A program made the position numbers and the translations under genes. 52,415 bases of DNA. Origin: an uncultured Candidatus Poseidoniales archaeon (GTDB taxonomy: Archaea > Thermoplasmatota > Poseidoniia > Poseidoniales > Poseidoniaceae). Every line of letters begins with the position of its first letter. Positions within the stretch are counted from its first letter, which is position 1. The stretch spans positions 1 to 52,415 of the forward strand of contig CAJJCQ010000010.1 of assembly GCA_905182725.1 (NCBI GenBank), written 5' to 3'. The notes below the pieces were generated by a model that saw nothing but the letters and a program-made list of their open reading frames with translations, searched no databases and was not told the origin of the DNA. Of the stretch, positions 1 through 52,415 are shown in pieces.

Positions 1-50
1 AACTCCTTGAGTGAACTTCATAGGTAAGACGCCGTGGCGAGGACTGCAAG

Positions 51-125
51 GGGCGATTGGGTTAGCTTGGCCTATACTCGGGCGTTTGGGACGCTTGGAC
101 CCAGGTTCAAATCCTGGATCGCCCA
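51..125 (+). tRNA. tRNA-Pro (TGG)
   Basis: The sequence folds as a cloverleaf. The 7-bp acceptor stem pairs GGGCGAT with ATCGCCC, the T arm is CCAGG-TTCAAAT-CCTGG, and the anticodon loop TTTGGGA gives anticodon TGG (Pro). The discriminator base is A125, and CCA follows at 126-128, so the 3' CCA may be encoded, although this could be chance. No intron is seen. The 3' end lies only about 18 bases from the stop codon of the convergent parvulin gene. Confidence 0.92.
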
Positions 126-145
126 CCATACTTCGTTAGAGTGGT

Positions 146-475
146 TCACTCTGGTAGTATTATTTCATGTACCCAAAGCAAATGATATCCAAATTGCGTT
201 TTAATATACGACTCAGGGACCGTTTCAGGGACCATTGCCCATACAGCCTCTTCAAATTTCTGAACCATTTGTCCTTCGACAAATTCTCCAAGATCACCTT
301 TCTTTGATGCACTGGAGCAGTTGGAGTATTTCTTTGCCAATTTTTTGAATACCTTCAACGGATTACGAGCTGATTGAATCTGGTCGAGTAATTCACGTAC
401 GTCCGGTTTTGAAGCAACCAAGATATGCCGCACATGGGCTTTTCGTGGTTTACGTCTTTTGTCGAGCCTTCGCAT
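146..475 (-). CDS. Parvulin-type peptidyl-prolyl cis-trans isomerase
   Basis: A 109-residue single-domain parvulin (PpiC/rotamase family), which catalyses cis-trans isomerisation of peptidyl-proline bonds during protein folding. Visible family features are the N-terminal strand with VRHILV, a central helix ending in AKKYSNC, the loop motif KKGDLGEF, and the C-terminal strand FGYHLLWV. A basic N-terminus (RRLDKRRKPRK) precedes the domain. There is no signal peptide or membrane segment, so it is probably cytoplasmic, like other archaeal mini-parvulins. ATG 475 is preceded by AGGAG about nine bases upstream. The start lies inside the 3' end of the upstream glycosyltransferase gene (26-base overlap), which suggests translational coupling. 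Confidence 0.9.
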   Translation of the reverse strand: MRRLDKRRKPRKAHVRHILVASKPDVRELLDQIQSARNPLKVFKKLAKKYSNCSSASKKGDLGEFVEGQMVQKFEEAVWAMVPETVPESYIKTQFGYHLLWVHEIILPE

Positions 476-1406
476 TTATTCTCAACTCCTGTACTGTACG
501 AGTGGCTCCCTTATCAAAAACATGTGCTATTGACCAAGCAACGATGGTGATGAACAACGGTGCAACGCCTCGCCCAACTAATTCTCGTTCAAGGTCAGTA
601 CTGATTGATGGCAGCAGAGCAATCCAACCAATCACATATGCGACAGCAGCAAAAATAGTGTGGGGTGTAATCCTGCTACTCAACAGCCATGATATGTTTC
701 GATGGTGGTGTCGGTACGCCATCATTAAGCCGACTTTCGCGAAAAAAGACAAACGACGAATACCTGACTTTTCATTACCGTAAATTGATTCAACTGGAAC
801 ATGAGCAATTCTGTAACCAAGTGTTGAAAGACGGATGAGCCAAAAGTTAGGATATCCATATCCTTTCCAAGAATCCTTCCAATTCCATTCACGCAAAATA
901 TCACTGCGAGTTGCGGTATAGCCGCATTGAGGGTCGGGTGTTGTTTGCCCCGATGCAAGTCCAGTGAAGATGGATAGAATTTGGCTTGCTCGGCGACGTA
1001 TGTTGGGCATAGAATCAATTCCATTGGGGTGAGCAAAACGGTTCCCTTTGGAATGATCAGCTGTATTTCTGATAACAGGCCTAAGGAGCGCTTCCATGTC
1101 ATCCGGATTCATTTGCCCATCACCAGCCATGACGACGCTGATGAACAACTGGTCATGCCAATGCTGAAGCAGGTATTGATGGCCAGCATCAATTGCCGCA
1201 CCTACACCTTCACCGTTCAAGTTGATGAAATGCACCTTCTCGGAAGGGGTCATAGCCTCAAGAATAGATTGAGTTTCATCTGTCGACCCATCATTGATGA
1301 CGATAGCCAAGTCGACAAAATCGGGAAGCGTCTCGACCACTTGTTGAATGAAGTGTTCTTCATTTCTTGCAGGGATGACAACTCCAATGCGGTATTCACC
1401 CTTCAC
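450..1406 (-). CDS. Family 2 glycosyltransferase with C-terminal membrane segments (dolichol-phosphate-mannose synthase-like)
   Basis: A 318-residue GT-A fold protein of the DPM1-like group, which typically transfers a sugar from a nucleotide donor to a polyprenyl phosphate at the membrane. It has the N-terminal strand VVIPARNEE, then the nucleotide-binding NDGSTDET, then the metal-binding region AGDGQMNPDD, and near the C-terminus two hydrophobic stretches (about residues 245-265 and 275-295). The start is GTG 1406. Only a weak GGA lies upstream, so the message may be leaderless. The substrate cannot be read from the sequence. It sits opposite another GT2-like gene starting at 1526. Confidence 0.85.
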   Translation of the reverse strand: MKGEYRIGVVIPARNEEHFIQQVVETLPDFVDLAIVINDGSTDETQSILEAMTPSEKVHFINLNGEGVGAAIDAGHQYLLQHWHDQLFISVVMAGDGQMNPDDMEALLRPVIRNTADHSKGNRFAHPNGIDSMPNIRRRASQILSIFTGLASGQTTPDPQCGYTATRSDILREWNWKDSWKGYGYPNFWLIRLSTLGYRIAHVPVESIYGNEKSGIRRLSFFAKVGLMMAYRHHHRNISWLLSSRITPHTIFAAVAYVIGWIALLPSISTDLERELVGRGVAPLFITIVAWSIAHVFDKGATRTVQELRINAKARQKT

Positions 1407-1525
1407 ATGTTTTCCATTTTGTCATAGACCATGAACATGTGGCTTCATTCCGTTGAATTCGAAATTGAACTGTTCACGATAAAATGGACGAGGGTTTGAT
1501 ATGAAGCAGACCACGGACAAGACAT

Positions 1526-2365
1526 GTGGCTCGTCAATCGTTGCGCATTATTTTGATGGCTCGCGACATTGAGTTGAGGCTTGTCTCTCTGGTTGTTCGA
1601 GCTCGAGAAGGTGCCGATGAAGTGATTTTGATGGACCTTGGTTCAAACGATTCAACGGTCGAATACGCTCATGAGATTGGTTGCGAAGTTCTCCATTTTA
1701 ACAACGAAGTGAACCTTCAAAACATCGCCTCTTTCCTTTTGGATTCGAATCTTGAACCCATTGACTCAACTTTGGTTCTTTCAATTACGGACCAATGGAA
1801 GTTACGCGACCTGCCACTTTCTATAAACCGGGCACGTGAGGGATGGGATGTTCATTTTTCACACCGTGTTGAACAGACACAACCAGATTCTATCGAAGAC
1901 CTTATTCTCGGCTCTGCAACCCTTCAGCACGTTGTGCTTACCAATGAAGGAATGGAGGCACTTGCCTATTTGGGACCCTTGGCACGAACAGCAGATTTGG
2001 ATGAAAAACTACGGGTCCGTATTGTTGAAGCACGTATGGAGGTCGGGATCCCTCAACGTGAATCACTTGCTACAGCTTCTCGTTTTGCTCAACTGTTCTA
2101 CTGGATGCTTGAAACAAAACATCCTCTTCTTTTGTTTGGAATCCCTGGAAGTGTCCTGTTTATTCTCGGATACAAATTATCGGGCAATGTCGTTGGGGCA
2201 TTGGAAGAATTGAATTCGACATCAATTGGGGTAACTTTGGCTACTATTGCTATGACCCTCGTTGGATTATTTGGAATCATGGTTGCTCTCATTCTCTATA
2301 TTATGGGGAAACAAGTGGAGCAAATACAATCACAATATGATTGGCCATCCCGTAAGTCACAGTGA
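1526..2365 (+). CDS. Degenerate GT2-like membrane protein
   Basis: A 279-residue protein whose first half resembles a short family 2 glycosyltransferase fold (VILMDLGSNDSTVEYA recalls the VDDGSTDGT strand-loop). The second half has two strong membrane segments (about residues 198-218 and 232-262) separated by a short loop. The second half resembles the tail of the glycosyltransferase at 16900-17835: both have a run like PLLxxGIPG at the first membrane segment. I see no clear DxD metal-binding motif, so it may be a non-catalytic or diverged member. The start is GTG 1526, and an ATG overlaps it in another frame. It runs divergently from the glycosyltransferase at 450-1406. Confidence 0.6.
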   Translation: MARQSLRIILMARDIELRLVSLVVRAREGADEVILMDLGSNDSTVEYAHEIGCEVLHFNNEVNLQNIASFLLDSNLEPIDSTLVLSITDQWKLRDLPLSINRAREGWDVHFSHRVEQTQPDSIEDLILGSATLQHVVLTNEGMEALAYLGPLARTADLDEKLRVRIVEARMEVGIPQRESLATASRFAQLFYWMLETKHPLLLFGIPGSVLFILGYKLSGNVVGALEELNSTSIGVTLATIAMTLVGLFGIMVALILYIMGKQVEQIQSQYDWPSRKSQ

Positions 2366-2397
2366 GTGGATGAATTCTTGAATGGAGATTGAAAGAG

Positions 2398-3186
2398 ATG
2401 TTACAGAAAAATATTGAACGGCTCGTTTGCTTAGATATGGACCGAGTATTGGTTGATCATCTCTCGACCTGGCAGTTTGTCTATGATAATTTAGGTATTT
2501 CAAATGATGAATCATTCGAATTGTACAACCAAGGTTTACTCGATGAATGGGACTGGATTAAACTGGATATCGCCCTCATCAAAGAAAGTCGGTCTTCTGA
2601 ACTTCCACCTGTTTCAGATTCGGATTTACGTGGCTGTATGGAAGGAATGCCGATGATGAAAAACTGGAAACAATTTATACAAGGATTACTCGATAAAGGC
2701 TATCATGTGGCCATTGTAAGTGGTGGCTTACAACAAACAGCACGTGATGTTGCAGCACAATTTCCAAGTGACAAACCTTGGGCTCGACGTTGGGGCGGAA
2801 TTGATCGTTTTACAGCACAACGCTTTGCGAATGGTAACGACACCAGATTCCATGTGTTCACCAATGGTTGGCTTTTGGGTAAAAAAATGCCCAATGGTGA
2901 ATACGAGTTGGATGATTTTGGTCGCTATCAGGTTCAAATGGACGGGAAAGGTTCAGTGGTTCAAATGCTTCAACGTCGTTTAGGCGTAACTAAAGAAAAT
3001 ACAGCATCTGTTGGAGATTCGGCAGGCGACATAGCAATGTTCCAAGAATCGGGATACCCGATCTGTTTCAATCCGTGGGATGACCGTCCTAAAAAGCATG
3101 CAGCGATTGTTATCGAAGAAAAAGACTTACTCCCTGTTGGCGAACTCATCGATGCCTATTTCTCATCGGTTTCATCGTCATCTTGA
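2398..3186 (+). CDS. HAD-superfamily phosphatase, SerB-like
   Basis: A 262-residue haloacid dehalogenase phosphatase. Motif I is LDMDRVLVD near residues 12-20, with nucleophile Asp13 and acid Asp15. Motif II is the Ser of IVSGG, and motif IV is VGDSAGDIAMF. The arrangement and the helical cap after motif I resemble phosphoserine phosphatases, but the substrate is not fixed by sequence, and other small phosphate monoesters are possible. TTG 2389 is also in frame, but ATG 2398 has GGAG about ten bases upstream and is preferred. It starts 32 bases after the preceding GT2-like gene and may share its transcript. Confidence 0.8.
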   Translation: MLQKNIERLVCLDMDRVLVDHLSTWQFVYDNLGISNDESFELYNQGLLDEWDWIKLDIALIKESRSSELPPVSDSDLRGCMEGMPMMKNWKQFIQGLLDKGYHVAIVSGGLQQTARDVAAQFPSDKPWARRWGGIDRFTAQRFANGNDTRFHVFTNGWLLGKKMPNGEYELDDFGRYQVQMDGKGSVVQMLQRRLGVTKENTASVGDSAGDIAMFQESGYPICFNPWDDRPKKHAAIVIEEKDLLPVGELIDAYFSSVSSSS

Positions 3187-3211
3187 TGAACAATCACCCG
3201 TATGGCACATC

Positions 3212-3319
3212 ATGTTCGGATACGATATGGTAAGTTCTCTTTGTCCTCACTGCGGTTTTTTACTCGGAGAATTCATTCCAGGAATTCCGTGTCCGAATTG
3301 TGGCGAAACAATGCTTTAA
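3212..3319 (+). CDS. Mini zinc-ribbon protein
   Basis: A very short open frame of 35 residues with two CPxC knuckles (CPHC and CPNC) about 15 residues apart, the pattern of a rubredoxin-like zinc ribbon. Such stand-alone mini zinc ribbons are common in archaea and may bind nucleic acid or protein partners. The role of this one is unknown. ATG 3212 and ATG 3227 are both possible and neither has a good ribosome-binding site. The frame stays open upstream into the HAD gene, but those codons are only the shadow of that gene. The stop codon overlaps the stop of the convergent dehydrogenase gene. Confidence 0.5.
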   Translation: MFGYDMVSSLCPHCGFLLGEFIPGIPCPNCGETML

Positions 3320-4359
3320 TCTTCGCTAAATGAAACGCCATGTTGTTTCATCATCTCGATGATTGCATCAATGGCTTGTCCGTGAAGTGCTTCAGGTGGA
3401 TGAATTCCCGGCGCTAATCCGCAACCTTTCAGTGGGCCATGTTCAAGGAATTGTAGAGCACATGCAACAGTGACTAATCCAGTTGTTCGTGCCATCGAGC
3501 CGTCACCATTCATTCCTGAATCTTGAACGACCCACCGCTTTCGCTGACTCTTTGATTCAGCGATTACTTCGAGCCATGTGAATTCATCTCGGGCAGGGTC
3601 AAACTTCCAGGCGTCAAGAAGCGTCTGTTCATCCAACGATTCAGATTCTTGAAGCCATTTGTCAATGTGGCCAGGCCATCGGACCGTAAATTCCTTCATG
3701 TTGGTTGCTTGAATGGTTGTGAGAACACTACGTAATCCATCGGTTAGGAATGCTTCCATTACTCCATAGCCCTCGACCTCAATCATATGACGCTCAGTGA
3801 TTGCAGGAACTTCACAAATTTCATTTGCTACCTTTATTCGAGCAGGACGAGTATATTCCTCAATGACGTCAGAAGGTGAGAAGGGTGCCATATAGGACCA
3901 TTCAGAATCTGGTTGGGTTGGATTTCCCCCGACTTTGATGGTGATGTTTTCCAAATCTCCAAGTAGCTCTGAAGCCTTTTTTGCTAGCATGTTTGACATG
4001 CCTGGAGCAATACCAACATCCCACAGGAGCACCGCGTTGTTCTTGACTGCTAACGATTGATACTGGTGTGGGTCTTCTGCAGTAAAGGCAAGGTCGACCA
4101 CTTGGTGTCCGGCTTCCAGAAGTAACGGTCGGACGCCATTACCAATTCTTCCGGGCAGCATGTTGATGACTACCGATTGAGGTGGTAAATCCGCAATGTG
4201 TTGGAAGACATCACCTTGGCGTGCATCAACGTTCGGTTGATTCGCCAAGTGTTCAGGGATCTTCAAATCAAGAACAGTGACTTGATGGCCGTACTCAAGC
4301 AAACGCTCAATGACAAATTGACCAATCAATCCACACCCGAGAGCGATTGCAACAGCCAT
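3316..4359 (-). CDS. Saccharopine dehydrogenase-like / lysine dehydrogenase-family oxidoreductase
   Basis: A 347-residue NAD(P)-dependent enzyme. The N-terminal Rossmann fold starts with ALGCGLIGQFV and ends its second strand in VTVLDL, where the acidic residue suggests an NAD preference. The C-terminal half has the saccharopine-dehydrogenase layout with the conserved-looking stretch WDVGIAPGMSN and an Arg-Trp-rich end. Family members act in lysine degradation or synthesis or on related amino acids. The exact substrate is not determined. GTG 4368 is in frame, but ATG 4359 has AGGTGA five bases upstream and is chosen. It follows AsnRS on the same strand with about 9 bases between stop and start, so the two are probably co-transcribed. 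Confidence 0.8.
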   Translation of the reverse strand: MAVAIALGCGLIGQFVIERLLEYGHQVTVLDLKIPEHLANQPNVDARQGDVFQHIADLPPQSVVINMLPGRIGNGVRPLLLEAGHQVVDLAFTAEDPHQYQSLAVKNNAVLLWDVGIAPGMSNMLAKKASELLGDLENITIKVGGNPTQPDSEWSYMAPFSPSDVIEEYTRPARIKVANEICEVPAITERHMIEVEGYGVMEAFLTDGLRSVLTTIQATNMKEFTVRWPGHIDKWLQESESLDEQTLLDAWKFDPARDEFTWLEVIAESKSQRKRWVVQDSGMNGDGSMARTTGLVTVACALQFLEHGPLKGCGLAPGIHPPEALHGQAIDAIIEMMKQHGVSFSED

Positions 4360-4368
4360 GAATCTCAC

Positions 4369-5721
4369 CTAAGGTGTTACGCGACGAGAGGTACGTGGGA
4401 ACGGAATGACTTCACGAATGTGAGTCGCTCCAGCTAACCAACTGACCACTCGATCAACACCGAGGCCAAAACCACCGTGAGGCACTCCACCGTATGAACG
4501 GGTGTCAATGTAGAATTGATAGGGCTCTTTGTCAGTTCCTTCTTCTTCGAGTCGAGCTAAGATTTCTGCTTCCGACCAGGTTCGCTCTCCTCCGCCAATG
4601 ATTTCTCCATAGCCTTCTGGTGCCAGTAAGTCATGGCATAGAACATAGTTGTCATCATCGGGGTCAACTCGATGATAGAACGGTTTTGCAATCTTTGGAT
4701 AATGGGTGAGGAAGTGAGGGACATCAAAATCTTGCGTGAGGATTTTTTCCTTTGAATAATCGAGGTCTTGGCCCCATTCAACATCATCGCCCTTTGCTTG
4801 TAGAATTTCTACTGCCTCATCGTATCGCATACGTGGATATGGATTGTCGGCATAGCGAGCAATTAAATCCAAGTCTCGGTCAAGTGAGGTGAGTTCCTTT
4901 TCTTGTTCTTCGAGTAATGTTCGAGCAACATGTCGGACAACGCCTTCACCGTGCGCCATGATCTCATCATTGGTGGCCCAAGCCATTTCCATTTCAGCAT
5001 GCCAGAATTCTGTCAGATGGCGTCGTGTACGTGATTTTTCAGCACGGAACGAAGGTGCAATGGTATAGAGCCGCTCTAATGCGGGCATGGCCGCTTCAGC
5101 ATACAATTGCCACGACTGGGTAAGGTAAGCAGTACGGCCAAAGTAAGGCACTTCGAACAAGGTAGAACCGCCTTCAACAGCACCAGTGACGAAGTTTGGT
5201 GCTTGGTATTCAATGAAGTCTTCATTTCTGAAATAATTGTGAATGGCGCCAAAAGCAGAACTACGAAGTTTGAGCATTGATGTCATTCGACTTGTTCGTA
5301 GGTAGAGGTGTCGGTTGTCAAGAAGGAATTCAGAGCCACCAGGCATGAGTTCACCGTCTTCGTCCGTGGCAGAATCCAACGCTTCTTTGTTAATTGGAAA
5401 CGGACGCTCAGGATTGACTGGTCCGATGATTTCGAATGAGGTGGCAATCAGTTCATGGCCTCCGTCTGCACGCTCATCGGCGTTGACAATACCGTTGATG
5501 ATCACAGAAGTTTCGATGAGTACGTTCTTGACTTCGAGAAACAATTCTTCTCCTATGGCATCCTTTTTGACGACGCATTGAATGGTGCCGGTTGAGTCGC
5601 GTAGAACAATGAAACGCATCTTATTGCTTCCACGTTCGCGCTTTATCCATCCTTTCAGTTCGACCTCTTGGTCGTCGTACTTTCCTGACTGAACATCTCC
5701 AATCCAAATGGTCTTTACCAT
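4369..5721 (-). CDS. asnS: Asparaginyl-tRNA synthetase
   Basis: A 450-residue class IIb aminoacyl-tRNA synthetase that charges tRNA-Asn. An N-terminal OB-fold anticodon-binding domain (about residues 15-105) is followed by the catalytic core with motif 2 (FRAEKSRTRRHLTEF) and motif 3 (GGFGLGVDRVVSWL). The C-terminus HIREVIPFPRTSRR is typical of AsnRS/AspRS. AsnRS is favoured over AspRS by overall layout and by the insertion after the OB fold. A non-discriminating AspRS cannot be fully excluded. AGGTG lies five bases upstream of ATG 5721. It heads an operon with the dehydrogenase downstream. Confidence 0.9.
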   Translation of the reverse strand: MVKTIWIGDVQSGKYDDQEVELKGWIKRERGSNKMRFIVLRDSTGTIQCVVKKDAIGEELFLEVKNVLIETSVIINGIVNADERADGGHELIATSFEIIGPVNPERPFPINKEALDSATDEDGELMPGGSEFLLDNRHLYLRTSRMTSMLKLRSSAFGAIHNYFRNEDFIEYQAPNFVTGAVEGGSTLFEVPYFGRTAYLTQSWQLYAEAAMPALERLYTIAPSFRAEKSRTRRHLTEFWHAEMEMAWATNDEIMAHGEGVVRHVARTLLEEQEKELTSLDRDLDLIARYADNPYPRMRYDEAVEILQAKGDDVEWGQDLDYSKEKILTQDFDVPHFLTHYPKIAKPFYHRVDPDDDNYVLCHDLLAPEGYGEIIGGGERTWSEAEILARLEEEGTDKEPYQFYIDTRSYGGVPHGGFGLGVDRVVSWLAGATHIREVIPFPRTSRRVTP

Positions 5722-5858
5722 GCTCGCACCTGTCTGTGGCTGGCACCCTCTCTAATTCAATGTCACCCCAATGGAGGTTTGGTTTTGCTTGAGAAATCTG
5801 CGTATGTTTGATACTTGGTAGGCAAAGGGTCAAACCCTCTGGACGATGGAAAGGGAGT

Positions 5859-6767
5859 GTGTCACGTATTGCAGTCTATGCCATCGGAGGCAATGCACTT
5901 TCATCTCCGAACCCAGAAAAAGAGGACAAAAGCGCTGAAGTACTTGCTCACGTCATGTCTGATGTCATCGATTTGCTCGAAGCAGGTTGGGGCGTTGTAC
6001 TCACTCACGGCAATGGTCCACAAGTAGGGCACTTGATGGAATTAGACTCGGCTAATACTCAATCGATGGACAGTTGGGTGGCAGCGACTCAAGGAATGAT
6101 TGGGCATGCACTTTCATTAAATCTCGATTCGATTCTTCATCGCCGAAAACGACCTGAGCGTACTGCTTGTGTGATTACGCGAGTCCTAGTGAACGGTGAT
6201 GATGAAGGATTTAAACATCCAACAAAGCCTGTTGGGCCAATCCTTTCTCCTACAATCGTGATGTCTGCAGATTGGGATATCGCAGAAACCATTCAAGGCC
6301 CTCGAAGAGTTGTAGCTAGTCCTCTTCCAATGAAAGTCATTGATTTACCTGTGATTCAAAAATTAGTAGAATTGCATGCAGTTGTTCTTTGTGGAGGTGG
6401 AGGGGGAATTCCAATCGTTGCGAAAGGTGACCATTTCATTGGCATCCCTGCAGTCATCGATAAAGATCGATTGTCGGCACTGCTCGCTATCCAACTGGAA
6501 GCAGATGCACTGATTATCTCGACCGCTATTGATGCCGTTCGTACCGATTTCGGTGGTGCGAATGAAAAAATCCATCATCGTTTGTCTTTGGATGAGTGTG
6601 AACGTTTTATGGAACAAGGAGAATTTCCAGCCGGTTCCATGGCGCCTAAAATCGGTAGCCTGATGGAAGCCGCCTTACATCGGCCAGGGTTGAGTGCGAT
6701 TCTATGCCAGCCTGGTGATGCACTTCTCGCCTTGCGAGGAGAAGCAGGTACCACAATAGTCGTGTGA
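5859..6767 (+). CDS. arcC: Carbamate kinase
   Basis: A 302-residue amino acid kinase-fold enzyme that interconverts carbamoyl phosphate plus ADP with carbamate plus ATP. Diagnostic motifs run in order: AIGGNALSSP at the N-terminus, LTHGNGPQVG, GGGGGIPIV, VIDKDRLSALLA and GSMAPKIGS. The length matches the family (about 300-315). The open frame extends to TTG 5808, but homology-like sequence begins at GTG 5859. The ribosome-binding site is unclear, since GGGAG lies too close. An ornithine carbamoyltransferase gene lies about 43 kb away in the window, so a catabolic ornithine/carbamoyl-phosphate route is possible. No arginine deiminase is seen here. It is followed closely by the nickel SOD gene. 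Confidence 0.9.
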   Translation: MSRIAVYAIGGNALSSPNPEKEDKSAEVLAHVMSDVIDLLEAGWGVVLTHGNGPQVGHLMELDSANTQSMDSWVAATQGMIGHALSLNLDSILHRRKRPERTACVITRVLVNGDDEGFKHPTKPVGPILSPTIVMSADWDIAETIQGPRRVVASPLPMKVIDLPVIQKLVELHAVVLCGGGGGIPIVAKGDHFIGIPAVIDKDRLSALLAIQLEADALIISTAIDAVRTDFGGANEKIHHRLSLDECERFMEQGEFPAGSMAPKIGSLMEAALHRPGLSAILCQPGDALLALRGEAGTTIVV

Positions 6768-6789
6768 TGTTCACCAAGCACATGTTGAT

Positions 6790-7266
6790 ATGCTTGTTCT
6801 CAATCCCAACGGTATGGAAGACACACCATATACACTGATTGAAGCCTCAGCCCACTGCGATGGACCTTGTGGAGTCTACGACCCAGCAAGCGCCCGTGTT
6901 GCAGGTGAAGCAGTGCAATCGATGACCAAGAAAATGCTCGCTCTCGAATACCCTCAAGTCTTCAGTTCACAATCGATGGCCACGTACATGAATACCATGA
7001 GCCGTTATGCTGCTATCAAGGAAGAAGAAGCACAAAAGTGCAAGAAAGAATTATTGGTTCTTTGGACTGATTTCTTCAAACCTATCCACCTTGATGCTCA
7101 TCCTGAACTTCATGACACCTTCTGGAATGCTGCTAAGTTGTGCAGTGCTTGTAAGGTCGAAGTTTCCGCTCAACACGCTCAAGAACTCATGGACGCAATC
7201 GAAGCAATTCACAATATGTTCTGGTCCATCAAGGGCCGTGAAGTTCCTTGGATCCGAGCCAGTTGA
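6790..7266 (+). CDS. sodN: Nickel superoxide dismutase precursor
   Basis: A 158-residue Ni-SOD. The nickel hook HCDGPCGVYDP begins at residue 22. After removal of the first 21 residues, His1, Cys2 and Cys6 would bind nickel, as in known Ni-SODs. The mature part would be about 137 residues and mostly helical, including the ASARVAGEAVQSMTKK stretch. The hook and following helix resemble the cyanobacterial type (HCDGPCGVYDPASARV), which hints at lateral exchange among marine microbes; this is inference. The enzyme dismutates superoxide without iron, an advantage in iron-poor surface water. The maturation protease gene follows 9 bases later. No strong ribosome-binding site precedes ATG 6790. Confidence 0.95.
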   Translation: MLVLNPNGMEDTPYTLIEASAHCDGPCGVYDPASARVAGEAVQSMTKKMLALEYPQVFSSQSMATYMNTMSRYAAIKEEEAQKCKKELLVLWTDFFKPIHLDAHPELHDTFWNAAKLCSACKVEVSAQHAQELMDAIEAIHNMFWSIKGREVPWIRAS

Positions 7267-7275
7267 GGTTCAACC

Positions 7276-7581
7276 ATGACAACAGTCCGAGTTCGAATTT
7301 CGGGCGATAGTATGTGGCCTACGTATCCAGATGGCACTGAGTTCGATTTGCTTTCAGGAGATTCAATTCAACCAGCGGTTGGTGATGTTGTTCTTGCGAG
7401 CCATCCGTTTCATTCAAATCTACAGATTGTAAAGAGAATTCAATCGATTGATGACGGCTTGGTTTTCTTGGTCGGAGACAATCCTGACCCCACAGCCAGT
7501 GAAGATTCTCATAATTTTGGAAGCGTATCCCTCGATGCGATTCAAGGTGTATGTGTTCCAAGAGAAGAACACGATGATTGA
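7276..7581 (+). CDS. sodX: Nickel-type superoxide dismutase maturation protease (S26 family)
   Basis: A 101-residue soluble relative of type I signal peptidase. The Ser nucleophile is in SGDSMWPT (Ser12), the likely general base is Lys53 in the QIVKRI stretch, and the GDNPDPTASEDSHNFG box matches the GDN-x-SxDS region of S26 peptidases. There is no membrane segment, as expected for SodX, which removes the Ni-SOD propeptide to expose the nickel-binding N-terminal His. Its position directly after sodN supports this role strongly. The start at ATG 7276 is preceded by GAGGT. A 5-bp inverted repeat (7262-7274) surrounds that site and includes the sodN stop codon. Confidence 0.93.
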   Translation: MTTVRVRISGDSMWPTYPDGTEFDLLSGDSIQPAVGDVVLASHPFHSNLQIVKRIQSIDDGLVFLVGDNPDPTASEDSHNFGSVSLDAIQGVCVPREEHDD

Positions 7582-7585
7582 GTAG

Positions 7586-7659
7586 CGGGCCTGACGGGGT
7601 TCGAACCCGCGACCGATGGATTAAGAGTCCATCGCTCTACCTGACTAAGCTACAGGCCC
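7586..7659 (-). tRNA. tRNA-Lys (CTT)
   Basis: On the minus strand the acceptor stem pairs GGGCCTG with CAGGCCC. The anticodon arm is ATGGA-CTCTTAA-TCCAT with anticodon CTT, and the T arm is GCGGG-TTCGAAC-CCCGT with one wobble pair. The discriminator is G and CCA is not encoded. No intron is visible. It lies 4 bases beyond the end of sodX, on the opposite strand. Confidence 0.95.
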
Positions 7660-7706
7660 ATCCAACGGTCTTAACCACCCGTATTTAACAATTGAGAGAT
7701 TGAACT

Positions 7707-8411
7707 TCACTTGAGACGCCCATTTGGGTTGACAAACGTTTCAACACCATTTGCACCAGCAAGTACGACGACATCACACATATTGTTGAATAAACCAACT
7801 TGGACGACTCCGGCAATGTTGAGAATCTCTTGTTCCATTGCCACAGGGTCTTGAATGGTAGGACCACAGTGTGCATCAGCAATCATGTTCCCGTTATCGG
7901 TGATCACTGGATGGTCGCCTGCCATTCGGCAATTCACTCGGCAATTGAGAACACGTCCAAGAGCCCGAATAGTGGCTTGATGAGCAAAGGGTGTGACTTC
8001 GATTGGTAGAGGAAATGCACCGAGTGTTTCGACACGCTTTCTGTCATCGGCCACTACAACCATGCCACTGGATTCTTGAGCCACAATTTTTTCTCTCAAA
8101 AGAGCAGCACCGCCGCCTTTGATCAATTGAAACAGCGGGTCATATTCATCGGCTCCATCAATGACGACATCCAACCCATCAATTTCAGAGAGTTTGACGA
8201 GGGGGATTCCGACTTCGATGGCGAGTTTCTCGGTAGCCAATGAGGTTGGGACTCCAACAATCTCTAATCCTTCTTCGGCCATCATACGACCTAATTCGAC
8301 GACCGTATGCTTGACTGTTGAACCGGTCCCCAATCCAACCTTCATGCCGCTCTTGACATAAGCACAAGCAGCAATTCCAGCATCTCTTTTCAGCGTCTCG
8401 ACGTCGGTCAT
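7707..8411 (-). CDS. rpiA: Ribose-5-phosphate isomerase A
   Basis: A 234-residue RpiA that interconverts ribose 5-phosphate and ribulose 5-phosphate for nucleotide and sugar-phosphate metabolism. The signature stretches are all present: GLGTGSTV near residue 28 (phosphate-binding loop), VIDGADEYD with the catalytic acid, and KGGGAALLREKIVA. The length fits the family. ATG 8411 has no obvious ribosome-binding site, so translation may be leaderless. It is transcribed away from the giant surface protein gene, with about 125 bases of hairpin-rich sequence between them. Confidence 0.95.
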   Translation of the reverse strand: MTDVETLKRDAGIAACAYVKSGMKVGLGTGSTVKHTVVELGRMMAEEGLEIVGVPTSLATEKLAIEVGIPLVKLSEIDGLDVVIDGADEYDPLFQLIKGGGAALLREKIVAQESSGMVVVADDRKRVETLGAFPLPIEVTPFAHQATIRALGRVLNCRVNCRMAGDHPVITDNGNMIADAHCGPTIQDPVAMEQEILNIAGVVQVGLFNNMCDVVVLAGANGVETFVNPNGRLK

Positions 8412-8462
8412 GTTTGTGGTTCTATGGCCAAAGCCCTTGAGCCTTTTCCAAGAGCCGCATCG

Positions 8463-8495
8463 CTCTTATCCCATCCCTACGGGATGAGGAAAGAG
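8463..8495. other. Strong stem-loop in divergent intergenic region
   Basis: A 33-base hairpin. CTCTT pairs with AAGAG at the outside, TCC with GGA in the middle around small bulges, and CATCCC with GGGATG at the top around a TAC loop. It lies between rpiA and the 1686-residue surface protein gene. It may be part of a structured 5' leader, an RNA gene or a terminator. Direction is unknown. Confidence 0.6.
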
Positions 8496-8512
8496 TGGCC
8501 GAAGACTTTTGA

Positions 8513-8530
8513 CCTACGGGGGGCCGTAGG
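8513..8530 (+). promoter_or_regulatory. Perfect 7-bp hairpin touching the ribosome-binding site of the giant surface protein
   Basis: CCTACGG (8513-8519), a GGGG loop and CCGTAGG (8524-8530). The 3' arm overlaps AGGGTG at 8528-8533, the only ribosome-binding-like sequence before ATG 8538. Pairing would hide part of it. A role in translation control is inference. Confidence 0.5.
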
Positions 8531-8537
8531 GTGTACT

Positions 8538-11500
8538 ATGGGGTCAGTGCGAGCCATGCCACTTCGTTGCTTTGCTGTAGTGACTTTGTTCCTCCTGTCA
8601 ACACTTTTACAGGGCTATACCGTACTTCCTGAAGAAGCACTCCTCGATTCGGATGCTTCAATGGAAACATCAACGCCATTGGGTCAATCACATTTACTTT
8701 CGATTGGTTCTTTCCCTGATGGAGCAAATACAAACACTCGTCTTGGTGTCCTTGACAGTGCAGCAATTCAATCCCTCGACCTCAATATTGAATCCGCTCG
8801 ACTTCCATCCTCAACCGGATACTCACTCACTGAGTCCCTTGATTTTTCGAGAAATACAGTGTATGATGGCGTTGATGTCAACGGTTCATCACTTACGATT
8901 TTACCACAAGGTTGGGATTGGGACTTTGAAGGCAGCACTCACGGCTGGACACTCGGTTCTCCTTCTTGGCTTTGGGGCTTTGACAGTGGCCTTGGTCAAG
9001 CAAATGGTGTGAGCAGTGGTTCAAAAGCCATCTACACCTACAACGGAAACTATCCAAATTATATGAGTTCCACAATTTGGGCCACATCTCCAGTCATGAA
9101 CTGTTCTTCATGCTCAGGTGCTTGGGAATTGAATTTCATGAAGCGACTTGGTATTGAAAGCTCAAGTTACGACCATGCGTATGTTGCAGTCAAAGGAACA
9201 AATGGACAATGGGCGACCGTGTATTCCTCAGGCTATGTTCAAGATTCAAGTTTTTCTCAACAAACCATTAGCATCTCGAACTATGTCACCAATAACCCGT
9301 CTTTCCAGGTTCGTTTCGGTATTGGAACGACCGATGGTTCAGTTACCTATACGGGTTGGAATATTGATGATGTTTCTGTTATGCCAAGTGGCTCTGGGGT
9401 CTCTTCTGGTGAAGGCAATTGGACCTCAGCACCTTTCAGTCCTGCCATGCTTGGACAAGGTGAAATGCGAACATTTGGTTATCTTCATCTCGATGCTGAA
9501 GTTCCTTCAGGTGAGATTCTTGAATGGCGGCTACTCGATGCTTCGACAAGTCAACCAGTTCCTGGTTTCGAACACTCAGTCTCCAAATCAGTTGACCTTG
9601 GGATGATCGATTGGGAAACCTATCCAAGTGTCCGTCTCAATATTCACCTGAAGAGTCAGTCCGGTGGTGTTCCGGTCATTCATGGTATGCACTTCGAAGG
9701 AAAAGTCATCGAAGACTTCGGAGAAGACCCAACAGGAATGGGTTGGCAATTACAAAATGTTGGATGGTCCAATGGACAAATTTCCGGCGCTGGAACATTG
9801 TTAACCACTCCATTTAATCTGCGTTCAGGGTTTGCAGGCTTCACCTCGAATTGTTCACTCACTGGGAACGGGGTTATGGAATATTCACTCGACCAAGGAA
9901 CGACTTGGATGACACTCGCAGATGGGACTCAATGGCTTACTTCACCCCACTTCACCGTTCAATTCCGAGCCAAATCAACCGGCGGAAGTTGGACGCTCAA
10001 TACATTCGATGTGGAAATGATTCGTACCAGTGTAGCAGATGGACTGCGTATCGATATTGGCATGGATGGTGTCAGTGATTGGTCACTCGAAGGAGACGGC
10101 ATTGGCCGTCTGGGCATCCAAGACCAATTGAAGGACGGTTCTATGTGGCAATCACACGCCTCGACGCCTTCGAACGCTGCAGTATTTTCAGTTCTTCTTC
10201 CAGCAGCAGGTGTTGATGCGTTTGAATTCGGGGTTGCTTCACCTCTTCAACAAATGATCTCACCTTTTGTTACAATGTCGATTAATGGTCAAGATTTCAT
10301 GTCATCTTCATTGTCCAACCTTCAAGACCTTCAAGTGATTCAACTTTCTTCAAGCGAACTTTTATCGATGAACAGTGCCTTATCTCAAGCATCTGCTTCA
10401 GAGGGTGTTGAAGGTCTTCCAATGGTTGAAGTGACGCTTCGAATTGGTTCATCTTCCACATCGACAGAAGTTTTGTTCGGTGGACTCTTAGCACCATATG
10501 ATGCCTCCTTTGCCTTACAATTCACTTCGACTGATGCGGTGGTTATTGCTCTCAATGCAGCTTTGCAATCCATTACACCGGTGGGTGGGACAAAGGAAGT
10601 ACCTCTGCCGATTCGTATGACTTCCTCGGGTGCGGTTCGAATGACAGTTGTTCAACAAACAACACAAAGTTCGATTGAACCCGTTTCAATCGTTGTCTCA
10701 AATGTAACCGACACATTCACTCCTTCTACTGACTGGATTGAAGTCACCAGCACTTTTGATTTCTCGAATTTAGGCGTTAATGATGCCGAAGCACATGTCA
10801 AATCAAACAGTTGGTCTGTAGAACTCCACCTTCAAGGTCAGACTGCTGAATCTCATACCCGCTGTCAAATGCTTTCCCTCCCTCTCTTTGGTTCCGCAGT
10901 TAACGGTTGCCTGAATCAAGCGACTCCAATGATCTGGATGAAAGATGGAGCAAATGGCGAAATACGTATGCTTGGAAGCGGTCCTTTCTTACAAGTCGAC
11001 CATCGATTCAAATTTACCGAACAATGGGATGATGAAGAATCTCTTTCTGTTTCAGTGAACCTCATTGCTCCATCGGGACCGATGCTTCCCATAAGTATGA
11101 ACTTCGGACTTGGATCCTCTCATGGTGTCGAAAATGATGTTTCGGTAAAGAATTGGGGAATTGTCAATCAAAACCTCGTCGAGTCCATGCTTTCAGCCCC
11201 CTATCTTCAGCCAGGGGATGCCGTCCAAGTCGAAATCGAACTTGGATTTGAAAATGTACCTTTGAGTTCATCACCTCGTTCGGGTTCAACTTTAGTTCGA
11301 TTCTTGGTTGATGGGGCAGAAGTACAGTCTTCTTCGATTATTACCAATGGCATCGTCTCCTTCCCTTGGACCGTTCCAATCAACAAAGAAAGTGTTACAC
11401 TGAGCATTGATGTTTCACCGTTAAACGGTCAAAGTATTGTCTATGATGTTCCGAGCAGTGTGGTCTTTGGATTTGATACAGTGTCTCCTGAATTACTCGA

Positions 11501-13598
11501 GACAAGTGTTTCTGAATTCGACCATGTTGATGCCATGCCAATGACGAGCATCGACTTCGTTGTCGCAGACAGACCAGTTTTGCCTTCACATGCGAAAGTA
11601 CACCTCTGGCGTTCTTGGATGGATGATAGCAATCTCGATGGTACTATGCAAACGACGGAAGTACAGGCACATCTGTTACAACTCCCCGCTAATTTGAATT
11701 CGATTCAGGGCACTTATTCTTTGGAATTAGATACTTCAAGTGCTTACAGTGGTTCCTTTTTCAGTGGTTGGTTAGAAATTGCAGACCCTGCAGGAAATAT
11801 GATGGGTTCTTCCGGTACATTTGAGGTGCCGTTGTTTAATGTTCAAGTCAATAACGATGGCTCACCTCAACTTGGTTCAGCCCCAGCAAGTTGGAACATT
11901 GGTGACTCAGTGTGGATTCATCCAGGCGAATCGAATCTGTTGCATCTCCCATTGTGGGACTTGAATGGAATCTCTGATATCTCATCAATTCAATTGAACT
12001 TAGCAGGGAATCAAAACGAGCCAGTTCTCATAGAATGGGATGCGGTAACTGAACAATGTACCAGTCCCAATATTTACATTGCTCTTGAATCGTGTATCCT
12101 TATGCCATCGCAGAGCAGTCAGCTGTTTCCTTCAGAAGGTGTACTTGAGGTCAATTTTTCGATTGAATGGGGCTTTGACCCAGATGTTAGCCTCACCCGA
12201 ATTCCAACCGTGTTCATACAAGATTATCTCGGCCAATCAAATACACTTGCAGTCCCAGAACTCAGTTGGAAGTATTCAGGCGAATTAATGGTAGATCCAC
12301 AAACTCTTTCTTATTCGATTCAAGGAGATCTTGTTGATACACTCGGAACATGGGTTCAACCACGTGAAGAAATCGAGGTGACAGGTGAACTCACTTGGTA
12401 CCGTTCATCACGTTCAGTCATTCAACCTCTTGACTTAGAAATCTTGCTTGGTAACAATGAAGCACAAGCCGAATCACTGAATGGTACATTCTTTGGTATC
12501 ATTACAGCGCCATTAGCATCGGGCTCCTATGGAATTCACAGTTCGTTAGGTAACCCTCCAAATGGGGCGATTGACCGTACTCCGACTTCACCTGCAGCCT
12601 GGTTCATCGTCGATGACCAAGTGCCAGGAATCGTAGGTGTGGCCTCACCGACTGATTCGATTGTCCTTTCTGAATCGACTTGGTCTACTCTTCATCTTGA
12701 AGTTCTCATTCTCGAAGAAGATCGTTTGGATGAGGATACATTGCTTCTCCATTGGGCAGTTCACCCCGAAGGTGTTGGCCTTTCAAGTCAATACGTCATC
12801 AATGGCAGTGAAGATCTTTCCGTCATTGGTGGTCGAGCATTTGGTGATGAAATTCCATGTGCTGCGATTTTGAATTTAGATGAATTGCTGACCTCTTCCA
12901 TGCGTAATGACGCACTCGAACTTCGAATTTGGGTTACTGGACAGGACATGGCAGGGCATAAAATCAATTCAGTGTTCAACGATATTGATGCTCCACTTTC
13001 TGTTTGGGTTCTTGAACAACGAATTGCAGAATATTCTTTCAGCATACCGGAAATGAAACCAAGTGATGATATTGCAGCAGGTGATACAATTCGTCTCGGT
13101 GTTTCGATTACGAATTCCGGCCTAGCCGATGGCGATGCCCAAATCTTTGTCGAATTGGTTGAAAGTAATGGAGCACGTACTCGAATTGATGCACGAGGTA
13201 TCCAAATTGAAGCTGGTGGGACCTATATCTATTCGAAAGATTGGATTCCTGACAGAGCAGGAACCATGTGGATTGAATATCAAATAATCAACGGCCCTCT
13301 TGCTCAATCTGGAACTGTTTATGTGGATGAACAACGTTCTGAAGGTCTCTTTTCGGGAATCACTTCGGTCAACCCCATACTTTTGGTTGTTATCTTTTTG
13401 TTGACCGTTTCTTTAGTCGGCCTACTCATCTTCGGACTGAAATCCCCTCAATCGAAACAATGGGATCAAAATCAACAACGAGTGGTCGAGAAAGCACCCC
13501 ACTCAAGTCCTCAAAGTAAGCAATCACCTCAACCGGTTTCAGGGCCATATGGTGCTCCAGAGCATGCCGCATCACCCGGTGAAAACCCCTACGAGTGA
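8538..13598 (+). CDS. Giant secreted single-anchor surface protein with MAM/choice-of-anchor-like domain
   Basis: About 1686 residues. A short basic N-terminus and a hydrophobic run (CFAVVTLFLLSTLL) form a signal peptide. A cysteine-containing jelly-roll-like domain follows (from DFEGSTHGW to GWNIDDVSV), as in MAM or choice-of-anchor J modules. After that comes a long series of beta-rich Ser/Thr-rich segments without enzyme motifs. Near the C-terminus there is a CARDB/BatB-like Ig-fold (IRLGVSITNSGLADGDAQIF), one membrane helix (NPILLVVIFLLTVSLVGLLIF), and a Pro/Gln/Ser-rich tail of about 55 residues, presumably cytoplasmic. The open frame extends to ATG 8424, but the signal peptide makes 8538 (or 8556) the likely start. 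It is probably an adhesion, S-layer-associated or polymer-binding protein. No catalytic site is recognised. Confidence 0.8.
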   Translation: MGSVRAMPLRCFAVVTLFLLSTLLQGYTVLPEEALLDSDASMETSTPLGQSHLLSIGSFPDGANTNTRLGVLDSAAIQSLDLNIESARLPSSTGYSLTESLDFSRNTVYDGVDVNGSSLTILPQGWDWDFEGSTHGWTLGSPSWLWGFDSGLGQANGVSSGSKAIYTYNGNYPNYMSSTIWATSPVMNCSSCSGAWELNFMKRLGIESSSYDHAYVAVKGTNGQWATVYSSGYVQDSSFSQQTISISNYVTNNPSFQVRFGIGTTDGSVTYTGWNIDDVSVMPSGSGVSSGEGNWTSAPFSPAMLGQGEMRTFGYLHLDAEVPSGEILEWRLLDASTSQPVPGFEHSVSKSVDLGMIDWETYPSVRLNIHLKSQSGGVPVIHGMHFEGKVIEDFGEDPTGMGWQLQNVGWSNGQISGAGTLLTTPFNLRSGFAGFTSNCSLTGNGVMEYSLDQGTTWMTLADGTQWLTSPHFTVQFRAKSTGGSWTLNTFDVEMIRTSVADGLRIDIGMDGVSDWSLEGDGIGRLGIQDQLKDGSMWQSHASTPSNAAVFSVLLPAAGVDAFEFGVASPLQQMISPFVTMSINGQDFMSSSLSNLQDLQVIQLSSSELLSMNSALSQASASEGVEGLPMVEVTLRIGSSSTSTEVLFGGLLAPYDASFALQFTSTDAVVIALNAALQSITPVGGTKEVPLPIRMTSSGAVRMTVVQQTTQSSIEPVSIVVSNVTDTFTPSTDWIEVTSTFDFSNLGVNDAEAHVKSNSWSVELHLQGQTAESHTRCQMLSLPLFGSAVNGCLNQATPMIWMKDGANGEIRMLGSGPFLQVDHRFKFTEQWDDEESLSVSVNLIAPSGPMLPISMNFGLGSSHGVENDVSVKNWGIVNQNLVESMLSAPYLQPGDAVQVEIELGFENVPLSSSPRSGSTLVRFLVDGAEVQSSSIITNGIVSFPWTVPINKESVTLSIDVSPLNGQSIVYDVPSSVVFGFDTVSPELLETSVSEFDHVDAMPMTSIDFVVADRPVLPSHAKVHLWRSWMDDSNLDGTMQTTEVQAHLLQLPANLNSIQGTYSLELDTSSAYSGSFFSGWLEIADPAGNMMGSSGTFEVPLFNVQVNNDGSPQLGSAPASWNIGDSVWIHPGESNLLHLPLWDLNGISDISSIQLNLAGNQNEPVLIEWDAVTEQCTSPNIYIALESCILMPSQSSQLFPSEGVLEVNFSIEWGFDPDVSLTRIPTVFIQDYLGQSNTLAVPELSWKYSGELMVDPQTLSYSIQGDLVDTLGTWVQPREEIEVTGELTWYRSSRSVIQPLDLEILLGNNEAQAESLNGTFFGIITAPLASGSYGIHSSLGNPPNGAIDRTPTSPAAWFIVDDQVPGIVGVASPTDSIVLSESTWSTLHLEVLILEEDRLDEDTLLLHWAVHPEGVGLSSQYVINGSEDLSVIGGRAFGDEIPCAAILNLDELLTSSMRNDALELRIWVTGQDMAGHKINSVFNDIDAPLSVWVLEQRIAEYSFSIPEMKPSDDIAAGDTIRLGVSITNSGLADGDAQIFVELVESNGARTRIDARGIQIEAGGTYIYSKDWIPDRAGTMWIEYQIINGPLAQSGTVYVDEQRSEGLFSGITSVNPILLVVIFLLTVSLVGLLIFGLKSPQSKQWDQNQQRVVEKAPHSSPQSKQSPQPVSGPYGAPEHAASPGENPYE

Positions 13599-13646
13599 GT
13601 ATTTCGTTATCCGAAGGCTTTGAAGCAGTGATGCTAACCGCAGCAT

Positions 13647-13949
13647 GGAGGGAGTAGGAGGGCCGCTGACAGAGTTCGACTCTGAGGAAAGTCCCCTCTC
13701 CATAGTGCATACGGCTTACACAAGTAAGAGAACAGAAATGGTCAGGTCAATGCTGCAGAAACGAACGATACAAGGTGTGTACAATGACGTTGAAAAACAG
13801 AGATTGCCTTGTTGTCGATGAGACGAGCAACCCCGTAGGAGCAAGTCCAAACAGCCCTGTTGACGCGGCACGTCGAGGGGCAGGTAGGATGCTAAGTTGA
13901 ATGCGGTCACCGAAAGGTAACAGAAAGGGGCTTACTCCCTACTCCCTCC
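13647..13949 (+). ncRNA. rnpB: RNase P RNA
   Basis: The catalytic RNA of RNase P, which matures tRNA 5' ends. Conserved region I, GAGGAAAGTCC, lies at 13684-13694. The P8/CR III-like stretch with AACCCCGTAGGAGCAAG is in the middle. The universal 3' element ACAGAAAGGGGCTTA is at 13920-13934. The ends form a P1 stem: GGAGGGAGTAG at 13647 pairs with CTACTCCCTCC at 13939-13949. About 303 bases, the size of archaeal type A RNase P RNAs. It sits about 50 bases after the surface protein stop and converges on the RND gene. Confidence 0.95.
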
Positions 13950-13962
13950 ACCTTGACCGAAT

Positions 13963-16827
13963 CTAATCTTCAAGAAGTACCGCTTCAAGTGGCTTCATCG
14001 AGAGAGACGATGCTAACGCAATACCATCGCCATAATCGGCCCATGATTCATCACCTCGAATCATGGCACGTATCGTATGTTCTGCTGTAATAATGGCAGG
14101 AAGTAAGAATGCACTCGTGATGAAAGCACAGAAGATCAAGAGACACATAATCATGAAGAAGTTCTCCAAACCAGGGAAGGCAGCGATAAATCCTGCAGCA
14201 ATACCACAGACAGTGGTTGCTGTGGTCTCAAAAATCGTCTGACCGGTTTCTTCGATTGCATTTGCAATGCCCGTCGGCGTCTCACCTTCTTCCTGAATGC
14301 GATGCATGACGTGGATCGAGTCATCCACTCCGATTCCGAATACTATTGTTCCAATCATCGCAGTAAATATGTTGACATTGACATCACCACTTTTCATCAA
14401 CAATGGTTGCCACAAGATGACAATAGCAACAGGGATCATCGTATAGATACCAAGTCGTGGTGAACGGAATACAATGGAGAGAAGGACTGTGAGGACAAGT
14501 AAAGTGATAATGGTGGTTGAAGTTTGTGCATCGTGAATACCATCGTTAATGTCGAGAGAGACCGGTAAGCCTCCAGTCAATAATGAGGTGCGAGTTTTTC
14601 CGTCAACCGGTGGTTCATTTTCTAACAGGGAATCGATTTCATCTCGTAACTCACCTGCAACATTGAGGTTCATATAGGGCTGAGTTACGTAGACAATGGC
14701 TTTTGTTCCTTGTTCATTCAATAACATCGACTGAACTTCATCAGAGAGTGTATCAAAGACTGCATTGACCATGTCTTTTCTCAAGCCTTGGCGTCCATCT
14801 TGGCCTGTGAGTTCAAGGCTGAGCCAAACATTACATTCGATTGGGTCGTTACTTTCCCAGCAAGGTTCATGCAGTAAATCCCACAGACTCCCTTCATACA
14901 AGGTGACGCCATCAACAAGAGTTATTGTTGCAGGAATTGTTTTCAAAAAGGTGATGATACTGGTGGTATTCGTTTCATCAACTTGATCGATTTTGTACTC
15001 TAAAGCATCGATTGCATCCAGTACTGGAAGGTCACGGATGTTATCGGTTTTATTTTGCTGAGCCTCTATTGTCCGCTCTTCAGCATCAAAAATGAACAGG
15101 GAAGTTTGTCCTCCACTGAATTCTCTTGAATATTTGGCGAGGGTATTCAATGAGGCGATACCATCTGGAGCTTCAGAAGATCCAGTGATCGGTTCATTCA
15201 TTTCATCTAAATTGAGAACACCCCAACTGGTGACGACCATTGCACCGACAAGGATGAACACAAATCCCCGAACCGGCCAAGTGCCGATGTTCTTCCAAAG
15301 TGAAGGATTCGTACGTTTGTTGAAACGGAGCATCCAAGCCAATGTCGGCACCAATATGATACTGAATACAAGTGTCGATAGAATACCAATACAGAGTGTC
15401 ACTCCGACTGAACGTATTGGTGCAATGGTTACGATTTGTGGAGCAATCAATACCGAGAAACCGACGATTGTGGTCAATGCTGATAGGAATACAGCAACAC
15501 CAGTCGAGCGTGTCATTTCAAGGACACATTCACGATAAAATTCTGGGTCCCACAAATCCGGTACTTCTTCGGGAGCTTTTCCTTGACGTCGACGACGTTC
15601 ATTCTCATCATGGGCTTTGTCGATTTCTTTACGCCGGACTTCTTCTATTCGATTCACCATGTGTAAGGCATAGTCAACACCTAACCCTATGAGAATAGGG
15701 AACGTTGCTACGATCATTGGCGTCAAAGTGATGTCCAAAAGAACCGATGAACCAAAGGTTACTGCAAGGGCCATAACAATAGGTGTGCCAGTGATGACTA
15801 CGACCTTGAGTGAGCGATGCAGTAAGGTGATGATGAGAATGGTAAAGAGAACAGAGTAAGGGAGGATTTTGAGTAAATCTTCGTAAATCGCATCTGAAAT
15901 ATCTTCAAGAACTTTGGTCAATCCCGTGACCGTCATTTCAGTATTTTGCATATCCTGTGACCGATTGTCAATCACATCTTGAAAATGTTCATGCAGGTGG
16001 CTGAAATCACGAAACTTTGCTTCGGTTGGGTCATGGTGCATACCAATCAAAATGGCTGCTGTGTCCCAGATTCCATCTCCATCGATATCATTGGTTGTGT
16101 TTCCATCGCCATCACTGTCGACATTGAGATCCATATCATTCGTGTCTTTGAACAGTGCATCAAATCCGCCTTCTGATTCCTCAATGATTCGATCGATTGT
16201 CTCCTGATTCGGAATAGCATATGCCCCTCCACCAGGGATGAGTTCACAATCAAAGTCAAGTGGGATACGGGTGTTGATTCCATTCACACACATCGAAGTG
16301 TTAAATCGACCATCGGCAGAATTGATTTCTTTGATCACTTGGGCGGGAGATATAATCCAAAGCACTCCATCGTCACGTCCCTGGTCATCTTTACTGTAAT
16401 CGATTCCTCGGCCAGTGAAACCAGCGCCATTGGCATTGTCATCATCTCCTTCAACCCAACTCATTTCACGTAAATATGCTTCATTTGTAATATTCAACGT
16501 ACTCGACGTATCGAACGCATTGGGTGTTTGAACATAGATAATGGCAATGTCAGTCGACCATTCTGTTCGAACTTCTTTCAACAATTCAGTCGAAGCCGCA
16601 CCATCGGGGAGAAATATTTCTACATCTCCATCAATTTGTTCTTGGAAAGAGAGTCCTTGTTGTGCAAAAAAGGCTGCAACAATGACCAGTAGTATGACGA
16701 CTGTAGCAGGTGAAGCAAGGATGCTACTGTATGCGCTGTCAACGCGGCGCATTGTCAAATCCTTCGCTTGATTGCGATATGTGGAAAGTTTGTCGAGAAG
16801 ATTCTCTCCCCCGCTCCCCTTCTCCAT
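13963..16827 (-). CDS. RND-superfamily exporter (MMPL/SSD type)
   Basis: A 954-residue protein with the duplicated RND layout: membrane helix 1 near residues 38-60, a large extracytoplasmic loop, a five-helix bundle (about 330-510) with the sterol-sensing-like stretch IGLGVDYALHMVNRI, a sixth to seventh helix break, a second large loop, and a second bundle with FGIGVDDSIHVMHRI. The repeated G-x-G-V-D-(Y/D) motif in helix 4 and 10 carries the proton-relay Asp of RND transporters. The first outer loop holds a DSDGDG...DIDGDGIWDT segment (about residues 231-256) that looks like a thrombospondin type 3/calcium-binding repeat, which is unusual for this family. The exported substrate is unknown; lipids or hydrophobic molecules are usual. 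The start at ATG 16827 has no clear ribosome-binding site. Confidence 0.88.
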   Translation of the reverse strand: MEKGSGGENLLDKLSTYRNQAKDLTMRRVDSAYSSILASPATVVILLVIVAAFFAQQGLSFQEQIDGDVEIFLPDGAASTELLKEVRTEWSTDIAIIYVQTPNAFDTSSTLNITNEAYLREMSWVEGDDDNANGAGFTGRGIDYSKDDQGRDDGVLWIISPAQVIKEINSADGRFNTSMCVNGINTRIPLDFDCELIPGGGAYAIPNQETIDRIIEESEGGFDALFKDTNDMDLNVDSDGDGNTTNDIDGDGIWDTAAILIGMHHDPTEAKFRDFSHLHEHFQDVIDNRSQDMQNTEMTVTGLTKVLEDISDAIYEDLLKILPYSVLFTILIITLLHRSLKVVVITGTPIVMALAVTFGSSVLLDITLTPMIVATFPILIGLGVDYALHMVNRIEEVRRKEIDKAHDENERRRRQGKAPEEVPDLWDPEFYRECVLEMTRSTGVAVFLSALTTIVGFSVLIAPQIVTIAPIRSVGVTLCIGILSTLVFSIILVPTLAWMLRFNKRTNPSLWKNIGTWPVRGFVFILVGAMVVTSWGVLNLDEMNEPITGSSEAPDGIASLNTLAKYSREFSGGQTSLFIFDAEERTIEAQQNKTDNIRDLPVLDAIDALEYKIDQVDETNTTSIITFLKTIPATITLVDGVTLYEGSLWDLLHEPCWESNDPIECNVWLSLELTGQDGRQGLRKDMVNAVFDTLSDEVQSMLLNEQGTKAIVYVTQPYMNLNVAGELRDEIDSLLENEPPVDGKTRTSLLTGGLPVSLDINDGIHDAQTSTTIITLLVLTVLLSIVFRSPRLGIYTMIPVAIVILWQPLLMKSGDVNVNIFTAMIGTIVFGIGVDDSIHVMHRIQEEGETPTGIANAIEETGQTIFETTATTVCGIAAGFIAAFPGLENFFMIMCLLIFCAFITSAFLLPAIITAEHTIRAMIRGDESWADYGDGIALASSLSMKPLEAVLLED

Positions 16828-16899
16828 GTTGTTGCGATAGAGGGGCGGGTCTTGAATGATACTCCATAAATGTGGAGTAGATGGGCAAAAACAATCGTT

Positions 16900-17835
16900 T
16901 CAATCTAGTCCGAATTCACGAACAAGTAAGTGACGCAAAAAGCCACGGGCACTCTGAAGAACCAAACCAGTGGCCATGAGTGAGAGTCCAAGCACTCCAA
17001 TCCAAATGGCTGAGAGTCCGGGTCCGACAAAACTGTCGATATGGGTCGTCACTCCTCGTGCAGTATTCATCCCCATTGCCGCACCTGTTGCCAAAAGTCC
17101 TACGCCTGGAATTCCAAGCACAAGGAGGGGTTTCTTTTGTGAGAGTGAAAGCATGGCCCATGTCAGTACGGTGAATCCGTGGGATACTGCGGTAAAATTG
17201 GACCCTTTTGGTACGTCATAGCGAATCATGGTTGGAACTTCAATAATTTCGAGTTGTTTTTCACGAGCATCTTCAAGCATTTCTAAGGAAAGTTCCATTC
17301 CTTCAGAATCGAATCGAAGACGTTCGAGGGCTGTACGTGAAAATGCTCGGAATCCTGATTGGGTGTCTTTGATTCCGAGGTCACTCGAAAGATTACTCGC
17401 AGCGGTGATGACTTTAATGCCAAGTCGGCGGTATGCTGGCATGTCAGTTCCGCCTCCTCCTTCGACGAATCGTGAACCGATCGCAAAGTCTGCTTTTCCA
17501 GAAAGAATTGGCTTCAAGAGTTTTGGAATATCCTCGGAACGATGCTGGCCATCACTGTCAAGGACAACCAATGCATCCACATCGAGTTCCTTTGCTTTGA
17601 TGAACAGTGTCTTGAGTGCTCCGCCGTATCCTCTGTTGACTCGGTGACGAATTACAGTGGCTCCGCATGCTTCTGCAATGCGTGCACTTGAATCTGAAGA
17701 TCCATCGTCGATGCAAATGACGGCATCGACATGGCGTAAAGCTGTGGTCACTACGGTTCCAATGGTTTCTTCTTCATTGTACATCGGCATGCCAGCAACG
17801 ATGAAATTTTTCACCGTATCTGTATGTTCTTGCAT
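16900..17835 (-). CDS. Family 2 glycosyltransferase, polyprenol-phosphate mannosyl/glucosyltransferase type
   Basis: A 311-residue GT2 enzyme with the DPM1-like core: GMPMYNEEETIGTVV, IDDGSSDSS, the metal-binding DSDGQHRSED, and the acceptor-side SGFRAFSR. Two C-terminal membrane helices (about residues 235-258 and 275-298) anchor it. It most likely makes a polyprenyl-phosphate sugar for glycosylation of surface proteins or lipids. The donor and acceptor are not certain. ATG 17835 has GGTGG four bases upstream. It lies downstream of a small gene on the same strand, separated by a hairpin (17918-17949). Confidence 0.9.
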   Translation of the reverse strand: MQEHTDTVKNFIVAGMPMYNEEETIGTVVTTALRHVDAVICIDDGSSDSSARIAEACGATVIRHRVNRGYGGALKTLFIKAKELDVDALVVLDSDGQHRSEDIPKLLKPILSGKADFAIGSRFVEGGGGTDMPAYRRLGIKVITAASNLSSDLGIKDTQSGFRAFSRTALERLRFDSEGMELSLEMLEDAREKQLEIIEVPTMIRYDVPKGSNFTAVSHGFTVLTWAMLSLSQKKPLLVLGIPGVGLLATGAAMGMNTARGVTTHIDSFVGPGLSAIWIGVLGLSLMATGLVLQSARGFLRHLLVREFGLD

Positions 17836-17917
17836 GATTCCACCATCTCTTCGCGGTTTCCTGTTCTATTTAGTAATATAGTAATCCGAACATATTTTGT
17901 GGACATTGTAAGGAAAG

Positions 17918-17949
17918 GCTCACTCAGGGGTCGAAACCCCCGAGTGGGC
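17918..17949 (-). terminator. Strong hairpin, probable terminator on minus strand
   Basis: GCTCACTC pairs with GAGTGGGC (one wobble pair), then after one A-C mismatch GGGG pairs with CCCC around a TCGAAA loop. On the minus strand the stem follows the end of the small gene at 17998-18252 and is followed by CCTTTCCTT, a pyrimidine run consistent with termination. A structured small RNA is the alternative. A second palindrome, GAATTC-ACATG-GAATTC, lies beside it at about 17956-17972. Confidence 0.55.
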
Positions 17950-17997
17950 GGCGCCGAATTCACATGGAATTCGTAAAAGCATCAAGGGAAGTCTTCC

Positions 17998-18252
17998 TTA
18001 ATCTTGTAGTTGTGAAACAGTTGTAACAGCACGTTCGCCATTGAGAACTTTCTCGAGGGCGTTGAGTGACATTACCAAGGGGACATAGGACTGTCCATCA
18101 CTTGTTACATAGGTTGAGCAGTCAGAAAAAGCTGCAGTATTGATGGAGATTTTTAGGGCTCCACCAGCATTGCTCTTCCGGACATAACCGACCAGCAGGT
18201 TTGTTGTTTCATCTTGGGTTATAGGCATCGTATTTTCATTCTTTTTTGGCAT
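17998..18252 (-). CDS. Small protein of unknown function
   Basis: 84 residues. A basic N-terminus (MPKKNENT) leads into a compact alpha/beta segment with GALKISINTAAF, YVTSDGQSYVPLVM and LNGERAVTTVSQL. From memory this pattern resembles short conserved archaeal proteins of unknown function, also seen in Thaumarchaeota, but I cannot check it here. No cofactor or metal motif is visible. The open frame extends to 18342, but ATG 18252 has GGAG nine bases upstream and gives a start just before the basic segment. It is transcribed divergently from the epimerase gene. Confidence 0.65.
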   Translation of the reverse strand: MPKKNENTMPITQDETTNLLVGYVRKSNAGGALKISINTAAFSDCSTYVTSDGQSYVPLVMSLNALEKVLNGERAVTTVSQLQD

Positions 18253-18408
18253 GTTTTTCAACTCCATCGCCAGGATTGCTCCTTGGCGGTAACCATTGAG
18301 TATTCCGTTAACGGTTATCAAAGGCATCATAGCATGTGACACACGAGTAGAAACTTGGTACCATCAATATTACCAAAGACTCATACATGGGTGATTCTTG
18401 ATTCGGCC

Positions 18409-19371
18409 ATGCGAGCATTGGTCACTGGTGGTGCTGGGTTCATTGGGTCTCATTTGATTGACCGATTGGTTGCCCGTGGTGACACGGTCGTTGCATTGGA
18501 TAATCTCTCCAGTGGTAAACTCGAATTTATTCAATCACATCTTGACGCTGGAACAGTCACTCACATCCAAGGTGATGTCACAGATTTCAATGCGGTACTC
18601 GGGGCAATGAAGGGCATTGATTGTGTCTTCCATCTTGCAGCAAACCCAGATATTCGTCTCGGAACCCGAATCACGGATACAGATTTGAAACAAGGTACCC
18701 TTGCGACCTACAACATCGTTGAAGCCATGCGTCGGTGCGAGGTAAAGAAAATTGCTTTTGCATCCTCATCCGTCGTATATGGGGAAGATGCTCCACTCCC
18801 AACACCCGAAAACCATGGACCCTGCATGCCCATCTCCTTGTATGGTGCAAGTAAACAAGCTGGTGAAGGATTGATCAGCAGTTGGGTTGGAACCTTTGGT
18901 TTACAAGCATGGATCTTCCGATTTGCTAATATCATCGGTACTCGAGGAACACATGGTGTCATTTTTGATTTCATTCACAAACTCAAGGCAGACCCTTCGC
19001 GTCTCGAAGTACTCGGGAATGGTTTACAAGAAAAGTCGTACATGGAAGTCGAAGATTGCGTCAATGGAATTCTGCATGTGATGCAACAGACAGACGAACC
19101 GCTTAATTTGTTCAACCTTGGTTCACATGACACTGCATCAGTACGTAGAATTGCTGAAATTGTCGTTGAAGAAACGGGATGTCATGATGCTGCAATCGAA
19201 TATACCGGTGGAGACCGGGGTTGGGCAGGTGATATCCCAAGAGCAATGCTGGGGATTGATAAGATGATGTCAACAGGCTACGATGTCCGGTTTAACAGCG
19301 AGGCTGCTATCCGTCACACGGCCAAAGCACTTATTCAAGAAATTGGAATCAATAAGGAGATGAACATATGA
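18409..19371 (+). CDS. NAD-dependent nucleotide-sugar epimerase/dehydratase (GalE-like)
   Basis: A 320-residue extended short-chain dehydrogenase. Its Rossmann motif GGAGFIGSHL is followed by an acidic residue ending strand 2 (ALDNLSSG, so NAD), the FASSSVVYGE stretch with the catalytic Ser, and the YGASKQAGE Tyr-x-x-x-Lys pair. The closest common activities are UDP-glucose/UDP-GlcNAc 4-epimerase. Ser/Thr-rich substrate residues do not settle which sugar. The open frame extends to 18355, but the Rossmann strand begins at ATG 18409. The last 4 bases overlap the start of the thioredoxin-like gene (ATGA), so it is the first gene of a four-gene operon. Confidence 0.9.
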   Translation: MRALVTGGAGFIGSHLIDRLVARGDTVVALDNLSSGKLEFIQSHLDAGTVTHIQGDVTDFNAVLGAMKGIDCVFHLAANPDIRLGTRITDTDLKQGTLATYNIVEAMRRCEVKKIAFASSSVVYGEDAPLPTPENHGPCMPISLYGASKQAGEGLISSWVGTFGLQAWIFRFANIIGTRGTHGVIFDFIHKLKADPSRLEVLGNGLQEKSYMEVEDCVNGILHVMQQTDEPLNLFNLGSHDTASVRRIAEIVVEETGCHDAAIEYTGGDRGWAGDIPRAMLGIDKMMSTGYDVRFNSEAAIRHTAKALIQEIGINKEMNI

Positions 19372-20045
19372 AGTATACTTATGACGATGATGCAGATGTA
19401 CGGACGACCACATTGATTCGAGTGATGGCGCTCTTTTTTGTTGGCATCATGATTATTGCAGCTACAACCAGTCCGATCGCTACAGGTACCAAAGAAGGAG
19501 AACGTGCTCCTGCACTCGAAGGTGAATTTTACAACGGCAGTGGCTGGTCTGATTTCAATTTAGAATCATATTGGGATTCCTCATGGGGAGAAGGTGACAT
19601 CAGTGGTCAATGGGTCGTAATTGAATTCATGGACACAGACTGTCCTTATTGTGTGCAATCTGCTGAAGATATGGGCATTAACGCCAACGATTTCAGTGGC
19701 ACGAACCCCCAATGGGACGGAGCGATTGTCAACTTTATTGCCAGCGCGACTGAACTTGATCTTAGTGGGCACGATTCCAGCCGTGCAGAAATAATCGCTT
19801 TCCGGGACAAAACCACAGGTGAAGACTGCGCAAGTTCTGATTGCGGTTCAAGACCTGGTGCTGCTCACAATTTCCCGTATGTTGATGACCTGGACCAAGA
19901 CAACATGAAGAAATGGAAAGTCAGTGGAACGCCAAGTTATTACCTCATCCAACCCGATGGAATCATCGCTTGGAGTTCTGCAGCAAATCCCGGTGAAGAT
20001 TTACGAGATGCCATTATCACACTCGTCCCACGGGAGAGTGCTTGA
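19368..20045 (+). CDS. Membrane-anchored thioredoxin-like protein (TlpA/DsbE-like)
   Basis: 225 residues. An acidic cytoplasmic N-terminus (YDDDADV) is followed by one membrane helix (about residues 17-36) and an external thioredoxin fold. The active site is DCPYC (Cys92 and Cys95), with a cis-Pro loop GTPSYYLI. Two more cysteines (ASSDC region) occur in an insertion. It likely acts as an oxidant or isomerase of disulfides outside the membrane. The next gene encodes a VKOR homologue, the natural partner that reoxidises such proteins. Its start overlaps the stop of the epimerase gene by 4 bases, and its stop abuts the VKOR start. Confidence 0.88.
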   Translation: MKYTYDDDADVRTTTLIRVMALFFVGIMIIAATTSPIATGTKEGERAPALEGEFYNGSGWSDFNLESYWDSSWGEGDISGQWVVIEFMDTDCPYCVQSAEDMGINANDFSGTNPQWDGAIVNFIASATELDLSGHDSSRAEIIAFRDKTTGEDCASSDCGSRPGAAHNFPYVDDLDQDNMKKWKVSGTPSYYLIQPDGIIAWSSAANPGEDLRDAIITLVPRESA

Positions 20046-20636
20046 ATGGATGCTAATCTTCAATTGATGCTATACGTGATTCCTGTACTTGTTGGGCTCT
20101 TTATGATCCTTCCAGTCGGCCGCACACTTTTTGCATCCCTCTCGGAGACAATACCTTCTTTGGGAACTGAACGAGGAAGAGTGTTCTCTGGGCTCATTCT
20201 TACCTGTCTTGCAGGTATGGCTGTTTCATTCCAAACTCTTTGGATTTCTTCCAAAATAAGCGAAGGTGGAAACTTTTGTGCTTCGAATTCAATACTTTCA
20301 TGCGATGATGTCATCGGGAACGTTGAATACAATACCGACCCATTCTTTGGAATTCCATGGGGTGGAATTGGTGCAGTCGTCTTTGGTATTCTTCTGTATT
20401 TGGTATATTCATCTTCAAAGGAACCAAATGCAAATTGGGCTTCTTCCTATCTTAAATACGGAACCTACATCACTTTTGCAGGTTTCTTTGTCATCGTATT
20501 GTTAGTCTTTTACGAATTCCAAATGGAAAAAATATGCCAATACTGTACCACGGCACACGTCGCTAATATCGCAGCATTTATCGGTTTCTTCCGTTTGATG
20601 CGGTTGAACCAATCCAAAGACTGGAACACCGTCTAG
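20046..20636 (+). CDS. Vitamin K epoxide reductase (VKOR) family disulfide-forming membrane protein
   Basis: 196 residues and about five membrane helices. The loop cysteine pair is Cys78 and Cys86, the Ser/Cys-Asp stretch SCDDVI is followed by the DPFFGIPWGGIG signature, and the quinone-site pair is CQYC (Cys164 and Cys167) in helix 4. In prokaryotes VKOR replaces DsbB: it oxidises a thioredoxin-like partner and passes electrons to quinone. The partner is probably the upstream gene product, whose stop codon immediately precedes this start. Confidence 0.92.
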   Translation: MDANLQLMLYVIPVLVGLFMILPVGRTLFASLSETIPSLGTERGRVFSGLILTCLAGMAVSFQTLWISSKISEGGNFCASNSILSCDDVIGNVEYNTDPFFGIPWGGIGAVVFGILLYLVYSSSKEPNANWASSYLKYGTYITFAGFFVIVLLVFYEFQMEKICQYCTTAHVANIAAFIGFFRLMRLNQSKDWNTV

Positions 20637-20649
20637 GTGAGGTGAATCT

Positions 20650-21225
20650 ATGAATCGAGAGACGACTTTTTGGAGTATTGTGACTGCATTGGCCTTAGCA
20701 GGTATCCTTGTTCTTTACGCTCAACACGCTGGACTGTTCGATCAAGAAAAGGCTCAAACAGTGACAAGTGAAGCTCAGGCATCAACAGCAGATTCGCCAG
20801 ACCCTTTGTCGTTGGATTGTGTTGAACACAGTGGATTAGCACGCCACGACCACATCACTCTCCAAGTATTCATTGATGGAAACCCGTATGTCGTTGAATC
20901 TGCAATTGGGATTCAAACAGATGCCTGCAATGGCAATGAGAATTACATGCATACGATACACACACACGATGATACAGGACGCCTTCATATCGAACTCAAT
21001 GACCCAGGTAATATCTCATTAGGTGTCTTTTTCGACATCTGGGGGCACCACTTCAATGAAACAGGAATCTTTGATTATCGAGTCAATGCAACCCATGAAA
21101 TGGTCATGCACGTCCATGCTTCAGGGGAAAGCGCAACTGAGGATAACCGTGTGACATCTTTCGATGATTACCTTCTCCAGAACGGTGAAGTGATTGAAGT
21201 CCACTACCGTACGAAAGCAAATTAA
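20650..21225 (+). CDS. Secreted/membrane-anchored His-rich protein of the VKOR operon
   Basis: 191 residues. An N-terminal hydrophobic helix (about residues 8-26) could be a signal anchor. A Ser/Thr-rich linker is followed by a compact domain with Cys57 and a second Cys in TDACNG. The domain also contains HTIHTHDDTGRLHIE, LGVFFDIWG and MVMHVHASG. The clustered His residues suggest metal (copper?) binding, but this is inference. I have an impression of similar domains beside VKOR or thioredoxin genes in other archaea and cyanobacteria. GAGGTGA lies four bases before ATG 20650. It is the last gene of the operon. Confidence 0.7.
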   Translation: MNRETTFWSIVTALALAGILVLYAQHAGLFDQEKAQTVTSEAQASTADSPDPLSLDCVEHSGLARHDHITLQVFIDGNPYVVESAIGIQTDACNGNENYMHTIHTHDDTGRLHIELNDPGNISLGVFFDIWGHHFNETGIFDYRVNATHEMVMHVHASGESATEDNRVTSFDDYLLQNGEVIEVHYRTKAN

Positions 21226-21491
21226 GGTGTGAAGCACCCTTCAAAAGTCACTGATTCTGAAGTGGCTTTGATTTCTTCCATTCGCTGAACAGTGACATCG
21301 ATACGTTCATTTTCAGCATAATTTTTTCTGAGTTCAAGCAACAACCTTCTTTGAACATCTGCAAGATCTTCACCATGCATGATGTTCAGGTGCTGGTTCG
21401 TTTCTTCATTCACCACTACAGTATACTCGACAACCCACTCTTTGAGAGGTTGCGTTCCATCTTTGGTCACGTCTTCCCATGTTTCTGCCAT
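21222..21491 (-). CDS. Small hypothetical protein
   Basis: 89 residues, acidic, with an N-terminal beta-rich half (WVVEYTVVVNEETNQ) and a helical half (LADVQRRLLLELRKNYAENE), then a short strand. No signal, membrane segment or known motif. The frame extends to 21539, but TATA-like sequence on the minus strand at 21515-21522 lies about 28 bases before ATG 21491. That fits a leaderless transcript starting at this ATG. Its stop overlaps the stop of the convergent His-rich gene. Confidence 0.55.
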   Translation of the reverse strand: MAETWEDVTKDGTQPLKEWVVEYTVVVNEETNQHLNIMHGEDLADVQRRLLLELRKNYAENERIDVTVQRMEEIKATSESVTFEGCFTP

Positions 21492-21514
21492 TACAATTAC
21501 ATTGTCGCAGAGGG

Positions 21515-21522
21515 TTATTATA
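21515..21522 (-). promoter_or_regulatory. TATA box for leaderless small gene
   Basis: On the minus strand the sequence TATAATAA is centred about 28 bases upstream of ATG 21491, the spacing expected between an archaeal TATA box and a transcription start. The AC-rich bases just upstream could serve as a weak BRE. The transcript would start at or next to the ATG. Confidence 0.45.
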
Positions 21523-21607
21523 TCTGTGTAGTTTTGCATCGGAGTATTGCCGCTTTACGGCACTCGGGTGCACAAATCCGGAAGATTCCAGTTGTATCCG
21601 AGTGATT

Positions 21608-22558
21608 CTAGTTCTTACGCGGCCATATCGCAACGAGTCCAGCACCTGCTGCGACCATCAAGAGAACATTGGCAAGTGACCACGATTCGGGGGCGTCACG
21701 TGAACGGTATGCAAATTCAACTGCACCATAGGTTCCAAGCGATGCTTCAGAGTTTACAATTGCATCTTCAGTGTTTTCATGAATCAAAAGAATACTGAAT
21801 TCGTTCATGTCTTCAAATGAAATTTCAAAATCAATATTGCATCCTTGATCGACGTCCGCACCCATGAGTCCAAGTTGAGTTGGAATGGTTGAAGTGTTGA
21901 AGTCACATTCAGCCGTTGCCACCACTACACGGTCACGAGTTAATTCACCTGGATTTACAAAGCCATCTGGGACTGTCTTCTGGTGTTCAAGAACAAGGAA
22001 AGTCAATTGCGTGTTCTCGAGTTCGACACTCATGTTGGTAAAAGAAAGCACACGAGCTGTGATGCCTTCATCAGTACGATGCACTTCAAACTGCAAAAGT
22101 GTCGTATCTTGACGGGTTAATTCGAGGTCAAGTATGTCCCGTTGAACATCACTCCAAGCCTCGGTGCCGGATCGAGGATTCTTACCCTCAACAAAGAAGG
22201 TCGGTGAAGGTATTGCATCGCCATGAAGAAGACCAAGTCGATTGATACGATGTTGAGCCGCAGGCGGTTGAAAAGCATCTTCACCGTCTGAGGGATGATA
22301 AGCAACCATAGCAATACGTGATCCGTGTGAATCGGCTACTGCCTTCAGGTATGGGTCGATTTGGGCACATGTCGGGCACCATGTGGTCGTTACTTCTTCA
22401 ACCAGGAGACTACGACCCATGGATTCAGTTGCAATTGGGTTGAGCAATGTATTGGATGGGTCGATGACTTCCCCCTGAACTAAAGGACTACAGGAAGCCA
22501 TTAGCAGGAAGGAAACAAGACATGAAACAACAAAAAGCGGAGGTTTCAACTCAAACAA
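21608..22558 (-). CDS. Secreted thioredoxin-fold protein with C-terminal anchor
   Basis: 316 residues. A signal peptide with a lipobox-like LMASC (Cys23) precedes a thioredoxin domain with active site WCPTC (Cys61 and Cys64) and a cis-Pro in IPSPTFFVEG. A beta-rich domain follows, with two Cys (ECDFN and GCNIDF). The C-terminus has a short membrane helix and a basic end (LVAIWPRKN). A lipid anchor at Cys23 and a C-terminal helix would be redundant, so one of them is probably not used as such. The short C-terminal helix with a basic end is also the shape of an archaeosortase signal. It likely works in redox folding outside the cell, like the TlpA-VKOR pair nearby. Confidence 0.82.
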   Translation of the reverse strand: MFELKPPLFVVSCLVSFLLMASCSPLVQGEVIDPSNTLLNPIATESMGRSLLVEEVTTTWCPTCAQIDPYLKAVADSHGSRIAMVAYHPSDGEDAFQPPAAQHRINRLGLLHGDAIPSPTFFVEGKNPRSGTEAWSDVQRDILDLELTRQDTTLLQFEVHRTDEGITARVLSFTNMSVELENTQLTFLVLEHQKTVPDGFVNPGELTRDRVVVATAECDFNTSTIPTQLGLMGADVDQGCNIDFEISFEDMNEFSILLIHENTEDAIVNSEASLGTYGAVEFAYRSRDAPESWSLANVLLMVAAGAGLVAIWPRKN

Positions 22559-22674
22559 CCTCCCCTCATGTTACGCCGAGGATACCGACCCCCTTCATCT
22601 CTTTGTTTCGGTGTTGAATTAAAGCGAGGTTTCATCAACAGGAGCGTGGCGAAGGGGAGTTAGGAGGAATGAGT

Positions 22675-23412
22675 ATGGCTGACCACTGGATTGAAAATCA
22701 CAAGCGTGATTCTTGGCGTAGGCAAGCCAAGGCCAGCGGCTACAGGTCCCGTTCAGCCTTCAAATTAAAGCAAATCCAAGAGCGCTTTAATTTGATTAGC
22801 AAAGGTGATGTTATTCTCGATGTAGGATGCCACCCAGGGGGTTGGGCCCAAGTTGCAACCGAATTGGTTGGCGGAGATGGCTGGGTCATTGGCGTCGATT
22901 TAGAAGCCTGTCAACGCGTAGAGGGTGCAGTTCTTATGGTCGGAGACATCACGGAGCCCCACGTTCAACAGCGTGTTCTTCTGGAATTAAATGACCGCCC
23001 TTTAAATTCAATCATTTCGGACATCTCTCCAAATATCACTGGCAAATGGGATATGGACCAAGCTATTGCCATGAACTTGGTTTCACTTGTCTTTGATTTT
23101 TCACTTCCACTGTTAACGAAAGGTGGGTCTTTCGTTACCAAATTGTTTCAGGGCGTTGGTGTTGAGGAATTAATCGAAGTCATCCGACCGTTTTTTTACG
23201 ACGTTCGTCGCTACTCACCCCATGCTTCACGGAATTCATCATCTGAAGTCTACCTCATCTGCATACACTTCATGCCATGGAAATTTCGCAAAGTATCTGT
23301 TCTGAAAAGGTATGAAGCAGCATTGAATCTCAAACTCAGTGGGGATGACATTGCTGAAGCCCCCGACATCATCACTTCTTCATTCTCTATGCGGAAAAAG
23401 AAAGGCGAATAG
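22675..23412 (+). CDS. rlmE: Ribosomal RNA large-subunit 2'-O-methyltransferase (RlmE/FtsJ family)
   Basis: 245 residues. The catalytic K-D-K-E pattern of FtsJ enzymes is visible: a Lys in the RSRSAFKLKQIQ region, Asp in ISDISPNITGKW, Lys in GGSFVTKLFQG, and Glu in SSEVYLI. The SAM-binding loop is ILDVGCHPGGWAQVA. The substrate is probably U2552-equivalent in 23S rRNA. A tail of about 45 residues follows the core. ATG 22669 is in frame, but the strong AGGAGG at 22662-22667 is spaced correctly for ATG 22675. The OB-fold gene follows 30 bases after its stop. Confidence 0.92.
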   Translation: MADHWIENHKRDSWRRQAKASGYRSRSAFKLKQIQERFNLISKGDVILDVGCHPGGWAQVATELVGGDGWVIGVDLEACQRVEGAVLMVGDITEPHVQQRVLLELNDRPLNSIISDISPNITGKWDMDQAIAMNLVSLVFDFSLPLLTKGGSFVTKLFQGVGVEELIEVIRPFFYDVRRYSPHASRNSSSEVYLICIHFMPWKFRKVSVLKRYEAALNLKLSGDDIAEAPDIITSSFSMRKKKGE

Positions 23413-23425
23413 ATTGATGTGCATT

Positions 23426-23442
23426 GAGGTGAATCTCACCTC
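23426..23442 (+). promoter_or_regulatory. Perfect inverted repeat containing the ribosome-binding site of the OB-fold gene
   Basis: GAGGTGA (23426-23432), loop ATC, TCACCTC (23436-23442), directly followed by ATG 23443. The 5' arm is exactly the ribosome-binding sequence. In the folded RNA the site would be hidden, giving a possible switch for translation. It could also be a DNA operator. Confidence 0.6.
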
Positions 23443-23787
23443 ATGGTACAAAACCGAACAACGCTGAAGAAGAGTAAGAAAACCACCAGTCGCCGTCAAA
23501 AAATTGCTGACTTACAAGTGAACCAACCGGTTCATCGACTTGAAGTCGTTTTACTTCGAATCTATCCTCGACGTATGGTCTATTCAGAACATTATGTTGG
23601 TCCAGTCGCTGCGGCATGTGGTCGCGATGAAACTGGCCTCGTTGGAATTGTCTTGTGGGGCGACCAGATTCAGCGCGTCCAAGTGGGTGATATTCTTGTT
23701 CTTGAATCGGGATGGTGCCGCGAAAGGAATGGGGAACTGGTCGTAAGCACTGGCCGTCATGGACGTTTGAATGTACTCGGCCGATAG
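23443..23787 (+). CDS. OB-fold single-stranded nucleic-acid-binding protein
   Basis: 114 residues. A basic N-terminus (KKSKKTTSRRQK) precedes one OB-fold. The strand pattern VGIVLWGDQIQRVQVGDILVLESGWCRERNGELVVSTGRHGRLNVL matches archaeal RPA/SOSS-B-type single OB proteins: VGxVLW, a GD turn, and the G-x-L strand. It most likely binds single-stranded DNA or RNA. The start is ATG 23443, preceded by a hairpin holding its ribosome-binding site, so autoregulation by the protein is possible. Confidence 0.8.
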   Translation: MVQNRTTLKKSKKTTSRRQKIADLQVNQPVHRLEVVLLRIYPRRMVYSEHYVGPVAAACGRDETGLVGIVLWGDQIQRVQVGDILVLESGWCRERNGELVVSTGRHGRLNVLGR

Positions 23788-23908
23788 AACTGTACCAGAT
23801 TGTCATTGGCGGATGCTCCAGATTACATTTCACTGCTAAATCGAGATGGTTCAGCACGCAACCATAAAGAAGGGGAGGGCGTGGGCCATTTGTTCCTGAG
23901 GACCTATT

Positions 23909-24076
23909 ATGACTGAAAGAGCCGCAAACTGCACCTCGTCCGGAGTTCCACTTGTGGAAACCGGATCGACTTCATTCCCATGCCCTGGATGCGACACACC
24001 GATTGGACGTAGTCCTCGTTGCCGCAATCAAGGTGTCATTTACATCTGCCCAACCTGCCAATACCAGGGGCCCTGA
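23909..24076 (+). CDS. Zinc-ribbon RNA-binding protein (COG2888-type), partner of EF-1beta
   Basis: 55 residues. Two CPxC knuckles (CPGC and CPTC) lie about 28 residues apart with a further Cys at the N-terminus and a Cys in RSPRCRNQG, the pattern of the four-Cys archaeal zinc ribbon found directly before EF-1beta in many archaea. That arrangement is known; a role in translation is inferred from it. The gene is only 168 bases long and easily missed. The stop codon lies 10 bases before EF-1beta, inside the GAGGTGA that serves EF-1beta. A poor ribosome-binding site precedes ATG 23909. Confidence 0.85.
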   Translation: MTERAANCTSSGVPLVETGSTSFPCPGCDTPIGRSPRCRNQGVIYICPTCQYQGP

Positions 24077-24085
24077 GGTGATTCT

Positions 24086-24358
24086 ATGGGTATGGTAGCA
24101 ATGACATACAAACTCAATCCTGATTCGGATGTTGAGAACGTTGATGCTGATGCAATCGCAACAGCAGTTCAAGGCCTCAGTGATGAGATCTACAATATCC
24201 AGTCCGTGGAAGTCAAACCTTTGGCTTTCGGACTCAAGTTTGTTCAAATTCACGTGGTCATGAATGACGGCGAAGGTCTTGCAGATGCTTTGGAAGGAAA
24301 AATTTCCGATATTCCTGGCGTCGGTGAAATCGAAGTTCTTTCAATGGGCCTTCTTTGA
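24086..24358 (+). CDS. ef1b: Elongation factor 1-beta
   Basis: 90 residues, the usual archaeal size. It is the guanine-nucleotide exchange factor for EF-1alpha. Visible features are the beta-alpha-beta ferredoxin-like fold, the first strand MVAMTYKLNPDS and the last strand VEVKPLAFGLKFVQIHVVMND. The conserved C-terminal GVGEIEVLSMGLL is typical for the family. GAGGTGATTCT precedes ATG 24086 and overlaps the stop of the zinc-ribbon gene, so the two are coupled. Confidence 0.95.
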   Translation: MGMVAMTYKLNPDSDVENVDADAIATAVQGLSDEIYNIQSVEVKPLAFGLKFVQIHVVMNDGEGLADALEGKISDIPGVGEIEVLSMGLL

Positions 24359-24378
24359 GTTTCACTCAAAGGAATTAC

Positions 24379-24396
24379 AGTGAGTTTAGTCTCACT
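24379..24396. terminator. Hairpin in convergent intergenic region (1)
   Basis: AGTGAG (24379-24384), loop TTTAGT, CTCACT (24391-24396), a perfect 6-bp stem 21 bases after the EF-1beta stop. It lies between two convergent genes and may terminate transcription in one or both directions. Confidence 0.45.
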
Positions 24397-24419
24397 TCGA
24401 TAAAGTGATGGTTCTTCTC

Positions 24420-24434
24420 GTCTCATGTTGAGAC
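24420..24434. terminator. Hairpin in convergent intergenic region (2)
   Basis: GTCTCA (24420-24425), loop TGT, TGAGAC (24429-24434), a perfect 6-bp stem. On the minus strand it follows truD and is followed by a pyrimidine-poor stretch, so only weak support for a terminator exists. It may act with the hairpin at 24379. Confidence 0.4.
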
Positions 24435-24479
24435 ATCTTGATTGAATTCGTATCTCTTACGACCGATATGTTGTGTATC

Positions 24480-25883
24480 TCACAATTGATGCAAGGGACA
24501 TCGCATGAATTCCCTCAACAATGTTGTTGCATAACTTCCTGAAGAAAGGGTGAATCTGAATCGTATGCAGGCTCCATCGGGATGCCAGCGGCTGTTGTTG
24601 ACAGGTCCTGCCTTCCATCGCTCTCCCATTGATTCATCGTTGGCAATCGGTACACTGTCAACACTCATTTCCTTGAAACTCGTTACCAAGGATCGTCGAG
24701 TGCCACGTGTCGAGAGTCGAGGAATAGCCTCAACTTCCCAACTGACATCTGTTAAGCCCATTTGTTCAATGATTTCTTTTTCGATATCGCCGGTTAAACC
24801 GTCGCAGGTTTTGATTTCACTTCCAGGTAGCGGACCAGTTGGAGCAAGACGGCCAAGTTGGCAGTTTCGAATGATACGAGGGAGAGTCCGTTCTTCAACC
24901 AATACACAGCTTGGGGCATCCAGTTGACCTTTTTCGTCAATCCGTCCGACAAAATCCCCCGCGGCTGGAGAACTGATTGGATGATTGGCTGCGAGTCGTG
25001 CATGCAGAGATTTGTTGAACACGACCGACTGCAATGCATGGACAGTCATCAATTGCAAATTACCTGGTAGTTTGCGAAACGCTCCGATATAATCCTCGGG
25101 GCGGTGAAGTAGATGTTCAACCATTTTCCGTTCAAAACCGAGCCATTTCGGTGCTAACTCAAGCCCTTCTTCCGATGGTCCATTATCACGGACATGCTTT
25201 CGGAAGGCAGCAACATCTGCGTTCTCTGATTCTCCTGCCATCGCGATATAGGTGAGTGCTGCTTGTTTCCAATCTCCAGCAATAACATGCTTTCCAACTT
25301 CGGCGGTCACAGGCCTTCCTGCGCCAAACCGCTGAGGTCCGATCCAATTTGGAAACGTATCTTCGCCTAATTTCGAAGCCATTTCTTTTTGAATGGCTTC
25401 AACTTCTTTCAATGCATCTTCAACAGCCATTGGCGTGCCGTCTTCGTTAGCACAGCCTCGAATAACAATGGTAAACCGGTTGCCACGGTGGTTGCCGAAT
25501 CCTATTTTTTGATGTGTTCGACCGAGTACTTCGATGTTTACATCTGGAATTTCAACAGCGGCAACCTTACCCTGGGGGGCATCGATGACAAACAATTGTT
25601 GGGTCACAGCTCGCTTGTCCTTTGTTCCAGCAAAAAAGATACGATTGCGAGGAATTGAGAGGCTTTTTGCCAACGTGTTGCAGAATCTATTGGTTTCCCA
25701 GTTGGTAAGCATGATCCGAGCAACGGTAAACCGTCCACGACTTTCGAGATGAACAGGAGTCGAAATCTCTTCGACACGGAAATCAGCAACACGTGCTTTC
25801 AAAACGCCTCCTATGCCAAGAGTATTCGTGGCATAGCCGTCAAGTCCGATGGATTCTGCGAGAGAATCCGTCCATGTGGTCAT
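24480..25883 (-). CDS. truD: tRNA pseudouridine synthase D
   Basis: 467 residues, a TruD/Pus7 enzyme that makes pseudouridine at position 13 in tRNA. The catalytic Asp lies in FAGTKDKRAVTQQ. Family stretches HQKIGFGNHRGNRFTI and FPNWIGPQRFG follow. The C-terminal region carries SGSYATTLLREFM. The frame extends to 25940, but that would overlap rpoL by 44 bases. ATG 25883 (MTTWTDSLAES) lies 13 bases after the rpoL stop and is preferred. It forms a two-gene unit with rpoL. Confidence 0.93.
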   Translation of the reverse strand: MTTWTDSLAESIGLDGYATNTLGIGGVLKARVADFRVEEISTPVHLESRGRFTVARIMLTNWETNRFCNTLAKSLSIPRNRIFFAGTKDKRAVTQQLFVIDAPQGKVAAVEIPDVNIEVLGRTHQKIGFGNHRGNRFTIVIRGCANEDGTPMAVEDALKEVEAIQKEMASKLGEDTFPNWIGPQRFGAGRPVTAEVGKHVIAGDWKQAALTYIAMAGESENADVAAFRKHVRDNGPSEEGLELAPKWLGFERKMVEHLLHRPEDYIGAFRKLPGNLQLMTVHALQSVVFNKSLHARLAANHPISSPAAGDFVGRIDEKGQLDAPSCVLVEERTLPRIIRNCQLGRLAPTGPLPGSEIKTCDGLTGDIEKEIIEQMGLTDVSWEVEAIPRLSTRGTRRSLVTSFKEMSVDSVPIANDESMGERWKAGPVNNSRWHPDGACIRFRFTLSSGSYATTLLREFMRCPLHQL

Positions 25884-25896
25884 CGGAATACCCCAT

Positions 25897-26154
25897 TCAG
25901 AGGCTGATGCTAGCGAATTCACTTGCAAGTCCAGAAACAATTTCTTTCAAGACCTTGTCAGAGGTGTTTTTTCCACTGATGCGGATATAGAATTCAGGGT
26001 CGTCCAATTCAGGATGTCCTGGGAAATAGTTTGCATATTCGACCTTGCTGCTAACGTTTAGGCGTTCTCGGAGCATTTGCAAAGCGGTATGACTTTCGCC
26101 AATGACGCGCAGGCGAAGTTCTTTCTTTTCATTTAGGAGGACTTTAACTGGCAT
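25897..26154 (-). CDS. rpoL: DNA-directed RNA polymerase subunit L (Rpb11)
   Basis: 85 residues. Archaeal RpoL/Rpb11 dimerises with RpoD/Rpb3 to form the polymerase assembly platform. Recognised by the LNEKKELRLRVIGESHTALQMLRERLN strand-helix and the VEYANYFPGHPELDDPEFYIRI stretch with the conserved H-P-x-L. The C-terminal helix contains a VLKEIVSGL-type sequence. It precedes truD, with a 13-base gap. Upstream is a 166-base region before the divergent RND gene. I see only weak TATA-like sequence there (TTCAAAAC on the minus strand). Confidence 0.93.
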   Translation of the reverse strand: MPVKVLLNEKKELRLRVIGESHTALQMLRERLNVSSKVEYANYFPGHPELDDPEFYIRISGKNTSDKVLKEIVSGLASEFASISL

Positions 26155-26320
26155 TGCAATCGTTCTTGCGACCTGCCACTTTGTTTTGAACCTTCTCCCT
26201 CTCTTCTCCTTGAATATGGACGGAATACCCTCATGGATGAATCTTAATGTTCTCAGAAAACCACATCTTCGAGGGATTCCACCCCTCTCTCTTTTCTAGT
26301 GCCTTTACTTCGCAACAGTA

Positions 26321-28912
26321 ATGGATACCGAGTCATTGGAAGAACGGATGGCCGGTTGGGCTCCATCGTTCAAACGTCTGGCACCCGTTATCCTTGTCGT
26401 TGTGTTTCTGTTTACTGTGGCACTGAGCGCACATCTAGTCGTCTCACCACCGACGTTTAATACCGACCTCGCTGATTTTGCACCCGACTCAGAATCGAGT
26501 GATGCACATGAACGAATCCATGAACACTTTCCGAATGAAGCAAGGCCACTCTTTGTTCATGTTACTGCGGATAACGGTTCAAACATACTTTCTATAGAAT
26601 CTCTTCAGACGATGAATAACCATCTTGCACACATGCAGAATGAATCTTCTAAGCGTCAAGATGCTGTTGCCGTTTGGACCACAACTCCTGGAATCGTACA
26701 ATTGGCTCTTGATGAAGAGGCAAATGGTACTTCGTTGAACTCCATACATTCATGGGGCGAAATTCTCGACCTTCTGTTTGAAGAGGACACCGTGTGTTCA
26801 CTCTCAGCCGATGACCAACTTCTTTCCGCAGCTCGTTACGCTTCTTCCGCTCTCCTCCACAGTGATTTGAATGTTGATTCAAGTTGTGAATATCTTAAGA
26901 ACGGAACTGGTGATGCAGCTCCTACAGCATCTTCCACTCTCTGGGTGCTTGAAATTGACCCGGATCTTGATGTCGAAAAGCGAAAAGTGATCCAAGACCA
27001 ATTCCGAATGGAATTTGCCAAACTTTCAGAATCTTCTGATTTGAATTACGGTGTGGCATCTCTTGACCTTATCTCCTATGATATTGACCAAGGTACTTTT
27101 GATAACCTGGCCTTGTTAGTTATCCTCGCTTTATTGGTCGTCATCATACTTCTGGCCATTGCCTTCCGGTCGATTAACGATGTCGCCTTCCCGCTGATTG
27201 GACTCTCTTTTGCTTTGATTTGGACGTACGGTGTTTTAAATTTACTTGGCATCCAATTTACAGCTCTCGAAGTTGCAGTTGCACCATTGGTACTTGGACT
27301 TGGTATTGATTATGCAATCCATTTGCAACGTGCCTTCTCGGCGATTCGTAAAGAACAAGAAGACCCCGCTGAAGCGTGGTTGCGTGCTTGTGCTCGACTT
27401 TCGATCCCACTCTCTTTAGCAGTTGTAACAACCGTAGCAGCCTTTTTGGCGAACGTCATCTCACCCTTGCCACCGTTAGCAACATTTGGGTATGCTCTTG
27501 CATTTGGTGTTCTCTGCGCATTTGTTTCTTCGACTGTTGTTGTCGGCGCCTTGCATGTCGTCCGCAAAAAGGCCTTGAATGTGCAACAGAGTCAAGCCAT
27601 CACCATGCCTCGTCTTGTTGGAAGTATAGTTGCCGTTCAACAAAAGCAGCAAGTTACAGTCATTCTGGTGACCATTCTGATTTCAGGTATCTCCATTTTT
27701 GGTGCAGCGTCGCTTGAAACAGATTTTGACCTCGCAGACTTTGTCGACCCAGATATGGAGATTATGCAAGTCCGAGAGGATATCGCAACAAGTTACGATA
27801 GCGCAGGTTGGAAATTGATTTACATTCTGTTTGAACCACTTGAGCCATCTTCAAGCATACCTGGTGACGGATTAATGCTCGATGAACTCAGAGGTCTACA
27901 CAAGGACTTCGAAGCGAACCATGACGTTGTAGGGACTGACAATTCACCACCTTCGCCATCATACGAAGGACCATATGTTGTTTTACGAGATGCAATTCTA
28001 AGAGACGTTTCTTTTGGCGACGCGAATAATCTTGAAGTCTATGCAGGTGATGTTTATGTCAAGAATACCTCTCTCGAACTGAATCTAGCTTCAGCTTTTG
28101 ATGAACTTTCTACGAACCAAACTGTTGCGGATGCATTGACGGGTGAAACTTGGGCGCAACGTATTGAACAAACGGTGCACTTAACCGATGGTGAAATCAC
28201 CTATTTCCGAACAGAAGTCCGTGTTGAAGCATCGACTTCAGCAGAGTCTCAACTTGTCATCAGCAAAATTGAAGAACAACTCGGCAGCACTTCTGAACAA
28301 GGTACGCTCCGGTACAATCTCGAGAATCATGCAAACTTGTATGTGACCGGCGATCTTGTCATTTTGCAAACCGTACTCGATGGTTTGAATACTTCTCAAA
28401 TCAAATCAACGGTCATCTCACTCTTCGTCTCAATGGTTGTCCTGTTGGTTTTGACACGGCGTGTTGTTCCAGCCATAGCTGTTCTCTTACCAGTCGCATT
28501 GGCTTCACTTTGGGTCGCTGGTTCAATGTTCATACTCGGTTTGAAGTGGAATGTTTTGACCGTGATGGTGACTGCGCTAACCATTGGTATCGGTATCGAT
28601 TACTCGATTCACATGTGGCGTCGAATTGAAGTTGAACTGGCTCGAAGAGATTCGCATTGGGAGGCTTTGCGTGCAGCACTTTCAACCACAGGTGTGGCTT
28701 TGATTATGAGCGCACTCACCACTGCTTTCGGTTTCCTTGTTCTGATGTTCTCACCTATGCCGGTTATCCAAGACTTCGGATTAATTACTGCCGTCACCGT
28801 CTTCTTTTCGTTATTGCTCGCTTTACTTCTCTTGCCGGTTTTGATCGAACTTTCTGCACGTAATAAGGAAGAAGTTCTTGAGAAAGACGATGGAACAGTT
28901 ATCGAGGGATAA
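26321..28912 (+). CDS. RND-superfamily exporter (MMPL/SSD type), second copy
   Basis: An 863-residue relative of the exporter at 13963-16827, with the same duplicated layout: helix 1 near residues 20-43, a large loop with Cys pairs (TVCSLSADD and SSCEYLK), a five-helix bundle with GLGIDYAIHLQRA, a second loop, and a second bundle with IGIGIDYSIHMWRRI. Both repeats keep the Asp of helices 4 and 10. The N-terminal TFNTDLADFAPDSES matches the start of the first loop in such exporters. The cargo is unknown. It starts at ATG 26321 without a clear ribosome-binding site. The stop codon directly abuts the stop of the convergent DUF2240 gene. Confidence 0.88.
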   Translation: MDTESLEERMAGWAPSFKRLAPVILVVVFLFTVALSAHLVVSPPTFNTDLADFAPDSESSDAHERIHEHFPNEARPLFVHVTADNGSNILSIESLQTMNNHLAHMQNESSKRQDAVAVWTTTPGIVQLALDEEANGTSLNSIHSWGEILDLLFEEDTVCSLSADDQLLSAARYASSALLHSDLNVDSSCEYLKNGTGDAAPTASSTLWVLEIDPDLDVEKRKVIQDQFRMEFAKLSESSDLNYGVASLDLISYDIDQGTFDNLALLVILALLVVIILLAIAFRSINDVAFPLIGLSFALIWTYGVLNLLGIQFTALEVAVAPLVLGLGIDYAIHLQRAFSAIRKEQEDPAEAWLRACARLSIPLSLAVVTTVAAFLANVISPLPPLATFGYALAFGVLCAFVSSTVVVGALHVVRKKALNVQQSQAITMPRLVGSIVAVQQKQQVTVILVTILISGISIFGAASLETDFDLADFVDPDMEIMQVREDIATSYDSAGWKLIYILFEPLEPSSSIPGDGLMLDELRGLHKDFEANHDVVGTDNSPPSPSYEGPYVVLRDAILRDVSFGDANNLEVYAGDVYVKNTSLELNLASAFDELSTNQTVADALTGETWAQRIEQTVHLTDGEITYFRTEVRVEASTSAESQLVISKIEEQLGSTSEQGTLRYNLENHANLYVTGDLVILQTVLDGLNTSQIKSTVISLFVSMVVLLVLTRRVVPAIAVLLPVALASLWVAGSMFILGLKWNVLTVMVTALTIGIGIDYSIHMWRRIEVELARRDSHWEALRAALSTTGVALIMSALTTAFGFLVLMFSPMPVIQDFGLITAVTVFFSLLLALLLLPVLIELSARNKEEVLEKDDGTVIEG

Positions 28913-29494
28913 TCACCGAGTTGCTAATGCGTCAGTGATCTCCTTCATTGAAAGGTTCTGTTCCCGGGCCACGAGTGCAAGGCACATCCACGTACTGACG
29001 TATCCTAATGCTTGTTGTTTACGTTTTGCTCTCCGTTCGACTTCATCGAGTGATATTTCAGATGACTTCGAAATAAACTTGGCCAACCTCTGGGTGAGTT
29101 TTGCTCGAGGGTCTTTGGAATCTGAAGTATGGAGTGATGTATGATTCGAGACTGGTACGGATGCTTTTGGCAGAGGTTTGGAGTCATCTCTTGTGTTCGA
29201 AAGAGGTTGTTGCTGTTCGGGGTGAACGGGGTGAAGTAATCGAGATGGCCGAGGGAACCAACCGAGGGGTGATTGAACCCCGGTGAGTGAGACGGTTGGT
29301 GTGAGTGCATCTTCCTCACCCGTAAGCCAACCTTTGCCAATTAAGGCTTGAACCACTTTCTCAGCTTCATCTGGTCCAACCCACTCCATGTCAAATGAAA
29401 TGATTCGCTCAATATCTAACGCTCCAAGCGTTTCACCGTCTCGGAAGCAAATGGCAAGAACGCGCCGAATATCTTCGATATCCTCACTCGCCAT
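28913..29494 (-). CDS. DUF2240 family archaeal protein
   Basis: 193 residues. The N-terminal winged-helix-like segment (DIRRVLAICFRDGETLGALDIERIISFDMEWVGPDEAEKVV) is followed by LIGKGWLTG and LTPTVSLTGVQSPLGW, which match DUF2240 (COG3612), an archaeal family of unknown function. A Pro/Ser-rich linker leads to a C-terminal helical domain (KLTQRLAKFISKSSE to YVSTWMCLALV). It may bind nucleic acid, but the function is unknown. The start at ATG 29494 has no ribosome-binding site. It lies head to tail after the Kelch surface protein gene on the same strand, with its start 44 bases below that gene's stop codon. Confidence 0.75.
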   Translation of the reverse strand: MASEDIEDIRRVLAICFRDGETLGALDIERIISFDMEWVGPDEAEKVVQALIGKGWLTGEEDALTPTVSLTGVQSPLGWFPRPSRLLHPVHPEQQQPLSNTRDDSKPLPKASVPVSNHTSLHTSDSKDPRAKLTQRLAKFISKSSEISLDEVERRAKRKQQALGYVSTWMCLALVAREQNLSMKEITDALATR

Positions 29495-29537
29495 AGGATA
29501 AACAATCAGTCCTTCTTGAAGAAGTTAGGCATTGGCC

Positions 29538-32500
29538 TTATTCCATCCGAGTGAAGGATTGGTCTGGGTTTTGTTTCCATTCGCCACAGGGTGTTCCTGA
29601 GTAGAAGGTTTGACTTCCCTCATATCGGTAGTCGCCGCCTCCAGGAAGTTGGGTGTAGTCGGAAACCGAACGACCAACTTCTAGCATCGATGGAGCAGCT
29701 TTCACTTCAGATGGTAACACATCCACGCGTGCTTTCGGAGGTGGACCTTTGAGATTCGAAGGGACCTTCTTTGTTCCATCTGCTCGTGAAGGAGGGCCTG
29801 TGAGTGGCTTTGCAGGTAACGGTTCTGTAGAGATGGTTTCATCCTGAGTTCTCTTCCGCAGTAAGGTCATAACGAGTCCAATCAAGACCAACACTCCTCC
29901 GCCTGCAGAAATCGCGACAAGAGTTCCTGACATTGCATCATTTTCTTGGGAATAATTTTGTGACCATTTATTGTTCATTTCATCTAATTCCCAAATGCCT
30001 TGTTCAGCATCGACTTCAATGACAAGTGTCCAGTCGCCCTTTGGTACGGTGACAGCAGCACGAATATTGACTGCAGTATTCCCTCCAATCAACGGTATTA
30101 ATTCACGGCCTACAATGGTTGAAACTTCATTTTGTACGATACTGATTGTAATATTGAATGGCACATCAATTTTTTCTCCTGAACTTACAATCTGCATTTC
30201 CATTCGTAATTTTGAACCTTGGCTCGTGTCGCCTTCAAAATCTACTGAACGAATCTCTAAATCAGGGCCAATGTCACTGAGTGAGGATATAAGCCAAGGG
30301 TTGTTGGCAGAATTACCATTCGATGCAGTAAGTTCCCAGCCCGCATCATCCCTTCCGCTTGCCCAGCAAGCGATGTTCGATTGAGTCGAGAGGGTCGAAG
30401 GGTTTCCTTGCTCTGTGAAATTATAGATGAAACTGAACATCGTTTTTCCATCAAACACAGTCGATGACTCGCGGCTAAGCGTAAGAATCGGCCATTCAAA
30501 GTTTAACGATTGAATTTGACAATTCAGAGTAAGGTTCTGCGTCCATGAATTCGCCTCAGCAATATTGACACCAATTTCGACGTTATCTAAATGGTATCGG
30601 GAAATTCCGCTTGTCAATGTTGAAGGAAGCAGAACAGGAGCATTCCCATCTAATTTCATGTTCGGTAATTCAGTCGAATACAAATTTTCAGAATCATAAG
30701 GGTCCCATATTTCCAACACGGTTTGGTGCCAGAGCCCAGATCCCGCTGGAGTTTGAATTTGGGCAGACAATTGACCATTAACTACTTCTGCAGAAAAACT
30801 ATTGGAAAAGAAATCATTCTGAATTTTCCCTCTCCAAAACACGGAGACATATCCGTTGTACGATGTGTTACTGACCAGATGATTAATCGTGGCATTCAAC
30901 TGTACATATTCTCCAGAGATCATATTCCAACCCGTTGTAAGTTCACCTTTGACTGCCCCATCAATGTCTTGAAGTGGTTCGACGAGTATGGACATTTGCC
31001 GTTCTAAGACCCATTGCCCTTCTAAAGCGTGTACACTGGTGCCATCATAATCATCAACCTGCACTTCAAGGTGGCCGATATCAATGTTTGAATTGACAAA
31101 AGTCCAATCAACCCTACCAATGAAACGGATCACTAAACTTTCATTTTCTATTGTCGCAAAGCATGAATTCTCAACTTGAATACGACCATCCATCTCTTCA
31201 CAGGTATCCAAGTTGGTATTGTATCGCATCCCAAGAGTTTCATCATTACCAAGTTCAATTCGAACGTGGGCGATGTCGGAGAGGGTATTGCTGTCACTTA
31301 CAACCACCTTCCATCCGACCTGGATGGTTGGTTCAAGGCGTTGAGCACCATTTGCAGATGTTTCAAACAAAGGTTCGATCAAAGTGACATTGGCCTTTTC
31401 GGGTGTTCGGCTCATCCAAGAGAGTAAACCATTGGTAGGGTAAAGTTCTGCATTTCGAATGTATTTACCGGCTAAGTTGGTCCCTTCGAGTGTGACATGG
31501 ACCATTTGGTGGTCTGTGTTCGCTGTGTCATTGACCGTCAAATTGAGCAGCCACAAATCGCCTGTATGCGTAAATGTGAGTGGTGATGGAACAGATTCAT
31601 CAGCTGAATATTGTCCGTTTGCATCGCTATCGTGGAGCGCTTCAATCCAGACAAAGGCTTGCACTGTCGCATCGTTGAATCCTCCAACATCATAGAATTC
31701 AAATTCAACATTTCGCTCGGCGATTTCATTGAGGTAAGTACCACTGCTTGGCGATGTGGAAGTTTGAAGTGGAGCATCAACATTCAGTATGAATTGCTTC
31801 GATGAGGGATTCACATTGAGAATGAAGTCGTCTTGGGTGCGTGCCTCAAGCCATATTCGAGCATCACCAGAACTGGAGTTTGGAAGGGTATGTGTCGTTA
31901 CTGTTTCTTGGCCGGTTTGTAGTGTAAACCATTCACTTGTTGAATTGAACCATCCAAAGTTTGAGTTCTCGACATCGACATGTAACCGTCCTTCGATCAC
32001 ACCATAGAGCAGTCGGGTCGCTGTTGAATTGAAACTATGGTCGATCGTCACATCGAATTGAGCTCCATTGGGGAAGACTTCGCCAGTCGATACTTCGGGT
32101 CCTCCTTGACTCGAAAAAGAGGATGAATAGCCGATGACATGTACGTCGAGTATATTCTCAATATTGATGGTGTCAGGGCTTCTATATCTGGTTTCATGAA
32201 GGCCATGAGTTTGAATCTCAAGCGCAAGGTAATCACTTGGCAGTCCTTCTTCGATGGCAATACTCCATTTCATTTCATCACCTTCTGATGATGTTGAAAG
32301 TTCGACAACATTGATGTCACTCTGTTTCAAGAGGCCATCAGGATCGTCGATTACAAATGTTTCACTCACAGTATCCCATGTGATTTCTGCGGGATTGCTG
32401 TTGGGTAGAGTAAATCCATCACTGTTGGTTGAATGTAAAAGGAGAGAATACGTTGAATTCGCAGCATAGGAGGAATGAAACGTCGTCAAATCGATTGGCG

Positions 32501-34094
32501 CTGCATTTGGATGCAGAGAGACGGGGTGTTGTCCAAGAAGCGTTGATTCTTCGGAATATATTTTGACATTGTCCAAGTTTGGTATTTTCCAATTATTGAG
32601 TTCATCTGTGCTGAACTTGACTCGATATTGGAAGAAGGACTTTTCTTGACCGACGAGCATCAATGAATGGTTTCCAACTTGGAAGTATTCTGAAATATTT
32701 CCTGGTCCCATTGGGAGCCAATTGGAAGTTCCGAGTAAGTTCGAATCTTCGCCGCTCTTGTATTGTAATTCAAGTGAAGTATCGCTCGGTGCCATCCCGG
32801 ATAATTGCAGCCATACAGGAGATGATGTTCCCATTACCGTTTTTCGAAGGTCTAAGATATCTGAAGTAACCCATCCATCATAGAAAGAAGGATTCGTGAA
32901 ATATTCGGAAAGACTGTGGAAGTTGGTGCTCCATGACGAGAAACGGTAAATCGATAAATCTCCAGTTGCATATACAATTGTACCATTCGTACCTGTGATT
33001 GTATGGTCGAACATGTCCACCGGTAGTTGTGAATGGACGCTCATGGCTCCAGTGAGTGGATTGTAGCCATGCACATCTTTTGACAGAGAATTGAATCCAG
33101 TGCCGGTGATTCCTCCAGAAATAATAATTTCATCGTTGTGAATTGTAGATCCATAGGCTGCAATTTCAAACGGTAATACGGAATGGTTCATCCAAGTATC
33201 AGTCAAAACGTCGTACACTTCGGTATGGTTGGTTGGGGCGGTAACGGTTTGATTGAGTGACGGCTTGAAATACGTCGCAATTCCACCCATTGCATACAAT
33301 TTCCCATGATATTCAACAAGCGAAAAAGAATGCCGAGCAAGACTCATATTCGCCATCTGGTCCCAAGTATCGGTATTGGTATTGTAGCGCATGAGTTGAT
33401 TGGATGTATCTGACCGGTCTTTACGGCTCACACCTCCAGCAGCATATATGAAATCTCCAACATTATCAACTCCAGCCAGACCAACAGCATTCCCACTGGA
33501 CATTGATGTGCCTTCACTCCAAGTGTTATTGGCGGTGTTGAATATTTGTACAATTCCTTCAGAACGAATTTCGGGTGTGTCGAATGGATGATAATCACCA
33601 ATTGTGTAGACCTTGTCACCGACCGTCGTGCATCCAAAATACATTTGAGTCAAGCTCATGCTTGCTTCACCCTCGTCCCAACTCGAGTTAGTGATGTCAT
33701 AGATTTCGACGCCATCTGTTGCGGTTTCATCACCACTTTGGGATGGGTTAAGGTCAATGATGCCTCCCATCATTAAGATTTCATTTGAAGATTGGAGATG
33801 GACAGCACATGCACCAGTTCTGTCATACATTGGTCCAGAATTTGTAGCCTGCCAAGTAATCAATGGTCGGTCTAACAGTACTTCTCCTGTTGCCTGTTCA
33901 ACAGAAATATTGCTCTGAGTGAATCCGTCTGATTCATTGAAATCAACATCCATATGGATGCTTGGAGATGCCTCAAGTTCATCAAGTGTGGAATGAACGA
34001 CTTGGGGCGGGAATACAGTTTGCAAGGGAGTGAATAGCATGATGGCCATCATCATAATCGCAGTAAACCTTCCGCGAAACCCACTGCTGTCCAT
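29538..34094 (-). CDS. Giant Kelch-repeat surface protein with C-terminal membrane anchor
   Basis: About 1518 residues. A signal peptide (FTAIMMMAIMLFTPLQTVF) is followed by at least five Kelch-type repeats in roughly the first 350 residues: repeated GG pairs and the Tyr-x6-Trp spacing in IYDITNSSW, IFNTANNTW, RYNTNTDTW, VYDVLTDTW and HGYNPLTG. Then come long beta-rich Ser/Thr segments and a CARDB-like domain (VTVPKGDWTLVIEVDAEQGIWELDEMNN). One membrane helix (GTLVAISAGGGVLVLIGLVMTLL) precedes a Pro-rich tail of about 100 residues. The tail ends in a Gly/aromatic motif (LPGGGDYRYEGSQTFYSG). The frame extends to 34184, but M at 34094 best precedes the signal peptide. Probably binds glycans or cell-surface partners. 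Confidence 0.82.
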   Translation of the reverse strand: MDSSGFRGRFTAIMMMAIMLFTPLQTVFPPQVVHSTLDELEASPSIHMDVDFNESDGFTQSNISVEQATGEVLLDRPLITWQATNSGPMYDRTGACAVHLQSSNEILMMGGIIDLNPSQSGDETATDGVEIYDITNSSWDEGEASMSLTQMYFGCTTVGDKVYTIGDYHPFDTPEIRSEGIVQIFNTANNTWSEGTSMSSGNAVGLAGVDNVGDFIYAAGGVSRKDRSDTSNQLMRYNTNTDTWDQMANMSLARHSFSLVEYHGKLYAMGGIATYFKPSLNQTVTAPTNHTEVYDVLTDTWMNHSVLPFEIAAYGSTIHNDEIIISGGITGTGFNSLSKDVHGYNPLTGAMSVHSQLPVDMFDHTITGTNGTIVYATGDLSIYRFSSWSTNFHSLSEYFTNPSFYDGWVTSDILDLRKTVMGTSSPVWLQLSGMAPSDTSLELQYKSGEDSNLLGTSNWLPMGPGNISEYFQVGNHSLMLVGQEKSFFQYRVKFSTDELNNWKIPNLDNVKIYSEESTLLGQHPVSLHPNAAPIDLTTFHSSYAANSTYSLLLHSTNSDGFTLPNSNPAEITWDTVSETFVIDDPDGLLKQSDINVVELSTSSEGDEMKWSIAIEEGLPSDYLALEIQTHGLHETRYRSPDTINIENILDVHVIGYSSSFSSQGGPEVSTGEVFPNGAQFDVTIDHSFNSTATRLLYGVIEGRLHVDVENSNFGWFNSTSEWFTLQTGQETVTTHTLPNSSSGDARIWLEARTQDDFILNVNPSSKQFILNVDAPLQTSTSPSSGTYLNEIAERNVEFEFYDVGGFNDATVQAFVWIEALHDSDANGQYSADESVPSPLTFTHTGDLWLLNLTVNDTANTDHQMVHVTLEGTNLAGKYIRNAELYPTNGLLSWMSRTPEKANVTLIEPLFETSANGAQRLEPTIQVGWKVVVSDSNTLSDIAHVRIELGNDETLGMRYNTNLDTCEEMDGRIQVENSCFATIENESLVIRFIGRVDWTFVNSNIDIGHLEVQVDDYDGTSVHALEGQWVLERQMSILVEPLQDIDGAVKGELTTGWNMISGEYVQLNATINHLVSNTSYNGYVSVFWRGKIQNDFFSNSFSAEVVNGQLSAQIQTPAGSGLWHQTVLEIWDPYDSENLYSTELPNMKLDGNAPVLLPSTLTSGISRYHLDNVEIGVNIAEANSWTQNLTLNCQIQSLNFEWPILTLSRESSTVFDGKTMFSFIYNFTEQGNPSTLSTQSNIACWASGRDDAGWELTASNGNSANNPWLISSLSDIGPDLEIRSVDFEGDTSQGSKLRMEMQIVSSGEKIDVPFNITISIVQNEVSTIVGRELIPLIGGNTAVNIRAAVTVPKGDWTLVIEVDAEQGIWELDEMNNKWSQNYSQENDAMSGTLVAISAGGGVLVLIGLVMTLLRKRTQDETISTEPLPAKPLTGPPSRADGTKKVPSNLKGPPPKARVDVLPSEVKAAPSMLEVGRSVSDYTQLPGGGDYRYEGSQTFYSGTPCGEWKQNPDQSFTRME

Positions 34095-34243
34095 AGGTGT
34101 TGCTGATGCTGTCGCTTCAATACATTTACCCTTTGACGATTGATTCTTGTTACAAGAGTTCAATAATGGTGGGAAAGAGTTCAAGATGAATCAAGCATAG
34201 ATTCATTCGCTTTGGCGGTATGCGCCCTACGGAGGAGATTACT

Positions 34244-35608
34244 TTGTCACGTGAATACATCGCTCGAGACCCGCGAACTGGCCTCCCAATTGCAGTTGCA
34301 AAACCACGAAAATCGGTGAAGAAAGCGAAAGTCGAAACGGGACCATGGGTGGCACTTTCGGATGATGATGTGTTTTCAATGCTCAGGGGCCAAACCGATT
34401 CGGCATCGGTTCGATGGAAAGACGAAACTATTTCTCTCGGCCTCAAGTATGCAATTCGTGCCTTAGGTCGATTTCATGGCGTACGGGTACACCAAGCACA
34501 TACGTTTCTTCTCGCAAGTTTAGAATCCGATGAAGCGGAAACTCGTATTGCTGCTTTGGAAGTACTTCCAGAAGTTGCAGTTCTCAAATCCGATGAACTC
34601 TTTGATTGGCTTTCCGTTATGCTCGATGACCCAGATGTGAATGTCCGTAAAGCAGCAAGCCGCTGTTTGACCTTGACCTCTCCGATCTTTCCATCTGGAG
34701 TTTCATCAATATTATCCAATGAACTTCGCTCGCCAGTACGGTATCGAATGGATGCGGCTTGGGCTGGATTATCTGGATTGTGTGATACTTGGCCAGAAGT
34801 CGTTGTCGACCATGTTGACTCGCTCTTACTCGAAGAAGATATGCAACTGCGAAAGAAAGCTACTGCATTACTCAAGAAGATTGTCAATAAAGGCGATTCG
34901 GCGGTATGGGACCTTATCTCATGGTCTTTGAACGATGCAGAAGTCGAAGTACGACGTGTAGCGGCCAAGAACCTTCCAGCTCTTGCTCGTAAAGAATCCA
35001 GAATGGCCACCTTATTCGCAGAACGTGCCCTTGGCGATTCGGACTCTGATGTACGAATGAGTGCGATCAAAGCAATCCAAGTCTTGGACACAGACAATGG
35101 TCGAGCCAGGGACCTGGTCGTTCGTGGAACTACATCGAAAGACCTCAAAGTTCGCTCGGCATGTGTTGAACTTCTTCCTCGACTCTTCGGAGAAGAAGTT
35201 CTCCGGGTAATGGCGGAAGAATTACTCGCCACTGAAACGGATGAGAAACTTATTGCTTCGCTCAAAGAAATGGTCTTTGACGCATCGCTGGATGGAACTG
35301 AAGCACAAAAGAATGCTCAACTTGCTCCAGCTGCACCCGTTCCCGCTTTGGACAGAGAGATCGCAGAGGCTCATGGCCATCGTGTTGGTTTAGAACCTGT
35401 CCGTTCTACTGAAACTCCCGTGGGTTCAAAAGAAAATACTGATTCACCAGATAAGAATCCATTGAAGGGTTCAGACGCACCGGCTACCGAATCAACGACC
35501 ACACCTACTGCTGCACCGGTTTACCGTGCGGTGAGTCAGGATGAAATGATGGGCTATGACGATGATTTTGAAGATGAAGACGCAGATGATGACGCCGATT
35601 ATTTCTGA
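34244..35608 (+). CDS. HEAT-repeat protein
   Basis: About 454 residues. A basic N-terminus (VAKPRKSVKKAK) is followed by a run of helical HEAT/PBS-lyase-type repeats of about 30-40 residues. Repeat hallmarks such as DPDVNVRKAASRCL, DAEVEVRRVAAKNLPAL, DSDVRMSAIKAIQVL and DLKVRSACVELLPRLF are plain. The tail is Pro/Thr-rich and then extremely acidic (about the last 20 residues are mostly Asp/Glu). It is probably a protein-binding scaffold; the partner is unknown. ATG 34220 is in frame, but GGAGGAG at 34231-34237 is ideally spaced for TTG 34244. The real start may therefore be TTG. Confidence 0.8.
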   Translation: MSREYIARDPRTGLPIAVAKPRKSVKKAKVETGPWVALSDDDVFSMLRGQTDSASVRWKDETISLGLKYAIRALGRFHGVRVHQAHTFLLASLESDEAETRIAALEVLPEVAVLKSDELFDWLSVMLDDPDVNVRKAASRCLTLTSPIFPSGVSSILSNELRSPVRYRMDAAWAGLSGLCDTWPEVVVDHVDSLLLEEDMQLRKKATALLKKIVNKGDSAVWDLISWSLNDAEVEVRRVAAKNLPALARKESRMATLFAERALGDSDSDVRMSAIKAIQVLDTDNGRARDLVVRGTTSKDLKVRSACVELLPRLFGEEVLRVMAEELLATETDEKLIASLKEMVFDASLDGTEAQKNAQLAPAAPVPALDREIAEAHGHRVGLEPVRSTETPVGSKENTDSPDKNPLKGSDAPATESTTTPTAAPVYRAVSQDEMMGYDDDFEDEDADDDADYF

Positions 35609-35702
35609 AATTTTATCCATTCTTAGGTTCATTTTGTCAAGACCCATGTCGGTATGGTTAAGAAGGGAGCGTCAGTGGACCGATTGCTTAGAGGTGACTA
35701 TG

Positions 35703-35915
35703 ATGGTTGAAGCATTTAACGATAAGGCTGAGCAGTTCGAACGCTTGTGGGATGGAATCACCCCTAAAGGCATTAACAGAAACAAATCCCTAAAGTTCCG
35801 TCAATACATTTTGGAACATGTTCGACAGACCCGTCGTCCTCTTACTCGTGACAATGCTCGAAAGTACTGGATGGGTATCCTTCAAGCAGAAATCGCAGAG
35901 CGCGATAACTACTGA
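35703..35915 (+). CDS. Small hypothetical protein
   Basis: 70 residues, charged and helical: an N-terminal helix (FNDKAEQFERLWDGI), then a basic segment (RNKSLKFRQYILEHVRQTRR) and a helix (NARKYWMGILQAEIAERDNY). No cysteine pairs or enzyme motif. ATG 35700 and ATG 35703 are both in frame; AGGTGA lies five bases before 35703. Two genes of the same strand flank it (HEAT-repeat and DEAD-box), suggesting one transcription unit. The basic helices would be compatible with RNA binding, but this is only a guess. Confidence 0.6.
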   Translation: MVEAFNDKAEQFERLWDGITPKGINRNKSLKFRQYILEHVRQTRRPLTRDNARKYWMGILQAEIAERDNY

Positions 35916-35980
35916 TTCCACTCGATTGGGTTGCCACCGTCTCGGCGACCTACTCGTAATACTGAGACGGAGATGATTAC

Positions 35981-37402
35981 ATGTTTACGAATACTCGCTT
36001 CGACTCTTGGGACCTTCCTCAACATTTACTTGACAGCCTTGAAAAGATTGGCTGGGAATGTGCCACGCAAGTTCAAAAAGATACAATTCCACTCGCTCGT
36101 TCTGGTAAAGACGTAATCGGACAAGCTCGTACTGGCTCAGGTAAAACCGCTGCATTTGGTTTGCCGATTCTTGAACGATGTCAACCAACAGGTGAACTCC
36201 AAGCACTTATTCTCACTCCAACCCGTGAACTTGCAAACCAAGTTGCGGAAGAATTCCAAACCTTACAAGGTGAAAGTGGACTTCTGATTCAAACTGTTTA
36301 TGGTGGAACTGACCTCGAAAAGCAAGCAAAATCCCTCAGCAATGGTGTCGATATCATTGTTGGAACCCCTGGCCGTGTGATGGACATGACCGAACGTGGA
36401 CACATCAACCTCGAATTACCAACTTTGTTCTGTCTGGATGAAGCAGATCGCATGCTTGACATGGGTTTCTTCCCAGACATCATGTGGGTTACTGAACGCA
36501 TGAAGAATCGTGACCAAACGCTTCTGTTTTCAGCAACATTCCCTCAAGAGATTATTGACGCTGCTCATGAATTTATGAATGAGCCTGAGTTTATTCTCAC
36601 CAATACAGAGGAATTAGATATCCCTCCTATTGATTTGTACAGCATTAATATCGGTCGTACAAACAAACTTTGGGCACTTGGAAGATTGATGTGCAGAATG
36701 AGTAACGAAGACCAAACGATTGTGTTCTGTAACACCAAGCGAATGGTCGACCTCGCGGTCCAGAGATTGAACAAGCATCGCTTTGTTGTCGAAGGATTGC
36801 ATGGTGATTTGAGTCAAAACCAACGTGAAAAGATTCTCAACCGTTTCAAAGAGGGTGAAGTCAAGACAATTGTTGCAACGGATGTTGCCGCACGAGGAAT
36901 TGACGTCGATGGAATTACCTTGGTTGTCAATTATGACCTACCAGTTGATCTAGATTCTTTCATTCACCGTGTTGGACGAACTGGCCGTATTGGTCGCAAA
37001 GGCGAGGCTTGGAGTTTAGTTTCTCGAGATGATGCTCCACAACTTTCGAAGATTATGGCCACTTACGGTTTGGACATCGTTGATTCCGAGGCTCCAGAAC
37101 TTCCAGACGGCATTGACCGTGACCCAGTGGCCCGCCAAGATGACTTTGGAGAAACTGCAGATGTCTTCGGATTCGTAACGCTTCAACTGGACATCGATCC
37201 TTCAATCGCAGGTTCATCTCGCTCAGTAGCCTCTTGGTTCCAGCGTGCACTTCGCTGTGATGAAATGGCTCTCGGTGATGTGCATTTTGACGATGGTTCT
37301 ACCTTTATCAGTATTCACACCAGCAAGGTTGGTCTCGCAATCAAGGCGCTTCAAAAGCACGACATGGCTGGCCAACGAGTCACTGGAACTGTGTTTGAGT
37401 GA
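35981..37402 (+). CDS. DEAD-box RNA helicase
   Basis: 473 residues. All helicase motifs are present in order: Q motif (FDSWDLPQHLL, TQVQKDTIPLA), Walker A (ARTGSGKT), PTRELA, TPGR, DEAD (LDEADRMLD), SAT (LFSATFPQEI), then domain 2 motifs IVFCNTKR, ATDVAARGIDV and HRVGRTGRIGR. The C-terminal 110 residues look like a DbpA/CsdA-type RNA-binding domain (LGDVHFDDGSTFISIHTSKVGLAIKAL). It unwinds or remodels RNA, for example in ribosome assembly or cold response. GGAG lies eight bases before ATG 35981. It follows the small gene at 35703. Confidence 0.93.
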   Translation: MFTNTRFDSWDLPQHLLDSLEKIGWECATQVQKDTIPLARSGKDVIGQARTGSGKTAAFGLPILERCQPTGELQALILTPTRELANQVAEEFQTLQGESGLLIQTVYGGTDLEKQAKSLSNGVDIIVGTPGRVMDMTERGHINLELPTLFCLDEADRMLDMGFFPDIMWVTERMKNRDQTLLFSATFPQEIIDAAHEFMNEPEFILTNTEELDIPPIDLYSINIGRTNKLWALGRLMCRMSNEDQTIVFCNTKRMVDLAVQRLNKHRFVVEGLHGDLSQNQREKILNRFKEGEVKTIVATDVAARGIDVDGITLVVNYDLPVDLDSFIHRVGRTGRIGRKGEAWSLVSRDDAPQLSKIMATYGLDIVDSEAPELPDGIDRDPVARQDDFGETADVFGFVTLQLDIDPSIAGSSRSVASWFQRALRCDEMALGDVHFDDGSTFISIHTSKVGLAIKALQKHDMAGQRVTGTVFE

Positions 37403-37424
37403 GGCGGCTTTGAAACAAGGAAGA

Positions 37425-38555
37425 TTATTCTTCCTCGGCTTCTGATTCATCACCATCAACGGATCTCATTGTCGCTGACTCACTGTTCTTTTTCCAAGAA
37501 CCAGTCTTTTTCTTATTATAACGTGAGCGAGGAATCTTTTCCTCAGCTTCATCGACCATCTTCAACTCTTCTTGACGCTTCGATTGGGGCCAATTTCCTT
37601 CTTCATCAGGTCGCTGAATTACGACAGAGGTTGCACCAACAACAACCAGTCCGATGGCTGAAAGAGACCAAGCATATCCGATTGCATCATCCCAGCGATT
37701 CTGAGCTTGTCCACAGTCCGAGGATATGAGTTCAGAGAAGTAACAAAAGTCAAGCGTTTCTTTTGCAGCCATTGCTTCCTCATTTGAAGTCACATTGTGG
37801 GCAGCGAACAGCAACAGCATTACAGCCCCTGCGAGCAAATAGTAGTGCTTCGATGACCATTGAGTTCGGAACTTCAAGCGCCACTTTTCCTCTCCTGCAG
37901 CATTGGACATACTTGCATCCAGGGTACGGGCAGGTCCTCCAACTCTCCAAAACCAAATGACCCACATGGTCACAAGTACCAATAAGAATCCCCATTCATA
38001 GACTGCAGTGTGATAATTCCACATCCCAGAAAGACATTCGGGTTGGTTTGGATTCGAGGTGCAGTCATTGACTGCAATAGGGAAGAACATCACAAGACGC
38101 ATGATGTTGAGAACATAGATGATGCTGCACATGACAAGAATAGAACGGATTTTGAGACGTTGCGGTACTCCTTCAGTCATAGCGACCAGGGTCGATAAGA
38201 AGATCATTTCATGGACACCTGCACATTCATCCGATACATACAGGCCTACGGTATTGAAATTCCCAGGGAAATCACGATGGAGGAAATCAATTCTCGTCAT
38301 CCATCCATTATGCGTTGATAATGTCGAAGCGATATATTCACCATCGCTGTACAATAAATTCGTAATGGCATTCCATAGCCATGCTTCAGTCACCTGTAAA
38401 GGTGCCAAAGTATCCGAAGGTTGAGTTAAAAACCAGTAAAACGCTTCTACACAGAGTAACGCCAATGGAATCCGTGCATATCGGAGCCCGAGTTGAGCAA
38501 CTTCAGACCAGTCCAAATCCTCTTTGGCAGAGGAGGACTTAGCATTCGTGCTCAT
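37425..38555 (-). CDS. Archaeosortase/exosortase-like membrane protein with extra C-terminal domain
   Basis: About 376 residues. Candidate catalytic residues of the archaeosortase/exosortase family are visible: Cys111 in DECAGVHEM, Arg153 in LNIMRLVM, His182 in NYHTAVYEWGF. Several membrane helices surround them (about residues 28-45, 110-128, 138-160 and 185-207). Family enzymes cleave and re-anchor surface proteins through a C-terminal sorting signal. Here about 165 extra residues follow, with two further membrane helices (about 235-252 and 305-325), and end in a highly charged tail. The known family is usually near 200-300 residues, so this is a long form. ATG 38555 is chosen; the frame extends to 38675 into the divergent TusA region. 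Confidence 0.75.
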   Translation of the reverse strand: MSTNAKSSSAKEDLDWSEVAQLGLRYARIPLALLCVEAFYWFLTQPSDTLAPLQVTEAWLWNAITNLLYSDGEYIASTLSTHNGWMTRIDFLHRDFPGNFNTVGLYVSDECAGVHEMIFLSTLVAMTEGVPQRLKIRSILVMCSIIYVLNIMRLVMFFPIAVNDCTSNPNQPECLSGMWNYHTAVYEWGFLLVLVTMWVIWFWRVGGPARTLDASMSNAAGEEKWRLKFRTQWSSKHYYLLAGAVMLLLFAAHNVTSNEEAMAAKETLDFCYFSELISSDCGQAQNRWDDAIGYAWSLSAIGLVVVGATSVVIQRPDEEGNWPQSKRQEELKMVDEAEEKIPRSRYNKKKTGSWKKNSESATMRSVDGDESEAEEE

Positions 38556-38711
38556 GGCTTTGCGTAGGTGTTCCTCCTCATCAAGTTGCGGTTTATCTTT
38601 CGTCAACCACAGATTCGCAATGAAAGCCCCACCCATCATTTTCGATGGCCTTGAAAAGGATGATGACCAGCGCATGTCATGGTCGAGGTTGTTTCCCTTG
38701 GAGAAGGGTCA

Positions 38712-38945
38712 ATGGTTTCGCCAACTCACCAACTTGATGTCATCGGGTTTTTTTGCCCAGTACCTGTTGCTGAAGCGAAAAAAGCTCTTTCGAATATGGA
38801 CGTAGGCCAAATCCTCGAAGTCTTAGCAGATGACCCGGAAACAGTGTATGATATGCCCTTACTTACGGCTCGTGGAAAGAACCTCATCTTGTCCATCGAA
38901 GAAAAAGCAGGAGAACTTCGTTTTTTGATTGAGGTGATTGAATGA
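38712..38945 (+). CDS. tusA: TusA/SirA-family sulfur carrier protein
   Basis: 77 residues. The signature LDVIGFFCPVPVAEAKKAL carries the active Cys of the CPxP motif, which holds a persulfide during thiolation of tRNA or other cofactor synthesis. The fold is completed by VLADDPETVYDMPLL and a C-terminal strand. The upstream M at 38679 adds 11 residues without family similarity. ATG 38712 is preferred because GGAG lies a few bases upstream, in the loop of a 5-bp hairpin (38695-38708). Its last 4 bases overlap the next gene (ATGA), linking it to GTP cyclohydrolase II. Confidence 0.88.
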   Translation: MVSPTHQLDVIGFFCPVPVAEAKKALSNMDVGQILEVLADDPETVYDMPLLTARGKNLILSIEEKAGELRFLIEVIE

Positions 38946-39580
38946 CTGAAAACCCCCCCGTAGAATTAGTTGAAACCGATTCAGTTCCGAGTGAAGCAAA
39001 ACTTCCAACCATACATGGTAACTTCCAAATTCGAGTCTTCCATGAAGCCTCGACTGGCTTTGACCATGTAGCACTTACACTTGGTGATATGGACGGTCCT
39101 GACCCAGTGATCGTGCGATTGCATTCAGAATGCCTCACTGGTGATGTATTGGGTAGTCTTCGTTGTGATTGCGGTCCTCAACTTGATTCTGCTTTGAAAG
39201 CAATTGTAGAACGCGGCTGGGGTTGTTTACTCTATTTGCGCCAAGAAGGCAGGGGCATTGGACTTCACGCTAAGATCCAAGCGTATCACCTTCAAGACAA
39301 AGGTGCTGATACGCTCGATGCCAATTTAATGCTCGGTTTACCTGCTGACGGTCGAGACTACAGTATTGCAGCGAGTATGCTTACTGCCCTGGATATTACG
39401 CATGTCAGTTTACTTTCGAATAATCCAAATAAGCGTGAACAACTCGAAAAGCATGGGATTAAGGTGGCGAATTTGATTCCACTTGTTGTCGGTGTGAGTG
39501 AACAAAACCGGTTCTATTTGGAGACCAAAGTTGAACGCATGGGTCATAAAATTGACCAAGATCAACTGGATAGAAATTAA
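38942..39580 (+). CDS. ribA: GTP cyclohydrolase II (riboflavin pathway)
   Basis: 212 residues. The zinc-binding cluster is CLTGDVLGSLRCDCG (three Cys), the substrate-binding RQEGRGIGL follows, and LMLGLPADGRDYSIAASML matches the bacterial-type RibA catalytic core. It opens GTP to the first riboflavin precursor. Bacterial-type RibA is not the only archaeal solution (ArfA is common), so its presence in an archaeon suggests lateral gain, which is inference. The start overlaps the TusA stop by 4 bases. Confidence 0.92.
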   Translation: MTENPPVELVETDSVPSEAKLPTIHGNFQIRVFHEASTGFDHVALTLGDMDGPDPVIVRLHSECLTGDVLGSLRCDCGPQLDSALKAIVERGWGCLLYLRQEGRGIGLHAKIQAYHLQDKGADTLDANLMLGLPADGRDYSIAASMLTALDITHVSLLSNNPNKREQLEKHGIKVANLIPLVVGVSEQNRFYLETKVERMGHKIDQDQLDRN

Positions 39581-39583
39581 AGG

Positions 39584-39656
39584 GGCCGTGACCGAGAATC
39601 GAACTCGGGCTGGCAGAACCACAATCTGCCGTGCTAACCCCTACACCATCACAGCC
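39584..39656 (-). tRNA. tRNA-His (GTG)
   Basis: On the minus strand the extra G at position -1 pairs with C73, the mark of tRNA-His. GCTGTGA pairs with TCACGGC in the acceptor, the anticodon arm GCAGA-TTGTGGT-TCTGC gives anticodon GTG, and the T arm is CCGAG-TTCGATT-CTCGG. No CCA is encoded and no intron is seen. It begins 4 bases after the GTP cyclohydrolase II stop. Confidence 0.93.
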
Positions 39657-39733
39657 ATGAGAGGTAAGTCGCGGTCATTGGCGTGGTATTTCAATAATCC
39701 GTAGAGCGTTTCATACTTTCAAACCATGAAACG

Positions 39734-42178
39734 ATGAAACAAGCCACCCTCTTATTCAAGTGTATTCGCTGGCCTCGTCAATACATGCGTACAACAAAGC
39801 CGAGTCATTCCGTCGTTCTTTTTATGTTGTTTTTGTTACTCTTGGCGCCGTACAGTGCTGTTTCTTCTCGTTCAGTGCATCAAACGAACACCGTCGAAAT
39901 ATTCCCTGAAGGCGACTTCACCCAACCTTCGAATTGGACACTTGGGGCTTTTACATCCTTTTCTGAAGAACCTGCAACCTATACCGACGCAATGGTAGCT
40001 GATCAACGCCTAACGATGGTTCATCACCGCCCATTGCATCAAGACAGCATGACTTTCTGGGCGCAATCCTCACCTACCGATTCGAATAACTCAATCGGCA
40101 CTCCTGACGGGGCAACCTCATGGTCAACCGGACCTGAAATTCAATTGTCTTCGTTCAATGCTTTCGGTTCTACAGACTATGAGGTTCTTGGGGTTGCTGT
40201 TGTCGTTGCTTTTTCAGTCCCCGACCAGTTATACCAAGATTCAGTTCGAATCTCACTCAATTACGACGGTCAATACGAATCTTTAACCACATTCTCTCAC
40301 ACACAAACTTCTTTGGATTATCTTTCAAACCCATGGTCCTACAATGTCTCTGACCTCACCACTTGGGATTGGAGCACCATTCAAAATTCAGTGGTTACCT
40401 TGGATTATGTCTCGGTGGGTTCAACTGATGATTCACAACTCAATGTTGATGCCGTTGGCATAGAAGTGATCATGCAAACACCATGGTATGGTGGTGAATA
40501 TGGTTCAGCACAAGCTCAATTCACTGGACATGAAATGCCAGTCATTGGTCTTGATTTGATGTCTGGGACATCCGATAACATGGCGTTGGCAGACTGTGGT
40601 CTCCAATCGAGTGTTTCGGGTTCATCAGGTCTCTGGACCAGTGAAATTATTGAGACACCTCCAAACCAACGTATTGGAAGAGTACACTACACATTAGAAA
40701 ACGAATCCCTCGATGATGTCGGACTGGAATATTCTTTTTCGGATGACGGTGTATCCTTTTCTGATTTTGCCTCGATGGATGAACACATGCTTCTTCCAGA
40801 CCATTCATTTACCCAACTTCGAATTTCCACCATCGATGCATGTATCTCAACATTCACGGTTGATGTCAATGACCCAACACTCTCATTGCAAGGTCGAATC
40901 TTTGGTGATGTCGATGGCCTCGATTCGGTTTACTCTCGTTGGCTCCTTTTTGTCAATGATGAATTAGTGACCAATCAACCAGTGGCTTTGTCACCCTCAT
41001 TGGCCCTTTCTTTCCCGATCGGTAAGCACATGTCGGCAGGCGATACTTCAGTCAAAGTTGAATTGAAAACATGGTTTACATGGGATTCACTTGGAAACGC
41101 CAGTACAACAGCCCTTGAGGTTACTTCGATGACCGTTACAGGCGGCTATGATGTCGATTGGGATGAAGACCCAGTGTGCCTTCCCGTTGGCGACCAATTC
41201 TTGACTGAAGACGGCGGCGGTCGAATCTTACCATTCTTGTATCGATGTACCGATGATCGAACGACCTACGAAAACCTCCAAGTTAGTTTTTCCAACTCTA
41301 ATCCAGACTTGGTGGTCGTTGACTTAACAGAAGGCGATATTCGCCTCTCACTTCAATCCGAATCTTCAGGACAAGCCACGATTCAAACAACGGTCACCGA
41401 TGCTGCCGGAAATACTTGGGTTGAGACTTTTATCACCAATGTGCAAAACGTTGACGATACACCAGTACTCCAAGAATTTCAATCTTTAGTCCCCGTTGAA
41501 TTATCAATTCCAACTGTGATTTCTTTTGATTACTCAGATGTTGATTCATCTGGATTAACAGCATCATCAAATCGTTCTTGGGTTACCATTGACGTCTTCA
41601 ACAAAACATTGACCGTGAATGCCCCAACTCCTGGTTTTTCATCTGTACTGATTTCTCTATGTGACCAAACTTCTTGTCATGAGAGAATCTTGGACCTTGA
41701 AGTTCTCGCGCTTCCAGACCTCTATGTCGAAGAAATTGATATCGGGACAGAGATAATCCGTTCGGGTGATATTGTTTCAATTCGAGTACTTGTTCGAAAC
41801 ATTGGTCAAGCAGAAGCGAGTATGATCTCAGTTCGCTGCGAGGCGAATTCGGAACTGATTGATTTTGAGACATTACCTTCACTGCAACCTGGTACCGTTG
41901 CTTATGTGACCTGTGACTGGCAAGTTCCCGACGACAAGGAACAAATTCAGATCCGTGCTGTTATTGACCGAGGTCTCGAGATAAAGGAAGGTCAAGAAGA
42001 TAACAACGAGGGATTACTTGCTGTTGCTATTGAACCGGCTCTTACATCAGACAATCTCAATTCGAATTCTGGTCAAATTTCTGATGGTATTTTTGTGGGA
42101 CTTACAGCATTTGCAATCGTAGCAATCGGCGGTGTATTCATCTTCTTAACTCCAGCAAAAATTAAGAAAATCGAATGA
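39734..42178 (+). CDS. Secreted surface protein with CARDB-like domain and C-terminal anchor
   Basis: 814 residues. A basic N-terminus and a hydrophobic run (VVLFMLFLLLLAPYSAVSS) form the signal peptide. M at 39734 or the in-frame ATG 39785 could be the start. The body is beta-rich, with few Cys and no enzyme motif. It includes an Ig-like block with FSNSNPDLVVVDLTEGDIRL. A CARDB-like domain is near the end (DIVSIRVLVRNIGQAEASMI). The C-terminus is a single membrane helix (FVGLTAFAIVAIGGVFIFL) followed by PAKIKKIE, a short basic end. This short tail differs from the longer tails of the other two giant surface proteins. Confidence 0.78.
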   Translation: MKQATLLFKCIRWPRQYMRTTKPSHSVVLFMLFLLLLAPYSAVSSRSVHQTNTVEIFPEGDFTQPSNWTLGAFTSFSEEPATYTDAMVADQRLTMVHHRPLHQDSMTFWAQSSPTDSNNSIGTPDGATSWSTGPEIQLSSFNAFGSTDYEVLGVAVVVAFSVPDQLYQDSVRISLNYDGQYESLTTFSHTQTSLDYLSNPWSYNVSDLTTWDWSTIQNSVVTLDYVSVGSTDDSQLNVDAVGIEVIMQTPWYGGEYGSAQAQFTGHEMPVIGLDLMSGTSDNMALADCGLQSSVSGSSGLWTSEIIETPPNQRIGRVHYTLENESLDDVGLEYSFSDDGVSFSDFASMDEHMLLPDHSFTQLRISTIDACISTFTVDVNDPTLSLQGRIFGDVDGLDSVYSRWLLFVNDELVTNQPVALSPSLALSFPIGKHMSAGDTSVKVELKTWFTWDSLGNASTTALEVTSMTVTGGYDVDWDEDPVCLPVGDQFLTEDGGGRILPFLYRCTDDRTTYENLQVSFSNSNPDLVVVDLTEGDIRLSLQSESSGQATIQTTVTDAAGNTWVETFITNVQNVDDTPVLQEFQSLVPVELSIPTVISFDYSDVDSSGLTASSNRSWVTIDVFNKTLTVNAPTPGFSSVLISLCDQTSCHERILDLEVLALPDLYVEEIDIGTEIIRSGDIVSIRVLVRNIGQAEASMISVRCEANSELIDFETLPSLQPGTVAYVTCDWQVPDDKEQIQIRAVIDRGLEIKEGQEDNNEGLLAVAIEPALTSDNLNSNSGQISDGIFVGLTAFAIVAIGGVFIFLTPAKIKKIE

Positions 42179-42412
42179 AAATCGTTTCTTTGCTTTCGAG
42201 GGCGAAAAACATCCCGGTTGACGGATAACGCGAAAAACACCCTCAAACTTGATAGGGAGACCGTCTCACAAAAATTTGCTTTGAGGCTGTGGGGGCCGTT
42301 CAACACCTGTTGACAAAGTGGATGTGGGAATTATGTCAGTATTAAAAATACGAATAGAAACAGACGAATATATTTACGAAGAATACGTTGAAGCTTGAGG
42401 ATCTTAATTGAT
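42179..42412. other. Convergent intergenic region, 234 bases, no gene seen
   Basis: Two genes run toward each other here. No open frame, tRNA or ribosome-binding site is convincing. CCTCAAA (about 42242) could pair with TTTGAGG (about 42281) around a loop of about 33 bases, and a GAGAC-C-GTCTC palindrome lies between. Possibly a structured terminator region or small RNA. Confidence 0.3.
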
Positions 42413-43381
42413 TCACTCTGGAGACTTCCAGCGACGAGGGTATAATCCTTCATCGAGCAAGACCATACTTGGTCGAGCAACTTCACCTTCGTTAATAGCA
42501 GCGATTTCATCCGTTCCGAGCGTGAGCGATACAATTCCTACTGCCTCGCCTTTCAGAGTTTGAATGACAACTTCCTTTCCGGCTTTGACTCCTGCAGAAA
42601 TATTAACCAGGCCAGGTCGCAACAAAGGTGCACCATGTGCTAAAGCAGCAGCAGCACTGTCCTTTACAGTCGCCGTTGGTAAGTCAAGCAGTAATTTTTC
42701 GATTGGATGAATGACTCGGAGTAAAGCTTCAGGTTGTTTGCATTCTTTCCAGAGCCAAACAGCATCTGCTAAATCTTGCATGGTAATACAATCCTCAAGT
42801 TTGAACACGCCAGTGTTTTCACGACGCAATTCCTTCAACTGAACTTTCATGTCCAAGAGCAATCCAAGGTCTCGAGCCATTGTACGAATGTAGGTGCCTG
42901 CTTCACAGTAAACACGTGCAATCATATCATTCCCCTTCATCTCAATGTTTTCGAAAGTGAAGATTTTACGAGTTCGAACCTGTACCTTGACCGCAGAAAC
43001 TTCCGGAGGTACATTGTAAACCCGTCCAGTAAGTTGCTTCATTACTTTCTTGAGTTGTGCTTCGTCAGGGACTGTGGTAAAACGGAACACGCAGATGTAG
43101 GTCTTTTTGTGCGTAAGGATTTTTTTGGTGAGTTTCATGGTTTTTCCTGCCATCAAAGGAAGGACACCTGTTGCAAACGGGTCGAGTGTGCCTCCGTGGC
43201 CCAAGCGTTCGAGACCAAAGAGGTCACGAGCCCAGGATGCGAGTTGGTGAGAAGTCGGGCCTGCAGGTTTGTCCAAGAGGATAAATCCAGAAGCAAGGCG
43301 CTCCTCAACATCTCGGTCATCTGGGATCCCACCGATGGCAGGATTGGTAGAGGCAGCAGCATCAAGGATGTGTAGTGTCAT
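42413..43381 (-). CDS. cbf5: Archaeal tRNA/rRNA pseudouridine synthase Cbf5 (TruB family)
   Basis: 322 residues. Catalytic Asp is in GGTLDPFATGVLP, followed by the TruB-fold Arg/Tyr stretches (KKTYICVFRF, VYCEAGTYIRTMARDLG), and a C-terminal PUA domain (GLVNISAGVKAGKEVVIQTLKGEAVGIVSL). Archaeal Cbf5 acts with Nop10, Gar1 and H/ACA guide RNAs on rRNA and also makes pseudouridine 55 in tRNA. It overlaps the stop of the Cmk gene upstream by 4 bases. The DUF106-Cmk-Cbf5 order is a known archaeal arrangement at the end of the ribosomal protein operon. Confidence 0.95.
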   Translation of the reverse strand: MTLHILDAAASTNPAIGGIPDDRDVEERLASGFILLDKPAGPTSHQLASWARDLFGLERLGHGGTLDPFATGVLPLMAGKTMKLTKKILTHKKTYICVFRFTTVPDEAQLKKVMKQLTGRVYNVPPEVSAVKVQVRTRKIFTFENIEMKGNDMIARVYCEAGTYIRTMARDLGLLLDMKVQLKELRRENTGVFKLEDCITMQDLADAVWLWKECKQPEALLRVIHPIEKLLLDLPTATVKDSAAAALAHGAPLLRPGLVNISAGVKAGKEVVIQTLKGEAVGIVSLTLGTDEIAAINEGEVARPSMVLLDEGLYPRRWKSPE

Positions 43382-43914
43382 AGGTATTTCTCCAAAATTG
43401 TGATAGTGGCAGCAAGCACTTCTTCACTGCCAAGGTTTGTTGCGTCAAGTAATGAGGTATAGGGTTCGCGCTGTTCAGGTAACAGTTGGTAGAGTTCCAT
43501 AAAGCGCTCAGCATCGACCGCAGAGCGTTTTTTATTCTCTGCTAGCGCCTGTTCTATAGAATTTCCTTCTCGATAAGAGACTCTCGTGGCTCGTTCCAGT
43601 TCGTCAACTTCTAACCAGAGCCGAACACAAGGAATTTCTAACCGGTATGCCCACCATCCTGCTAATCTTGATTCAACAATATCTGCAGTGTTTGCAAGCA
43701 TTTTTTCCTGTAAGAGTTTATCCAATGCCCGATCGACTTCGAGGTCACCTTTACACAATTCTCCAAATTCTTGAAGACCCATGTTCCGATTAGCAGCTTC
43801 GTTTCGAAATACATCTCCACCATTGAGGGATGTCCAGCCAAAGTGCGCTACAAGTCCTTTCACTAAGGTGCTTGTACCACTGCCTGGATGGCCTGACACG
43901 GTGATCCGTGGCAT
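43378..43914 (-). CDS. cmk: Cytidylate kinase, archaeal type
   Basis: 178 residues. P-loop GHPGSGTST at residues 7-15 (in MPRITVSGHPG), then GGDVFRNEAANRNMGLQEFGELCKGD and a lid region with RSAVDAERFMELY. It phosphorylates CMP/dCMP with ATP. The frame extends to 43938, but the stop of the DUF106 gene is at 43917, so ATG 43914 is the natural start. Its stop codon overlaps cbf5. Confidence 0.93.
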   Translation of the reverse strand: MPRITVSGHPGSGTSTLVKGLVAHFGWTSLNGGDVFRNEAANRNMGLQEFGELCKGDLEVDRALDKLLQEKMLANTADIVESRLAGWWAYRLEIPCVRLWLEVDELERATRVSYREGNSIEQALAENKKRSAVDAERFMELYQLLPEQREPYTSLLDATNLGSEEVLAATITILEKYL

Positions 43915-43916
43915 AT

Positions 43917-44888
43917 CTACACCCACTCGTGTCGACAAACGTCACAGCGCCTACTTCTGGCTCCAAGTTTTGTAATCATACTGAGGCCGCACTCTGGGCA
44001 TTCATTCGATTTTGATTCAACCTTCACCGGCTTTTCGATAGTTTCATCCTTTGGCCAAATTTTTGACTTGCTCCGGTTACTTGGATTGTTGCGCTGATTA
44101 CGTTGCTTTCGACGCTTGGCATCACTGTCAACCGAGGATGTAGAAGAGACTACAAGATGGAGAAGTGGCTCTTTGAGAGTATCGCCAGCCGTCACCAGGG
44201 GGTGCTTACGGTATCGGAAGAGTTTGATGTGTCGGTCGATTATTCGGCCGAGTGGAGCGCTCATGCAGATGTATGCACAAATCCATGCTGGGAAAAAGAG
44301 GAATTTGTCTTCGAGCAAGTTCCATTCTGATGCCCATGGGAGAGAAACGTAGTCGACTCTGAAACTTTCGACAGCACTTGTTAACCAAGCAAAAATACCG
44401 ATAATAAAAACCATCGTGAACATCATTGGCTTCATCGCCCCCATCTGAACTTTCAATTGCTCAGGCATCATTTGTTGCTGAAGCGTGGTTGCTTTTTCTT
44501 GCAAGATAGGGTCGCGTGAAACACGTGCATCATTCATCATTTTACGGACTTGGCCCTGCCGATGGCCGATATGAGCTTGAGCCATTGGGTCGGTAAAGAA
44601 ATTCCGAAGAACGGTGTTCATTGTCATCGAGAAACTTCCCAATATGAGTACTGTAAAGACGAAGTAGGATTCTTCAGGTAGTATCGGAGATAAGACAGGG
44701 TCTGCAACATCACCGAGTGTATTACGAATACTTGGGTTCATGATCAAGAGAGTCATCATGACCATAATTCCAAGCATCATCAACATTGACCCACCTGGCG
44801 GTTGAGGTGGCGGGGGTGCATTCCCGTTGGACATGTATCGAGGGCGGCGCATAGAGGGCATGAAGGTTCGCTTGAATTCATCTGTCAT
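43917..44888 (-). CDS. DUF106 (EMC3/TMCO1/Oxa1-superfamily) membrane protein with C-terminal zinc ribbon
   Basis: 323 residues. A Pro-rich N-terminus is followed by a membrane helix (LMMLGIMVMMTLLIM), a coiled-coil-like charged region (RQGQVRKMMNDARVSRDPI, LQEKATTLQQQM) and a second helix pair (MFTMVFIIGIFAWL, FFPAWICAYICMSAPLG). This is the DUF106 layout, the archaeal relative of the YidC/Oxa1/EMC3 insertases. An unusual extra is the C-terminal tail: basic, then CPECGLSMITKLGARSRRCDVC, a zinc ribbon. The usual upstream neighbours secY and adk are absent; a divergent ORF lies there instead. Confidence 0.88.
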   Translation of the reverse strand: MTDEFKRTFMPSMRRPRYMSNGNAPPPPQPPGGSMLMMLGIMVMMTLLIMNPSIRNTLGDVADPVLSPILPEESYFVFTVLILGSFSMTMNTVLRNFFTDPMAQAHIGHRQGQVRKMMNDARVSRDPILQEKATTLQQQMMPEQLKVQMGAMKPMMFTMVFIIGIFAWLTSAVESFRVDYVSLPWASEWNLLEDKFLFFPAWICAYICMSAPLGRIIDRHIKLFRYRKHPLVTAGDTLKEPLLHLVVSSTSSVDSDAKRRKQRNQRNNPSNRSKSKIWPKDETIEKPVKVESKSNECPECGLSMITKLGARSRRCDVCRHEWV

Positions 44889-44948
44889 TGACGCACTTCA
44901 TACACTCCGTGCCGAGAGATTGAAACGATGAGGCGATAACGGTCTTCC

Positions 44949-45368
44949 ATGCGCCGCAGAGAACCGTTGGATTTGGACCGAACTTGGCGTCATTCATTAC
45001 CAATGCCAATGCCAAACCGGCCAGTTTGCATCACTTTGGAGGAGGCCGAATCTCAATTAGAGCGCTTACCTGGTGAGCGTCGTATCTTTTTGTGGACTGA
45101 TGCTGAACGTCGCTGTCCACCTGGGTGGGGATTCATTGCAAGTGTTCGCCAAGGTATTCCTCCCGAAGGCATAGAGGCAGAACTGATCGCATGGATGGAA
45201 CAGTATCCTGATGCGTGGTTGGCAGTCGACCTTAGAGACGGCGTTGTACCACCGTCTACCCAAAACTCGTTGGAGATTGTTCTTTCGAAGGTGGACCGTC
45301 CAGTCCTGATCCTTGTAAGTAACTCATCAGATAATGAGAACTGGCCGCAATGGGTCTTGCCTGAATGA
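44949..45368 (+). CDS. Hypothetical protein
   Basis: 139 residues, basic at the N-terminus (MRRREPLDLDRTW) then beta/alpha-like (PVCITLEEAESQLERLP, RRIFLWTDAERRC, AWLAVDLRDGVV, VDRPVLILVSNSS). No motif of a known enzyme is visible. It is divergent from DUF106, and ATG 44949 lacks a clear ribosome-binding site. In-frame Met codons lie at 45003 and 45009. The alternation of hydrophobic strands and charged helices supports real coding. Confidence 0.5.
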   Translation: MRRREPLDLDRTWRHSLPMPMPNRPVCITLEEAESQLERLPGERRIFLWTDAERRCPPGWGFIASVRQGIPPEGIEAELIAWMEQYPDAWLAVDLRDGVVPPSTQNSLEIVLSKVDRPVLILVSNSSDNENWPQWVLPE

Positions 45369-45455
45369 CCCTCGTTCTTCGTTCTTTCAAAACGTACTCA
45401 CTTGAACGTGAACTCGAAAGTTCAGACGACTCACTCAGAGCGTACTTTGAATGAA

Positions 45456-48400
45456 TCACGGGAAAGTGAATGAACAAACTGAGCAAGCAGTAGCATCAGC
45501 AGTATTCACTGCCATACAAATTGGACAGTTCTTTTCTGCTGCGTCTTCAGTTGCTTCTGCTTCTTCAACAACTTCTTCAGATTCAGGTTCTTCAACAACC
45601 TCTTCGGTAACTTCTTCAGCCTCAGGTTCTTCTGTAGCCTCTTCGGTAGCTTCTTCAGGTTCAGGTTCTTCAACAGCCTCTTCAGCAACAACTTCTTCTT
45701 CACCAGATGCATCAGCATTCCATGCTTTTGCAGCAGCTTCAAGTTCAGCCTTTTTGAGATAGCCGTTTTCATCCAAATCAAAATTCTCTGCATGAACAAC
45801 AAAGGCATCACGTTCACTGACATCAATGTCAGCAGCAGCCATGACACGGAGGAGGACATCCTCTCTCCATGAGACCTTGGATTCAACTTCTTCCTCAGCC
45901 GGTGCTTCACTGGATTCTTCAACAACTTCTTCTTCAGTCGAGGATGCCATGTCTTCGGTTTCAACTTCATCTCCAAAGTGTACACCGTGGAATCGGTTTC
46001 CTGCTTCACCATCGATGACGCCAGGGCCAACAATTTCAAACGAGACTTCGAGGCGTTCACCCTTTTCGACGATTGGGATGGTCCAAGTGATGTGTGTTCC
46101 ACCTTCACCAGATTTGGTTGCCATTTCACAGTCATCACGCTTGTCGTTGTTTCCACGAATTAACCAATCCTTAATTTCGAACTTTTCAGGTATGATGTCG
46201 CTTAGAATAACGTCTTGCAATGCGGTATCACCATCATTGGAAAAGAGAATCAAGACTTCGTGACGGCCTTTGCCACCAATCTTCTGAGTTGTCTTACCAA
46301 AGGAGAAGTCACGTCGGTTGTGAATCACACTAATTGACGGAGCTACAGTTGTGTCTCGGGTGCAAACAGGTCCATATCGCTCTGCACTGAATTCAGTTCG
46401 AGCAGGAGCAGTAATGTCGGTATTGTCCGGAGAAGGATCTGGAGAAATCAAATCGTATTCAATGGTCATGTTATTTCCAGGCTTGAGACCAACTGGGCCA
46501 CGAGCACCGACAGTAATGGTCAATGTATGACCGTCACCGTCTGGTGAACGGTTTACCTTCTCAAGTGTAATTCCACTGTTGATTTCTGTTTTGATTTGTT
46601 CAGCATCGAGTTCCTTGCCGTTGATCTTAATGGTCATTGCAGAAACATCTGGTGCATCGAAGAGTCCAGGAACATCATCGGTAATACGCATCAAGTTGAT
46701 GTCAGAAGAACCGTTGTTGCTCAATGTTAAGCACGCTGTGACTTTTTGAGATCGGTACGAACGCAATCCAGATGTAGAGTAGACCTTTTCTAAGTTCGCT
46801 TCAACAACTTGGAGCGTCTTTGCTTGAAGGCCTATCGAGCCTTCAGTGCTTCGGCTTGCACGAGGAAGGATGGTGTATGCAAGTTCAGTTGCAAAGTCAG
46901 GCTTCGATTGCGCCATAACAGTGCGCTCTTCACTTTCCCACTTTCCATGAGGCTTGACGTCTTGTCGAACATCGTTAATATCGAAAAGTAAGTCGTCGCT
47001 TCCCTTCATGCGAACTTGGAGTTTCACCAAATCGACTGCGAACGAGGAACGGTTCTCAAACGTAGTTCGGCAGAGCCAATTGTCTGGGCGTTCATCTTCA
47101 CGAACACGCATGTAAGAGAATCCACGGCAGAAAGCATCGAGTTCTCTGAAGTTCAAGTTTGAAAGCGTTGAATTCGAAGTGTATGTCGCAGATGCAACAC
47201 CAGCATTGATGGATTTTGTTCCAGATACAACGATGGTTCCTTCGATACTGAGGACTTGCTTTTCACCAGCAGAAAGTGTGCCGACATCCCAAGTGAGTGT
47301 GTTTTCATCGAGTGTTGCTGCACCAATGCTTGCAAAAGATAGTTCTTTTGGAAGTGGACGAGAAACAACAACGTTGTTAATGGCCACTGTGGCTGTATTT
47401 TCAACTTCAATTTCCAAAGCAATTGGGCCACCTTCTTCGCCGGAGGCGACCGAAAGGGAATGTTCCTGTGGACGGGCCGGATTGGTATCGAGGCGTTCAC
47501 GTAGAACGAGCATTCTCTTGCCATTGACCTTGTATTTCATGCTGTAGTTTGCACCTGCTTCCAATTCATCGACAGAGACATTATCTCCACCAATGTCGGT
47601 AGCATCTGCATTATCGAGCATGACATCAATATCATAAATCCGGTCTTCTGCAGACGGATTATTCACCTTGAGCGTACCTTTGACGGTCTGCTTGATGATT
47701 TCTCCTTCTGCACTTAAGGTGGCTTTTTCAACTTCATGAAGTGTTCCTTCAAGTTTATCTCCGAGTACTTCGTCAACTTCAGCGCTGGTTCGAATAATTG
47801 CGCCAGCTTGCTCACCCATGAGGTTGTCAGGAGCCCCAAGGACTGGGTCTGCAGCAAGTGAGGTCGGTAAGAGGGGGATTCCCTTCGGTGCTTCAGGAGG
47901 TGCTGGAGATCCGAGGAGTGCTGCACTGTCTGCCATCATTGAAGGTTCAGCAGGTGCTTCGGCTTCCATTTCTGGCATTGGTGGCATTGGAGGCAAACCC
48001 GGTGGTGCAGGTGCATCCATAGGAGGCATTGGAGGTGCAGGAGCGCCAAGAAGTGCCGCACTGTCTGCCATCATTGAAGGTTCAGCAGGTGCTTCTGCTT
48101 CCATTCCTGGCATTGGTGGCATTGGAGGCATACTCGGTAGTGCAGGTGCATCCATAGGAGGCATTGGAGGTGCAGGAGCGCCAAGAAGTGCCGCACTGTC
48201 TGCCATCATTGAAGGTTCAGCAGGTGCTTCTGCTTCCATTTCTGGCATTGGAGGCATTGGTGGCATTGCAGGCATACCCGGTGGTGCAGGAGGTGCATCC
48301 ATTAGAGGTGCACCCATTTCTGGCATTGGTGGCATTGCAGGCATACCCGGTGGTGCAGGTGGTGCATCCATAGGAGGCATTGGCGGAGCGCCCATCTCAG

Positions 48401-48668
48401 GCATTGGAGGCATTGCAGGCATACCCGGAGGTGCCGGAGGTGCATCCATTGGAGGCATTGGTGGAGCGCCCATCTCAGGCATTGGTGGCATTGCAGGCAT
48501 ACCCGGTGGTGCAGGTGGAGCATCCATTGGAGGCATTGCAGGCATACCCGGTGGTGCAGGTGGAGCATCCATTGGAGGCATTGGTGGAGCGGCCATACCA
48601 GGCGGTGCAGGTGGCATTGGCGGCATAGGTGGCAATCCTGGTGGCATAGGTGGTTTTTCTTCGCTCAT
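45456..48668 (-). CDS. Proline/methionine-repeat protein with DUF11-like domains, EF-hand and C-terminal zinc ribbon
   Basis: 1070 residues, no signal peptide, no membrane helix. Residues from about 1 to 260 are Pro/Met/Ala-rich tandem repeats (PPMPPMDAPPAPPGMPAMPP units, then three EAPAEPSMMADSAALLG units). The middle (about 290-880) has several beta-sandwich repeats resembling DUF11 (LEIEVENTATVAINNVVV, LTLSNNGSSDINLMRITDD, LILFSNDGDTALQDVILSD). Near residue 960 an EF-hand-like loop, DLDENGYLKKAEL, is preceded by a helix. Then come acidic Glu/Val repeats and a zinc ribbon (CPICMAVNTADATACSVC) at the very end. Start ATG 48668 has GGAGGA seven bases upstream. The function is unknown. Lack of an export signal makes it a cytoplasmic scaffold candidate. 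Confidence 0.8.
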   Translation of the reverse strand: MSEEKPPMPPGLPPMPPMPPAPPGMAAPPMPPMDAPPAPPGMPAMPPMDAPPAPPGMPAMPPMPEMGAPPMPPMDAPPAPPGMPAMPPMPEMGAPPMPPMDAPPAPPGMPAMPPMPEMGAPLMDAPPAPPGMPAMPPMPPMPEMEAEAPAEPSMMADSAALLGAPAPPMPPMDAPALPSMPPMPPMPGMEAEAPAEPSMMADSAALLGAPAPPMPPMDAPAPPGLPPMPPMPEMEAEAPAEPSMMADSAALLGSPAPPEAPKGIPLLPTSLAADPVLGAPDNLMGEQAGAIIRTSAEVDEVLGDKLEGTLHEVEKATLSAEGEIIKQTVKGTLKVNNPSAEDRIYDIDVMLDNADATDIGGDNVSVDELEAGANYSMKYKVNGKRMLVLRERLDTNPARPQEHSLSVASGEEGGPIALEIEVENTATVAINNVVVSRPLPKELSFASIGAATLDENTLTWDVGTLSAGEKQVLSIEGTIVVSGTKSINAGVASATYTSNSTLSNLNFRELDAFCRGFSYMRVREDERPDNWLCRTTFENRSSFAVDLVKLQVRMKGSDDLLFDINDVRQDVKPHGKWESEERTVMAQSKPDFATELAYTILPRASRSTEGSIGLQAKTLQVVEANLEKVYSTSGLRSYRSQKVTACLTLSNNGSSDINLMRITDDVPGLFDAPDVSAMTIKINGKELDAEQIKTEINSGITLEKVNRSPDGDGHTLTITVGARGPVGLKPGNNMTIEYDLISPDPSPDNTDITAPARTEFSAERYGPVCTRDTTVAPSISVIHNRRDFSFGKTTQKIGGKGRHEVLILFSNDGDTALQDVILSDIIPEKFEIKDWLIRGNNDKRDDCEMATKSGEGGTHITWTIPIVEKGERLEVSFEIVGPGVIDGEAGNRFHGVHFGDEVETEDMASSTEEEVVEESSEAPAEEEVESKVSWREDVLLRVMAAADIDVSERDAFVVHAENFDLDENGYLKKAELEAAAKAWNADASGEEEVVAEEAVEEPEPEEATEEATEEPEAEEVTEEVVEEPESEEVVEEAEATEDAAEKNCPICMAVNTADATACSVCSFTFP
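45560..45700 (-). repeat. Acidic Glu/Val repeat inside the repeat protein gene
   Basis: About 140 bases encode repeated E-E-(V/A)-(T/V)-E-E-x-x-E-E-P units just before the zinc ribbon. The DNA shows the matching TTCTTCAGC-type triplet bias on the plus strand. In-frame, so growth or loss of units would not break the gene. Confidence 0.65.
47910..48260 (-). repeat. 135-bp tandem repeats (about three copies) in the repeat protein gene
   Basis: The identical stretch TGCCATCATTGAAGG begins at 47931, 48066 and 48201, giving an exact period of 135 bases (45 codons). The repeats encode EAPAEPSMMADSAALLG followed by Pro/Met-rich linkers. Confidence 0.85.
48263..48600 (-). repeat. Variable tandem repeats (45/69/78 bases) encoding Pro/Met units
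   Basis: The stretch GCATTGCAGGCATACCCGG begins at 48263, 48332, 48410, 48488 and 48533, with spacings of 69, 78, 78 and 45 bases, all multiples of three. Copies differ in length by whole codons, which suggests in-frame slippage or recombination. Confidence 0.8.
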
Positions 48669-48824
48669 AATCAATTCCTCCATGTTCACCGCATAAGCGG
48701 CAACACCTCCATACTCATTGAGCACATAACCGTTCTCCCCTTTAGTTTTCAAATAACATAGGGTTTGGGTGGTGACCTGTTGTTTTTCCATCATGTTGAT
48801 GTAGGGTGGTTCGGAGGAGTGGGC

Positions 48825-49643
48825 ATGGTCGGAATGGATAGTGGCACACCCCCTGTGCTCTTTGTTGTTGGAACTGCAGGTGCAGGAAAGTCTTCTTTGG
48901 TAACTTCATTCCAACGTTGGTCACGGTTTTTGGAAACCGATGCCATCGCCGTAAACCTTGATCCCGGAGCCGAGCGTGTCCATTACGACGCAGAATTCGA
49001 TGTCCGTGATTTGATTTCATTGACTGAAGTTATGTCTCAATATGACCTTGGCCCAAACGGTGCGCAAATCTTAGCGGCGGATCTTTTGGCTGCACAAGCC
49101 GGCGACGTTGCGGCCCAGCTCCATGCTCTTTCGGGAGAAATCATGATTGTTGACACACCAGGACAAGTTGAATTGTTCGCATTCCGTGAAGCAAGTAATC
49201 ACCTCATCGATGTTATTGGTCGAGAACAGTCAGCCATCATTTACTTGTTTGACCCAATGCTATCACGTTCCCCTTCTGGGTTCGTCTCTCAAATGCTTCT
49301 TTCCAGTATCGTCGAATTCCGACTTGGCCTTCCAACCAAGAATTTCCTCTCGAAGTCAGACCTTCTTGAACCTGAAGAATTAGAAAAGATTCTTGAATGG
49401 TCAGAGCGACTTGAAATTCTTGAATTAGCATTGTATGATGAAGCAGGTGGACAACGAACAGAGTTTGCAATTAGCCAATTACGTTTAATGCAAGAATTCG
49501 CACAGGCACCAGGTCTAACGCCTCTTTCTTCGGAACTTGAAGAAGGACTTGCAGACATCCTTACCTTTGCTCAAGCCTTGTTTGGCGGTATGAGTGATGC
49601 CCGTGATGGGTTTGCGAGCGACATCGAGCATGAGAAGAATTGA
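48825..49643 (+). CDS. GPN-loop GTPase
   Basis: 272 residues. P-loop GTAGAGKSS near residue 14, the insertion YDLGPNGAQI (GPN signature that marks this family), VDTPGQVELFAF as switch 2, and FLSKSDLLEPEE as the base-specifying motif. Eukaryotic relatives help assemble RNA polymerase; the archaeal role is not settled. The frame extends to 48765, but ATG 48825 has GGAGG seven bases upstream. It is divergent from the repeat protein and just upstream of argF. Confidence 0.93.
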   Translation: MVGMDSGTPPVLFVVGTAGAGKSSLVTSFQRWSRFLETDAIAVNLDPGAERVHYDAEFDVRDLISLTEVMSQYDLGPNGAQILAADLLAAQAGDVAAQLHALSGEIMIVDTPGQVELFAFREASNHLIDVIGREQSAIIYLFDPMLSRSPSGFVSQMLLSSIVEFRLGLPTKNFLSKSDLLEPEELEKILEWSERLEILELALYDEAGGQRTEFAISQLRLMQEFAQAPGLTPLSSELEEGLADILTFAQALFGGMSDARDGFASDIEHEKN

Positions 49644-49697
49644 TTGCCAATCCTGTGCTTCATAACACTTAGAAGCCGTCTTTCAATGGAAAGGTGC

Positions 49698-50663
49698 ATG
49701 GCAGAACACTTACTTGCAATTGATGATGTCGAAGAAGACTTCGAAAAGATTTTGAAATGGGCGATTGAATTCAAGCGTCTTTGGAAGCAAGGAGATGAAG
49801 TTGCTCTCAACTTTCTCCCACTCGACACGCTGGCAATTGGCTCAATCTATGAAAAGCCATCAACCCGTACTCGAGTCTCCTTTGAGGTTGGAATCAATCG
49901 TTTGGGTGGTTATCCACTGACTTTGCTCAAGAATGATATTCAACTCGGAAAGTCTGAAACTGTCGGTGATACCTCACAGGTACTTTCACGATTCTTAGGT
50001 GGAATGACCTATCGTTGCTTTTCGCATGATGACGTGACAGAACTTGCTAAACATGCAGATGTACCGGTCATTAATGCCCTTTCGGACCAACACCATCCTT
50101 GTCAAGCGGCTGCTGATTTGATGACTATTTTGGAAAACTTTGATGATCTTGAACATCTCAAAGTTGCTTGGGTTGGTGACGGTAACAATGTACTTCATGA
50201 TTTGATGCTGGCATGTGCAATGCTTGGGATTGATATTTACTACGCGATTCCAAAAGGATACGAACCAAATGAGGCAGTTGTCGAACGAACCAAAGCCATT
50301 GCAGAAAAGAACGGCAGTAAAGTCGTTGAAACCAACGACCCAGTCGAAGCGGTCAAAGATGCACATGTTGTTTATACTGATGTCTTCATCTCAATGGGTG
50401 AAGAACACATGACTGACAAGGTCGAATCTTTTGATGGGTTTCAAGTCAATGAAGAATTGGTTTCCAACATGGATTCAGGTTGGAAGTTCATGCATTGCTT
50501 ACCTGCACACCGTGGCGATGAAGTCACAGATTGGGTTATGGACCACAAACAATCAATTGCTTTCGACCAAGCCGAAAATCGCATGTGGGCTCAGATGTCA
50601 TTACTTGCTTACCTTGTTAATTCAGGTGCTTGGGATGCCATGGGCGAATTCATGGGTTTGTGA
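49698..50663 (+). CDS. argF: Ornithine carbamoyltransferase
   Basis: 321 residues. The carbamoyl-phosphate site is EKPSTRTRVSFE, the ornithine site contains HPCQAAADL, and the active Cys is in FMHCLPAHRGDEV, which separates OTC from aspartate carbamoyltransferase. It transfers a carbamoyl group to ornithine in arginine synthesis, or runs backward in the arginine deiminase pathway with carbamate kinase. Upstream M codons at 49644 and 49686 add residues without similarity. ATG 49698 follows AAGGTG within a few bases, and a 5-bp hairpin (49680-49693) partly covers that site. Confidence 0.93.
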   Translation: MAEHLLAIDDVEEDFEKILKWAIEFKRLWKQGDEVALNFLPLDTLAIGSIYEKPSTRTRVSFEVGINRLGGYPLTLLKNDIQLGKSETVGDTSQVLSRFLGGMTYRCFSHDDVTELAKHADVPVINALSDQHHPCQAAADLMTILENFDDLEHLKVAWVGDGNNVLHDLMLACAMLGIDIYYAIPKGYEPNEAVVERTKAIAEKNGSKVVETNDPVEAVKDAHVVYTDVFISMGEEHMTDKVESFDGFQVNEELVSNMDSGWKFMHCLPAHRGDEVTDWVMDHKQSIAFDQAENRMWAQMSLLAYLVNSGAWDAMGEFMGL

Positions 50664-50666
50664 GAT

Positions 50667-51542
50667 TCACAAGTACATCGTCAGAATAAACCCGAGTAAT
50701 CCGAGAAGCATTGCGACGCGGATTCGAGCAGACACTTGGACATCTTTACCCTGAAACATCGGTCCGTTCAATGAGATGAGCACAAGAATTGCTGGTGTTT
50801 GAAGAACCAATTGTCCGAATACAAAAGGTCCTTTCCAATACGGGATATACAAGCAAACCAGTCCTGCCATGATAAGGACATACGAGAGCATTCTAGCATT
50901 TTCTAAACCGATCTTCATGGGTAAGGTACTCCGGACCCCTTCATCAGCTAACATATCTTGACAATCTTTGACAATCTCTCGGGCTAAATTGGTGAAGAAC
51001 ACGACTCCTGCGACATAGAGCACAAGCCACGACATCGAATCAACACTTGCAGCTCCGTAAAGAATGACTGCGGCGACCATGAATGAAATCGAAATATTTC
51101 CAATCAGGCCCTTACTCTTGGTTTCTGGTCCTAAATCATAGGTGACCATCAGAATGACGGCACAGAAGTATATGGCGGTTAAAGGCCACCAAGTTGCATT
51201 GTTTTGTGAAAGTTCGAACGAACCATAGACCATGGCTGCGAGGCTGAACGTCCAAAGCAGAGCGACAAACTTGTGAGCTGCTTGAATTGAAACTCGTTGT
51301 GAGGGTATTGGCCGGTTCGGATGTGCTTGAGCATCAATTGTGGCATCTTTGATATCGTTCATTACGTTTCCAGCACCCATAAAGGCAAGGACGGCCAATA
51401 TTTGGACCAAGACGGATGAGACTTGTTCTGAGTTCAGTGTTGCATTCAGTCCAAAAAGAGCGCCGAGAGGAACAGTAATCGCTGCGAGAACCATGTTCTT
51501 CGGTCGCATCAATTCAATGAATGCTCGAACATCTGCCGCCAT
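50667..51542 (-). CDS. UbiA-family prenyltransferase, probable digeranylgeranylglyceryl phosphate synthase
   Basis: 291 residues and about eight membrane helices. The first Asp-rich motif NDIKDATIDAQAHPNRPIPS matches the NDxxDxxxD-PNRP layout of archaeal DGGGP synthases, and the second Asp-rich motif is in REIVKDCQDMLADEG. It would add the second geranylgeranyl chain to glycerol phosphate, a step in ether-lipid synthesis. A quinone or other prenyl role is possible but less likely. The stop lies 3 bases from the argF stop. The winged-helix gene is upstream on the same strand. Confidence 0.85.
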   Translation of the reverse strand: MAADVRAFIELMRPKNMVLAAITVPLGALFGLNATLNSEQVSSVLVQILAVLAFMGAGNVMNDIKDATIDAQAHPNRPIPSQRVSIQAAHKFVALLWTFSLAAMVYGSFELSQNNATWWPLTAIYFCAVILMVTYDLGPETKSKGLIGNISISFMVAAVILYGAASVDSMSWLVLYVAGVVFFTNLAREIVKDCQDMLADEGVRSTLPMKIGLENARMLSYVLIMAGLVCLYIPYWKGPFVFGQLVLQTPAILVLISLNGPMFQGKDVQVSARIRVAMLLGLLGFILTMYL

Positions 51543-51581
51543 ATTTCTGCGTGATGTGTTGAGGTCTTCATCCCTTTGCCC

Positions 51582-51824
51582 TTAAGCAGAGGCGATGGAC
51601 CAGATGCAGACTCGCATTCTGAAACCACCAACATCAGTTCCTTCATCGAAACCGACTTTGACAAAGCGCCGGTCTCGAGCAAGAACATTTCCAAGTTGGT
51701 TCATGGTTGCGCCCCAACGGAATCGGTTATTGACGTGATCCAATATGTCGCTTGTGTTTGCTTCACCAACGGTTGTAAGATAGGTTGAGATTTCCTGGCG
51801 GAGACGTTGAGTCTTTCCCATCAA
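51582..51824 (-). CDS. Small winged-helix protein
   Basis: 80 residues. A helix-turn-helix-like pattern (LRQEISTYLTTVGEANTSDILDHVNNRF, then RWGATMNQLGNVLARDRRFVKVGF, then a C-terminal beta hairpin IWSIASA) resembles short archaeal winged-helix proteins. It may be a transcriptional regulator. Start ATG 51824 overlaps the upstream stop codon (ATGA), so it is probably translationally coupled to the gene before it. The UbiA gene follows about 40 bases downstream. Confidence 0.75.
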   Translation of the reverse strand: MMGKTQRLRQEISTYLTTVGEANTSDILDHVNNRFRWGATMNQLGNVLARDRRFVKVGFDEGTDVGGFRMRVCIWSIASA

Positions 51825-52078
51825 GCCTCACCTCGAATTGCAATTTGACTTCGACGAGTGAGTCGTGCAATGGTTGTGCTGGTGACTGCTGCACCTGAAC
51901 TACCAGGTCGATGCCAAGGTTGCCACCCCACAGCGGCAAACCGGGATGGGAGCTTACCGCTGGGGTGTGCATAGAGTGTAGTTGACTTTTCAGCCCATGT
52001 GGCTTGTTCATTCTTTTCCGTCGAAGATTTCAGTTCAGCGAAGTTAAGGTTTTCGAGGGTGCTGGCATTGTTGTGCAT
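51821..52078 (-). CDS. Small hypothetical protein coupled to the winged-helix gene
   Basis: 85 residues, Ser/Thr/Ala-rich with Trp/Pro (GWQPWHRPGSSGAAVTSTT) and a basic C-terminus (TRRSQIAIRGEA). No recognised domain. The stop overlaps the start of the winged-helix gene by 4 bases (ATGA), which argues for a real gene. No ribosome-binding site precedes ATG 52078, and another frame is also open here (51763-52011), so confidence is limited. Confidence 0.45.
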   Translation of the reverse strand: MHNNASTLENLNFAELKSSTEKNEQATWAEKSTTLYAHPSGKLPSRFAAVGWQPWHRPGSSGAAVTSTTIARLTRRSQIAIRGEA

Positions 52079-52289
52079 GAACCAAACTCATCGGCACCAG
52101 TATATCAAGCGATGAAACACCCCTTTGGTAAAACTAAAGTTCTGATTGTTGCGCAATACACTCTTTTTCACTTTAACTTAGAACTGAAAGTGAATATTCA
52201 GTCCCTATGGAGGTCATGAATGCGAACGAAGAAGGAATGATTGAATGCGTGATGGCTAAATACGGGGTGTCGGTGGCCAAACTATCCAC

Positions 52290-52362
52290 GCTCGTATAGT
52301 GTAGTGGCCCATCATGAAGGACTCTCATTCCTTCGACCCGGGTTCAAATCCCGGTACGAGCA
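52290..52362 (+). tRNA. tRNA-Glu (CTC)
   Basis: The acceptor stem pairs GCTCGTA with TACGAGC. The anticodon arm AAGGA-CTCTCAT-TCCTT gives CTC (Glu), and the T arm is CCGGG-TTCAAAT-CCCGG. The discriminator is A52362 and no CCA is encoded. No intron is seen. The 211 bases before it hold no convincing gene. Confidence 0.95.
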
Positions 52363-52415
52363 TCCCCATTGATTCAAGAGGTTTCGACTCACAAGCGTTC
52401 GAACCCTCAGTTTTG

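Follow-up and report, generated by a model that had tools for sequence, protein, structure and literature searches.

What kind of protein joins Pro/Met-rich tandem repeats, beta-sandwiches, an EF-hand, acidic repeats and a zinc ribbon in a single chain, and what might it do in a marine archaeon? The question is raised by a gene of a Candidatus Poseidoniales archaeon (Marine Group II), located in a stretch of 52,415 nucleotides that we call the window. A sequence-only reading had placed its open reading frame at 45456-48668 and described the product as a cytoplasmic-looking, possibly scaffolding protein. Strand and coordinates were checked and the position is correct: the open reading frame call and single-copy orthologues define a whole gene of 1070 amino acids at 45456..48668 on the (-) strand. 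The conserved start of the protein, MSEEKPP, lies at 48668, and the frame stays open upstream to 48794. No paralogue was found in the same genome. Elsewhere, the window encodes a 1724-aa protein without any Pfam match (8424-13598, + strand) and two MMPL/Patched-like transporters (13963-16827 and 26321-28912).

The DUF11 subdomain of this protein is of a type typical of exported proteins, which would fit a surface or matrix protein, like other DUF11 proteins, that leaves the cell by non-classical export. Yet neither the window protein nor any of 137 distinct homologue sequences has a signal peptide or transmembrane segment, and no anchor was seen in them; the highest 19-residue Kyte-Doolittle mean across the 137 is 1.51. 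Further, homologues begin with acidic MSEE or MTD, the zinc ribbon is of the cytosol type, and one genus carries a SAP domain. We regard export as highly improbable. The absence of a signal peptide and membrane helix reported from the window protein holds throughout its homologues, bearing out its cytoplasmic look, and upstream signal peptides, which would have spoken against that view, were looked for in all 137 and found in none.

Structure prediction, which had been suggested as a check, was run with AlphaFold on residues 285-1070 (786 aa) with 57 homologues. The model has a mean pLDDT of 85.7, with beta-sandwiches throughout residues 305-881, a core of ~600 aa, and disordered acidic linkers. 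In a Foldseek search of this model against the PDB, multi-Ig proteins (integrin alpha, PrgB) ranked first, and the best 50 matches included the mu-homology domains (MHDs) of AP-3 mu3A (TMt 0.64), AP-2 mu and COPI delta. Because of these MHDs, and of weak Pfam matches to Adap_comp_sub in 5 of 57 family members, residues 294-529 (47082..47789, - strand) were folded alone. For the resulting 236-aa model (pLDDT 87.4, pTM 0.78), all 50 of the best PDB matches were MHDs, drawn from AP-1, AP-2, AP-3 and AP-4 mu and COPI delta. E-values ranged from 5.6e-8 to 4e-6, TM-scores were mostly 0.55-0.69 (by query length), and the alignments, of 224-267 columns, span the entire domain. Judging from these models, residues ~300-525 very probably adopt a two-subdomain MHD-like fold, the best-matching part being ~306-524. 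A library of viral structures held no MHD-like match; the best was a giant-virus DUF11 protein at TMq 0.35. Some three further beta-sandwich domains are modelled downstream (residues ~530-881; 46026..47081, - strand; AlphaFold/DSSP). A second MHD in residues 530-764 was considered and rejected, as hhalign found no MHD similarity in the downstream sandwiches.

Sequence evidence for kinship with MHDs is real but modest. We aligned 79 archaeal rows by hhalign with seven MHDs: mu1, mu2, mu3, mu4, bovine delta-COP, part of yeast delta-COP, and an algal mu found on a contaminating contig (L187). Apart from the algal mu, the MHD sequences are those of the PDB, with mu1 and mu2 taken from PDB rows and mu3, mu4 and delta-COP checked against PDB rows. 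The match reached a probability of 90%, a score of 49.3 and a P of 1.7e-6, which applies to one comparison and rises to ~0.04 after scaling to the ~25,000 families of Pfam. The two profiles run collinear over 203 columns (15-223 of the archaeal profile, 16-246 of the MHD profile). By comparison, 120 column shuffles scored at most 24.0 and the reversed profile 13.5. An earlier alignment against three MHDs only had given P values of 0.012-0.16. Subdomain A alone gave a P of 0.0033, with none of 150 shuffles scoring as high, and a block of the form E-x9-G-x8-G is shared by the 7 MHDs and by 77 of the 79 rows from archaea. Over nearly its whole length, the Pfam model PF00928 can be aligned to two members of the family (G032, E 4.7e-4; G037, E 0.016), and the best family member scores 18.8 bits, below the curated cut-off of 31.6. 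The weight of the case is carried by the matching register between the sequence alignment and the predicted fold.

How does this relate to DUF11, the domain first recognised in the protein? Pfam places a single DUF11 above cut-off at residues 410-499 (47172..47441, - strand; 49.6 vs 24.6 bits), and the NCBIfam match is TIGR01451. This DUF11 match is half of a larger domain, namely subdomain B of the MHD-like domain. Consequently, the earlier description of DUF11-like beta-sandwiches stands as regards one DUF11 and a beta-sandwich core, and is revised in that the DUF11 forms part of an MHD-like domain. An identity as DUF11 only was considered and rejected as incomplete, secreted DUF11 proteins aligning with subdomain B alone. 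With DUF11 (PF01345)/TIGR01451 repeat proteins the 1070-aa protein shares a subdomain B that passes the cut-off; unlike them, it lacks an export signal and an array of like repeats, and has its one DUF11 inside a composite domain.

The MHD resemblance might nevertheless be convergent or very remote, the outcome of two E-set/DUF11-type sandwiches packing alike. The protein would then be an intracellular DUF11 array with no kinship to coat adaptors, its ends disordered, acting as a structural spacer or scaffold. Across 189 windows of secreted DUF11, CARDB and kelch proteins, scores against the MHD profile reached at most 33.7, the best falling on MHD columns 136-209, which is subdomain B, and a secreted DUF11 array (L189) reached a P of 2.7e-4. 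These matches suggest that a general relationship may exist between DUF11 and MHD subdomain B, and such generic resemblance favours convergence, as do the multi-Ig proteins at the head of the full-length Foldseek search and the sub-threshold PF00928 scores. Against it, subdomain A and the collinearity are specific, and the 50 closest PDB neighbours of the isolated domain are MHDs without exception. Further, when the 236-aa profile was searched against 390 genomes of the phylum, the whole domain was found only in the family of the 1070-aa protein, DUF11 arrays matching only ~102-207. We consider convergence doubtful; homology of the domain to eukaryotic and Asgard MHDs is likely, not proven.

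The protein is thus MHD-like, and is filed neither as an adaptor-complex subunit nor, by the Pfam cut-off, as a member of PF00928. With the MHDs of AP-1/2/3/4 mu and delta-COP it has in common the predicted two-subdomain beta fold over its full length, the register, the E-x9-G-x8-G block and a cytosolic context, whereas its Pro-rich N-terminus, extra sandwiches, EF-hand and zinc ribbon set it apart. The YxxPhi pocket of mu2, formed by F174, D176, K203, W421 and R423, is not kept: in the alignment, D176 is replaced by T, S, I or M, and W421 and R423 fall in gaps. Delta-COP likewise has no YxxPhi pocket. The N-terminus of the 1070-aa protein consists of Pro-rich repeats with no longin domain, and neither Adaptin_N (PF01602) nor Arf (PF00025) was detected in any of 60 relatives, the search controls being positive. 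It is because the pocket, the longin domain, Adaptin_N and Arf are all missing that we do not file the protein as an adaptor-complex subunit.

Other MHD proteins offer a nearer likeness in layout. Muniscins (FCHo, SGIP1) and stonins have a single MHD that follows a long disordered stretch rich in Pro, and by description the 1070-aa protein shares both of these parts. It differs in having no F-BAR, a different order of parts, and a C-terminal EF-hand and zinc ribbon. MHDs were considered eukaryotic before Asgard archaea were reported to have homologues (PMC10307638); Asgard genomes reportedly encode all adaptor-complex domains, including the mu C-terminal domain, in unfused form (Eme et al. 2023, PMC10307638). 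Set alongside these by description, the 1070-aa protein likewise carries an archaeal MHD-like domain unfused to other adaptor domains, from a different phylum. In the open-access journal literature, we found nothing on MHDs in non-Asgard archaea or on this protein. As far as we found, reports of archaeal MHDs have been limited to Asgard.

Ahead of the MHD-like domain lie Pro/Met/Ala-rich tandem repeats with PPG-hydrophobic motifs (residues ~6-268; 47865..48653, - strand), delimited by TRF, composition and motif counts. They are true DNA repeats, with 135-bp and 78-bp arrays at 47896-48632 that match by up to 94%; the 135-bp units occupy 47896-48266 (94% match), and the 78-bp units extend to 48538 (TRF). 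M, L, I, F or V directly follows PPG in 203 of 206 cases in Poseidoniaceae-like proteins and 80 of 81 in other homologues, counts in which repeats inside one protein are non-independent events. The repeat region varies between homologues in length (~130-380 aa) and composition, and none of its repeats were found in other proteins of the genome. In homologue L127, PPGM/PPAPP repeats turn up again inside the C-terminal acidic region, and the repeat module is therefore mobile within the protein. A search for GYF-domain partners returned no matches, but its own controls were also silent. Downstream of the sandwiches are two acidic disordered linkers on the - strand, at residues 903-931 (45876..45962; pLDDT<50) and 986-1046 (45531..45713; TRF, AlphaFold), the latter containing a 39-bp tandem array at 45562-45689 (TRF). 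Both the Pro/Met and the acidic repeats noticed earlier are thus real at the DNA level.

Between the linkers, the loop DLDENGYLKKAE (residues 964-975; 45744..45779, - strand) is a canonical 12-residue EF-hand loop, modelled as helix-loop-helix with pLDDT 94-97, and represents a putative Ca2+ site. Pfam EF-hand models score below cut-off. The loop, of the form DxDxNGYLKKAE, is present in every complete C-terminus more than 62% identical to the window protein. It is degenerate in one group (DDDDNQYLKKAE, L159) and found in a few divergent members (L127, L146); Thalassarchaeaceae otherwise lack it, and in one genus a SAP domain takes its place at the same position (L110/L082; Pfam SAP 5e-9). The loop is mainly a Poseidoniaceae feature, so that the proposed EF-hand is upheld for the window protein and not for the order. 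By contrast, the C-terminal zinc ribbon, CPIC-x10-CSVC (residues 1046-1070; 45459..45533, - strand), is confirmed and kept across the order: Cys 1048, 1051, 1062 and 1065 are invariant in 57 homologues (alignment A3), and the ribbon is modelled at pLDDT 93. The NCBIfam HVO_0416 zinc finger (NF041910) scores a sub-threshold 21.4 bits against a curated cut-off of 80, and has the zinc-ribbon motif alone in common with the protein. Within the window, the ribbon pattern matched only this protein and a neighbouring EMC3/TMCO1-type protein, which also has a C-terminal zinc ribbon (CPEC...CDVC).

Conservation in Marine Group II, the other check suggested, shows that nearly every Poseidoniales genome has a single orthologue in one and the same syntenic position, across Poseidoniaceae and Thalassarchaeaceae. 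A search with the core detected one copy in 51 of 60 relatives. Of 390 genomes sampled from the phylum, 112 matched a profile search at E<=1e-10: 102 belong to the same order and 10 to one small class, represented by a sample of 12 genomes only. Most of the genomes that failed to match are incomplete assemblies. Identity to the window protein is 42-100% in Candidatus Poseidoniaceae/Poseidonia and Candidatus Thalassarchaeaceae genomes, which places the window in Marine Group II, and 38 positions are invariant in an alignment of 22 diverse cores. Of the domain order expected to be conserved, the zinc ribbon and the PPG-hydrophobic repeats are kept across the order, the repeats being absent from one genus (two genomes, L049 and L050), and the EF-hand is not. 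Elsewhere in the phylum, repeat-free relatives occur only in the small class; these are shorter (~660-680 aa), start with MEEE.. and lack both the Pro repeats and the zinc ribbon. A contig labelled as a Rhodobiaceae bacterium (L153) carries the Poseidoniales gene and is mis-binned.

The neighbourhood is conserved across the order. On one side lie a divergent GPN-loop GTPase (PF03029; 48765..49643, + strand), argF (OTCase) and a UbiA-type prenyltransferase; on the other, a codirectional EMC3/TMCO1-type insertase (PF01956; 43917..44888, - strand) is followed by a cmk-like kinase and truB. Because the gene sits in this conserved archaeal synteny in both families, an origin from eukaryotic contamination is rejected. 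A genuine AP-1 mu gene does occur in a MAG of the same family (L187 953-2275, G256:C24; PF00928 E 1e-73), and is a eukaryotic contaminant unrelated to this locus.

NFACT/RqcH proteins act in ribosome quality control, and a gene of this kind occupies the divergent position in six outgroup loci tested (L070, L072, L073, L074, L075 and L076). Taken as neighbours, EMC3 and NFACT hint at a part in quality control or in the biogenesis of membrane proteins. The protein might then be a ribosome or membrane-protein-biogenesis factor working with the EMC3-type insertase in Poseidoniales or with NFACT/RqcH in the outgroup, for example by gathering nascent membrane proteins or tagged chains. The EMC3-cmk-truB order and a gap to EMC3 of 0-66 bp in most Thalassarchaeaceae loci would suit such a factor, as would a zinc ribbon resembling RanBP and eL40, all matches being weak. 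However, the argument is one of neighbourhood; in Poseidoniaceae the gene and EMC3 are often kept apart by an ORF on the opposite strand (44949-45368 in the window), and the f33 outgroup member (L077) has a subtilase in place of NFACT. We find a biogenesis factor unlikely, and a specific role beside the EMC3-type insertase a little more so.

Taken overall, the best explanation is a solitary, soluble, cytosolic and multivalent MHD-like adaptor or scaffold, a view we hold with evenly divided confidence. The scaffold-like reading made from the sequence is supported in this form; the adaptor or scaffold function itself, argued from analogy, falls slightly short of an even chance. In clathrin adaptors and COPI, MHDs serve to read cargo, and those of mu-adaptins, delta-COP and muniscins bind short linear motifs on the cytoplasmic tails of membrane proteins. 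By analogy, the MHD-like domain and the three beta-sandwiches would form a recognition body for short linear motifs, most plausibly on such tails. The disordered PPG-hydrophobic/PPM tail may serve as a many-valent ligand for a partner that binds Pro motifs, the EF-hand could make the C-terminal portion respond to Ca2+ in Poseidoniaceae, and the zinc ribbon might be a small docking knob for protein or RNA. Such a cytosolic adaptor would gather membrane-protein tails or partners.

We further speculate, tentatively and with the balance tilted against it, that the mu-homology superfamily truly includes this family from archaea outside Asgard, and that MHDs were born in archaea when one sandwich, of DUF11 type, was inserted into another. 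On that view, the lone adaptor retained by nearly every Marine Group II archaeon would bind the tails of membrane proteins with neither coats nor Arf, and would represent a stage that preceded vesicle coats. An MHD-like protein present once per genome and almost throughout an abundant order of ocean archaea would broaden the range of MHDs in archaea, would point to DUF11 as the origin of the MHD fold, and would offer a concrete protein for testing how an MHD might act without a vesicle coat.
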